Made by a program: the position numbers and the translations under genes. Positions 1 to 30,301 of a DNA stretch of 30,301 nt are shown one piece after another. The stretch comes from a virus. The stretch spans positions 1-30,301 of the IMG/VR virus record IMGVR_UViG_3300046373_000070, one strand, 5' to 3'. The notes under the pieces are model-generated. The model was not told the DNA's origin, did not search any database, and saw only the letters and a program-made list of their open reading frames with translations. Each line of letters starts with the position of its first letter. Position 1 is the first letter of the stretch.

Positions 1-147
1 CACGCGCAGCGGATGCTCGCCGGTGTCGAATATCCGTTGCTCTGCCAAAGCGATAAAGTCCGGAACGCGACCTGTCACCGTCGAATCAACGCGGTTTGCC
101 CACGCTGCAACAGCGCTCTGGAGGTCGGTGTAGTTGGCAAGGGCCAC
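1..147 (-). CDS. Phage head-tail adaptor-like protein, N-terminal part
   Basis: Only the first 49 codons are inside the window; the gene runs off the left edge. The GTG start at 147 lies two bases after the stop of the upstream gene, with GAAGG about 10 bases ahead. The visible N-terminus (ALANYTDLQSAVAAWANR, then VPDFIALAEQRIF) has the helix-loop-helix pattern of the adaptor-like proteins that follow the capsid gene in podovirus-type phages, where ANYxDLxxxVAxW and PDFIxLAExRI recur. That would place it at the portal-tail junction. The assignment rests on this short stretch and on position, so function is an inference. Confidence 0.7.
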   Translation of the reverse strand, partial: MALANYTDLQSAVAAWANRVDSTVTGRVPDFIALAEQRIFDTGEHPLRV

Positions 148-149
148 TT

Positions 150-488
150 TTAGTGAACCTTCAGGTAGGCGTCGTAGTAGCAGAACATCGGGTGATCCCG
201 AAAGAACTGGCGCACGAGCGCTCGGCGGTATTGCTTGTCGCCGCCTGCTTTGGTGTTGATGGCCTGCAGGAACAACTCAGGGATGTACCCGACTTCGCGG
301 CCCTCGCCCCACGGCTGGCCCGCCAGTTGTTCGCGGCGCATCTGCACATACGCCAGCGCTGGTTCCATGTCTTGCTGCAGCTGCGTGATGAGACAGTCGC
401 CCTCAAAGTGGAAGATCGTGCGCACGCCGGTCGGGCTCATGCCCTCATCAATTGCGACGTTCTCCTGAAATCCTTTTCCAATCGGCAT
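150..488 (-). CDS. Conserved phage structural-region protein, 112 aa, unknown function
   Basis: The ATG at 488 has AAGGA seven bases ahead. The gene lies between the major capsid gene and the adaptor-like gene. The soluble protein is rich in aromatic and charged residues, with DEGMSPTGVRTIFHFEGD near residues 14-31 and RQFFRDHPMFCYYDAY near the C-terminus. It has no signal peptide, membrane segment or known catalytic motif. Its place in the head cluster suggests a head-completion or connector role, but that is inference from gene order only. Confidence 0.8.
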   Translation of the reverse strand: MPIGKGFQENVAIDEGMSPTGVRTIFHFEGDCLITQLQQDMEPALAYVQMRREQLAGQPWGEGREVGYIPELFLQAINTKAGGDKQYRRALVRQFFRDHPMFCYYDAYLKVH

Positions 489-505
489 CTTGTGTCCTTG
501 GAAAT

Positions 506-527
506 GCCCCGACCCGAAGGCCGGGGC
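506..527 (-). terminator. UUCG-capped hairpin just after the capsid gene
   Basis: Read on the minus strand, the arms GCCCCGGCC and GGUCGGGGC form nine pairs, including one G-U, closed by a UUCG tetraloop. On the plus strand the G-U becomes an A-C mismatch, so the fold favours a minus-strand transcript. It begins about 8 bases after the capsid stop. No U-run follows; the next bases lead into the ribosome-binding site of the 112-aa gene. It is more likely a partial terminator, an mRNA 3'-end stabiliser or a processing point that keeps capsid expression high than a full terminator. Confidence 0.6.
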
Positions 528-534
528 GTGCCGC

Positions 535-1506
535 TTACGGCGTGAGGTCGCTAATTTTGAATTGCGCCATTTCAGAGGTCAGGCGCACGGTGCAGTCCAC
601 CAGGACCTGCTTCTTGATGCTGTCGCCGGTCTTGGCCAGGTCGTACGACTGGAAGCCGCGCAGGTAGGCAATGTCGCCGTACTCCACGTTCAGGCCGTAG
701 ACGGTCGAGGCGCCGGCCATGATGTAGTGCGGGACGATTTCCAGCTCACCGAAGTCGGACATGTAGGCATCCGCGCCGCCGATGATGTGGCCCTGCGTCT
801 TGCCCTTGGTGATCTCGTAGCGATTCACGGCGATACCCGCGAAGCCGGAGAACGTGCCCTTGTGGCTGGGCGACATGTACACCGCATCGGGGATGCCACC
901 GCTGGCCGTGTAGGTCGCTTGAACAGCAGCCTTCAGCAGAGCCTCGGTGAACGTGCGGGCGGTGCCTGCGGTCGGAGCCGTGGTCGGTGCGCCGGACGTG
1001 TGAGCCACGGTCGAGCCGCCAGCGCCGTGCTGAGCGTTCGTGTAGATCAGCACACCAAGGCCGCCCGACTTGGGCGCGACACCAGCCGAACCGGCCACCG
1101 CAGGATTGGCCGAGACGACCATTGCCTCAACGTCGCGCTGCAGTTCCTTGTAGGCCTTGGCGACGTTGTAGGCCATCGCGGAGTCCATGCCCGCCTTCTT
1201 GACCTTCTCGGCGCGACCAGAAACCACCACCGTATCCTGGAAGATCTGGCAGTAGTTCGCCACGCGGGACGGCGGCGTTTTGGCCGAGCCAGTTGCGTCG
1301 TCGCCGTCAAGGGCAGCGTTGTCCTTGTTCGGCGTGCGCAGGTTGTCGCGCTGCCATTCGTGGTAGTTGCTCATCGCCGTCGCACGACCGAAGGCCGAAA
1401 CGATGGGAGTGGCTTCCGGGTTCGTGAGCGTGATCTTGTCGATCAGGTCTTCACGGACGTTCGTACCCGCCGTGTAGCGGGTGTAGGTATTGGTTGGGAG
1501 TGCCAT
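535..1506 (-). CDS. Major capsid protein, SU10/DUF5309 type
   Basis: This 323-aa protein matches the SU10-type major capsid family (HK97 fold, PF17236/DUF5309). The diagnostic N-terminus is NTYTRYTAGTNVREDLIDKI followed by TPIVSAFGR; the segment FQDTVVVSGRAEKVKKAGMD (about 89-108) and the C-terminal LRGFQSYDLAKTGDS also fit. It should build the icosahedral shell from many copies. The ATG at 1506 has AGGAG eight bases upstream. The predicted scaffold is directly upstream and a stable hairpin follows the stop, the usual setting for the most highly expressed late gene. There is no obvious cleaved prodomain, and length is normal for the family. Confidence 0.93.
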   Translation of the reverse strand: MALPTNTYTRYTAGTNVREDLIDKITLTNPEATPIVSAFGRATAMSNYHEWQRDNLRTPNKDNAALDGDDATGSAKTPPSRVANYCQIFQDTVVVSGRAEKVKKAGMDSAMAYNVAKAYKELQRDVEAMVVSANPAVAGSAGVAPKSGGLGVLIYTNAQHGAGGSTVAHTSGAPTTAPTAGTARTFTEALLKAAVQATYTASGGIPDAVYMSPSHKGTFSGFAGIAVNRYEITKGKTQGHIIGGADAYMSDFGELEIVPHYIMAGASTVYGLNVEYGDIAYLRGFQSYDLAKTGDSIKKQVLVDCTVRLTSEMAQFKISDLTP

Positions 1507-1515
1507 GTCGGCTCC

Positions 1516-2511
1516 TTATTTGCCTTGCATCTGGATGAAAGACGCCAAGTCCCGCACGTTGGCCTTGCCCGAACGGAATCGGGTATCGAGGCGTTTGCGG
1601 GAGGCGTCTGCTTGCGGCACGTTCTGTCGGGTCGAGGGAAGCGGCTTGCCCTTGTTGGGCTTGTCCTTCTTCATCTGCTCGGCCTTCGTCTTCAGGGCGC
1701 GGTACTCCATCGCGTCGCGCATGATCAAAACCAGCTTGGGGTCACTGATCTGCGCAAACTTTTCCTCGGGCACTCCGTAGGCGTCTTTCACGCCGTCGAA
1801 GATGGTCTTCAGCTTGGGCTTGTCGATGCCTTGCTGTCCGAGAACACCCCATGCGCGCTGAAACTCGGCTTGCTGCTGCTCCGAGGTCGCGCCGCTGGTT
1901 TTCTGCCGTTCGGCTTGGATGTTTTGTTCGATGGTCTGGAGGACACCGCGGATGGCGGTTGCTCGCTGGTTTTCCTGCACCCAAAGGGCGGGGTTTTCCA
2001 CGGCAAGCGCTGCCATTTCCTGATCGGTTTTCAGTCCCGCCACGGCATTGAGGGCAGCGTGCACTTTTGCTGCTTCCTGCATGTAGTAGCTCTGTCCCTC
2101 GCTGAGTTTGCGGGACACCACCTCATGCGCCTGGCGTTCACGTTCGCCCAGCTCCTGCGTCTTTCGGGTGTAGTCCTCCCGGCGCATCCAGCTTTCGGCA
2201 ATTTCCTTGGGGGTCGCCTCGATTTGCTTCTCGGCGCCGTCCTCACCTTTGATGGTGAATTTCAGCTTGGCATCGCTTGTCTGAGCGGCGGCTTTGGCTT
2301 TCGCCTCGGCTTCGTCATCAGGGCTCTGACCCGAATCGTCGTCAGCTTCGTCGTCTTCGGGGTTTTGGTCGTCCTCGGCGTTGTCCGATTGCTCGGGCGC
2401 CTCGGCGTCGTCCGCTTCATCCTCAGGGGCGTCGGCCTCGGGGTTCTCGACAAGGAGAGCGGCAATGTCATCGAAAGTCGGGGCGTCTTGCGCTTGTCCG
2501 GCCAATCCCAT
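1516..2511 (-). CDS. Capsid scaffolding protein
   Basis: The 331-aa protein has a very acidic N-terminus (about residues 20-75, mostly D and E), a long helical middle (about 105-300) and a basic C-terminus ending near KANVRDLASFIQMQ. Acidic, helix-rich proteins immediately upstream of the capsid gene are the standard phage scaffold, which lines the procapsid and leaves before DNA packaging. Its stop is 9 bases from the capsid start codon, consistent with co-translation. The ATG at 2511 lacks a strong Shine-Dalgarno sequence (GAAAGA only). The call rests on composition, length and position; no protease domain is visible, so a protease-scaffold fusion is unlikely. Confidence 0.82.
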   Translation of the reverse strand: MGLAGQAQDAPTFDDIAALLVENPEADAPEDEADDAEAPEQSDNAEDDQNPEDDEADDDSGQSPDDEAEAKAKAAAQTSDAKLKFTIKGEDGAEKQIEATPKEIAESWMRREDYTRKTQELGERERQAHEVVSRKLSEGQSYYMQEAAKVHAALNAVAGLKTDQEMAALAVENPALWVQENQRATAIRGVLQTIEQNIQAERQKTSGATSEQQQAEFQRAWGVLGQQGIDKPKLKTIFDGVKDAYGVPEEKFAQISDPKLVLIMRDAMEYRALKTKAEQMKKDKPNKGKPLPSTRQNVPQADASRKRLDTRFRSGKANVRDLASFIQMQGK

Positions 2512-2641
2512 GATGGGTCTTTCGTCTGAATCCCCTCACGAGACGCCTGAGAGGACTTACGGGACGCAATCACTGCGGAGCCCTTGAGCTGGCGTTAGCT
2601 ACCTGCGCCAATTGTATTCATCAGCGCCTAAATCGCAACAA
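2512..2641 (-). other. Intergenic gap upstream of the scaffold gene
   Basis: No gene is visible in these 130 bases. Two weak signals occur on the minus strand. One is a hairpin at 2532-2554, with 7-bp arms CCTCTCA and TGAGGGG and a 9-nt loop. The other is a poor promoter match, TTGTTG and TACAAT separated by 19 bases, near 2594-2624. Either could adjust scaffold and capsid expression relative to the genes upstream, but neither is strong. Confidence 0.35.
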
Positions 2642-2947
2642 CTATCCCACAACTTTGCGTATTCCACGACGAAAGGCGCTTTCCCCGCGCAAATCGTCAA
2701 TAGGAATCTTGGCGGAGGCGAGCTTGCCCTGCTCCACCATGCCGAAGACGATCGCCTTCATGCGGTCGGTCAGCTTGGCGCGCTGCAGCATCAACTCCTG
2801 CCCCTTCGTGTCGCGCAGATCCATTGCCTTCCAGGCGGCATAGTTCTCCCGTTCCAAGCGTTCGAACATTTCATGAAAGGCGGGGTTATCGAGCAGTTGG
2901 GCGGCTTCGGCGCCTTGGTTTACTTGTCGTTGGAGGTCTTCGGTCAT
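2642..2947 (-). CDS. Small helical phage protein, 101 aa, unknown
   Basis: The ATG at 2947 overlaps the stop of the collagen-like gene in an ATGA arrangement, so the two are translationally coupled. The protein is predicted mostly helical and charged, with LLDNPAFHEMFERLERENYA near residues 18-37 and no membrane segment. Genes of this size occur between portal and scaffold in many podovirus-like genomes without a known role. I do not recognise a family. Confidence 0.72.
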   Translation of the reverse strand: MTEDLQRQVNQGAEAAQLLDNPAFHEMFERLERENYAAWKAMDLRDTKGQELMLQRAKLTDRMKAIVFGMVEQGKLASAKIPIDDLRGESAFRRGIRKVVG

Positions 2948-3552
2948 GTTGGATCTTCCGCAGTAAGGCAGATGGGGGTTGCAGAGGCCGCAGCGACACC
3001 GAGCACCGAAATGCTGAGGACGGTAACGGGCGTGGACTTGGTGACTACGCCGGACACGGCTGTATTGCTGCGAGCGGTGACTTTGTGGTTGAAAACGGTG
3101 GTGTCGCTGGTGCCGATGGGCGAAAGCTGAATAACGGGCGTCACTCCCGAGGGGAATGGAATGGCGAACGTCCAGGTGTAACTGCCGTCTGCAGCAGTTG
3201 TCATGTTGATGGCTTGCTTGCGGTCAAGCTTGGCCTTGTCTGCGGCAGACATGAGGCCCGGAGTCGTGGTCGTGGCGTTCGCGGTCGTCGTGGCGTTGGT
3301 GCCGTTCGTACCGTTGGTTCCTGCTGGCCCGGTAGCACCTGTCGCGCCGGTTGCTCCAGTAGCTCCGGTGTCGCCCTTTGGGCCAGCCGGCGCAGGATGC
3401 GCAGTCTCATACGCGGCCACGGCAGCAGCAAGCGCGGTCGGCGTCATGGTTGCGCCAGTCAGCCTTACTAGTTCGCCGTTGCGAATGCCGAACAGTTGAT
3501 CGCTGTCCTGCGCCGTCTGGACGGGAAGTGTTGGAATGTCACGAACAAGCAT
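2944..3552 (-). CDS. Collagen-like structural protein, probable fibre or decoration
   Basis: This 202-aa protein carries a short collagen-like tract (GPKGDTGATGATGATG, then GPAG, about residues 57-76) of Gly-X-Y triplets, a linker rich in N and T, and a beta-rich C-terminal domain (about 110-202). Collagen-like tracts in phage virions make trimeric stalks of fibres or head decorations. An in-frame GTG six bases upstream lies inside the AAGGGG ribosome-binding site, so the ATG at 3552 is the better start. The C-terminal domain may be a trimerisation or receptor-binding head; that is inference. Confidence 0.75.
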   Translation of the reverse strand: MLVRDIPTLPVQTAQDSDQLFGIRNGELVRLTGATMTPTALAAAVAAYETAHPAPAGPKGDTGATGATGATGATGPAGTNGTNGTNATTTANATTTTPGLMSAADKAKLDRKQAINMTTAADGSYTWTFAIPFPSGVTPVIQLSPIGTSDTTVFNHKVTARSNTAVSGVVTKSTPVTVLSISVLGVAAASATPICLTAEDPT

Positions 3553-3554
3553 GT

Positions 3555-3698
3555 TCACCCCTTGTAGAGCCAGCCATCGGCCGACATGATGGGCCAGCCG
3601 TGTTCATCGGCCAGCACCGCGAATTCAAGCCCGTTGTTCGGACTGAATACCGTGCGCAGAAGATTCCGCGTCAAGTTGGAGAGGAGCGGCCAGAGCAT
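3555..3698 (-). CDS. Small phage protein, 47 aa
   Basis: This short ORF fills the gap between the 89-aa gene and the collagen-like gene exactly: it starts two bases after the first stops and its TGA lies three bases before the next ATG. The protein begins MLWPLLSNLTRNLLR and ends SADGWLYKG, with an FAVLADEHGWPIMSADG segment. No family is recognised. Tight fit on both sides and an aromatic-rich, non-random composition support translation. Confidence 0.55.
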   Translation of the reverse strand: MLWPLLSNLTRNLLRTVFSPNNGLEFAVLADEHGWPIMSADGWLYKG

Positions 3699-3700
3699 GA

Positions 3701-3970
3701 CTAGTCCCTGTCCACGCCGAACCAACCGCCAGCGTCGCGGTATACCCGATACGTCCCAATTGCCGTCAGGTTCTTGGCGGGCGTGAGCTGGTCGATTTGA
3801 CCGATGGTGAGATACCCTGCGCCTTGCTTTTTCTGCACGTATGCAGCCGCTTGGGTGGGCAGTGGTGCGCCGTCACCAGGCTTCAAAGAAATCGTCGTGA
3901 ATTCGCCCTGCCCAAGAGTGAAGTCGTCGGAATTTGCGGCGGCGGTGCCGGGAGCGATGAGTTCAGCCAT
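3701..3970 (-). CDS. Small structural-cluster protein, 89 aa
   Basis: The ATG at 3970 has AAAGGA upstream. The protein is small and predicted beta-rich, with FTTISLKPGDGAPLP near residues 24-38 and a C-terminal TYRVYRDAGGWFGVDRD. Proteins of this kind recur among head and decoration genes of podovirus-like phages, where a small beta-domain often binds the capsid surface. That role is an inference from size, fold tendency and position; no motif proves it. Confidence 0.7.
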   Translation of the reverse strand: MAELIAPGTAAANSDDFTLGQGEFTTISLKPGDGAPLPTQAAAYVQKKQGAGYLTIGQIDQLTPAKNLTAIGTYRVYRDAGGWFGVDRD

Positions 3971-3981
3971 AGTTTTTCCTT

Positions 3982-5454
3982 TTAAGCGAACAACAAAGAA
4001 ATCAACAAGTCGTCTTCGTCGTTCTCGTCTTGGATCTGTTGCTGGATGCGCAAGAAGACCTGAAGCTTGAACAACTCGGCAAGACTGACCGTCTGGTCTT
4101 TCGCCGGCTCAGGACCGAGCGACTCCCAGCGGCGCAACAAATGCATGAACTCGCGTTCGGCTTCGCTCGTTGACAGACTCTGGCCGTCGAAAAGCTCAGC
4201 CGCTTGAATCTCTATTTTGCGGGCCTTGCGCTTGCGGTTTTGGTTGGCGAAGTAGACGAGCTTTTCTTGATGCTCGCGCTTGCGGCGTTCCAGCACCGGC
4301 TCACGCACTGAGATCTCAAAGCCCATGTTGCGCGGCGCTTGATCTGCCTGAGCAGAGACAGAGCCTGCTGCCCCAAGCCCAGCTACTCCAGAGAGCCCGA
4401 CGATGGTGGTGTTAGTTGCGGTGACGCTGCCAACAGCGCTCGTAGCGCTCACACCTGCCAATGAAACAGTGCGTTGCGACCCGACATTACCTCTGGCGCC
4501 AGAGCCTGCTGCGCCACTTATCGCAATTTGAGACGACGGTGCGACTGTGCCAATAGCGCCAGACCCAACAACTCCTCCAAGTGCTATCGTGCGCGCAGAG
4601 CCGACATTGCCTGTCGCGCCCGAGGCTGCAACCCCCGTTAGGGTTGCGCCATAAGCCGTGGATGCGGTTACCGTCCCCACTGCACCAGAGGCGGATACGC
4701 CTGTGATGGATACCGCGTTGTTCGCGGTTGTCGTTCCTGTCGCGCCAGTGCTGCCAACGCCAGTTAGCGCAGCAGTTCCGCCGCCCCCGCCTGTAGTGAT
4801 CTTGAACGCCGTGACGCCCAAAGACTTGATGAAGGCAAACGCCGCGGTGGTCGTGAAGTTACCGGTCGCGCCTGCAGTAGCTTGGCCGCCGTAATAGCTC
4901 CCTTGGGCCGGAGCTGTTCCAGTAGCGCCAACTCGGGCAGTCGTCGTCCAGGTTGTTCCCGAGCCGCCAGACATGGCGCTTGGGCCTCGATTGGTGGGGC
5001 CATCCCACGAAAAGTTTGCCAACAACAATACATCGTTGACCCCGGTGGTGAATCCGGTCGCCGTCTGGTTCGTAATTGCCGTTGCCGACTGCGTATTCGT
5101 GAACGCATCGACTGCAATTCCAGTCCCTCCGGCGGGAGGCGTATATGACTCAATCCGAGACGTTGCCCCGCCTGTCCCTGCGTTGAAGGTGCAGGTAGGC
5201 GATGATGGGGCGGATGCGCCGCGCTGCATGAACGCGACCATCATTCCGAAAGCACCGCCAGACGTGGCGGGCATATCGAACGCTACCGTCCACCCAGCAG
5301 GCGGGGTGCATGAGGTAGCGCCGCTTCCGTACTTGTAGTGAACGATCAGCGCAAGCAGATCACCGTTAGAACTGGTAGGAACAGCCGGCGTGACAGTGGT
5401 GGAGCCGCTCGTCGCGTCAGTGTTGGTTCCTGCGGCGACGAACGTCCACGCCAT
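3982..5454 (-). CDS. Repeat-containing minor structural or fibre protein, 490 aa
   Basis: Three parts are visible. Residues about 1-225 form a beta-rich, T/G/A-rich domain with a WTFVAAGTNTDATSG start. Residues about 230-372 contain seven copies of a roughly 21-residue repeat of pattern (I/L)xGVxxxGAxGxV, as in TGVSASGAVGTV and TGVAASGATGNV. Residues about 375-490 are highly charged and helical, containing ERRKREHQEK and a DENDEDD stretch near the end. Glycine repeats of this type occur in phage fibre, baseplate and head-fibre proteins. The helical charged tail is an unusual attachment to such repeats. Start ATG 5454 has AAGGGCGG upstream. Exact location in the virion is unknown. Confidence 0.75.
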   Translation of the reverse strand: MAWTFVAAGTNTDATSGSTTVTPAVPTSSNGDLLALIVHYKYGSGATSCTPPAGWTVAFDMPATSGGAFGMMVAFMQRGASAPSSPTCTFNAGTGGATSRIESYTPPAGGTGIAVDAFTNTQSATAITNQTATGFTTGVNDVLLLANFSWDGPTNRGPSAMSGGSGTTWTTTARVGATGTAPAQGSYYGGQATAGATGNFTTTAAFAFIKSLGVTAFKITTGGGGGTAALTGVGSTGATGTTTANNAVSITGVSASGAVGTVTASTAYGATLTGVAASGATGNVGSARTIALGGVVGSGAIGTVAPSSQIAISGAAGSGARGNVGSQRTVSLAGVSATSAVGSVTATNTTIVGLSGVAGLGAAGSVSAQADQAPRNMGFEISVREPVLERRKREHQEKLVYFANQNRKRKARKIEIQAAELFDGQSLSTSEAEREFMHLLRRWESLGPEPAKDQTVSLAELFKLQVFLRIQQQIQDENDEDDLLISLLFA

Positions 5455-5477
5455 GTGCCGCCCTTACCTGCCCGCGC

Positions 5478-5975
5478 TCACCAGGGCACGATGACGAAGC
5501 TTGAGCCGTCCAACGCGAAGGTGTCCAACACGCCGCGTCGGCCGCCAGCGTTCTGCGCAAACAGCACAGAGGCCACGAAGATATCGCCAGCCTGCCACGC
5601 GCCCAGGTTCACCCCGGGCATGTTGAAAGTCAGGGTGTCGGGCACGGTCTTGAATCCGGGCAGAACGACGGCGTCCATGGTCGTGGGTTCATAGGTGGCT
5701 TGCAGCACACCGGTCGCGTTGTAGCGCGAGAGGCGCGGTCGGTACTTCTCGGGATCGCCGGCTGTGGTGACCTTGATCGTCATGGAAAAGTCGCCGTTAG
5801 CGCCGCCGTCGCAGGAAGCCGCGAGGCACTTATCAAGGGTGAATCCACCCTCGGTGGCGGTGACGTTGCCTGACGTGCCGCCGCTGCCCAGCAGTTTGCG
5901 CGTGGGGCTGGTGCTGGCCGCCTGTTGCGCCGCATTGAAAGGTGCCGAGTCGGTCTTGAAGTAGAGCGTGGTCAT
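5478..5975 (-). CDS. Probable structural protein, 165 aa
   Basis: The ATG at 5975 has a strong AAGGAGAGG. The protein is predicted beta-rich: it starts TTLYFKTDSAPFN, contains a central SMTIKVTTAGDPEKYRPRLSR strand region and ends DGSSFVIVPW. The core pattern (strands with a YRPRLSRYNATG segment) resembles jelly-roll or Ig-like domains of accessory virion proteins, but I cannot name a family. It lies between two other beta-rich structural candidates. Confidence 0.72.
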   Translation of the reverse strand: MTTLYFKTDSAPFNAAQQAASTSPTRKLLGSGGTSGNVTATEGGFTLDKCLAASCDGGANGDFSMTIKVTTAGDPEKYRPRLSRYNATGVLQATYEPTTMDAVVLPGFKTVPDTLTFNMPGVNLGAWQAGDIFVASVLFAQNAGGRRGVLDTFALDGSSFVIVPW

Positions 5976-5984
5976 AGCCTCTCC

Positions 5985-6440
5985 TTAATTGATCTGCACC
6001 AAGCCCGTACCAGCGCCGTTCGTCGGCATGGTCAGGGTGAAGTTGCCGGCGGTCACGGTCTGCGAACCGAAGGTGTGAATGCTGATGGAGCGATTGCTTT
6101 GCGAGGAGTTATAGACCTGCACGCAATCAAACGCCGTCGATAGCGTCACGCCCGTCCACGACAATGACGCGGATGGCGTCCAATAGGCTTGTGTGCCGGT
6201 GACGGCTGGAGCCGTCGCATTCGTGACCGTGACTCCGCCCGCAACATAGCCGGTGCCAGTTACTTCGCCGGTAGTGCTATAGGTGGTAGTTGCTGCGTTG
6301 AGCGTGGCCGTCGCAATGAATAGCGCAGCCTTGAGCGTGTCCGCCGCGGTGGAGCCTCGGGTAACAGTCGTCCCGAGAGCGTGAACGCCAGAGAGAATCT
6401 CGCCCTTAAAGCTAGAGCAGAGCGCTTGTGTGTTAGCCAT
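5985..6440 (-). CDS. Conserved beta-rich phage structural protein, 151 aa
   Basis: This resembles a widespread phage protein found between portal and capsid genes, with the recurrent segments LKAALFIATATLNAATT, YSTTGEVTGTGY and CVQVYNSSQSNRSISIHTF. The residues suggest a beta-sandwich; it may decorate the capsid or form part of a head fibre, but no function is established to my knowledge. The ATG at 6440 follows AAGGAG. Confidence 0.78.
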   Translation of the reverse strand: MANTQALCSSFKGEILSGVHALGTTVTRGSTAADTLKAALFIATATLNAATTTYSTTGEVTGTGYVAGGVTVTNATAPAVTGTQAYWTPSASLSWTGVTLSTAFDCVQVYNSSQSNRSISIHTFGSQTVTAGNFTLTMPTNGAGTGLVQIN

Positions 6441-6449
6441 GAGTTCTCC

Positions 6450-6653
6450 TTAGATTTCAGCCGCGACACCATCGCCGGCCACGCCATGACGAGAGAGAAC
6501 ATGCGCCGACTCTCTCACCGTCTCGCCAGATTTGTCCAAATACCACTCCCGAAACTTCACGTAGTCGGGCGTCTCTGACCATTCGCAGTAATAGTCCAGA
6601 TCAGCAATCGGCAAGTTGCCGAACTTTGTATAGATGAGAGGTATGTCGGTCAT
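6450..6653 (-). CDS. Conserved small phage protein, 67 aa
   Basis: The ATG at 6653 has AAGGAT upstream. The sequence contains IYTKFGNLPIADLDY and a C-terminal GETVRESAHVLSRHGVAG, a pattern I associate with small proteins next to portal genes in related phages. No catalytic motif or membrane segment is present. Function unknown; tight packing between portal and the 151-aa gene supports a virion-assembly role. Confidence 0.75.
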   Translation of the reverse strand: MTDIPLIYTKFGNLPIADLDYYCEWSETPDYVKFREWYLDKSGETVRESAHVLSRHGVAGDGVAAEI

Positions 6654-6661
6654 GTCGATCC

Positions 6662-8974
6662 TTACTGAACAGAAGCGACAACGCCGCTTTTGGTGACTTT
6701 GCCCGTCGAGTCACGCAGCTCGATCACTTTGGGGCGAAGGTTGGATTCTTTGAGTTCGGCCAAGCCGGCCAAGACGGCAAGCATCGGATCGGGCTTTTGC
6801 GTGACCGTGCCATCTTCTGCAACTTCCACGCCGTTTTCACCCGGATGAGCGATTTGGGCGACGATGATCTTCACGCGGTTGTCTTCATCGGTCTTGTAGC
6901 GCTCCTGAGAGAGTTTCGCCAATTCAAGTTCCTGCTTGTATTGCGCCTCTAGCAGCTTTGCCTGAGCGTCACGCTCGTCGTTCTGCCGCTGAATCTCGTT
7001 CTGCGCCATGAGTTCGCGCTGCTTGCGCTGGTCTTCGAGCTGGAGCTTGGCGTATTCCTGCTGGCTCTCAGCTTGGAACTTCTGCGCCTCAGCCTGCAGT
7101 TTCATCTGCTCAATCTGGATCTTCGGATCAGGCGGCGGTGGTGGCGGCGTCGGCAGCTTCGCGTCTTGCGGGTCTGTCCAAAAGTCGTCAACGTTCTTGA
7201 AGCCCGCGAGGTCGAGCATCTTCGCCTTCGTCTTGTAAATCTGACGCGGGGTGACGACCATCGGGCCGAGGGGTGAGCCAGCGAGCGTCAATTGCTCCTG
7301 CCCGACAGCAGCAAGCACAGCGAGTTGCTTTTCCTTGTCGCCAGTGCCCGTGCCGACATTGATCGTCATGTCGTAGCTGTCTCGCCATTCGTTCGGGTCG
7401 TACTCAACGAACTTACCGCGCAGGCGGAAAGCGATCTTGTCCATGTCGCCTTCGGTTAACAGGCGCAGGATGCCCTTGAACATGGGCTTGACGAGAGTTT
7501 CAGCGAAGATCCGAGCCACCAAGTCAATGCGGCGATTTGCGGCATTGGTGGTGAGTTGCACTTCCTTGGCCGTGCGGTCAGGGCGAAGAGAGTTCGGGTC
7601 CAGGCCTTGCTGATTCTTGGAGACGCCCGTGCGCTGCTCGCGCATCAGGTCGATGTACTCCATCATGCCGAACATCTGCTGTCCGACGAATGGCGTCTCC
7701 TGCGTCCCGATCGCATCTGGTTGGAACTGGCGAAGCAGGCCACCAGGACGGGAGTCCAACAGGTCGTCCACATTTGCCCGCGGCGCCCCGTTGGCATCCG
7801 TCAGCACCGTGTTGCGCGGGTTGTTCGCCAGCGCTGCATTGTTCACGACGCCGCGCATGAGGTCGGTTCGCAGCCGTTGAATGTCAGCCACGATCTCCGC
7901 GACACTCATGCCGTCCCAGCGATGCTGCACGAGGATGGGTGAGCCAGTAGCTACGGGAACCTGCGGGCACTCCTCAACGGACAGAATCTTGTCCTCTAGG
8001 CGATAGACCTCAAGCCGCTCTGCAATCCCATCGCCATCCTTGTCGGCAAGCACCCATTCAATGCGCAGGTAGCCCATCGTCTGGGATTCGTCATCTGTAT
8101 CGACTTCGTTGCGCTCGGTGAAGCTCACATCATCCTGATCGCCGGTCCGTGTTCGCCGGGACTCCTGATCCATGCCGATGCCAGTCTGCGCGCTGCCTGC
8201 TAACTCTTCAGCGGTCACATCCTCGAAGCCCATCATCTTCAAGTCTGACAAGCTCACATACAGCGAGCGGCAGACGTAGGGGCAGTCTTCCAGCATGGGA
8301 CTTGTCCAGTCCCGCTTGACCTGCAGCGTTTCAGGCTCGAAGGCCTCGACCTTGATCGTCTTGCGCTCGACAGTCTTGGTCAAAAGAGCGTTGTACGTCT
8401 GCGGTGGCGCAACAACCATCGGCCCCTGTGGCGTCTGCATGATCTGCGGCTCTTGCTGCGGCAAGGCTTCAGCATCTTCCTTTTGCTCCCACCCTTGACT
8501 GAGGTGATAGGCAATCATTTCAGCCGGAACGCCACGCAACGGCAGCTTCTCGACAACCTCTTTGGTTTCCTTGCGCCAGTTGATCGCGCAATTCTTGACC
8601 TGCAGCGCATCCTTGAAGGCGGTGTACAGGATCAGGAAGCCGTTGTTCTGCTTGTAGAAGACGTAGTTGCAGGCATCGGTAGCCTGCTCTGCCCCTTCGG
8701 CATCGGATGCCCTGGAAGGGTCGAACACCACGGCGTCATCGCTGGATACGAACTTCTCCAGCAGCGCGGGCATCATCCATTCAATGGTGTCCTGAACGTC
8801 TGATGTGACGATCTGGCTCCAGCCCTCTTCCTCGTTCCCATAAGGGCGCTGAAAGTAGTCCTTCACCGCTCGGTCACGCTGAGCGCGCAGCGTGCCGAAG
8901 GTGTACTGTGACGAGTCTTCCTCCAGCCCTTGAAGGAGGGCTAGAAGCTCAGCGTTTCCCAACGTTTGAGCCAT
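6662..8974 (-). CDS. Portal protein (P22/podovirus-like)
   Basis: At 770 aa this fits the large portals of podovirus-like phages (P22 portal is about 725). Supporting segments are QIVTSDVQDTIEWMMP (54-69), HRWDGMSVAEIVADIQRLRT (351-370), a region around PRNTVLTDANGA (386-397) and the crown-proximal LRPDRTAKEVQLTTNAANRR (463-482). Residues 311-320 (DKDGDGIAER) look like a calcium-loop insertion. A seven-proline run (609-615) leads into a long charged coiled coil (about 617-695), plausibly the internal barrel. Twelve copies should form the packaging vertex that binds the terminase. It lies downstream of the terminase genes in the usual order. Confidence 0.9.
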   Translation of the reverse strand: MAQTLGNAELLALLQGLEEDSSQYTFGTLRAQRDRAVKDYFQRPYGNEEEGWSQIVTSDVQDTIEWMMPALLEKFVSSDDAVVFDPSRASDAEGAEQATDACNYVFYKQNNGFLILYTAFKDALQVKNCAINWRKETKEVVEKLPLRGVPAEMIAYHLSQGWEQKEDAEALPQQEPQIMQTPQGPMVVAPPQTYNALLTKTVERKTIKVEAFEPETLQVKRDWTSPMLEDCPYVCRSLYVSLSDLKMMGFEDVTAEELAGSAQTGIGMDQESRRTRTGDQDDVSFTERNEVDTDDESQTMGYLRIEWVLADKDGDGIAERLEVYRLEDKILSVEECPQVPVATGSPILVQHRWDGMSVAEIVADIQRLRTDLMRGVVNNAALANNPRNTVLTDANGAPRANVDDLLDSRPGGLLRQFQPDAIGTQETPFVGQQMFGMMEYIDLMREQRTGVSKNQQGLDPNSLRPDRTAKEVQLTTNAANRRIDLVARIFAETLVKPMFKGILRLLTEGDMDKIAFRLRGKFVEYDPNEWRDSYDMTINVGTGTGDKEKQLAVLAAVGQEQLTLAGSPLGPMVVTPRQIYKTKAKMLDLAGFKNVDDFWTDPQDAKLPTPPPPPPDPKIQIEQMKLQAEAQKFQAESQQEYAKLQLEDQRKQRELMAQNEIQRQNDERDAQAKLLEAQYKQELELAKLSQERYKTDEDNRVKIIVAQIAHPGENGVEVAEDGTVTQKPDPMLAVLAGLAELKESNLRPKVIELRDSTGKVTKSGVVASVQ

Positions 8975-8989
8975 TCAGCGCCCTTTAGG

Positions 8990-9568
8990 TTACTTCTTCT
9001 TGCTAGCCTTGGCGTCGGGAATGACGCCCTTGGTTTCGCGTGCGACTTGAAGCGCAGCCGCTTCGATTTGCTCGGGAGTTGCTTCAACGTCCGGCTTGAT
9101 GTTCACCGCGATCTTTGCCAAGTCCTCAGCCGTCACCGGCTCGGAAGCGGCTTGCAGCGCGTCAGCGGTAGTCACGTTCGCCAGCTCAGGCTTGTCGCTT
9201 GCCGTGGTCGGGTTCGGCGTGGCCGGGTCTTTGCCGCTGGTCACATCGGATTCGACTTGCTGCTTCACGCGGGCCTTGAACTGATCGACGGTCACACTCG
9301 TGCCGTTTTCGGCCGGCGCCGGTTCACCCGAGGTCTTCATGCCGTGCGGGATGTGCATCGGGGTCGGCGTGGCGCTTTCCTCGTTCTTGGTGCGCAGATC
9401 CTGCTCCAACGGGCTTTCCTTGGGGAAAGGCGGCAGGCCCACGCGCTGGGAGCCATCAGGATAGGTGAACACCTGGCTGTTGGTTGCCGACTCGGGCTCA
9501 CTGGCTGCACGGTGGCGGCGGTCGATCTCGGCATCAGCGTCGCGTTGGACTTGGGTTTTTGCGTTCAT
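8990..9568 (-). CDS. Low-complexity phage protein, 192 aa, unknown
   Basis: The gene lies between large terminase and portal. The protein is hydrophilic and rich in A, E, P, T and K, probably largely disordered in residues 1-120, with a more ordered acidic part (VTAEDLAKIAVNIKPDVEA) and a lysine-rich C-terminus (ASKKK). No motif is recognised. A weak in-frame short ORF (26 codons) overlaps its start as ATGA. A role in head assembly is possible from position only. Confidence 0.7.
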   Translation of the reverse strand: MNAKTQVQRDADAEIDRRHRAASEPESATNSQVFTYPDGSQRVGLPPFPKESPLEQDLRTKNEESATPTPMHIPHGMKTSGEPAPAENGTSVTVDQFKARVKQQVESDVTSGKDPATPNPTTASDKPELANVTTADALQAASEPVTAEDLAKIAVNIKPDVEATPEQIEAAALQVARETKGVIPDAKASKKK

Positions 9569-9661
9569 TTGGATGCATCCTTAAGGTTGAGTCCAGCAAC
9601 CGCGCTGAACTTGCCGAATTCTGAGCGAGTGTCGGCATTATGCATGTAAGACGGCGGCTTG

Positions 9662-10960
9662 TTACGCCAAAATTCGCGATTTGTATCTAATTGGCTGAGA
9701 TGCAGTCGCGTTGCCCATCTGATCGACCGCCATTCCGGCGTAGCGGAACATGTCCGCGCCGTGGCTGTACTCATCGTGCAACGGGATAGTCGCTTCCATC
9801 GTGCGCTGATTGACCTGGCGCTGGTAGCGTTTGAGGCATTCAAGCAGCCTGGCTGGGCCGCTGAAGCCGGTTTGAACCTCACGGGCGGTCTGGTCGATGT
9901 AGACGCGGGGGAACATCAGGCGAGCAGCTTTGATGCCCTCCTCAATGTCCAGAGCAGGCAACACAACCACATTACGCCCCATCGCCTGCAGAGCTTCTTC
10001 AGTGCTCTTGCCAGTCTGGATGTTTCTCGCCCTGCCATCGTGAGGAATGAAGTCCGTGCCCCACCTATATGCGCGCTTCTCAATCTGTCCTACGTACCAA
10101 TCAATCGTCCGATGGCTGTCCTCGATGTAGTCAATACACCTTACTTCTGAGCCTGAGCGCTGCCAGAATCCAATGGTCATGGCATCGTTCCAGCCCAAAT
10201 CCCAGACCGTGTGCACTCGCAGCAAGGTATCGTATGGCACATTACGGGCCCGAGAATCCCGGTACAGGGCTTCGATTTCGTAGCGATAAATAGCACCATC
10301 GCTCACGCGCTTGGGTTCGCCCTCCCAAATATTGGCGTAGTTTTGTGGATCGCGTTGCTGGGTTTGAAGTCGCTCGGCCTCCAGCACGCTTGGAAACCAC
10401 GGGTTGTCGCGCCAATTCACCTGGATGACGAAGGCTTCGGGCGACTCTTCCGGGCGATGCTCCACGAAACGCTTATAGGTTTCGTCGGTTTCCATGTCCG
10501 GGTTCAGCGTGATCCAGATCTCGGACTGAGTACCGGCCGCTTTGTCCTCTTTGCGAATCGTGGGCGTCAGCACGTCCCATGAGCGTTTCGTGACGACTTG
10601 GGCCTCTTCGACCCAAACCACATCAACACCCTCGAATGACTTGATCGACTCGACCGTGTGCTGCGCAAGGCCGGCAAACAGGAACAGCGAGCCATTGCGC
10701 CCGCGAATCTCCGTATCCAGCACTTCGTAGAACTCACCCAGGCCCAGCGCCTGGATCTGGTCAGTCAGCAGCCGGTGAACCGAATCCTTGATCGACTTCT
10801 GAACTTCGCGAGCGCAGAGAATGCGCAGCGGTCGTTGGGCGCCCTGAATGAGCAAAGCCCTCGCGACGGCCCATGATTTCCCAGAGCCGCGCCCGCCGTG
10901 CAGCACCTTCAGGCGCTTCGGTCGGAACAGGCATTGAAGCTTCTTGGGAAACTGGATCAC
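9662..10960 (-). CDS. terL: Terminase large subunit (PBSX/Terminase_3 type)
   Basis: This is the packaging motor. Walker A is GGRGSGKS (22-29), Walker B VVWVEEA (114-120) with its catalytic Glu, and the coupling motif lies near ITLNPD (150-155). The C-terminal RNase H-like nuclease has candidate acidic metal ligands in TVWDLGWND (Asp254), PHDGR (Asp308) and HDEYSHGADMFRY (Asp396, Asp403). Length (432 aa) is normal. The start is a GTG overlapping the small-subunit stop as GTGA; the N-terminus IQFPKKLQCLFRPKR is typical of the family. It should cleave concatemers and drive DNA into the prohead through the portal. Confidence 0.95.
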   Translation of the reverse strand: MIQFPKKLQCLFRPKRLKVLHGGRGSGKSWAVARALLIQGAQRPLRILCAREVQKSIKDSVHRLLTDQIQALGLGEFYEVLDTEIRGRNGSLFLFAGLAQHTVESIKSFEGVDVVWVEEAQVVTKRSWDVLTPTIRKEDKAAGTQSEIWITLNPDMETDETYKRFVEHRPEESPEAFVIQVNWRDNPWFPSVLEAERLQTQQRDPQNYANIWEGEPKRVSDGAIYRYEIEALYRDSRARNVPYDTLLRVHTVWDLGWNDAMTIGFWQRSGSEVRCIDYIEDSHRTIDWYVGQIEKRAYRWGTDFIPHDGRARNIQTGKSTEEALQAMGRNVVVLPALDIEEGIKAARLMFPRVYIDQTAREVQTGFSGPARLLECLKRYQRQVNQRTMEATIPLHDEYSHGADMFRYAGMAVDQMGNATASQPIRYKSRILA

Positions 10961-11253
10961 TGGCCGACAAAGGTTACTTCGAGACTCGACTTAACCGGCC
11001 CACCATCTGCGCCTGTCACTTCAGTGCGAGCGAGCTTGGGAGCCGCGTATTCAGCCAGCTTGGCAAGCAGATCAAGCGCCTTTGCCGGATCACCCTTCAG
11101 GTCTTCGCCGTCACCTTCAGCAACGCGCTCAAGCCATATAGCGACGTTTGCCGCGTTCAAGTCCAAGACCTTCTGTACCGTCTCCCGAAACTCTTTCGTG
11201 GCCTTGTTGACCGATCCAGGCTTCCTGCCGCCCGTTTTGGCACCCTTAGCCAT
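10957..11253 (-). CDS. Terminase small subunit-like protein, 98 aa
   Basis: Position directly before terL with GTGA overlap, a basic N-terminus (AKGAKTGGRKPGSVNKATKE) and a helical body (LNAANVAIWLERVAEG, LDLLAKLAEYAAPKLAR) match the short small-terminase type of DNA-recognition proteins. It would bind the packaging site and regulate the motor. The ATG at 11253 has GGAG eight bases upstream. The protein is shorter than classical small terminases and lacks a clear HTH, so the function is inferred from order and the GGRKPGSxNKxT signature. Confidence 0.72.
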   Translation of the reverse strand: MAKGAKTGGRKPGSVNKATKEFRETVQKVLDLNAANVAIWLERVAEGDGEDLKGDPAKALDLLAKLAEYAAPKLARTEVTGADGGPVKSSLEVTFVGQ

Positions 11254-11431
11254 GGAAGACTCCAGACTGGTCTACTTTAGACCGGACGGCCTGCCCAATC
11301 ATCCGGTTCGCACGCCAAAGCCGGTAGGCGTCGGCAGGCGTTGAACCGTAGCCCATTGCCTCAGGACACAGGCAGAGCCAGCCCGCCGCGCTAGGCGTGA
11401 TGTGCGGCTGTCCGTATCGACCCTTCATCAT
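11246..11431 (-). CDS. Conserved small phage protein, 61 aa
   Basis: The gene overlaps its neighbours on both sides: ATGA with the 90-aa gene upstream and 8 bases with the small terminase downstream. The segment ITPSAAGWLCLCPEAMGYGSTPADAYRLW is a pattern common in short proteins of temperate phages, without known function. Two cysteines (LCLC) are the only possible metal ligands. No membrane segment. Confidence 0.7.
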   Translation of the reverse strand: MMKGRYGQPHITPSAAGWLCLCPEAMGYGSTPADAYRLWRANRMIGQAVRSKVDQSGVFHG

Positions 11432-11700
11432 TGTTGGGCCTCAGCGGCATGAGCCAATTGCATGGCGGCGAGGGATCGCATCGGGTCCGTCTTGGCCAAA
11501 GTCTTCGCCATCCGGCGAAATGCCCCAGCTGCGTGGCGCGGGGGAGGTGTTTTGCACGCAAGATTCACATCTACCGCGTGGGCCGCAGCCGAAATTGCGG
11601 CTTGGCGAAGGCGCTGCTCGTTGCGTATCGCCATCAGTGCAAATGCGGTAGCGATAACCGCAAGCAGGATGCTGCTAAAGATTGCTCCGAAATCGGTCAT
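11428..11700 (-). CDS. Small single-pass membrane protein, 90 aa
   Basis: From the ATG at 11700 (AAGGAG nine bases upstream) the protein begins TDFGAIFSSILLAVIATAF, a hydrophobic helix at residues about 5-25, followed by a basic, alanine-rich cytoplasmic part. A longer start at 11760 exists but would place a 5-bp hairpin (11739-11754) and a hydrophilic leader in front of the helix, so the inner start is preferred. One helix and size could fit a holin accessory or spanin-like protein, but no lysis gene is adjacent, so function is left open. Confidence 0.65.
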   Translation of the reverse strand: MTDFGAIFSSILLAVIATAFALMAIRNEQRLRQAAISAAAHAVDVNLACKTPPPRHAAGAFRRMAKTLAKTDPMRSLAAMQLAHAAEAQQ

Positions 11701-11995
11701 GTCTGCGGGCTCCTTGGCTTGTCGCATAGTTGTAAGGTGCCGGTCTTTCCCGGCTGTCATCGGTTTCCTGTCGGTTTGAATCGAACAGACTCAGCCATCT
11801 TCAGGCCACACGGCATTTAGCCGCTATGGGGCGCCCAACCGAAACCCACAATCGATTGCTGGCCGGTGATGTTGTTTTTCCGGCTTTTGGCGTCAGGGTT
11901 GGAATTCACCCAGCATCCGAAGATGGCGCGACCACTACCCGCGCTTCAGTACCACCGCTCCGACTATCGCTGCGCATCATCACTGCGCATTCAGC

Positions 11996-12081
11996 AAAGG
12001 GAAGTGCCCCGTAGCGCCCGAAGGCTCTGCGCTAATCTCGGCCCACGAAGTCCGAAACAAGACGCCACGACACTTCCCTTT
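11996..12081 (-). ncRNA. Candidate structured RNA element (86 nt)
   Basis: The ends are perfect 11-base inverted repeats (AAAGGGAAGTG and CACTTCCCTTT). One base (right side) or three bases (left side) further in, a second helix of seven pairs forms between 12010-12016 and 12063-12069. On the minus strand all seven pair, with one G-U; on the plus strand that pair is A-C. The interior on the minus strand has a CCUUCGGG element and a possible UCGG/CCGA hairpin. This strand bias fits an RNA made with the flanking minus-strand genes. A small inverted-repeat mobile element remnant is the alternative; I see no second copy and no target duplication. Confidence 0.45.
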
Positions 12082-12346
12082 ACCGCCTCACCTGAGGCTA
12101 ACAAACGGCTGCGGATTGTCACTGGCCAGTGCGATAACGTCAGCGTCCTGAATGTACGGGTGCCCCACGTACAAAACATTTCTGATCTCTCTGCCAATCC
12201 GCATGCGTTTGCCACCTTACCGACACCGCTGCCGCCGCAAGGTAAATCTGCCCCATCCTATTTTTCTGCGCCGGATGGGTTTCGGCTCGGGGTCACTATT
12301 TCTGTTCCCTGCTTCTATTCAGGCGCGCCTCTCTGGATTGCGCTAT

Positions 12347-12362
12347 CCGAATCACTATTCGG
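12347..12362. promoter_or_regulatory. Palindrome, possible operator
   Basis: Perfect inverted repeat with 6-bp arms CCGAAT and ATTCGG and a 4-bp centre, just downstream of the 62-aa gene on the transcribed strand. The hexamer-plus-spacer form suits a dimeric HTH regulator such as the XRE protein encoded 240 bases away, or a small hairpin. No second copy was seen nearby. Confidence 0.35.
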
Positions 12363-12394
12363 TTCCGTTTTGGAGGTCAAGAAGATGACGTATT

Positions 12395-12583
12395 TTAGCG
12401 CCAGATGTTGAATCTTGCGCGGTCTTTCTCGGTTTCATCTACGGAATTCAGGAATTCGCACAGATCCCAAAAGGTTTCGTTTCTCCGGGATGACGGCCCT
12501 TGGCTCTTTTTCAGCCTTTCGACTGTTTTTTCCATCTCGGCAATGATGCGTTCCAATTTCTCGATGTGTTCTGTTAAGGTCAT
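12395..12583 (-). CDS. Small coiled-coil protein, 62 aa
   Basis: The ATG at 12583 has AGAGGTG about five bases upstream; an in-frame GTG two codons earlier sits inside that site and is less likely. Residues 1-28 (LTEHIEKLERIIAEMEKTVE) form a short coiled coil, followed by a WDLCEFLNSVDETEKDRARF segment. It lies 15 bases after the XRE regulator stop, so the two probably share a transcript. Function unknown; a partner or modulator of the regulator is possible. Confidence 0.65.
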   Translation of the reverse strand: MTLTEHIEKLERIIAEMEKTVERLKKSQGPSSRRNETFWDLCEFLNSVDETEKDRARFNIWR

Positions 12584-12598
12584 GCCCACCTCTGTTAG

Positions 12599-12970
12599 TT
12601 ATTCAGCGTCTTCGTCTTTGACCTTGCCTGTAGCTACGCGCACCTTCCACATGATGTCGTGGACGAATCCATAGCCATTGCCTTGCTCAATGTATTTGCG
12701 GATTAGTCTGCGCTCCATGGCGTCGATGGGATCGCCTCGCTCAGGCTTTGGAAGCCAGTCCGGACAAAGGGCTTCAATTGGTACCCCTAAGCTTTGAGCC
12801 AAAGCGGCAATCTTCGCGGGCTTGGGCATACACCACCCATTCAGCCATGCACACACCGTCCCGGCGGTAACGTCAACCATTGCCCCAACTTCGGCCATAG
12901 TCAGTCGCTGCCGCCTCACCTCTTCCTTAAGTCGCTCCGAAAATGTTTCAACATCTGTGTTTGTCATCAT
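12599..12970 (-). CDS. XRE-family HTH regulator, 123 aa
   Basis: An N-terminal helix-turn-helix covers about residues 22-60 (MAEVGAMVDVTAGTVCAWLN is the core HTH, then PKPAKIAALAQSLGVPIEAL), followed by a unique helical C-terminus. It is the last early-type gene before the gene-poor leader and late genes, so it may control the early-to-late switch; that is inference. The ATG at 12970 has AAGGAGAAGG just upstream. The 290-bp region ahead of it carries AATTGA palindromes suited to autoregulation. There is no peptidase domain. Confidence 0.82.
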   Translation of the reverse strand: MMTNTDVETFSERLKEEVRRQRLTMAEVGAMVDVTAGTVCAWLNGWCMPKPAKIAALAQSLGVPIEALCPDWLPKPERGDPIDAMERRLIRKYIEQGNGYGFVHDIMWKVRVATGKVKDEDAE

Positions 12971-13261
12971 TCCTTCTCCTTGATTTGCTTTAAGGTGCGC
13001 ACAAGCTTCACCTCATCTGTTTTAAAAAAACCACCAAACCAGCCATGGGGCCGCCCCTGCCGACCGTCCGGGGAGAACAGTTCTAATTGATGGTCAATTG
13101 ATTTCGACCCTCAATTTATTAATTAAGCACTTACAGCTAGCGGCTGGAGTGCTGTCCGGTTAGGCCATGCGGGATGGGTTTGGGAATCAACGCCCGCGAT
13201 CAAGTCGGGCGGCCTGTTGCCAGGACTTAATAGAAGTGAGATTTTCTAACTTCTAAACGAG
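12971..13261 (-). promoter_or_regulatory. Promoter and operator region of the XRE regulator
   Basis: Non-coding on both strands. Notable: a 15-bp palindrome at 13085-13099 (AATTGA, TGG, TCAATT), overlapping a second TCAATTGA at 13094-13101 and followed by a further TCAATT about 10 bp on; an inverted repeat at 13231-13255 with 7-bp arms TAGAAGT and ACTTCTA that covers a weak minus-strand promoter (TTAGAA at 13251-13256, 18-bp spacer, TATTAA at 13227-13232); and, on the minus strand, a T7 run at 13024-13030 without a good stem. This is much more AT-rich than its surroundings, as expected of a control region. Confidence 0.55.
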
Positions 13262-13372
13262 CTAGGGGTTAAAGATGACTTTTAAAAAAGCACCTTTAAC
13301 CCGCGCGGCCGCCCCAGCCGAATAGACGAAGATCACCCCCTTGCAATAGCCGCGCCAGAATTCATCAGTCAT
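13262..13372 (-). CDS. Possible small protein, 36 aa, coupled to upstream gene
   Basis: The ATG at 13372 overlaps the stop of the 70-aa gene as ATGA and is preceded by AAGGAGAAGGCGGA. The product starts TDEFWRGYCKGVIFVYSAG and ends with a hydrophobic-basic tail (FLKVIFNP). The last third coincides with an inverted repeat (13266-13302). Start signals match those of the confirmed genes here, but no homologue is known to me. Confidence 0.45.
   Translation of the reverse strand: MTDEFWRGYCKGVIFVYSAGAAARVKGAFLKVIFNP
13266..13302. repeat. Inverted repeat, 9-bp arms
   Basis: Arms GGGTTAAAG and CTTTAACCC are perfect, with a 19-bp A/T-rich centre that holds a further self-complementary CTTTT/AAAAG. 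On the minus strand the hairpin ends at the stop of the 36-aa ORF and no U-run follows. It may attenuate the early operon before the regulator, or bind a protein. Confidence 0.45.
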
Positions 13373-13581
13373 TCCGCCTTCTCCTTGAGCTTTGCCCGCG
13401 CCTGCGCCAAGCGGCATTCCACACCGGCCAAAAACGCCCCGTTCCTTGCCCGTGAGTTCGGGAAATACGTATTCGTCAGGCGCTCAGTTTCTTTTTCAAT
13501 AGCAACTCTCGCCCTGCCCTCTGCTTGCTCGACCTCTAGCTTTTCAATGCGCCTTTGAAGCAGCCATTTAGTTATCCGCAT
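13369..13581 (-). CDS. Small basic helical phage protein, 70 aa
   Basis: The start lies inside the 3' end of ninG (14-base overlap). The protein is a charged helix (RRIEKLEVEQAEGRARVAIE) followed by NTYFPNSRARNGAFLAGVE, with no membrane segment. It belongs to the small genes around ninG in temperate phages whose roles are unknown. Its stop is coupled to the 36-aa ORF. Confidence 0.65.
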   Translation of the reverse strand: MRITKWLLQRRIEKLEVEQAEGRARVAIEKETERLTNTYFPNSRARNGAFLAGVECRLAQARAKLKEKAE

Positions 13582-14176
13582 TCGATTTCTCCTTGAGTTC
13601 CTTCAATTTCTGTTTGTAGGTAGCCCTGATGGCTCTTAGCTCTTCGGCTGTCCACTTGTGAACTCGGTTATCTGACTCAAGTTTTTCCACCCGTTCCATT
13701 CCGATTCGACCCAGCAGTCCGCTCCGGTAATCGACAGCCCGACCCGCCCCAAACCTGTTACATAGGACAAGTTGACGATGGGCGTTGTCCTCGTTAAATC
13801 GCAAGTGTGAAGCGCTGCCGGTTGAACGGTAGTGCCCGCAATCCCACCCATGGGCACCCAGACCGGAGACGGTAGTAGCCGTCCTTCCACAACAGATACA
13901 AGGCTGATCCTTGTCTCTTTCTCGAATGTAGGCATTGAATTCCTTCTGTGCTGCTTTGATTAACTCGGGAATGGTCTCGAGCGCCCTGCGCCTGGCCTTC
14001 GTCTTCGCCCGCTCCACCTTCGCCGCCGCCCGCTGCTTTGCTGCCTTCGCCTTGTTCTGCTTCTCGATCTGCTGGGCTATCCAAGAATCCATGCAAGGGC
14101 CATCGTGCAAGACCTTGCCGATCTTCTCTGTTCGGAGCTTGCAGAATTTGCAACGGGGCGGTTGGGCGGAGCGCAT
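13568..14176 (-). CDS. ninG: NinG-like recombination endonuclease
   Basis: The 202-aa protein has NinG/Rap family architecture: a CKFCK zinc knuckle (9-13), a long lysine/alanine-rich helix (35-66), EFNAYIRERDKDQPCICCGR (79-98), then the HNH-like core DCGHYRSTG (112-120), SHLRFNEDNAHRQ (123-135) and LCN (138-140). NinG/Rap of lambda binds and resolves branched recombination intermediates. Here it sits in the early operon upstream of the regulator, as in lambda's nin region. The usual second histidine-rich stretch reads LVLCNRFGAGRAVDYR, a slight variant. The ATG follows the previous TAA directly, so translation is probably coupled. Confidence 0.92.
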   Translation of the reverse strand: MRSAQPPRCKFCKLRTEKIGKVLHDGPCMDSWIAQQIEKQNKAKAAKQRAAAKVERAKTKARRRALETIPELIKAAQKEFNAYIRERDKDQPCICCGRTATTVSGLGAHGWDCGHYRSTGSASHLRFNEDNAHRQLVLCNRFGAGRAVDYRSGLLGRIGMERVEKLESDNRVHKWTAEELRAIRATYKQKLKELKEKSNADN

Positions 14177-14359
14177 TTACTTACGCGGATCGGCAGCGTT
14201 ATTGACGTTCTTCACGAAGTCTTCGATTGCATCCGCCGTGTACGGCTGGTCTTTGTCAGTCAGCGCTCCACCCATCGTCACCACGTCAGCAACCACTGCC
14301 ACCGGGACGGTTACGACGGCAACAGCAGCCTTTGCAAGATCACCAAAAATGCTAAACAT
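14177..14359 (-). CDS. Small hydrophobic phage protein, 60 aa
   Basis: The ATG at 14359 has AAGGAAAAG upstream. Residues 6-27 (GDLAKAAVAVVTVPVAVVAD) are hydrophobic enough for membrane association, followed by a polar tail with YTADAIEDFVKNV. Proteins of this form are common next to ninG in temperate phages and have no assigned role. It ends directly at the ninG start codon. Confidence 0.65.
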   Translation of the reverse strand: MFSIFGDLAKAAVAVVTVPVAVVADVVTMGGALTDKDQPYTADAIEDFVKNVNNAADPRK

Positions 14360-14401
14360 CGCTTTTCCTTCAGTTATTTGCCATCAAGCGGATGGCGCGC
14401 A

Positions 14402-14596
14402 TCAATTCAACGTCCGCATTTCGATGCCGCGACGGTTTAACTCTTGCGCGAACATGACCGCCGCCGCAAAACAGGATTCGTGCCAGTTTGAGTTGTGCTC
14501 CATGTTTGCCGCGATCTGCAAGTCGTCGTAGCAAATGCCCGCCTGCCGCTTCAACTCTGCGTCATCCAAGCTGGTTAGATATTCCGTTTGGTTCAT
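14402..14596 (-). CDS. Small phage protein, 64 aa
   Basis: ATGA overlap with the upstream 111-aa gene. Soluble and helical, with SLDDAELKRQAGICYDDLQI and a C-terminal FAQELNRRGIEMR. No family recognised. A 42-bp gap without features separates it from the next gene. Confidence 0.65.
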   Translation of the reverse strand: MNQTEYLTSLDDAELKRQAGICYDDLQIAANMEHNSNWHESCFAAAVMFAQELNRRGIEMRTLN

Positions 14597-14928
14597 CGCA
14601 TCACCTTGTCCTGTGTTCTGTTGTTCGCTGATTGCGTGCGCCAGATCTCAATCCGGGCCTGCGCTGCAACCATGTCCCACCTAAGCTTTTCCTCAATCTC
14701 GACCGCAGCCTTCAACCCGCCGAGAAGCGCCAGATAGTCTTCGTGGCTGTACGCGTATTGCTCCCGAGCGTTCGCGGCCTTGTCGGGGCATTGCGCCATC
14801 AGGATGGCCTTCTTCGACTTCCTGAATTCCTCAAGGTAGACGCGCTGAGCCTTTGCAGCGGCGAATTTCCCAGCATTGGCGAGGATGTAATCGACCGCAC
14901 GGTTCGGGTCTTTCAATTCTTCGTTCAC
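14593..14928 (-). CDS. Conserved phage early protein, 111 aa
   Basis: The GTG start overlaps the preceding gene's stop as GTGA. The sequence (DPNRAVDYILANAGKFAAAK, VYLEEFRKSKKAILM, AAVEIEEKLRWDMVAAQARI) matches a widely conserved protein of temperate siphovirus and podovirus early operons, mostly helical, of unknown function. It is usually encoded near recombination or replication genes, as here next to ninG. No catalytic residues stand out. Confidence 0.8.
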   Translation of the reverse strand: MNEELKDPNRAVDYILANAGKFAAAKAQRVYLEEFRKSKKAILMAQCPDKAANAREQYAYSHEDYLALLGGLKAAVEIEEKLRWDMVAAQARIEIWRTQSANNRTQDKVMR

Positions 14929-15158
14929 CCCGAAATCCTCCCCGCGTAATACTTCACCCGCTCATGGCATGCCTTCCAATCCGCTCCAGCCAACGCCTGA
15001 AGCGCTGACCGATAAGCTGGCGTCAGTGCATCAGCCTTTGCTGCTGCCCAATAGATAGGCCCATGCGCTAGTGCGCGAGCTGAGCATTCAAGACAGCCAG
15101 CAGTAAAGCTGTGAACGCCGGGATTTGTCTCGGCTTCTGCGCAGGGCTGGCAGGTCAT
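14925..15158 (-). CDS. Cysteine-containing small protein, 77 aa
   Basis: The start at 15158 has GGAGG nine bases upstream and overlaps the previous stop as ATGA; longer in-frame starts lie inside the upstream gene. Cysteines in TCQPC near the N-terminus and CLECSAR near residue 23 could form a zinc site, followed by a helical region ending VKYYAGRISG. The residues resemble small zinc-knuckle proteins of phage early operons. Function unknown. Confidence 0.65.
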   Translation of the reverse strand: MTCQPCAEAETNPGVHSFTAGCLECSARALAHGPIYWAAAKADALTPAYRSALQALAGADWKACHERVKYYAGRISG

Positions 15159-15253
15159 TTGACGGCCTCCGCCAGGCCTCCGCGGCACACAAGTGCGCGG
15201 AACAAGCGAAGCTCTTTCCTGATGTTGCAGATCGGGCAGATTTGAGTTTTCAT
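15155..15253 (-). CDS. Very small CPxC protein, 32 aa
   Basis: This ORF links two genes with ATGA overlaps at both ends (15250-15253 and 15155-15158), a strong sign of translation in this operon. The product starts MKTQICPICNIRKELR and has a single CPIC knuckle; a second pair is reduced to one cysteine (VCRGG). It may be half of a zinc ribbon that needs a partner such as the next gene's CxxC, but that is speculation. Confidence 0.55.
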   Translation of the reverse strand: MKTQICPICNIRKELRLFRALVCRGGLAEAVK

Positions 15254-15780
15254 ACGCGGGCCAGCCCTGCAAACGGGTTGCGGTAGTTCACCCAGCGATT
15301 GCCGCGCCGGATTTCAGCAACGGTCGTTTCACCAACGCCCATCACCTTCGCCGTCTTCTCGATGCTCAAACTCATCTCGCGGATGACTTGTGCCTTTTCC
15401 TCAGTCAGATCGGTGAGGCCTCGCGCCCGCGCAAGCTCAGCGAGCTTTGCCCTCTGATGCAAAGGGAGGGAGCGGCCGGCCAGCACGTCTTTGCGCTTGA
15501 TGCACGCCAAACATGCGAGTTCGACGCATCCCCACGTATCGCACGACCGAACAATGAAATCGCTCGACCCCAACCGTTTCCCGGTAGCCGCAGCCCACAC
15601 GACGCGGCGCACAGGCATGGGGCCACCGCGCTTGCCGAAATTGGCCTTGGGCGCCTCCTGCCTGCACTTCTTTTCTGTGAAGCCGTTCCAGACCAAGCAT
15701 CCGCATTCGGTGCGCGTGCAACGCGAAAGGAGCCAGTCCGCAGAGATTAGGTCCGGCAGATCATTCGCTGACGCACTCAT
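15250..15780 (-). CDS. HNH-derived protein with HTH, catalytic histidines lost
   Basis: The 176-aa protein has the layout of phage homing-type HNH proteins: a GCLVWNGF start, an RRVVWAAATGKRL core (58-70), a cysteine-rich zinc part (RSCDTWGC, then CLAC), and a C-terminal HTH (LTEEKAQVIREMSLSIEKTA, then VGETTVAEIRRGNRWVNY). In active relatives the core reads VRHxCDNPxCVNPxHL; here both histidines are replaced (RSCD; ELACL). It is therefore probably a DNA-binding protein rather than a nuclease, perhaps a regulator. It overlaps its neighbours by ATGA on both sides. Confidence 0.68.
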   Translation of the reverse strand: MSASANDLPDLISADWLLSRCTRTECGCLVWNGFTEKKCRQEAPKANFGKRGGPMPVRRVVWAAATGKRLGSSDFIVRSCDTWGCVELACLACIKRKDVLAGRSLPLHQRAKLAELARARGLTDLTEEKAQVIREMSLSIEKTAKVMGVGETTVAEIRRGNRWVNYRNPFAGLARV

Positions 15781-15971
15781 AGCGCCTCCGCGACCAGCAG
15801 ATAGAACGTGCGCAGATCGTCATTTGACAGGTTGCACATTCGCTCGTACTGACTGTTTCGAAATGCACAAGTAGCGGCAAAGACGTACCCATTAAGGCCA
15901 TGCCACCACCACGGATTTTCATCCTCCGTCGCAGACCGCCGCAGTTCTGCTTTGATTTGATTCTTCCTCAC
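15777..15971 (-). CDS. Small duplicated-family protein, copy 1 (64 aa)
   Basis: GTG start at 15971 with GGGGGAGG upstream, overlapping the previous stop as GTGA. It begins with KNQIKAELRRSATEDEN and ends NDDLRTFYLLVAEAL; both ends are nearly identical to the gene at 17778-17969, while the middle differs completely (WWWHGLNGYVFAATC here). The following gene is an HNH-type protein. No motif is recognised; the conserved ends may form one helical hairpin that frames a variable surface. Confidence 0.7.
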   Translation of the reverse strand: MRKNQIKAELRRSATEDENPWWWHGLNGYVFAATCAFRNSQYERMCNLSNDDLRTFYLLVAEAL

Positions 15972-16159
15972 AGCACCTCCCCCACCCGCGCCATAGCATC
16001 GAGCTTTGCAGAGGATTCGCCGCGAACTTGGAACGAGTCGCCAACCCTGACTTGAACATCGTCCACGCCACCAATCGTGTATGCGCGGCCTGCAACCTGA
16101 TCGCACAGGTTCGGTAGTTCCTTGTCGTGGTGGATTTCCAGGATGAGGATGGTTTTCAC
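15968..16159 (-). CDS. Small phage protein, 63 aa
   Basis: The GTG at 16159 has GGAGG upstream and overlaps the preceding stop as GTGA. The protein is predicted alpha/beta (KTILILEIHHDKELPNLC, TIGGVDDVQVRVGDSFQV). An upstream in-frame ATG lies in the previous gene and is ignored. No family recognised. Confidence 0.62.
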   Translation of the reverse strand: MKTILILEIHHDKELPNLCDQVAGRAYTIGGVDDVQVRVGDSFQVRGESSAKLDAMARVGEVL

Positions 16160-16491
16160 AGAACCTCCGCGCTCTTGAGCTTGCCGGTTTCGCCGTCGAA
16201 GGTCAGGCGGAGGTTGTCCCCGGGCCACTGCGATGTGGTGAAGTCCACGCAGTCACACATTGCATGAGTCAAATCCATCGGCGTCGTGAAGGATCGATCC
16301 GACTTCGGCTCGGGCTTGATGCGCCATTCAAAGGCAGACGAAAAGCCCGGCGCATGATGATCCAGCCAGCCGCCACAACTTGAATAAAACTGGACTGCCT
16401 TTCCTGCCGCAAACGCCGCTTTCACTTCTGCCAGCGAATCTGTCTCGGTCTTCGGCACAAACACAACTCCATCGATGATTACTTCTTTCAT
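16156..16491 (-). CDS. Small phage protein, 111 aa
   Basis: The ATG at 16491 has AAGGAGAG upstream. It starts KEVIIDGVVFVPKTETDS, contains AVQFYSSCGGWLDHHAPGFS (33-52) and an FEWRIKPEPK segment. The last resembles the FEWR(I/L)KPEP sequence of short phage proteins involving substrate or coat modification, but no function is established. It lies between the replication initiator and a chain of small genes. Confidence 0.7.
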   Translation of the reverse strand: MKEVIIDGVVFVPKTETDSLAEVKAAFAAGKAVQFYSSCGGWLDHHAPGFSSAFEWRIKPEPKSDRSFTTPMDLTHAMCDCVDFTTSQWPGDNLRLTFDGETGKLKSAEVL

Positions 16492-16519
16492 CTCTTCTCT
16501 CCTTGTTAATGAGCCGCCA

Positions 16520-17332
16520 TCAAGCGGCCAGTTTGAATCGTTGGGTAAGTTCCGCCAGTGCCGCCTTTTGCTCGGCGCTCATCGGCTTTGTCGTCTTGGC
16601 GTCGGCGTCCAACTTCGCCAGCGCCGGGTCTTTTCCGACAGGTCCGGGAACCGTGGTCGAACGGTTATCCCCCCGTGCTTTCCCGCGTCTAAACTCCACC
16701 GCCTTATCGAGCCAGGTGCGGAATCCTGCTTGCCAGTTCGCCATCAGCGTTCCCCTTGCCTCGTGGTGATTCCGAAACTTCCCAAGTTCCTCGGCTTGGT
16801 TCAGGCCAGCACGGGTGCAGGCGGCAACTCCGGTTTCATCGGGAGTGAAGTCTTCGGGGTATTTCGTCTTCGGCTTTGCCCGCTTGGCTTTTTCAGCCGA
16901 AGGCGGAACATCAAGGGAATCAGGAATCAGGAATCCGGAATCAGGAATCAGCACGGCTGTAACGGGAGGGCTCTCGGGCTCTAACGTTTCTTTAACCGTT
17001 AAACCACCGTCTGGCGGTGGAATCTCAGAGGCTTTCTCTGTGTGGTGCGGGTTCTGATGCTTATCCCATGAGGGTATGCACACGTAGCGCTCTCCAGCCG
17101 CCTCATAGCGGCGGATAAGGCCAGCGCCCGCTAGCTCGGCTAGCATCTCCTCAACGTCGAGGTCGTCGGCCGGAAACAGCTTCATCTTGACGGTCTTGGG
17201 ACGATCTTTCAGGCGCCCTTCCTTGTCGGCTAGCGTCCAGAGGCCCGCGAACAGCAAGCGCGTAGCAAAGGGCAACTCCACCAATTCCTCGTTGGTGAAG
17301 AATCCAGGCTTGATGTTGCGAGAGCGTGCCAT
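16520..17332 (-). CDS. Phage replication initiator protein (O-like)
   Basis: The first 100 residues are the conserved winged-helix domain of this phage initiator family (RSRNIKPGFFTNEELVELPF, LLFAGLWTLADKEGRLKDRP, WDKHQNPHHTEK). A proline/serine linker (105-158) contains LIPDSGFLIPDS, coded by tandem heptamers. A conserved C-terminal domain follows (EDFTPDETGVAACTRAGLN at 160-178, NWQAGFRTWLDKAVEF at 199-214). As with lambda O, the N-terminal domain should bind the origin, here probably inside the gene, and the C-terminal part should recruit a helicase or loader. No helicase loader gene is seen nearby, so host proteins are likely used. Confidence 0.88.
   Translation of the reverse strand: MARSRNIKPGFFTNEELVELPFATRLLFAGLWTLADKEGRLKDRPKTVKMKLFPADDLDVEEMLAELAGAGLIRRYEAAGERYVCIPSWDKHQNPHHTEKASEIPPPDGGLTVKETLEPESPPVTAVLIPDSGFLIPDSLDVPPSAEKAKRAKPKTKYPEDFTPDETGVAACTRAGLNQAEELGKFRNHHEARGTLMANWQAGFRTWLDKAVEFRRGKARGDNRSTTVPGPVGKDPALAKLDADAKTTKPMSAEQKAALAELTQRFKLAA
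16916..16950. repeat. Five tandem heptamers inside the replication gene, candidate origin
   Basis: Five uninterrupted copies of GGAATCA (third copy ends in C) lie in the linker-coding part of the initiator gene. The 7-bp period is out of phase with codons, so repeats give a seven-residue protein period. Lambda, in the same gene position, has its iterons for O binding. GGAATC-type microrepeats also arise by slippage, so an origin role is inference. Confidence 0.5.
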
Positions 17333-17333
17333 T

Positions 17334-17777
17334 TCAGAGGCTCACTTTCAGCTCGCCGTCTTCGATTGGCCCGACATTTGGCAAGTGGAGATAAGCCAGG
17401 TCGGAAGACCATGTTTCGACGTGATCGTCTGGAAATTGAGGCTTGAACGAATACTTGTGCCAATGGGGAGCGGCGAACGAGAGGCGCTCTGGATAGTCTG
17501 CAAACGCATGCCACACCCAATTCATATGAGCGGGACCGAAACAGAAGAACTCCCTGTCTCCCCGTGCGCGGAAATCCGAAATCTCGCGGTGGAAGCGCTG
17601 CTCGACCTTCTGATGCTGGTCAACCTCGATGTAGAGCAGCACGTGGAATGGGTGGGGCACGCCGCTGGCTGCCGAAAGTTGGCGTGCACGTTCGTGCGGC
17701 GCTCTTTCCGTGCAGCCAATTTTGTAATAGCAGGGCATCGCGGGGTTGCCCAGCAAATAAACGAAGCCGTATGCCAC
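17334..17777 (-). CDS. GIY-YIG family protein (T5orf172/MUG113 type)
   Basis: The 147-aa protein matches this GIY-YIG subgroup: GFVYLLGN (4-11), YYKIGCTERAPHERARQLS (17-35), then the helix with VEQRFHREIS (58-67) and REFFCF (75-80) holding the catalytic Glu region. GIY-YIG proteins cut DNA as homing or repair nucleases. Here it follows copy 2 of the duplicated small gene. The GTG start directly follows the preceding TAA; GGAGG lies eight bases upstream. The C-terminal 60 residues (WVWHAFADYP onward) are unassigned. Confidence 0.82.
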   Translation of the reverse strand: MAYGFVYLLGNPAMPCYYKIGCTERAPHERARQLSAASGVPHPFHVLLYIEVDQHQKVEQRFHREISDFRARGDREFFCFGPAHMNWVWHAFADYPERLSFAAPHWHKYSFKPQFPDDHVETWSSDLAYLHLPNVGPIEDGELKVSL

Positions 17778-17969
17778 TTAAAGCGCCTCCGCAACCAGCA
17801 GATAGAACGTGCGCAGATCGTCAAATGACAAGGCGAATATGAATTCGTCCCGACCGACGTTGAATGAACCAGCAGCCCAGAAGGCATCCAAGCCAGCGCC
17901 GAATAACCAAAGGTTTTCATCCTCCGTTGCAGACCGCCGAAGCTCTGCTTTGATCTGTGCTTTGTTCAT
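17778..17969 (-). CDS. Small duplicated-family protein, copy 2 (63 aa)
   Basis: ATGA overlap with the upstream gene and GGAAGG before the ATG. The N-terminus NKAQIKAELRRSATEDEN and C-terminus FDDLRTFYLLVAEAL match copy 1 (15777-15971), including nearly identical DNA at the ends, whereas the middle (LWLFGAGLDAFWAAGSF) differs. The next gene on the transcript is the GIY-YIG protein. Function unknown. Confidence 0.7.
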   Translation of the reverse strand: MNKAQIKAELRRSATEDENLWLFGAGLDAFWAAGSFNVGRDEFIFALSFDDLRTFYLLVAEAL

Positions 17970-18250
17970 ATAGCCTTCCACACGCAAGCTTGCTCACCGC
18001 TCAAAGTAGCGCGGGTGTAGTCGGCCTTTTCGATCAGATGTGCAGCAAGCAACTCGACCCGACGCGGCCTCTGCGTATTCGCGGGCATGAAGACCTGCAT
18101 CTGTTCGTCCGTGAGGCCGTCCGGAAACAGCTTGAGATAAGCCAGCAGCTTCTCGCGCTTGGTCAGGGCCTTGGGTGCCATCGCCTCGGCTGCGACCTTG
18201 CTGGTTCGGCTATGAAGTTGATACGGGGTCATTTCAAAGGACAACTGCAT
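17966..18250 (-). CDS. Small early protein with winged-helix-like region, 94 aa
   Basis: The ATG at 18250 has AAGGAG upstream. After a polar leader (residues 1-28) comes ALTKREKLLAYLKLFPDGLT and then VELLAAHLIEKADYTRATLS, a pattern like short helix-turn-helix DNA-binding or replication-accessory proteins. No family can be named. It lies between the clamp and replication genes. Confidence 0.62.
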   Translation of the reverse strand: MQLSFEMTPYQLHSRTSKVAAEAMAPKALTKREKLLAYLKLFPDGLTDEQMQVFMPANTQRPRRVELLAAHLIEKADYTRATLSGEQACVWKAI

Positions 18251-18298
18251 GTGCTACTCCTTGTAAAAAAAGAGAGGTTTTCTGACAACTTGAAAAGG

Positions 18299-18487
18299 TC
18301 AGGTTTGCGTTGCTGGAATGGGAAGCTTCTGTTCCGGCGATTCACGCGGAACAAAAGTGGCTGCTTTCCCGATTGCTGCCCGAGGAACCACATTCCAGGA
18401 TGGAGTCCTGTAAGGCTGCGTGCTTGGGATTGATGCGTTCCCAAAGGTGCGGCTAGGCACAACTGGGATCTCATGGGGGAGAGTCAT
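18299..18487 (-). CDS. Small proline-rich protein, 62 aa
   Basis: The ATG at 18487 overlaps the clamp stop as ATGA, so translation coupling is likely. The product is rich in P, S and T and has no predicted domain (PSRTFGNASIPSTQPYRTPS). It could be a disordered partner of the clamp; no evidence beyond location. Confidence 0.5.
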   Translation of the reverse strand: MTLPHEIPVVPSRTFGNASIPSTQPYRTPSWNVVPRAAIGKAATFVPRESPEQKLPIPATQT

Positions 18488-19191
18488 GCCGCCACCGGGT
18501 CCGCGTCGGATGGTTGCTTTTCCGGGAGCGGAGCATCGGCAAGTGGCTCAACATAGCCAAAGCGCTTAAACGAATTGAGGCTGCCGCCGTCGCCCCGCAT
18601 CGGCATGACAAGCCCGATCATTTCGGGAATGCTCGTCATTTGCACGACCAGAACCTTATGCTCGTCTTCTTGCCAGAAGGTAACTCCAGTGAACTTGGGA
18701 CTTACGATCTTGGCGAAGCGCGCGAGGTAGTTCGCGTTGAACGACGAGGTGCAGACCCCGTGCTTGAGCTTGGAAAAGTCGGGCACAACCTTGCGCCAGT
18801 CAGGAAACTTGCCGACGATGAAGCACTTGCCGGGCTGGAGGGCAAGTTCCATGCTGGTATCAGGGATGGCGATCTTGGCGCGATTCCCTTCAACGCAGAC
18901 ACGGAAGCCAAGTCCAGTGTTCGGCTTCTTTTGGCTGGCCTTCGCCCCAGCAACCAACACTGGCAAGACTGTGAACGTGGCTTCGTCGGCGCCCTCAATG
19001 CTGCCCTCTTCGTCGTGAATCAGGGCCATCGTGTGGCCGTCCGTTGCCACGAGATAGACCCCGCCCCGTTCTGCCTTCTTGACGTGGATGCCATTCAGGT
19101 AATAGCGAATATCGGCCACGGCCTTGAATGGCATGAGCCGCAACAGGTGTTCTGGCTTGAAACGGATCTTGATTGCGTCGAATTCGTCCAT
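18484..19191 (-). CDS. Two-domain sliding-clamp (DnaN-like) protein
   Basis: The 235-aa protein aligns by eye with domains II and III of bacterial DNA polymerase III beta: DIRYYLNG (27-34) and VATDGHTMAL (48-57) match domain II, FPDWRKVVP (129-137) matches the FPDYRRVLP segment, and LVMPMR (194-199) the C-terminal MPMRL pocket. Domain I is missing, since the protein is about 130 residues short. Such a protein may form a trimeric ring of its own, exchange with host clamp or inhibit it. The ATG at 19191 has AGGAG. The extra C-terminus (200-235) is unassigned. Confidence 0.75.
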   Translation of the reverse strand: MDEFDAIKIRFKPEHLLRLMPFKAVADIRYYLNGIHVKKAERGGVYLVATDGHTMALIHDEEGSIEGADEATFTVLPVLVAGAKASQKKPNTGLGFRVCVEGNRAKIAIPDTSMELALQPGKCFIVGKFPDWRKVVPDFSKLKHGVCTSSFNANYLARFAKIVSPKFTGVTFWQEDEHKVLVVQMTSIPEMIGLVMPMRGDGGSLNSFKRFGYVEPLADAPLPEKQPSDADPVAA

Positions 19192-19200
19192 GTGGTTCTC

Positions 19201-19257
19201 CTAGTTTTGGCTTTTGATGGTTGCCAGCGCTGCGGCTAGCTCGGTTGCGACTCTCAT
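19201..19257 (-). CDS. Possible 18-aa coupling peptide
   Basis: The ATG at 19257 overlaps the stop of the 143-aa regulator gene as ATGA, and GGGGAGG lies eight bases upstream. The product is RVATELAAALATIKSQN after Met. Its TAG overlaps the AGGAG of the clamp gene. Good start signals suggest translation, possibly only to couple the genes. Confidence 0.4.
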   Translation of the reverse strand: MRVATELAAALATIKSQN

Positions 19258-19685
19258 GCCGGAACCCTCCCCGCCAGCAGTTGACGCATCAGCTTGTTTT
19301 CAGTCTCGGCGGCAGCGGCGCGTTGCTCTGCAATCTCAGCGCGGCGCTCTGCTTCGGTCTTGATCTGAACCAGAGTGCAGCCCAGTTGATAGGCTTGCCA
19401 CTCGGGGTAAATGTTGTTGCCCACCACGCGGCAAAAGTGCCTGAGCAAATCAGCCTGTAGCGTGGCCTCGCCCTTCTTGATGCGGGAGAAGTAACCAGGG
19501 TCAAGCTCCAGCGCGCAGTAAATCTCTTTGTCTTCCAGCCCTGACGACTGGCACGCAAGCGCGAGGGCAGCGCCTGCGGTCTTCTGGCGACGGATCATTT
19601 CCATCGGCACTTCATTGGGTTCTGCGCAACGCGACAGAGGGAGTTCCCCTTGTCCGTCAGCTAGGCGCAATTCTTTTGACGGCAC
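19254..19685 (-). CDS. Phage transcriptional regulator in CII position, 143 aa
   Basis: The GTG at 19685 with GGGAGGT seven bases upstream is preferred over a longer start. The sequence KELRLADGQGELPLSRCAEP, then EMIRRQKTAGAALALACQSS, DKEIYCALELDPGYFSRIKK and a C-terminal coiled coil (AERRAEIAEQRAAAAETENK) fits a conserved phage regulator family with a lambda-repressor-like HTH. It is the second or third gene after the leftward early promoter, where lambda has cII, so it may control lysogeny or early replication. That role is inference. Confidence 0.75.
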   Translation of the reverse strand: MPSKELRLADGQGELPLSRCAEPNEVPMEMIRRQKTAGAALALACQSSGLEDKEIYCALELDPGYFSRIKKGEATLQADLLRHFCRVVGNNIYPEWQAYQLGCTLVQIKTEAERRAEIAEQRAAAAETENKLMRQLLAGRVPA

Positions 19686-19689
19686 TTGA

Positions 19690-19854
19690 CTACCTCCCAA
19701 AGACAAAAAAAACCGACAGTCGAGGCATATGACTCCAGCACCCTTCATCCATGTATTCGACGCAGCAATTCGAGCCTTCAGCCCTCCCTGTGGCTGTCAA
19801 GCAGGTAGCTGCAAGTTGGATCTGTGGGCTTGGTGCCCTGAGAGGTTTGGCCAT
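19690..19854 (-). CDS. Possible small protein between cro-like and CII-position genes, 54 aa
   Basis: The ORF starts three bases after the cro-like stop, with GAGG eight bases upstream of the ATG, and its TAG sits in the next gene's ribosome-binding site. It begins AKPLRAPSPQIQLAATCLTA and contains three cysteines. A run of eight T on the minus strand (19705-19712) lies near its end and follows a weak 4-bp hairpin. If untranslated, that could be a lambda tR1-like partial terminator. The two readings compete. Confidence 0.4.
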   Translation of the reverse strand: MAKPLRAPSPQIQLAATCLTATGRAEGSNCCVEYMDEGCWSHMPRLSVFFVFGR

Positions 19855-19857
19855 CGG

Positions 19858-20085
19858 TCAAGCCTCTTGCTTGGCTCTGCGACGGCTGGTGCCCCAGTCG
19901 AAGTCAGGGCACAGCTTTTCTTTGGGGATGCCGCTAACGGCGCTTGCTTTGGCCGCATGAGGCGGCGATACACGCCCGTTTCTCAGCCAGTCGTTGAGCG
20001 TCTGCTTGGTGACGCCGCACGCACTGGCGAATGCGACCTTTGCACCGCGAGGCGCGAGGTATGAATGCAGTTCAGGTAGTGGCAT
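19858..20085 (-). CDS. Cro/YdaS-like repressor, 75 aa
   Basis: Small HTH protein: AKVAFASACGVTKQTLNDWL is the helix-turn-helix and KASAVSGIPKEKLCPDF matches the YdaS/Cro antitoxin family end. The ATG at 20085 lies seven bases downstream of the -10 of promoter A, so the transcript would be leaderless. It should be the first gene of the leftward early operon and, as with Cro, compete with the CI-like protein for the GTACGG operators. The basic tail (SRRRAKQEA) may aid DNA binding. Confidence 0.82.
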   Translation of the reverse strand: MPLPELHSYLAPRGAKVAFASACGVTKQTLNDWLRNGRVSPPHAAKASAVSGIPKEKLCPDFDWGTSRRRAKQEA

Positions 20086-20091
20086 CGCTTG

Positions 20092-20133
20092 AGTATGGCC
20101 TCGCCGTACCTCTGGAGTCAAGCTCAACCGTAC
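20092..20133 (-). promoter_or_regulatory. Leftward early promoter with paired operators (PR-like, unit A)
   Basis: On the minus strand: GTACGGT at 20133-20127, TTGACT (-35) at 20121-20116, GTACGGC at 20109-20103, and CATACT (-10) at 20097-20092. Spacer is 18. Two GTACGG sites 24 bp apart straddle the -35. The unit is nearly identical to one at 21699-21738. Confidence 0.7.
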
Positions 20134-20162
20134 CATTATTTAGCGATATCAAAAGCTTGGCT

Positions 20163-20168
20163 TATGCT
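20163..20168 (+). promoter_or_regulatory. Weak -10 for the CI-like repressor, leaderless start
   Basis: TATGCT ends six bases before the repressor ATG at 20175; there is no ribosome-binding site ahead of the ATG. This would give a leaderless mRNA, as known for lambda cI from PRM. No good -35 is visible, which suits a promoter that needs activation by the operator-bound repressor. Confidence 0.35.
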
Positions 20169-20174
20169 TTTTGC

Positions 20175-20513
20175 ATGACATTTGGCGAGCGGCTGGCTGC
20201 GGCCAGAAAATCAAAAGGGATGAGCCAGGCTGAGCTGGGAGCGGGCTTGGCGGAACATGGCGCGGACGCAGGCAAACAGGTCGTCTCAGGCTGGGAAAAC
20301 AATCGCCACCCACCGAACGCCCGCCAACTAGCCCTTATATGCAAACGACTAGATAAAAGCGCCGATCACCTGCTTTTCGGTTATGAAGGGCTTTCGCCGG
20401 TCGCTGCGGAGGCGGCGCGGGTTATTGATGCGCTGGAGCCGCACGACAAAGAGAGGCTGTTAGCAATCGTGCGCACGTTCGCTCCGCTCAAAGTGTTGGA
20501 GGCTACGCAATGA
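20175..20513 (+). CDS. CI-like repressor without autocleavage domain, 112 aa
   Basis: The start MTFGERLAAARKSKGMSQAE is the typical XRE N-terminus; the HTH continues to VVSGWENNRHPPNARQLALI. A short helical C-terminus (SPVAAEAARVIDALEPHDKE) replaces the LexA-type peptidase of lambda CI, so induction is unlikely to go through RecA-stimulated self-cleavage. It is divergent from the Cro-like gene and overlaps the adhesin-like gene as ATGA. It should bind both GTACGG units and shut off the two early operons. Confidence 0.85.
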   Translation: MTFGERLAAARKSKGMSQAELGAGLAEHGADAGKQVVSGWENNRHPPNARQLALICKRLDKSADHLLFGYEGLSPVAAEAARVIDALEPHDKERLLAIVRTFAPLKVLEATQ

Positions 20514-20935
20514 GACGACTATTTCTGGCGAGTCTGGCTGCGGCGACCGTTGGTGCTGCTGCACAATCGAATCTGCAGATGGTCGCGCAGTCCGGTGATG
20601 GCAACATCACCTACCTCTTGCGGACTGACCGCGTTACCAAGGGGGCGTTTCCCGGCAACTACACAATCTGGGTGTTCGGTTACTCACGACGCGTGGAGCA
20701 ACTGCAATTTGTTGGGCGCCCGAAAGTCCCCTACACGTCTTCCGCCACGCAGTACGCCATCTTCTGCAAGGACGGCTCCTATGGAATTGGACAATCCAGC
20801 TATTACGACGCCAGCGGCAACACAGTCATCACCCTGCCGGGCAACATTGGGAACGCGACTCAGCCTGTGCCCGATACTGTTGGCGACGGCATTGTGCGCA
20901 GCTCCTGTCAATATTTGGGCACGCCCGTCCAATAG
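20510..20935 (+). CDS. Secreted adhesin-E-like protein, probable lysogenic conversion gene
   Basis: A 141-aa protein with a clear signal peptide (RRLFLASLAAATVGAAAQ, likely cut after AAA), so periplasmic or surface. The mature part resembles the small surface-adhesin-E fold in the order YLLRTDRVTKG, YTIWVFGYSR, a FCKDGSYGIGQSSYYDASG strand region and a C-terminal cysteine pair (C89, C135 region). It overlaps the repressor stop, so it would be expressed in lysogens. Possible roles are host adhesion, superinfection exclusion or envelope change. Confidence 0.6.
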   Translation: MRRLFLASLAAATVGAAAQSNLQMVAQSGDGNITYLLRTDRVTKGAFPGNYTIWVFGYSRRVEQLQFVGRPKVPYTSSATQYAIFCKDGSYGIGQSSYYDASGNTVITLPGNIGNATQPVPDTVGDGIVRSSCQYLGTPVQ

Positions 20936-21170
20936 GTCGTTATCCGAGGTCGCAGCCTTCAGGCGCGAGCATCCTTGTCCGTCCACGGGTCTGCGCCGTG
21001 GATCTTGCCCAAACTACCAGGTAGACCACGCCAATCCGCTTTGCGCTGGCGGTAGCGATACCCGCGACAACATGCAGTGGCTCACCGTTGAAGAGCATCG
21101 CATGAAGACTCGCAGCGACGTGAGGATGTGCCGGCTAGAGCGCTTGCGTGAGCGCCGACACGCGGCGTAG
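20892..21170 (+). CDS. HNH endonuclease domain with unclear start
   Basis: The reading frame RREHPCPSTGLRRGSCPNYQ, VDHANPLCAGGSDTRDNMQW and EEHRMKTRSDVRMC is a recognisable HNH domain; His of VDH, Asn of DNMQW and His of EEH fill the usual positions. Relatives usually have a signal peptide and their own start. Here the only in-frame start near the domain is TTG at 20892, without a ribosome-binding site and inside the adhesin gene. The frame is +1 to the adhesin gene. It may be a 5'-truncated gene, or be reached by frameshifting or coupling. Confidence 0.5.
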   Translation: MCAAPVNIWARPSNRSLSEVAAFRREHPCPSTGLRRGSCPNYQVDHANPLCAGGSDTRDNMQWLTVEEHRMKTRSDVRMCRLERLRERRHAA

Positions 21171-21440
21171 CCCTGCGAAGTTCTTACAGCCTTCGCAGGC
21201 GGATCGCTCGCGCACGGGCACCGCTTCCATGCCCAGGATGATCGTGTCTGTGCTGGTGCCGTAGAGCTTCGCCAGTTCGCCGCATTGGTAGGCATCAATG
21301 TCTCGGCGCGCACTCTCCCATTTGGAAACCTCCTGTCTCGTCACACGAGCAACTTCCGCTGCGTCCCTCTGGGATAGGCCGGTGGCAAGCCGAGCATTCT
21401 TCATGCGTTGAGCAATAGCCTTTTTTGATTGTTTGGGCAT
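21135..21440 (-). CDS. XRE-family regulator, 101 aa, convergent
   Basis: From ATG 21440 the protein begins PKQSKKAIAQRMKNARLATG; the HTH runs LSQRDAAEVARVTRQEVSKW. Its C-terminus has two cysteines (SACEGCKN). The gene overlaps the HNH frame tail-to-tail by 36 bases. AAGGA directly abuts the ATG, too close for normal ribosome binding, so translation may be leaderless or use a later start. It faces away from promoter B, whose upstream repeats could be its operators. Confidence 0.75.
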   Translation of the reverse strand: MPKQSKKAIAQRMKNARLATGLSQRDAAEVARVTRQEVSKWESARRDIDAYQCGELAKLYGTSTDTIILGMEAVPVRERSACEGCKNFAGLRRVSALTQAL

Positions 21441-21698
21441 TCCTTGAATGTAACAAGACGTGCTTTCACGAGCCTTAAGCCGATTTCTTACATGTCGCCC
21501 CAGAGGCGCACGCCTGTTAAATGCGCGGCCCCTAGCGTTGCCGCAGAGGCGCATCCCTTAAACATGGGGTGGACGGGTATTCCCGTAGTTGAAGTGGACC
21601 CAGCGGATGATTCTTGTGACCTCCGTCACGGCAAAAGGCCCTTATGCGCGCCACATCGAGAAGCGCGCTAACTAAATGAAAACTCGGTCTAACTAAAA
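21441..21698. promoter_or_regulatory. Repeat-rich non-coding spacer upstream of unit B
   Basis: No convincing gene. It contains an imperfect 24-bp direct repeat (21501-21525 and 21544-21568, both starting CAGAGGCGCA), a palindrome at 21573-21586 (ACGGG, TATT, CCCGT), another at 21616-21629 (GTGAC, CTCC, GTCAC), and two CTAACTAAA copies at 21668-21676 and 21689-21697, 21 bp apart. These look like binding sites for regulators of the rightward operon and of the divergent XRE gene. Confidence 0.5.
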
Positions 21699-21738
21699 GT
21701 ACGGTTGCACTTGACCTGTAGTACGGCTGTGCCATACT
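21699..21738 (+). promoter_or_regulatory. Rightward early promoter with paired operators (PL-like, unit B)
   Basis: GTACGGT at 21699-21705, TTGACC (-35) at 21711-21716, GTACGGC at 21721-21727 and CATACT (-10) at 21733-21738; spacer 16. It matches unit A base for base in the boxes and in flanking GCCATACTTC versus GCCATACTCA. Transcription would start near 21745 and read the plus-strand operon from 21781. Confidence 0.7.
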
Positions 21739-21780
21739 TCATTCCATCAGCTCGATCCCCGGGCAGTAATGGAGAGAAAG

Positions 21781-22110
21781 ATGGCGCTTGATCACGGAAT
21801 GCTGAATCTGCCGCTTGCCAAGCGCGGAAACATCGACAGTCAGATTGATGCCTACAAGGCACAAAAAGCCGCCGAAGCCCGGATCGCACACAAGACTGCT
21901 TCCAAGCTTCATGAAGAGCAACGCGTAGCAGCCAAAGCCATCCTTGCGTCCAAGGACGAGGCTTTCTTTGTTCGCATGGGCCTGCGCCTTCGCATCACGC
22001 CCAAGCAAGCCGCCAAGAAGCTCAATTCAATGGCGCATTGGGAGCCTGCGCAGATATTGAAGCTCGCCACCACCACCACCACCGTAAGGGCCACGGAGAG
22101 CGCGTCATGA
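21781..22110 (+). CDS. First gene of the rightward operon, basic 109-aa protein
   Basis: ATG 21781 has GGAGAG upstream. The helical, lysine/arginine-rich protein starts ALDHGMLNLPLAKRGNIDSQ and includes AEARIAHKTASKLHEEQRVA and LRLRITPKQAAKKLNSMAHW. This family recurs as an early phage gene of unknown function. Its position, directly after a PL-like promoter, is that of lambda N; a basic helical protein could be an antiterminator, but no boxB or arginine-rich motif is proven. It overlaps the next gene as ATGA. Confidence 0.7.
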   Translation: MALDHGMLNLPLAKRGNIDSQIDAYKAQKAAEARIAHKTASKLHEEQRVAAKAILASKDEAFFVRMGLRLRITPKQAAKKLNSMAHWEPAQILKLATTTTTVRATESAS

Positions 22111-22418
22111 CCGCCCTACTCACCCGCTCCCAACACCGTCAATCCGAAGTGCTGGAGCGCGACCTCCTTGCTGCTGTACGTGCATGGGCTGCTCAACCTG
22201 CAGGCCCTGCTGTTGAAAGCATCCAGCAGCTTTTCTCGACGCTCGCCGCCGTTCTGGTTGAAGCAGAGGCACCGACCCCGAAGTTCGCGGCAGAGCTTGC
22301 CGAAAGCCTCGACAGCCTTGAGACGTGGCTGGATGGAGCAAAGGATGTGGAAGACGTTCCCTACCGCTCTCAGCCTAGGGGTGAGTTTGATGCGATGACT
22401 GTGGGGAGGGTTGCATGA
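22107..22418 (+). CDS. Small helical phage protein, 103 aa
   Basis: Starts at the ATGA overlap (22107). Helical and acidic, with SQHRQSEVLERDLLAAVRAW and FAAELAESLDSLETWLDGAK. No family recognised; ends in an ATGA overlap with the next gene. Expressed early in the PL-like operon. Confidence 0.62.
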   Translation: MTALLTRSQHRQSEVLERDLLAAVRAWAAQPAGPAVESIQQLFSTLAAVLVEAEAPTPKFAAELAESLDSLETWLDGAKDVEDVPYRSQPRGEFDAMTVGRVA

Positions 22419-22987
22419 GCGCCAAGATAAAACCCAGCCCGACGACAAGCAAGGTGGTAGAGGCGCTGCGCGAAGCGTTGGCCGCGCTTGAATTAGAGAA
22501 CGAGCGCGAAGGCGCAATTGGCGACACGCTTTGGATGCCCAATGGCTACGAAACCATCTTTGAATTCATGCGCGCTGCTCTTGAATCAGAGGAAGCACCA
22601 AAGGAGCCGAGCCAAGGCTCGGTCTGGGTGCCTGTTAAGCCAACGAACGACATGGTTGCAAAGGCCATGAACGAGTGCGGCAACATCGGGCGTGGCTCTT
22701 GTGGCGAACATTCTGGCATTGACGGCGACAACATGCGCTCTGTCTGGGAAGCCATGCTATCCGCCATCCCCTTTGCTCCTCGACAGCAAGTAGTGAAGGA
22801 TACGGAGCGGCTCGACTGGATTTTCCGGCAAAGCGACGAGTTCTTTTTCCAGCTTCTGCAGGATGGCCCCAACGATGGCAAGTGGTGGGTGGCTGGCATG
22901 AACGGATGCGACGGCACGGGAGACAGCCCTCGCGCCGCTGTTGACGCCGCTATTGCCGCTCAAGCGGGAAGGGATGGAACGGCATGA
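22415..22987 (+). CDS. Mosaic phage protein, 190 aa
   Basis: A chimaera of recurring early-phage pieces: an N-terminal helix (TSKVVEALREALAALELENE), a spacer ESEEAPKEPSQG also found in the 130-aa gene at 27652, a middle part (WVPVKPTNDMVAKAMNECGN), and an end with VVKDTERLDWIFRQSDEFFF and AAVDAAIAAQAGRD, the latter also in the 334-aa gene. Similar modules occur in Burkholderiales phages without known function. Starts and ends with ATGA overlaps. Confidence 0.65.
   Translation: MSAKIKPSPTTSKVVEALREALAALELENEREGAIGDTLWMPNGYETIFEFMRAALESEEAPKEPSQGSVWVPVKPTNDMVAKAMNECGNIGRGSCGEHSGIDGDNMRSVWEAMLSAIPFAPRQQVVKDTERLDWIFRQSDEFFFQLLQDGPNDGKWWVAGMNGCDGTGDSPRAAVDAAIAAQAGRDGTA
22583..22618 (+). repeat. 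36-bp block shared with 27907-27942
   Basis: 34 of 36 bases agree with 27907-27942, both coding ESEEAPKEPSQG in unrelated proteins. A likely recombination joint for module shuffling. Confidence 0.75.
22783..22801 (+). repeat. 19-bp block shared with 26553-26571
   Basis: Identical at 26553-26571, both coding the QQVVKD start of a shared C-terminal module. Confidence 0.7.
22943..22974 (+). repeat. 32-bp block shared with 26731-26762
   Basis: 32 identical bases at 26731-26762, both coding the DAAIAAQAGR end of their genes. Together with 22783-22801 it frames an exchanged module. Confidence 0.75.
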
Positions 22988-23136
22988 CCACGATCACCCG
23001 CTGGCTTATCGCCCTGTGCTTTGCCTTGATGCTCGGCTGCTCTTGGTATCTGGATGGGCCGGACGACACCCAGGCGGCTCAGGCAGTCGCTGATGACCTT
23101 GCTGATTGCGTGCAGCAGGCGAAGACTAACCACTGA
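22984..23136 (+). CDS. Small lipoprotein-like protein, 50 aa
   Basis: ATGA overlap start. The N-terminus TTITRWLIALCFALMLGCSW is a signal/lipobox-like sequence (Cys19); the rest is short, with YLDGPDDTQAAQAVADDL. It may be an envelope-anchored accessory protein of the early operon. Lipobox position -3 is Met, so lipidation is not certain. Confidence 0.6.
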   Translation: MTTITRWLIALCFALMLGCSWYLDGPDDTQAAQAVADDLADCVQQAKTNH

Positions 23137-23175
23137 TTTTTAAACCGCCCGAGAGGGCAATACAAGGAGATTTGC

Positions 23176-23541
23176 GTGCCCAAAGACAACAACCAGACAC
23201 CTATTCCAGTGACCCGTGCCGACGTAGCGTTTGGAGGGGCTAGCGGCTTGCTTTCAAAAATCCTGCCGCCCTATTCGGCAATCCCAGACGAATTCAAGAG
23301 AGGCAACAGCCCGTGGGCAGAGTGGCAGCGACAGTGGTTTTTCGACGGCCTTGATCGTTACCCGGTGCCGAAAGAAGGGATCGATCTCGGCATGGCGATG
23401 GCAAACCTGCAAGTCGTGCAAAACAGCTTCGCGCCGAAGCATGAGCACAAAGAGGCGGGCGTTGCCTACCTCGCAAGCCTCTGGTTTTCTTCGCCTGATG
23501 GCGAATTGACCAATCCCAAAAAAAGCCAACAAGCCGCTTAA
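23176..23541 (+). CDS. Conserved phage early protein, 121 aa
   Basis: GTG start with AAGGAG upstream. The sequence PVTRADVAFGGASGLLSKIL, PDEFKRGNSPWAEWQRQWFF and FAPKHEHKEAGVAYLASLWF matches a family found near recombination genes in Burkholderiales and Pseudomonas phages. Function unknown; the Trp-rich middle may bind nucleic acid or protein. It follows a 39-base gap without features. Confidence 0.75.
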   Translation: MPKDNNQTPIPVTRADVAFGGASGLLSKILPPYSAIPDEFKRGNSPWAEWQRQWFFDGLDRYPVPKEGIDLGMAMANLQVVQNSFAPKHEHKEAGVAYLASLWFSSPDGELTNPKKSQQAA

Positions 23542-23587
23542 CCCTGTCTCAAGCCCTGCTAGTCAGGGCTTCGGAAAGGAGTACCAA

Positions 23588-23755
23588 ATGAACAACCTCT
23601 ATCGCTATGAAGGCGGTGAACAGCACGAGATTGCTGACCGCGATGAATGGCATCAAACATGGAGAGATGCGCTACTGATGACCGCTGGCGCACTCGTTGG
23701 TGCAGTGGTTGTTGCATGCATCGTTGTCTATCAACTTTCTAGGAGTGTGCTGTGA
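23588..23755 (+). CDS. Small single-pass membrane protein, 55 aa
   Basis: The product begins NNLYRYEGGEQHEIADRDEW and has one hydrophobic helix (TAGALVGAVVVACIVVYQ). AAGGAG lies ahead of the ATG, and its TGA overlaps the next GTG. The membrane anchor and position between recombination genes are typical of orphan phage proteins; role unknown. Confidence 0.62.
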   Translation: MNNLYRYEGGEQHEIADRDEWHQTWRDALLMTAGALVGAVVVACIVVYQLSRSVL

Positions 23756-24309
23756 ATCCTGAAATCAAAGTTTCCATGAACGACAAAACGCACTACCGTA
23801 AGGCTTTCGATTCGCCGTATCTGTCAAGCGCGGACATTGTTGAGCCGACGCTGCTGACGGTGAAGCATGTTCGGCTTGAGCCCGACCGCACCAAGAAGAC
23901 GAAAGACAAGTTCAATACGGCGCACTTCGTTGAGCGCGAGCTGCGCCCCGGTGAAGCGCTCAAGCCGATGATCTTGAACGCGACCAACAGCAAGACCATG
24001 AAGGGGCTGACTGGCTCAGCATTCATTGACGACTGGAATGATGTGCGCATCACGGTCTATGTCGATCACAACGTCAAGTTCGGCAAGGAGTCTGTGGAAG
24101 GATTGCGGATCAGCCCAATGCCCGCCAATCGGAAGGTTCTGACGCCTGACCAAAAAAAGGCATGGGCGCACGCAAAGGAGGCATACAAGCGCGACGGCGA
24201 CCTTGCTGCGGTGCTGGCCCGTGTCGATATGTCTGAGGAGCATCAGCAGCAACTCGCCGCAGAGTGCATGCTGCCGCCCGAGCGCGTCGAGGAGTCCGCC
24301 AATGTTTGA
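23752..24309 (+). CDS. Conserved exonuclease-partner protein, 185 aa
   Basis: GTGA-overlap start. HYRKAFDSPYLSSADIVEPT, KKTKDKFNTAHFVERELRPG and MILNATNSKTMKGLTGSAFI mark a conserved phage family nearly always next to YqaJ-type exonucleases. Predicted beta-rich core, then a basic helical tail. It may be a single-strand DNA-binding or recombinase-accessory protein; that is inference from neighbourhood only. No annealing protein of the Bet/RecT/Erf type is otherwise visible. Confidence 0.78.
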   Translation: MNPEIKVSMNDKTHYRKAFDSPYLSSADIVEPTLLTVKHVRLEPDRTKKTKDKFNTAHFVERELRPGEALKPMILNATNSKTMKGLTGSAFIDDWNDVRITVYVDHNVKFGKESVEGLRISPMPANRKVLTPDQKKAWAHAKEAYKRDGDLAAVLARVDMSEEHQQQLAAECMLPPERVEESANV

Positions 24310-24940
24310 GTTTCATGACGTTGAGCAGAACACCGAGACGTGGCAAGCCTTGCGCCTCGGGAAAGCGACATGCTCGAACTTTGGGTGCTTTATGGCGAAC
24401 TACGGCGCTGCTTTCGGTGAGCCTGCCAAACGCTATGCACTCCAGATCGCATTGGAAGTGCTGACCGGGAAAAAGGCTGAATTCAGCTTCTCGAACGACC
24501 ATACCGAGCGCGGCCATGAACAAGAGCCGGTCGCCAGGATGCTCTATGCCGATGAGCGATTTTGCGAAGTCACGAATGGCGGGTTCTTCGATCACGGCCG
24601 CTTCGGGGATTCGCCCGATGGGCTGGTGAACTCTGATGGCGTAGTGGAAATCAAGTCGGTAATTGCGCCGACACACTACGCGACGATCCAGCGCGGGAGT
24701 TTTGATCCCGCCTACAAGTGGCAGCTCGTTGGGCACCTTGACTGCACGGGCCGTCATTGGGTTGATTTCATCAGCTACTGCTCCGAATTCCCCGAAGGTT
24801 CGCAATTGTTCGTGCATCGCTTGCGTCGTGCCGATTGCGCGGATGAGTTGAACATGCTTCGTGCGCGCCGCGCTGACTTCCTCAAGCTGGTGGATTCGAC
24901 CATCGACAACATCAGGGCGAAAGCCTTGATTACCGCGTGA
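24302..24940 (+). CDS. YqaJ-type phage exonuclease
   Basis: The 212-aa protein begins FEFHDVEQNTETWQALRLGK; motifs GHEQEPVARMLY (Glu73), the core SPDGLV (Asp106) with VVEIKSV (Glu116, Lys118), and KWQLVGHLDC (Gln141) are the YqaJ/lambda-exo family. It should digest 5' strands of linear duplex DNA for recombination, producing concatemers for packaging. Start ATG 24302 overlaps the partner gene by 8 bases. Confidence 0.9.
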   Translation: MFEFHDVEQNTETWQALRLGKATCSNFGCFMANYGAAFGEPAKRYALQIALEVLTGKKAEFSFSNDHTERGHEQEPVARMLYADERFCEVTNGGFFDHGRFGDSPDGLVNSDGVVEIKSVIAPTHYATIQRGSFDPAYKWQLVGHLDCTGRHWVDFISYCSEFPEGSQLFVHRLRRADCADELNMLRARRADFLKLVDSTIDNIRAKALITA

Positions 24941-24950
24941 GGTAACCCCA

Positions 24951-25154
24951 ATGAACAACCCATTCGACGAAACCCGCGCCGCCGTTAAAGCCGCACGCGA
25001 GCAACTGAACGCCGCCGATGCCATCGCATACAGCATGGCTAACCTCCTGCGCGGCCGGCTGCGCAAAGTTGATGACCGCTACACCCTGGCCGAGTTGAAG
25101 CGAGAGCTTCAGGACTTCAACGCCGTCACCGGCAAGTGGAAAGGTCAACAATGA
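24951..25154 (+). CDS. Small conserved phage protein, 67 aa
   Basis: GAGGT precedes the ATG. Helical, with ETRAAVKAAREQLNAADAIA and LAELKRELQDFNAVTGKWKG. Known from exonuclease neighbourhoods of related phages; function unknown. ATGA overlap with the next gene. Confidence 0.7.
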   Translation: MNNPFDETRAAVKAAREQLNAADAIAYSMANLLRGRLRKVDDRYTLAELKRELQDFNAVTGKWKGQQ

Positions 25155-25771
25155 CAACACCTATTGAACAAGCCCGCCATCGCTTTTTAGAGGCGGTGGG
25201 CCGTAGCGGCATCGCCACCAACAACAGGGCAGGTGGTCAGTGGATTCTCTGTGCAACCGACGAACAAATCGACAGGCTGATCGCTGGCTTCGCCGCTCTT
25301 GCTGCATCCACCACACCAGCCGAGAGCGATTGGTTGGCGCTCGCGAAGATTGCGCATGACGCCTGGCGCGGGTCCGTGATCCCCTCGTTCCAAGGCCCAG
25401 AATGGGAAACCCTGGGCTTGACTCCGCACCTTCAATGGATGGCCGCCGCTGAAGCTGTGGTTCGCGCCGCCCCTGTCGCTACTCCAGCCCCCTCTGTAGG
25501 GTGGATGCCTCCGATCAGCACGCAAGAACGGATGCCCAAAGCGGGCACGCGCTGTCTCGTGTTCAGCAAGGCGACGTGGGAGAAGGCGGCGAGTTGGAAG
25601 TTCGACACCTGGGCAGAGCAGCACGAAGCGCCACTGTCGTTTTCGTCGGCGACCGTGCCCATCGGCTTGGGCTGGGACGAACACCTTGACGCCTTCGACG
25701 TGACCTTTTGGTTGCCGGAACCTCCCGCTCCCGAAGCCTCTCCAGCAGTCACCCCGAAGGAGCAATCATGA
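25151..25771 (+). CDS. DUF551-containing accessory protein, 206 aa
   Basis: The N-terminal half (PIEQARHRFLEAVGRSGIAT, WLALAKIAHDAWRGSVIPSF) is a recurrent phage module; the C-terminal part (MPKAGTRCLVFSKATW, then LGWDEHLDAFDVTFWLPEPP) matches DUF551. DUF551 is frequent in accessory genes of temperate phages and its role is unknown. The start at the ATGA overlap is preferred over an earlier ATG. Alanine/proline-rich spacers join the two parts. Confidence 0.72.
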   Translation: MTTPIEQARHRFLEAVGRSGIATNNRAGGQWILCATDEQIDRLIAGFAALAASTTPAESDWLALAKIAHDAWRGSVIPSFQGPEWETLGLTPHLQWMAAAEAVVRAAPVATPAPSVGWMPPISTQERMPKAGTRCLVFSKATWEKAASWKFDTWAEQHEAPLSFSSATVPIGLGWDEHLDAFDVTFWLPEPPAPEASPAVTPKEQS

Positions 25772-26772
25772 ACACATCCATTGAAGCACTGCGGCGGAGC
25801 CTTGCAACATGCGACGTTCCCCAGCAATACAAGCACGCCATCATCGACGCCTTCGCTGCTGAGCTTGGAGCAGCGGTACAGCAGGAGCCGACCGGGATGC
25901 CCCCAGAGTCAAGCTATACCGGAGACTGGATTGCGGCAGCAGAGAAGCGCGCCGAAGACTACAACGGCGATTCGCGCCGAGGCATCAAGGCCGACGTAAT
26001 CAACGCTTGGCACGCAGGCGCTCACTGGATGTACTTGGAGGCATGCAGGCTCGCCGCCTCTCCCGTTCCAGCCAGCACAGGACTGACGGAGCGGACGCCG
26101 AAAAATTACGCCATCGAGCATGCGGAGTACATGGCGATGGCCGGGGAGCGCTTGCTGGAGGCCATTGACGCACGCGATGCGTTGTTGATCCGCCGCGAGG
26201 AATCGGACGATGTTCCCGAGTGCGACGTGTTTGATGCTGCCTCTACCGTGGGCAGTCGCATCGCCACGCTGAAGCACTGCACCTACGAATTCCGCAAACG
26301 TCGCGACCGCGCATTGCTTGCTGCTGCACAGCCTGTACATCCCGAGGCAGCCCGCGCTCAAGGCGGAGGTGCGGTGAGAGAGGCATACAAACCGGCAGGC
26401 GAGCCGATGGAGACATGGAACACGCCCATGTATGACCTTCAAACACGACTCGAAATCTGTGCAGGAGCCGTGGACTTCGAGCGGAAGGTGGCTGCGAATC
26501 TACGGGGGCAACTCGCCGCTCTTTCCGCACCCGAACTAAAGCCAGTAGAAGAACAGCAAGTAGTGAAGGATGCGAAGCACTTGAAGTCGCTTTACGTTCT
26601 GGAAGTGGGCGGAAAATTCCACGCGCACTATGTTGCCAACGCCTACGCGGGGGCCGAGTGGCTGCGAACTGAATACCAGAATCGCACTCCGCGCAAAGAT
26701 TGGGAGAGTCTGCGCATTGTTCAGTTGATCGACGCCGCTATTGCCGCTCAAGCGGGAAGGGACGCTGGATGA
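25768..26772 (+). CDS. Mosaic accessory protein, 334 aa
   Basis: ATGA start. Made of segments separated by proline-rich spacers: STSIEALRRSLA-type N-terminus, a DWIAAAEKRAEDYNGDSRRG region, a central helical part (HAEYMAMAGERLLEAIDARD) and a C-terminal VVKDAKHLKSLY to DAAIAAQAGRD module shared at DNA level with the 190-aa gene. No catalytic motif. The layout suggests repeated exchange of pieces among phage orphan genes. Confidence 0.65.
   Translation: MNTSIEALRRSLATCDVPQQYKHAIIDAFAAELGAAVQQEPTGMPPESSYTGDWIAAAEKRAEDYNGDSRRGIKADVINAWHAGAHWMYLEACRLAASPVPASTGLTERTPKNYAIEHAEYMAMAGERLLEAIDARDALLIRREESDDVPECDVFDAASTVGSRIATLKHCTYEFRKRRDRALLAAAQPVHPEAARAQGGGAVREAYKPAGEPMETWNTPMYDLQTRLEICAGAVDFERKVAANLRGQLAALSAPELKPVEEQQVVKDAKHLKSLYVLEVGGKFHAHYVANAYAGAEWLRTEYQNRTPRKDWESLRIVQLIDAAIAAQAGRDAG
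26553..26571 (+). repeat. Second copy of the 19-bp block
   Basis: Partner of 22783-22801, in the 334-aa gene. Confidence 0.7.
26731..26762 (+). repeat. Second copy of the 32-bp block
   Basis: Partner of 22943-22974, at the 3' end of the 334-aa gene. Confidence 0.75.
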
Positions 26773-26960
26773 TAAAAGTTGGCCAATCCTGCCTGCCTTG
26801 GCCGGGCGACATCTACGTGTCAGAAAACCTGATTGCGCAGATCGGAATGCCAGCCGTTCGGCAACTTGTACGCGACCAATACCGAGCCGCCCACGAATGG
26901 CGCCAGCGCGAGATTCAGCGAATGCCCGCCTCCCCCAACACCAAGGAGCCCACAGCATGA
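26769..26960 (+). CDS. Small accessory protein, 63 aa
   Basis: ATGA overlaps at both ends. Sequence IKVGQSCLPWPGDIYVSENL, then RQLVRDQYRAAHEWRQREIQ. Unrecognised; a basic C-terminal helix suggests nucleic-acid or protein contact. Confidence 0.62.
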   Translation: MIKVGQSCLPWPGDIYVSENLIAQIGMPAVRQLVRDQYRAAHEWRQREIQRMPASPNTKEPTA

Positions 26961-27655
26961 CTGTTGACCGTGACATTTTCAAAAAAGATTTTCTGCTAGC
27001 TGACTCGGCCATTGACGACGCGGCGTGTGAGGCTGGGGTTTCCTACGGCGGGCGCGACTGCGATTTTCGCTTCGTCGTTCGTTCAGTCCTCTCCCGTCTC
27101 CAAGAGAAGAATCCCCCGGTGGCGTGGCTCACACGCAATCAGGATGGTGATCCGGCAATGCTCTTCTTCGACAAGACTGAGGCCGCCACTTATTGCGACA
27201 TCGGCGTTGATCCTGAGCCGCTTGGGTTGCTGCCCGCCCCTCCTGGTGCCGCTCATCCAGTAGCCGCCCCGACCGACATGCAAGGTGCTGGCGTAGGGGT
27301 GGAGCCGGTCAAGGTGTACTTGGTCTGCACGGGCGAGCTCTACGAGGACCAGGAGACTTACACTCGTCACGAAGGTGCGCCGCCCCCGCTGTGCGACTTT
27401 GAGCGCCTGTACACCTCGCCTCAGGCTGTCGCAGATGCCCCCGAGGTTCGCCACCTACACGAAGCCTTGCACCGTACGCCTTATTCTACTCAGGTGATGG
27501 TGTATGCCGATGCGCTGCGCTGCGTGCTGCCACCGATGCCGCCCAACTTCCAAGCCAGTCTCGTCGAACGCGCTCCGACTGAGAGTAGCCTCCGCGAGGC
27601 GCTGGGCGGCAAGTACGGGCTCCCGTCCATCACGAAAGCCGAGGTGTGGAAATGA
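26957..27655 (+). CDS. Accessory protein, 232 aa, unknown
   Basis: ATGA overlaps at both ends set the start. It begins TVDRDIFKKDFLLADSAIDD and has segments PVAWLTRNQDGDPAMLFFDK and VYLVCTGELYEDQETYTRHE, the second reminiscent of short domains in other phage orphans. Alanine/proline-rich linkers suggest a fused set. No active-site motif recognised. Confidence 0.65.
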   Translation: MTVDRDIFKKDFLLADSAIDDAACEAGVSYGGRDCDFRFVVRSVLSRLQEKNPPVAWLTRNQDGDPAMLFFDKTEAATYCDIGVDPEPLGLLPAPPGAAHPVAAPTDMQGAGVGVEPVKVYLVCTGELYEDQETYTRHEGAPPPLCDFERLYTSPQAVADAPEVRHLHEALHRTPYSTQVMVYADALRCVLPPMPPNFQASLVERAPTESSLREALGGKYGLPSITKAEVWK

Positions 27656-28044
27656 GTACCCGCGTCTGCGAGGTCAGCGACATGGTGTGCATGCACGGCT
27701 GCGGCGTCGGTTGCGCCAAAGAGTTGCAGGTAGTGGTCGCCCGCGTCGAAGACGCGGCCCAGCTTCGCAAGCGACGCGCCCGCAACATTGCCCACACGAT
27801 TGGGAGCTTAGCCGACGCGCTGGCACTGATCAACGAGCAGGAAGGTTACATCACCACGCTTGAAGCAAAGCTCGCCGCCCAGCCATCCCCACAAGCACCG
27901 AAAGCCGAATCAGAGGAGGCACCGAAGGAGCCGAGCCAAGGCCTTCCGTTGTCGGCGTTCCCCGAGCTACGGGAAGCCATCCGCAAGGGCCTGGCTGATG
28001 GCTCGTTGCAGGTTGAGGGCGGCATCAATAAGGAGACACCATGA
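27652..28044 (+). CDS. Accessory protein with cysteine-rich N-terminus, 130 aa
   Basis: ATGA start. Residues 5-21 hold five cysteines in EVSDMVCMHGCGVGCAKE, a possible metal site, followed by a coiled coil (ADALALINEQEGYITTLEAK) and the spacer ESEEAPKEPSQG shared with the 190-aa gene (36 bp of near-identical DNA). Function unknown. Confidence 0.62.
   Translation: MSTRVCEVSDMVCMHGCGVGCAKELQVVVARVEDAAQLRKRRARNIAHTIGSLADALALINEQEGYITTLEAKLAAQPSPQAPKAESEEAPKEPSQGLPLSAFPELREAIRKGLADGSLQVEGGINKETP
27907..27942 (+). repeat. Second copy of the 36-bp block
   Basis: Partner of 22583-22618, in the 130-aa gene. Confidence 0.75.
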
Positions 28045-28397
28045 GCAGCGACCGCGAACTACTGGAGGCTGCGGCAAGGGCGGCGGGTCTCCCTGAATGT
28101 GGCTGGATGGGGCCGGCCTTCACCTATGTGAAAAACGATACGTTTGTCACTTGGAACCCTCTTACCGATGACGGCGATGCGCTGAGGCTGGCGGTGAAGC
28201 TGCGACTCGACATTGAACACGGCTCCATGCTCGACAACAGCCGGTACGTGTGCGTGTCACGGACAGGAATCGAGATGGTCTGTTCGCCGGTTATGGTCAT
28301 CCAAGAATTCGAAGATGAAAACTGCGAGCTAAGGCTTGCCGCCACCCGCCTTGCGATCGTTCGTGCAGCCGCTTCGATTGGAGCTTCCCATGTCTAA
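28041..28397 (+). CDS. Conserved phage accessory protein, 118 aa
   Basis: ATGA overlap start. SSDRELLEAAARAAGLPECG and WNPLTDDGDALRLAVKLRLD are typical of a widespread phage orphan family with a C-terminal CELRLAATRLAIVRAAASIG. No known role. Overlaps the next start by eight bases. Confidence 0.7.
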   Translation: MSSDRELLEAAARAAGLPECGWMGPAFTYVKNDTFVTWNPLTDDGDALRLAVKLRLDIEHGSMLDNSRYVCVSRTGIEMVCSPVMVIQEFEDENCELRLAATRLAIVRAAASIGASHV

Positions 28398-28776
28398 CCC
28401 CTCCACACTTAAAGGGGCAGAACTGGATGCGGCTCCACGACGCATTCAACTGAGCCGCGCCAAGGGCTGGAAGATGCCGCCCAACACGGTGAAGGTCGAT
28501 CGCACTACGAAGTGGGGCAATCCGTTCAAGGCGACTGACACCTACTGCACAGGGCCAAAGCAGGGCCAACAAGCAGGGGTCGCGGGAGCCGTACAAGCCT
28601 TTCGCAACGCCTTGGTGAATGATCTCAAGCGCGGGAAGACTGCCCGCCCGCAACTCGACCTGCTGCGCGGGAAGAATCTTGCCTGCTGGTGCAAATTGGG
28701 CGAGCCCTGCCATGCAGACGTATTGCTCGAACTTGCAAACGGTCGGCAGGTTAGGGATGAAAGAGGTAGGACGTGA
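28390..28776 (+). CDS. DUF4326 protein, 128 aa
   Basis: The core is diagnostic of DUF4326: RRIQLSRAKGWKMPPNTVKV, DRTTKWGNPFKA and the end LLRGKNLACWCKLGEPCHAD. Conserved Lys, Trp and Cys-Trp-Cys residues suggest a small enzyme or ligand-binding fold, but function is unknown. ATG 28390 overlaps the previous gene; a TGA/GTG overlap joins the next. Confidence 0.85.
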   Translation: MSNPSTLKGAELDAAPRRIQLSRAKGWKMPPNTVKVDRTTKWGNPFKATDTYCTGPKQGQQAGVAGAVQAFRNALVNDLKRGKTARPQLDLLRGKNLACWCKLGEPCHADVLLELANGRQVRDERGRT

Positions 28777-29210
28777 GCGAATCTGAATATCTCGAACAGC
28801 CAGGCGATCTTTTGCGCTGGGAGTGCGGAAGCGAACCGTTTTGCTTTACTTGGGTCTTATCCCCCGATGCGCCGCACATGCTCATTGATGACATCAACTA
28901 CGCGCCGACTGTAAGTGGCGTGTACGCGCTCAGCGATGAGGACGGCATGCTGCTCTACATTGGGAAGTCACTCTCAATCCAGACCCGCATGGCGCAGCAC
29001 TATTGGGCAATGACGCTACGGCATGGCAAGAGGTTTGCGCGCTTCTCTTGGCTGGAAGTCCCGCCTTTTGCGCTGCAAGGCGTTGAAGTCGCTCATATCC
29101 ATGCGCTTCTGCCTCCTCTGAATATTTTGCTCGAGAGTCCGGTATGGGCTGGCCACAAAGCTTTAACGCAACGTGTTTCTGATGTTTGGGAGTCCGCGTA
29201 TGAAAACTGA
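28773..29210 (+). CDS. GIY-YIG nuclease-family protein, 145 aa
   Basis: GTG start overlapping DUF4326 as GTGA. Motifs: SGVYALSDEDGMLLYIGKSL (48-67), QTRMAQHYW with Arg72 and His76, then a helix EVAHIHALLPPLNILLES with a possible catalytic Glu. This is a second, different GIY-YIG protein in the genome. It may act in DNA cutting, homing or defence; direct roles cannot be inferred from sequence. The N-terminal 45 residues are unassigned. Confidence 0.78.
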   Translation: MSESEYLEQPGDLLRWECGSEPFCFTWVLSPDAPHMLIDDINYAPTVSGVYALSDEDGMLLYIGKSLSIQTRMAQHYWAMTLRHGKRFARFSWLEVPPFALQGVEVAHIHALLPPLNILLESPVWAGHKALTQRVSDVWESAYEN

Positions 29211-29445
29211 GCTCGCTCTTTTGCTTACCCATGACCTCCCAGTGATGAGTCTCGAGGAAATCGCCGATCTGTTCGGCATAGGCCCACGCACACTCGAGAA
29301 CAAGATCTATGCCGGGAGCTGTCCGATCCCAATGTTCAAGGTCGGCGCGAAGTACCAGGCTCACATCGCTGATGTGGCGCGGTACATCGATTCTCAGCGC
29401 GCCGACGCTATGAAAATGCTACAGGATGCCTCGCAAGCCGCATGA
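29200..29445 (+). CDS. Excisionase/AlpA-PrtN-like HTH protein, 81 aa
   Basis: From ATG 29200: KTELALLLTHDLPVMSLEEI then ADLFGIGPRTLENKIYAGSC, a MerR/AlpA-like winged helix, ending VGAKYQAHIADVARYIDSQR. It resembles the pyocin-activator/excisionase group often located just before an integrase. It probably acts as excisionase (direction control) with the integrase 177 bp downstream, or as an activator. It overlaps the GIY-YIG gene by 11 bases. Confidence 0.75.
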   Translation: MKTELALLLTHDLPVMSLEEIADLFGIGPRTLENKIYAGSCPIPMFKVGAKYQAHIADVARYIDSQRADAMKMLQDASQAA

Positions 29446-29570
29446 AAGCTCGCCATGCCGTCCAGTCCATCATGGGTGCCGTCATGATTCGCCATCGGCT
29501 GTAAGTCGTTGATTCTGTTTGCGTCATTGGGAATAGCGTCCACAGGCAAAACACGATACTGCATTTTTAA

Positions 29571-29597
29571 CCAGTGGTTTGCATATCTGTACACTGG
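29571..29597. repeat. Inverted repeat upstream of the integrase
   Basis: CCAGTG and CACTGG arms separated by 15 bp, 26 bp before the integrase ATG. It lies in a 177-bp intergenic stretch (29446-29622) that otherwise holds no gene. It could be an arm-type or autoregulatory site for the integrase or the excisionase-like protein. Confidence 0.4.
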
Positions 29598-29622
29598 CCC
29601 GTTGCTACAGGAGTGCTACGGG

Positions 29623-30301
29623 ATGAGCTCGATTATCAAGGTCGGGGAAAAATGGCGAGCGCAGGTTCGGCGCAAGGGCTCGCCGGTGCTGACAAAGACC
29701 TTCACCACCAAGATTCTCGCTGAAAAGTGGGCTCGAGCTCGAGAGACGGAAATCGAGCACGGGAACGCTGGTGATGCGCCTCCACGGTCCGTCACCTTAG
29801 GGACACTACTTGAGCGACACGAGCTCGAAATAGGCAAAGCCAAGCCGTTTGGCAAAAACAAGGCGTCAGTGCTGAAGCTGATTCATCGGTATCTGCATGA
29901 CGTGCCGGTGCGCGACCTGACGCCAGACAGGATAGTGGAATACATCACCGATGACCGCGCTATAGCGGGCGTTACGGCTAGCATCGACTTGACCTACTTG
30001 AAGGGGGTTTTGAAGATTGCTCGAGCTCTGTGGAGGATGAAGATCCAGCCGGCCATCGTGGATGACGCTCGAGAGATTTTGAAGCACATGGGCTACACGT
30101 TTCGATCCAACGAGCGGGACCGGCGCCCCGAGCCCGACGAGCTCGAAGCATTGCGTGACTGGTTCGGGTTGAGGCCGGAGACGCTGACGATCGATCACAT
30201 CGACTTCATCCTGGATTCCTGCTTTCGACCGCCAAGTGAACTCACCCGTCTACGCTGGGCCGACTTGAACAGGACAGATAGAACCATCGTCATTCATGAC
30301 C
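29623..30301 (+). CDS. int: Tyrosine integrase, N-terminal 226 residues
   Basis: GGAG lies about ten bases ahead of the ATG. The N-terminal arm (SSIIKVGEKWRAQVRRKGSP) and core-binding domain (TLGTLLERHELEIGKAKPFG) are of the tyrosine recombinase family; the catalytic domain begins at about 170, with the first catalytic arginine in DSCFRPPSELTRLRW (Arg202). The remaining catalytic residues lie beyond the window edge. It should recombine attP with the host attB. The coding sequence is rich in CTCGAG and GAGCTC, unlike the rest of the genome. Confidence 0.93.
   Translation, partial: MSSIIKVGEKWRAQVRRKGSPVLTKTFTTKILAEKWARARETEIEHGNAGDAPPRSVTLGTLLERHELEIGKAKPFGKNKASVLKLIHRYLHDVPVRDLTPDRIVEYITDDRAIAGVTASIDLTYLKGVLKIARALWRMKIQPAIVDDAREILKHMGYTFRSNERDRRPEPDELEALRDWFGLRPETLTIDHIDFILDSCFRPPSELTRLRWADLNRTDRTIVIHD

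Follow-up and report, generated by a model that had tools for sequence, protein, structure and literature searches.

The window, that is, the whole 30,301-nucleotide stretch of DNA analysed here (IMG/VR record IMGVR_UViG_3300046373_000070), is a 30.3-kb virus contig whose integrase gene runs off its end. It contains two divergent promoter-like units, A and B, labelled PR and PL below by reference to phage lambda. The minus-strand genes behind unit A encode a Cro-like protein, a weakly CII-like protein, a beta-clamp/RusA-like protein, a replication initiator and NinG, and the plus-strand genes behind unit B are small genes followed by a YqaJ exonuclease, an excisionase and an integrase. A repressor, a likely secreted protein, an HNH frame and, on the minus strand, a second XRE gene lie between the units:

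19858..20085, minus strand: Cro-like 75-aa YdaS-type HTH protein (PHROG 35, E 3e-11)
20175..20513, plus strand: prophage repressor, 112 aa, XRE HTH (HTH_3, E 1.6e-7)
20510..20935, plus strand: cargo gene after the repressor, likely secreted product (Adhesin_E match below the Pfam cut-off)
20937..21170, plus strand: HNH endonuclease frame (PHROG 333, E 3.5e-7, profile positions 33-95 of 138)
21135..21440, minus strand: second XRE HTH protein, 101 aa (HTH_3, E 7e-11)
21781..22110, plus strand: first gene of the PL operon, preceded by a leader and a Shine-Dalgarno-like GGAG
24302..24940, plus strand: YqaJ-type exonuclease of the PL operon (Pfam, E 8.9e-13)
29173..30300, plus strand: excisionase and truncated integrase, with which the PL operon ends (PHROG 1300, E 3.8e-11; PHROG 1, E 1.7e-19)

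The match of the Cro-like protein to the Pfam YdaS family (PF15943; E 1.5e-5, 25.1 bits) was below the cut-off of 30. The name adhesin-like, given to one gene in a sequence-only reading of this DNA, corresponds to a Pfam match under the cut-off, and the gene occupies a variable cargo slot. The HNH frame of the same reading was recovered through its PHROG 333 match; the N-terminal part and an obvious start codon are absent, and the frame is possibly a decayed gene. The product of 18484-19191 (minus strand) showed a weak Pfam match to the DNA polymerase III beta subunit (sliding clamp) together with a strong match to a PHROG labelled RusA-like resolvase, a label which may be wrong.

The twin units were found where the sequence-only reading had placed them, with GTACGG repeats 24 and 22 bp apart as it had stated:

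20133-20092, minus strand: unit A, reading GTACGGTTGAGCTTGACTCCAGAGGTACGGCGAGGCCATACT
21699-21738, plus strand: unit B, reading GTACGGTTGCACTTGACCTGTAGTACGGCTGTGCCATACT

Each has TTGAC and CATACT, the spacer being 18 in A and 16 in B, and the two are the only promoter-like sites between 19600 and 22200. Upstream of the units, the likeness between A and B continues over 27 nt at 81%. The repeats had been taken for direct GTACGG repeats straddling the -35. Because a 17-bp inverted repeat was found at both units, they are instead the left arms of two operators, O1 and O2, so that each promoter carries two copies. O1 has the form GTACGGC-N3-GCCATAC, and its right arm, GCCATAC, supplies the -10 CATACT. 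O2 is GTACGGTTGNNCTTGAC, its right arm being merged with the -35 TTGAC. This overlap of the two right arms with the -10 and the -35, by which a bound protein would block RNA polymerase, is of the lambda type. The fusion of the operator arm to the -10, which had been missed, explains the conservation of GCCATACT. The four sites are:

20093..20109, minus strand: O1 of unit A (PR), GTACGGCGAGGCCATAC, right arm overlapping the -10 CATACT (20097-20092)
20117..20133, minus strand: O2 of unit A, GTACGGTTGAGCTTGAC, with the -35 TTGAC within the right arm
21699..21715, plus strand: O2 of unit B (PL), GTACGGTTGCACTTGAC, with the -35 TTGACC at 21711-21716
21721..21737, plus strand: O1 of unit B (PL), GTACGGCTGTGCCATAC, with the -10 CATACT at 21733-21738; 13 of 14 arm positions match

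The O2 of unit A is a weaker palindrome (8.3 bits), and with O2 scores of no more than 8-9 bits in the window, its conservation is due in part to the -35 itself. No third operator was recognisable in the window.

GTACGG alone was mildly enriched in the window (12 sites for 5.8 expected). The full palindrome GTACGGC-N3-GCCATAC reached 13 of 14 arm matches only at 20093-20109 and 21721-21737, the two sites being tied as the best of the window, and the next best site in the 30 kb had 11 of 14. With a matrix derived from other phages only, the units scored 45.7 and 42.9 bits; the third-best score in the 30 kb (14.7) corresponded to unit B read backwards, and among 60 dinucleotide-shuffled versions of the window the highest score was 11.7 bits. 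In unrelated loci the PL-type pattern occurred about 0.006 times per 3 kb. The long operator structure of the window is not a chance occurrence.

Relatives were collected from both the DNA and the protein side. A first DNA pattern of the promoter unit, used without protein information, retrieved nine virus stretches, five of which encode a repressor 43-51% identical to that of the window. A looser DNA pattern also retrieved nine virus stretches, eight of them loci of the repressor family; the ninth, L148, encodes no relative of the repressor. It was set aside with L122, L126, L128, L119, L151 and L152, which likewise matched a pattern and encode no such relative. The 17-bp pattern alone was too short for scanning the collection, giving at least 119 matches, mostly due to chance. 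A profile of six repressors found 12 virus loci, one being the same prophage as the single genome match of this profile, in Variovorax sp. WDL1. The window and its 12 relatives, whose repressors are 41-54% identical to that of the window, make up 13 distinct loci in about nine lineages. When 800 genomes from the family and order of Variovorax were searched, the sole addition was a copy of an already known locus. As single-sequence queries, the repressor and the Cro-like protein of the window had no matching relatives among viral contigs. A protein search of phages yielded just two weak Staphylococcus matches at 29.5%, the repressors of the relatives matched nothing in phages or plasmids, and a megablast of 15 kb found no match in phages.

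The scan of related phages that the sequence-only reading had suggested revealed both units in all 13 loci, divergent and flanking the repressor. One unit is always located upstream of the repressor and points to cro, and the other is on the far side of the repressor, firing away from it. Across the family, 0.6-1.7 kb separate the two units. When the matrix was trained without the tested locus and its close kin (leave-clade-out), the two units ranked first and second in 13 of 13 loci. The proposal that they drive a Cro and replication operon on one side and an exonuclease-integrase operon on the other holds for the gene content, and as an arrangement kept in the 13 loci it has a comparative basis. 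At PR the gap from the -35 TTGAC, or its variant, to O1 is 7 nt in 13/13 loci and the O1-O2 distance is 24 bp in 12/13; at PL the gap from the -35 to O1 varies from 5 to 7 nt. On this comparison, the pairing of the sites and their fixed geometry appear to be properties of the whole family. The exception at PR is L137, in which O2 is located 10 bp, or one helical turn, further upstream. This detached O2 has arms GTACGGG and GTCCGGC which both match well and form a better palindrome, and this speaks for O2 as a site of protein binding rather than a -35 alone. In L131, L134, L135, L137 and L139, a third operator-like site was observed 68-70 bp upstream of the PL O1; in several loci it adjoins a conserved TATATGC-like block and a AACAAATTCTAA-like stretch.

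The cargo gene that follows the repressor is different in almost every relative and is absent from L129 (post-repressor genes are at 20510-20935 in the window, 674-1393 in L123, 2880-3113 in L113, 8604-9077 in L125, and in the interval between repressor and PL in L133 and L141). The products are often small secreted or lipoprotein-like proteins, a pattern suggestive of a cargo slot that is expressed during lysogeny. As the units flank this variable gene and are inverted relative to each other, they might be thought to serve recombination, either as the ends of an invertible segment or as an exchange point for cassettes. We consider this most improbable, since the repeats are imperfect, their spacers differ, and the orientation is the same in all 13 loci.

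PR and PL operators are more alike when taken from one phage than when taken from different phages: their summed identity was 370 for a permutation mean of 337, with none of 20,000 permutations as high, and with one phage per lineage the permutation fraction was 9e-5. The left arms are conserved, and those of one phage change together. This bears on the possibility that the units are simply two strong promoters of host type, resembling each other by their -35/-10 consensus, as TTGAC and CATACT at normal spacing in both might indicate. The behaviour of the left arms, which lie outside the promoter elements, and the detachment of O2 from the -35 in L137 make this explanation very unlikely.

The variation of the operators was also found, on comparing the loci, to accompany that of the repressor. 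Every half-site of L130 that is free of the -35, six in total, has A at position 6, where the corresponding half-sites of the other twelve phages all have G; L130 is the only phage with Gln for Arg at repressor residue 44, just past the recognition helix, and its repressor has ten other unique residues within the first 75. A search for further phages of the L130 operator class returned L130 itself alone. The second case concerns L129, L133 and L141, where left arms GTTGGG or GTCTGG occupy 11 of 12 places; in the remaining ten phages the figure is 2 of 40. These three have Ala at residue 35, the second of the recognition helix, and the other ten have Gln; no other residue of the first 75 separates them from the rest. 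The residue 44 correlation comes from one phage, and that of residue 35 is only suggestive because it represents one event in what is probably a single clade. This repressor-operator covariation is the most interesting part of the system.

These correlations also help to decide which protein uses the sites. The recognition helix of Cro proteins of the family (SKQTVNDW) is much like that of the repressor (SKQSVSDW), and the sites could be bound mainly by the Cro-like protein, or by the second XRE protein, with the 112-aa repressor acting elsewhere. The operator changes, however, follow repressor residues 35 and 44. Moreover, the cro position of L129, L135, L136 and L137 is occupied by a Cro-like protein quite different from that of the other loci, with the same operator unchanged, and the second XRE protein is not seen between the repressor and PL in the relatives. 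Binding mainly by one of these other proteins is thus improbable, and the repressor remains the favoured ligand of the operators.

In an AF2 model of the repressor (pLDDT 85.5), the recognition helix corresponds to residues 34-41. The best fold match of the model was the operator-bound N-domain of P22 c2 (PDB 3jxb, 2r1j; TM 0.9 on the target, 34% identity), and P22 c2 was also the closest sequence by profile (E about 1e-8). Val33 of P22 c2 aligns with repressor residue 35, the residue that is Gln or Ala in the family. P22 c2 carries a C-terminal peptidase/dimer domain, which the 112-aa repressor lacks: among the 13 repressors only HTH Pfam matches were found, and no C-terminal S24 self-cleaving domain. 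The cut-offs of the NCBIfam DicA and RstR families were not reached (33.9 for 101 bits and 31.8 for 80 bits, respectively). To judge from sequence, the switch would work like that of lambda, yet its repressor is not a CI-type protein.

Both regulatory genes start immediately after their predicted -10:

20083..20097, minus strand: CATACT-CAAGCG-ATG, with the -10 six nt before the cro start and a predicted leaderless start at 20085
20140..20174, plus strand: predicted PRM, TTAGCG-N17-TATGCT, separated by six nt from the repressor ATG

The distance from CATACT to the cro start codon is 6 nt in 12 of 13 loci and 5 nt in L133. The repressor starts 6 nt after its -10 in 12 of 13 loci, of which 11 have TATGCT-N6 and L129 has CATACT-N6, and 7 nt after it in L136 (TAAGCT-N7). 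The start codons are thus located at the expected transcription start, with no room for a Shine-Dalgarno sequence, so that the cro and repressor mRNAs are probably leaderless; in the window, the PL transcript differs in having a leader, with GGAG ahead of the first ATG. Leaderless starts appear to be fixed across the repressor family. The trait is not new, as it was reported for both the repressor and cro mRNAs of phage PY54 (PMC4488713) and for the repressor mRNAs of CP-933P paaR2 and lambda cI (PMC8630535). A coding explanation was considered, in which an 18-aa N-terminal extension of Cro, open in the window, would run through the operator; it was rejected because the 5-nt gap of L133 breaks the frame and because the motif also occurs outside cro, at PL. 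Since O2 is 6 bp from the predicted -35 of PRM (20140-20145), activation of PRM by the repressor as in lambda is possible.

We propose, as very probable on comparative grounds, that the region is the immunity switch of a temperate phage, in which two divergent early promoters each carry two copies of a 17-bp operator that is bound by the repressor and probably by the Cro-like protein. In this model, the -10 lies under O1 and the -35 under O2, with about two helical turns from one site to the other (in the window, 24 bp at PR and 22 bp at PL), and repressor dimers on both sites would block the two elements of both early promoters. PR (cro, replication) and PL (exonuclease to integrase) would be shut together and lysogeny would be held; loss of the repressor would free both. 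Transcription of the repressor and cro genes probably sets in at the start codon itself, and the Cro-like protein, with its repressor-like recognition helix, may use the same sites. We infer binding, repression, leaderless transcription and this sharing of sites from the conserved pattern. Induction must work otherwise than by self-cleavage, for which the repressor has no domain, for example through an antirepressor.

The parallel with lambda PR and PL, with a different operator and a small repressor, that the sequence-only reading had drawn thus appears well supported by the comparative evidence. As in the lambda immunity region, divergent early promoters flank the repressor gene, repeated 17-bp operators cover both, and the PR operon has the order cro, CII-like gene, replication, NinG. 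The OR1-OR2 spacing of lambda is 24 bp, equal to that of O1-O2. Unlike lambda, the window has a different operator sequence, two sites per promoter and no OR3-like site at PRM, a 112-aa repressor without a self-cleaving C-terminal domain, and a cro mRNA predicted to be leaderless. The PaaR2/YdaS/YdaT system of CP-933P has in common a small repressor, a YdaS-type Cro, a leaderless repressor mRNA and palindromic operators in the divergent promoter region; it differs by its GTTTAGTAA half-sites and by the four repeats reported between its two genes, and in the account given of it paaR2 is called leaderless and ydaS is not so called (PMC8630535). The immB region of the telomere phage PY54 shares the leaderless repressor and cro mRNAs; its Cro binds a single site, its prophage is a linear plasmid, and the account of this region describes no PL-like twin (PMC4488713).

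The analysis assigns an operator sequence to a repressor family that has no close match among the phage and plasmid records covered by the search, and the immunity groups of these prophages become readable from sequence. The family offers a clean natural case of a repressor and its operator changing together, with a specific residue-base prediction. Tentatively, and with slightly more doubt than belief, we suggest that one or two repressor residues (35 and 44) are enough to change the operator, at every free half-site together, both mRNAs being leaderless as a fixed family trait. The code within this proposal would be Arg44 with G6 and Gln44 with A6, and bases at positions 3-4 that differ according to whether residue 35 is Gln or Ala. 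If true, this would provide a readable recognition code for peptidase-less phage repressors, and the family would be a natural set of immunity specificities.
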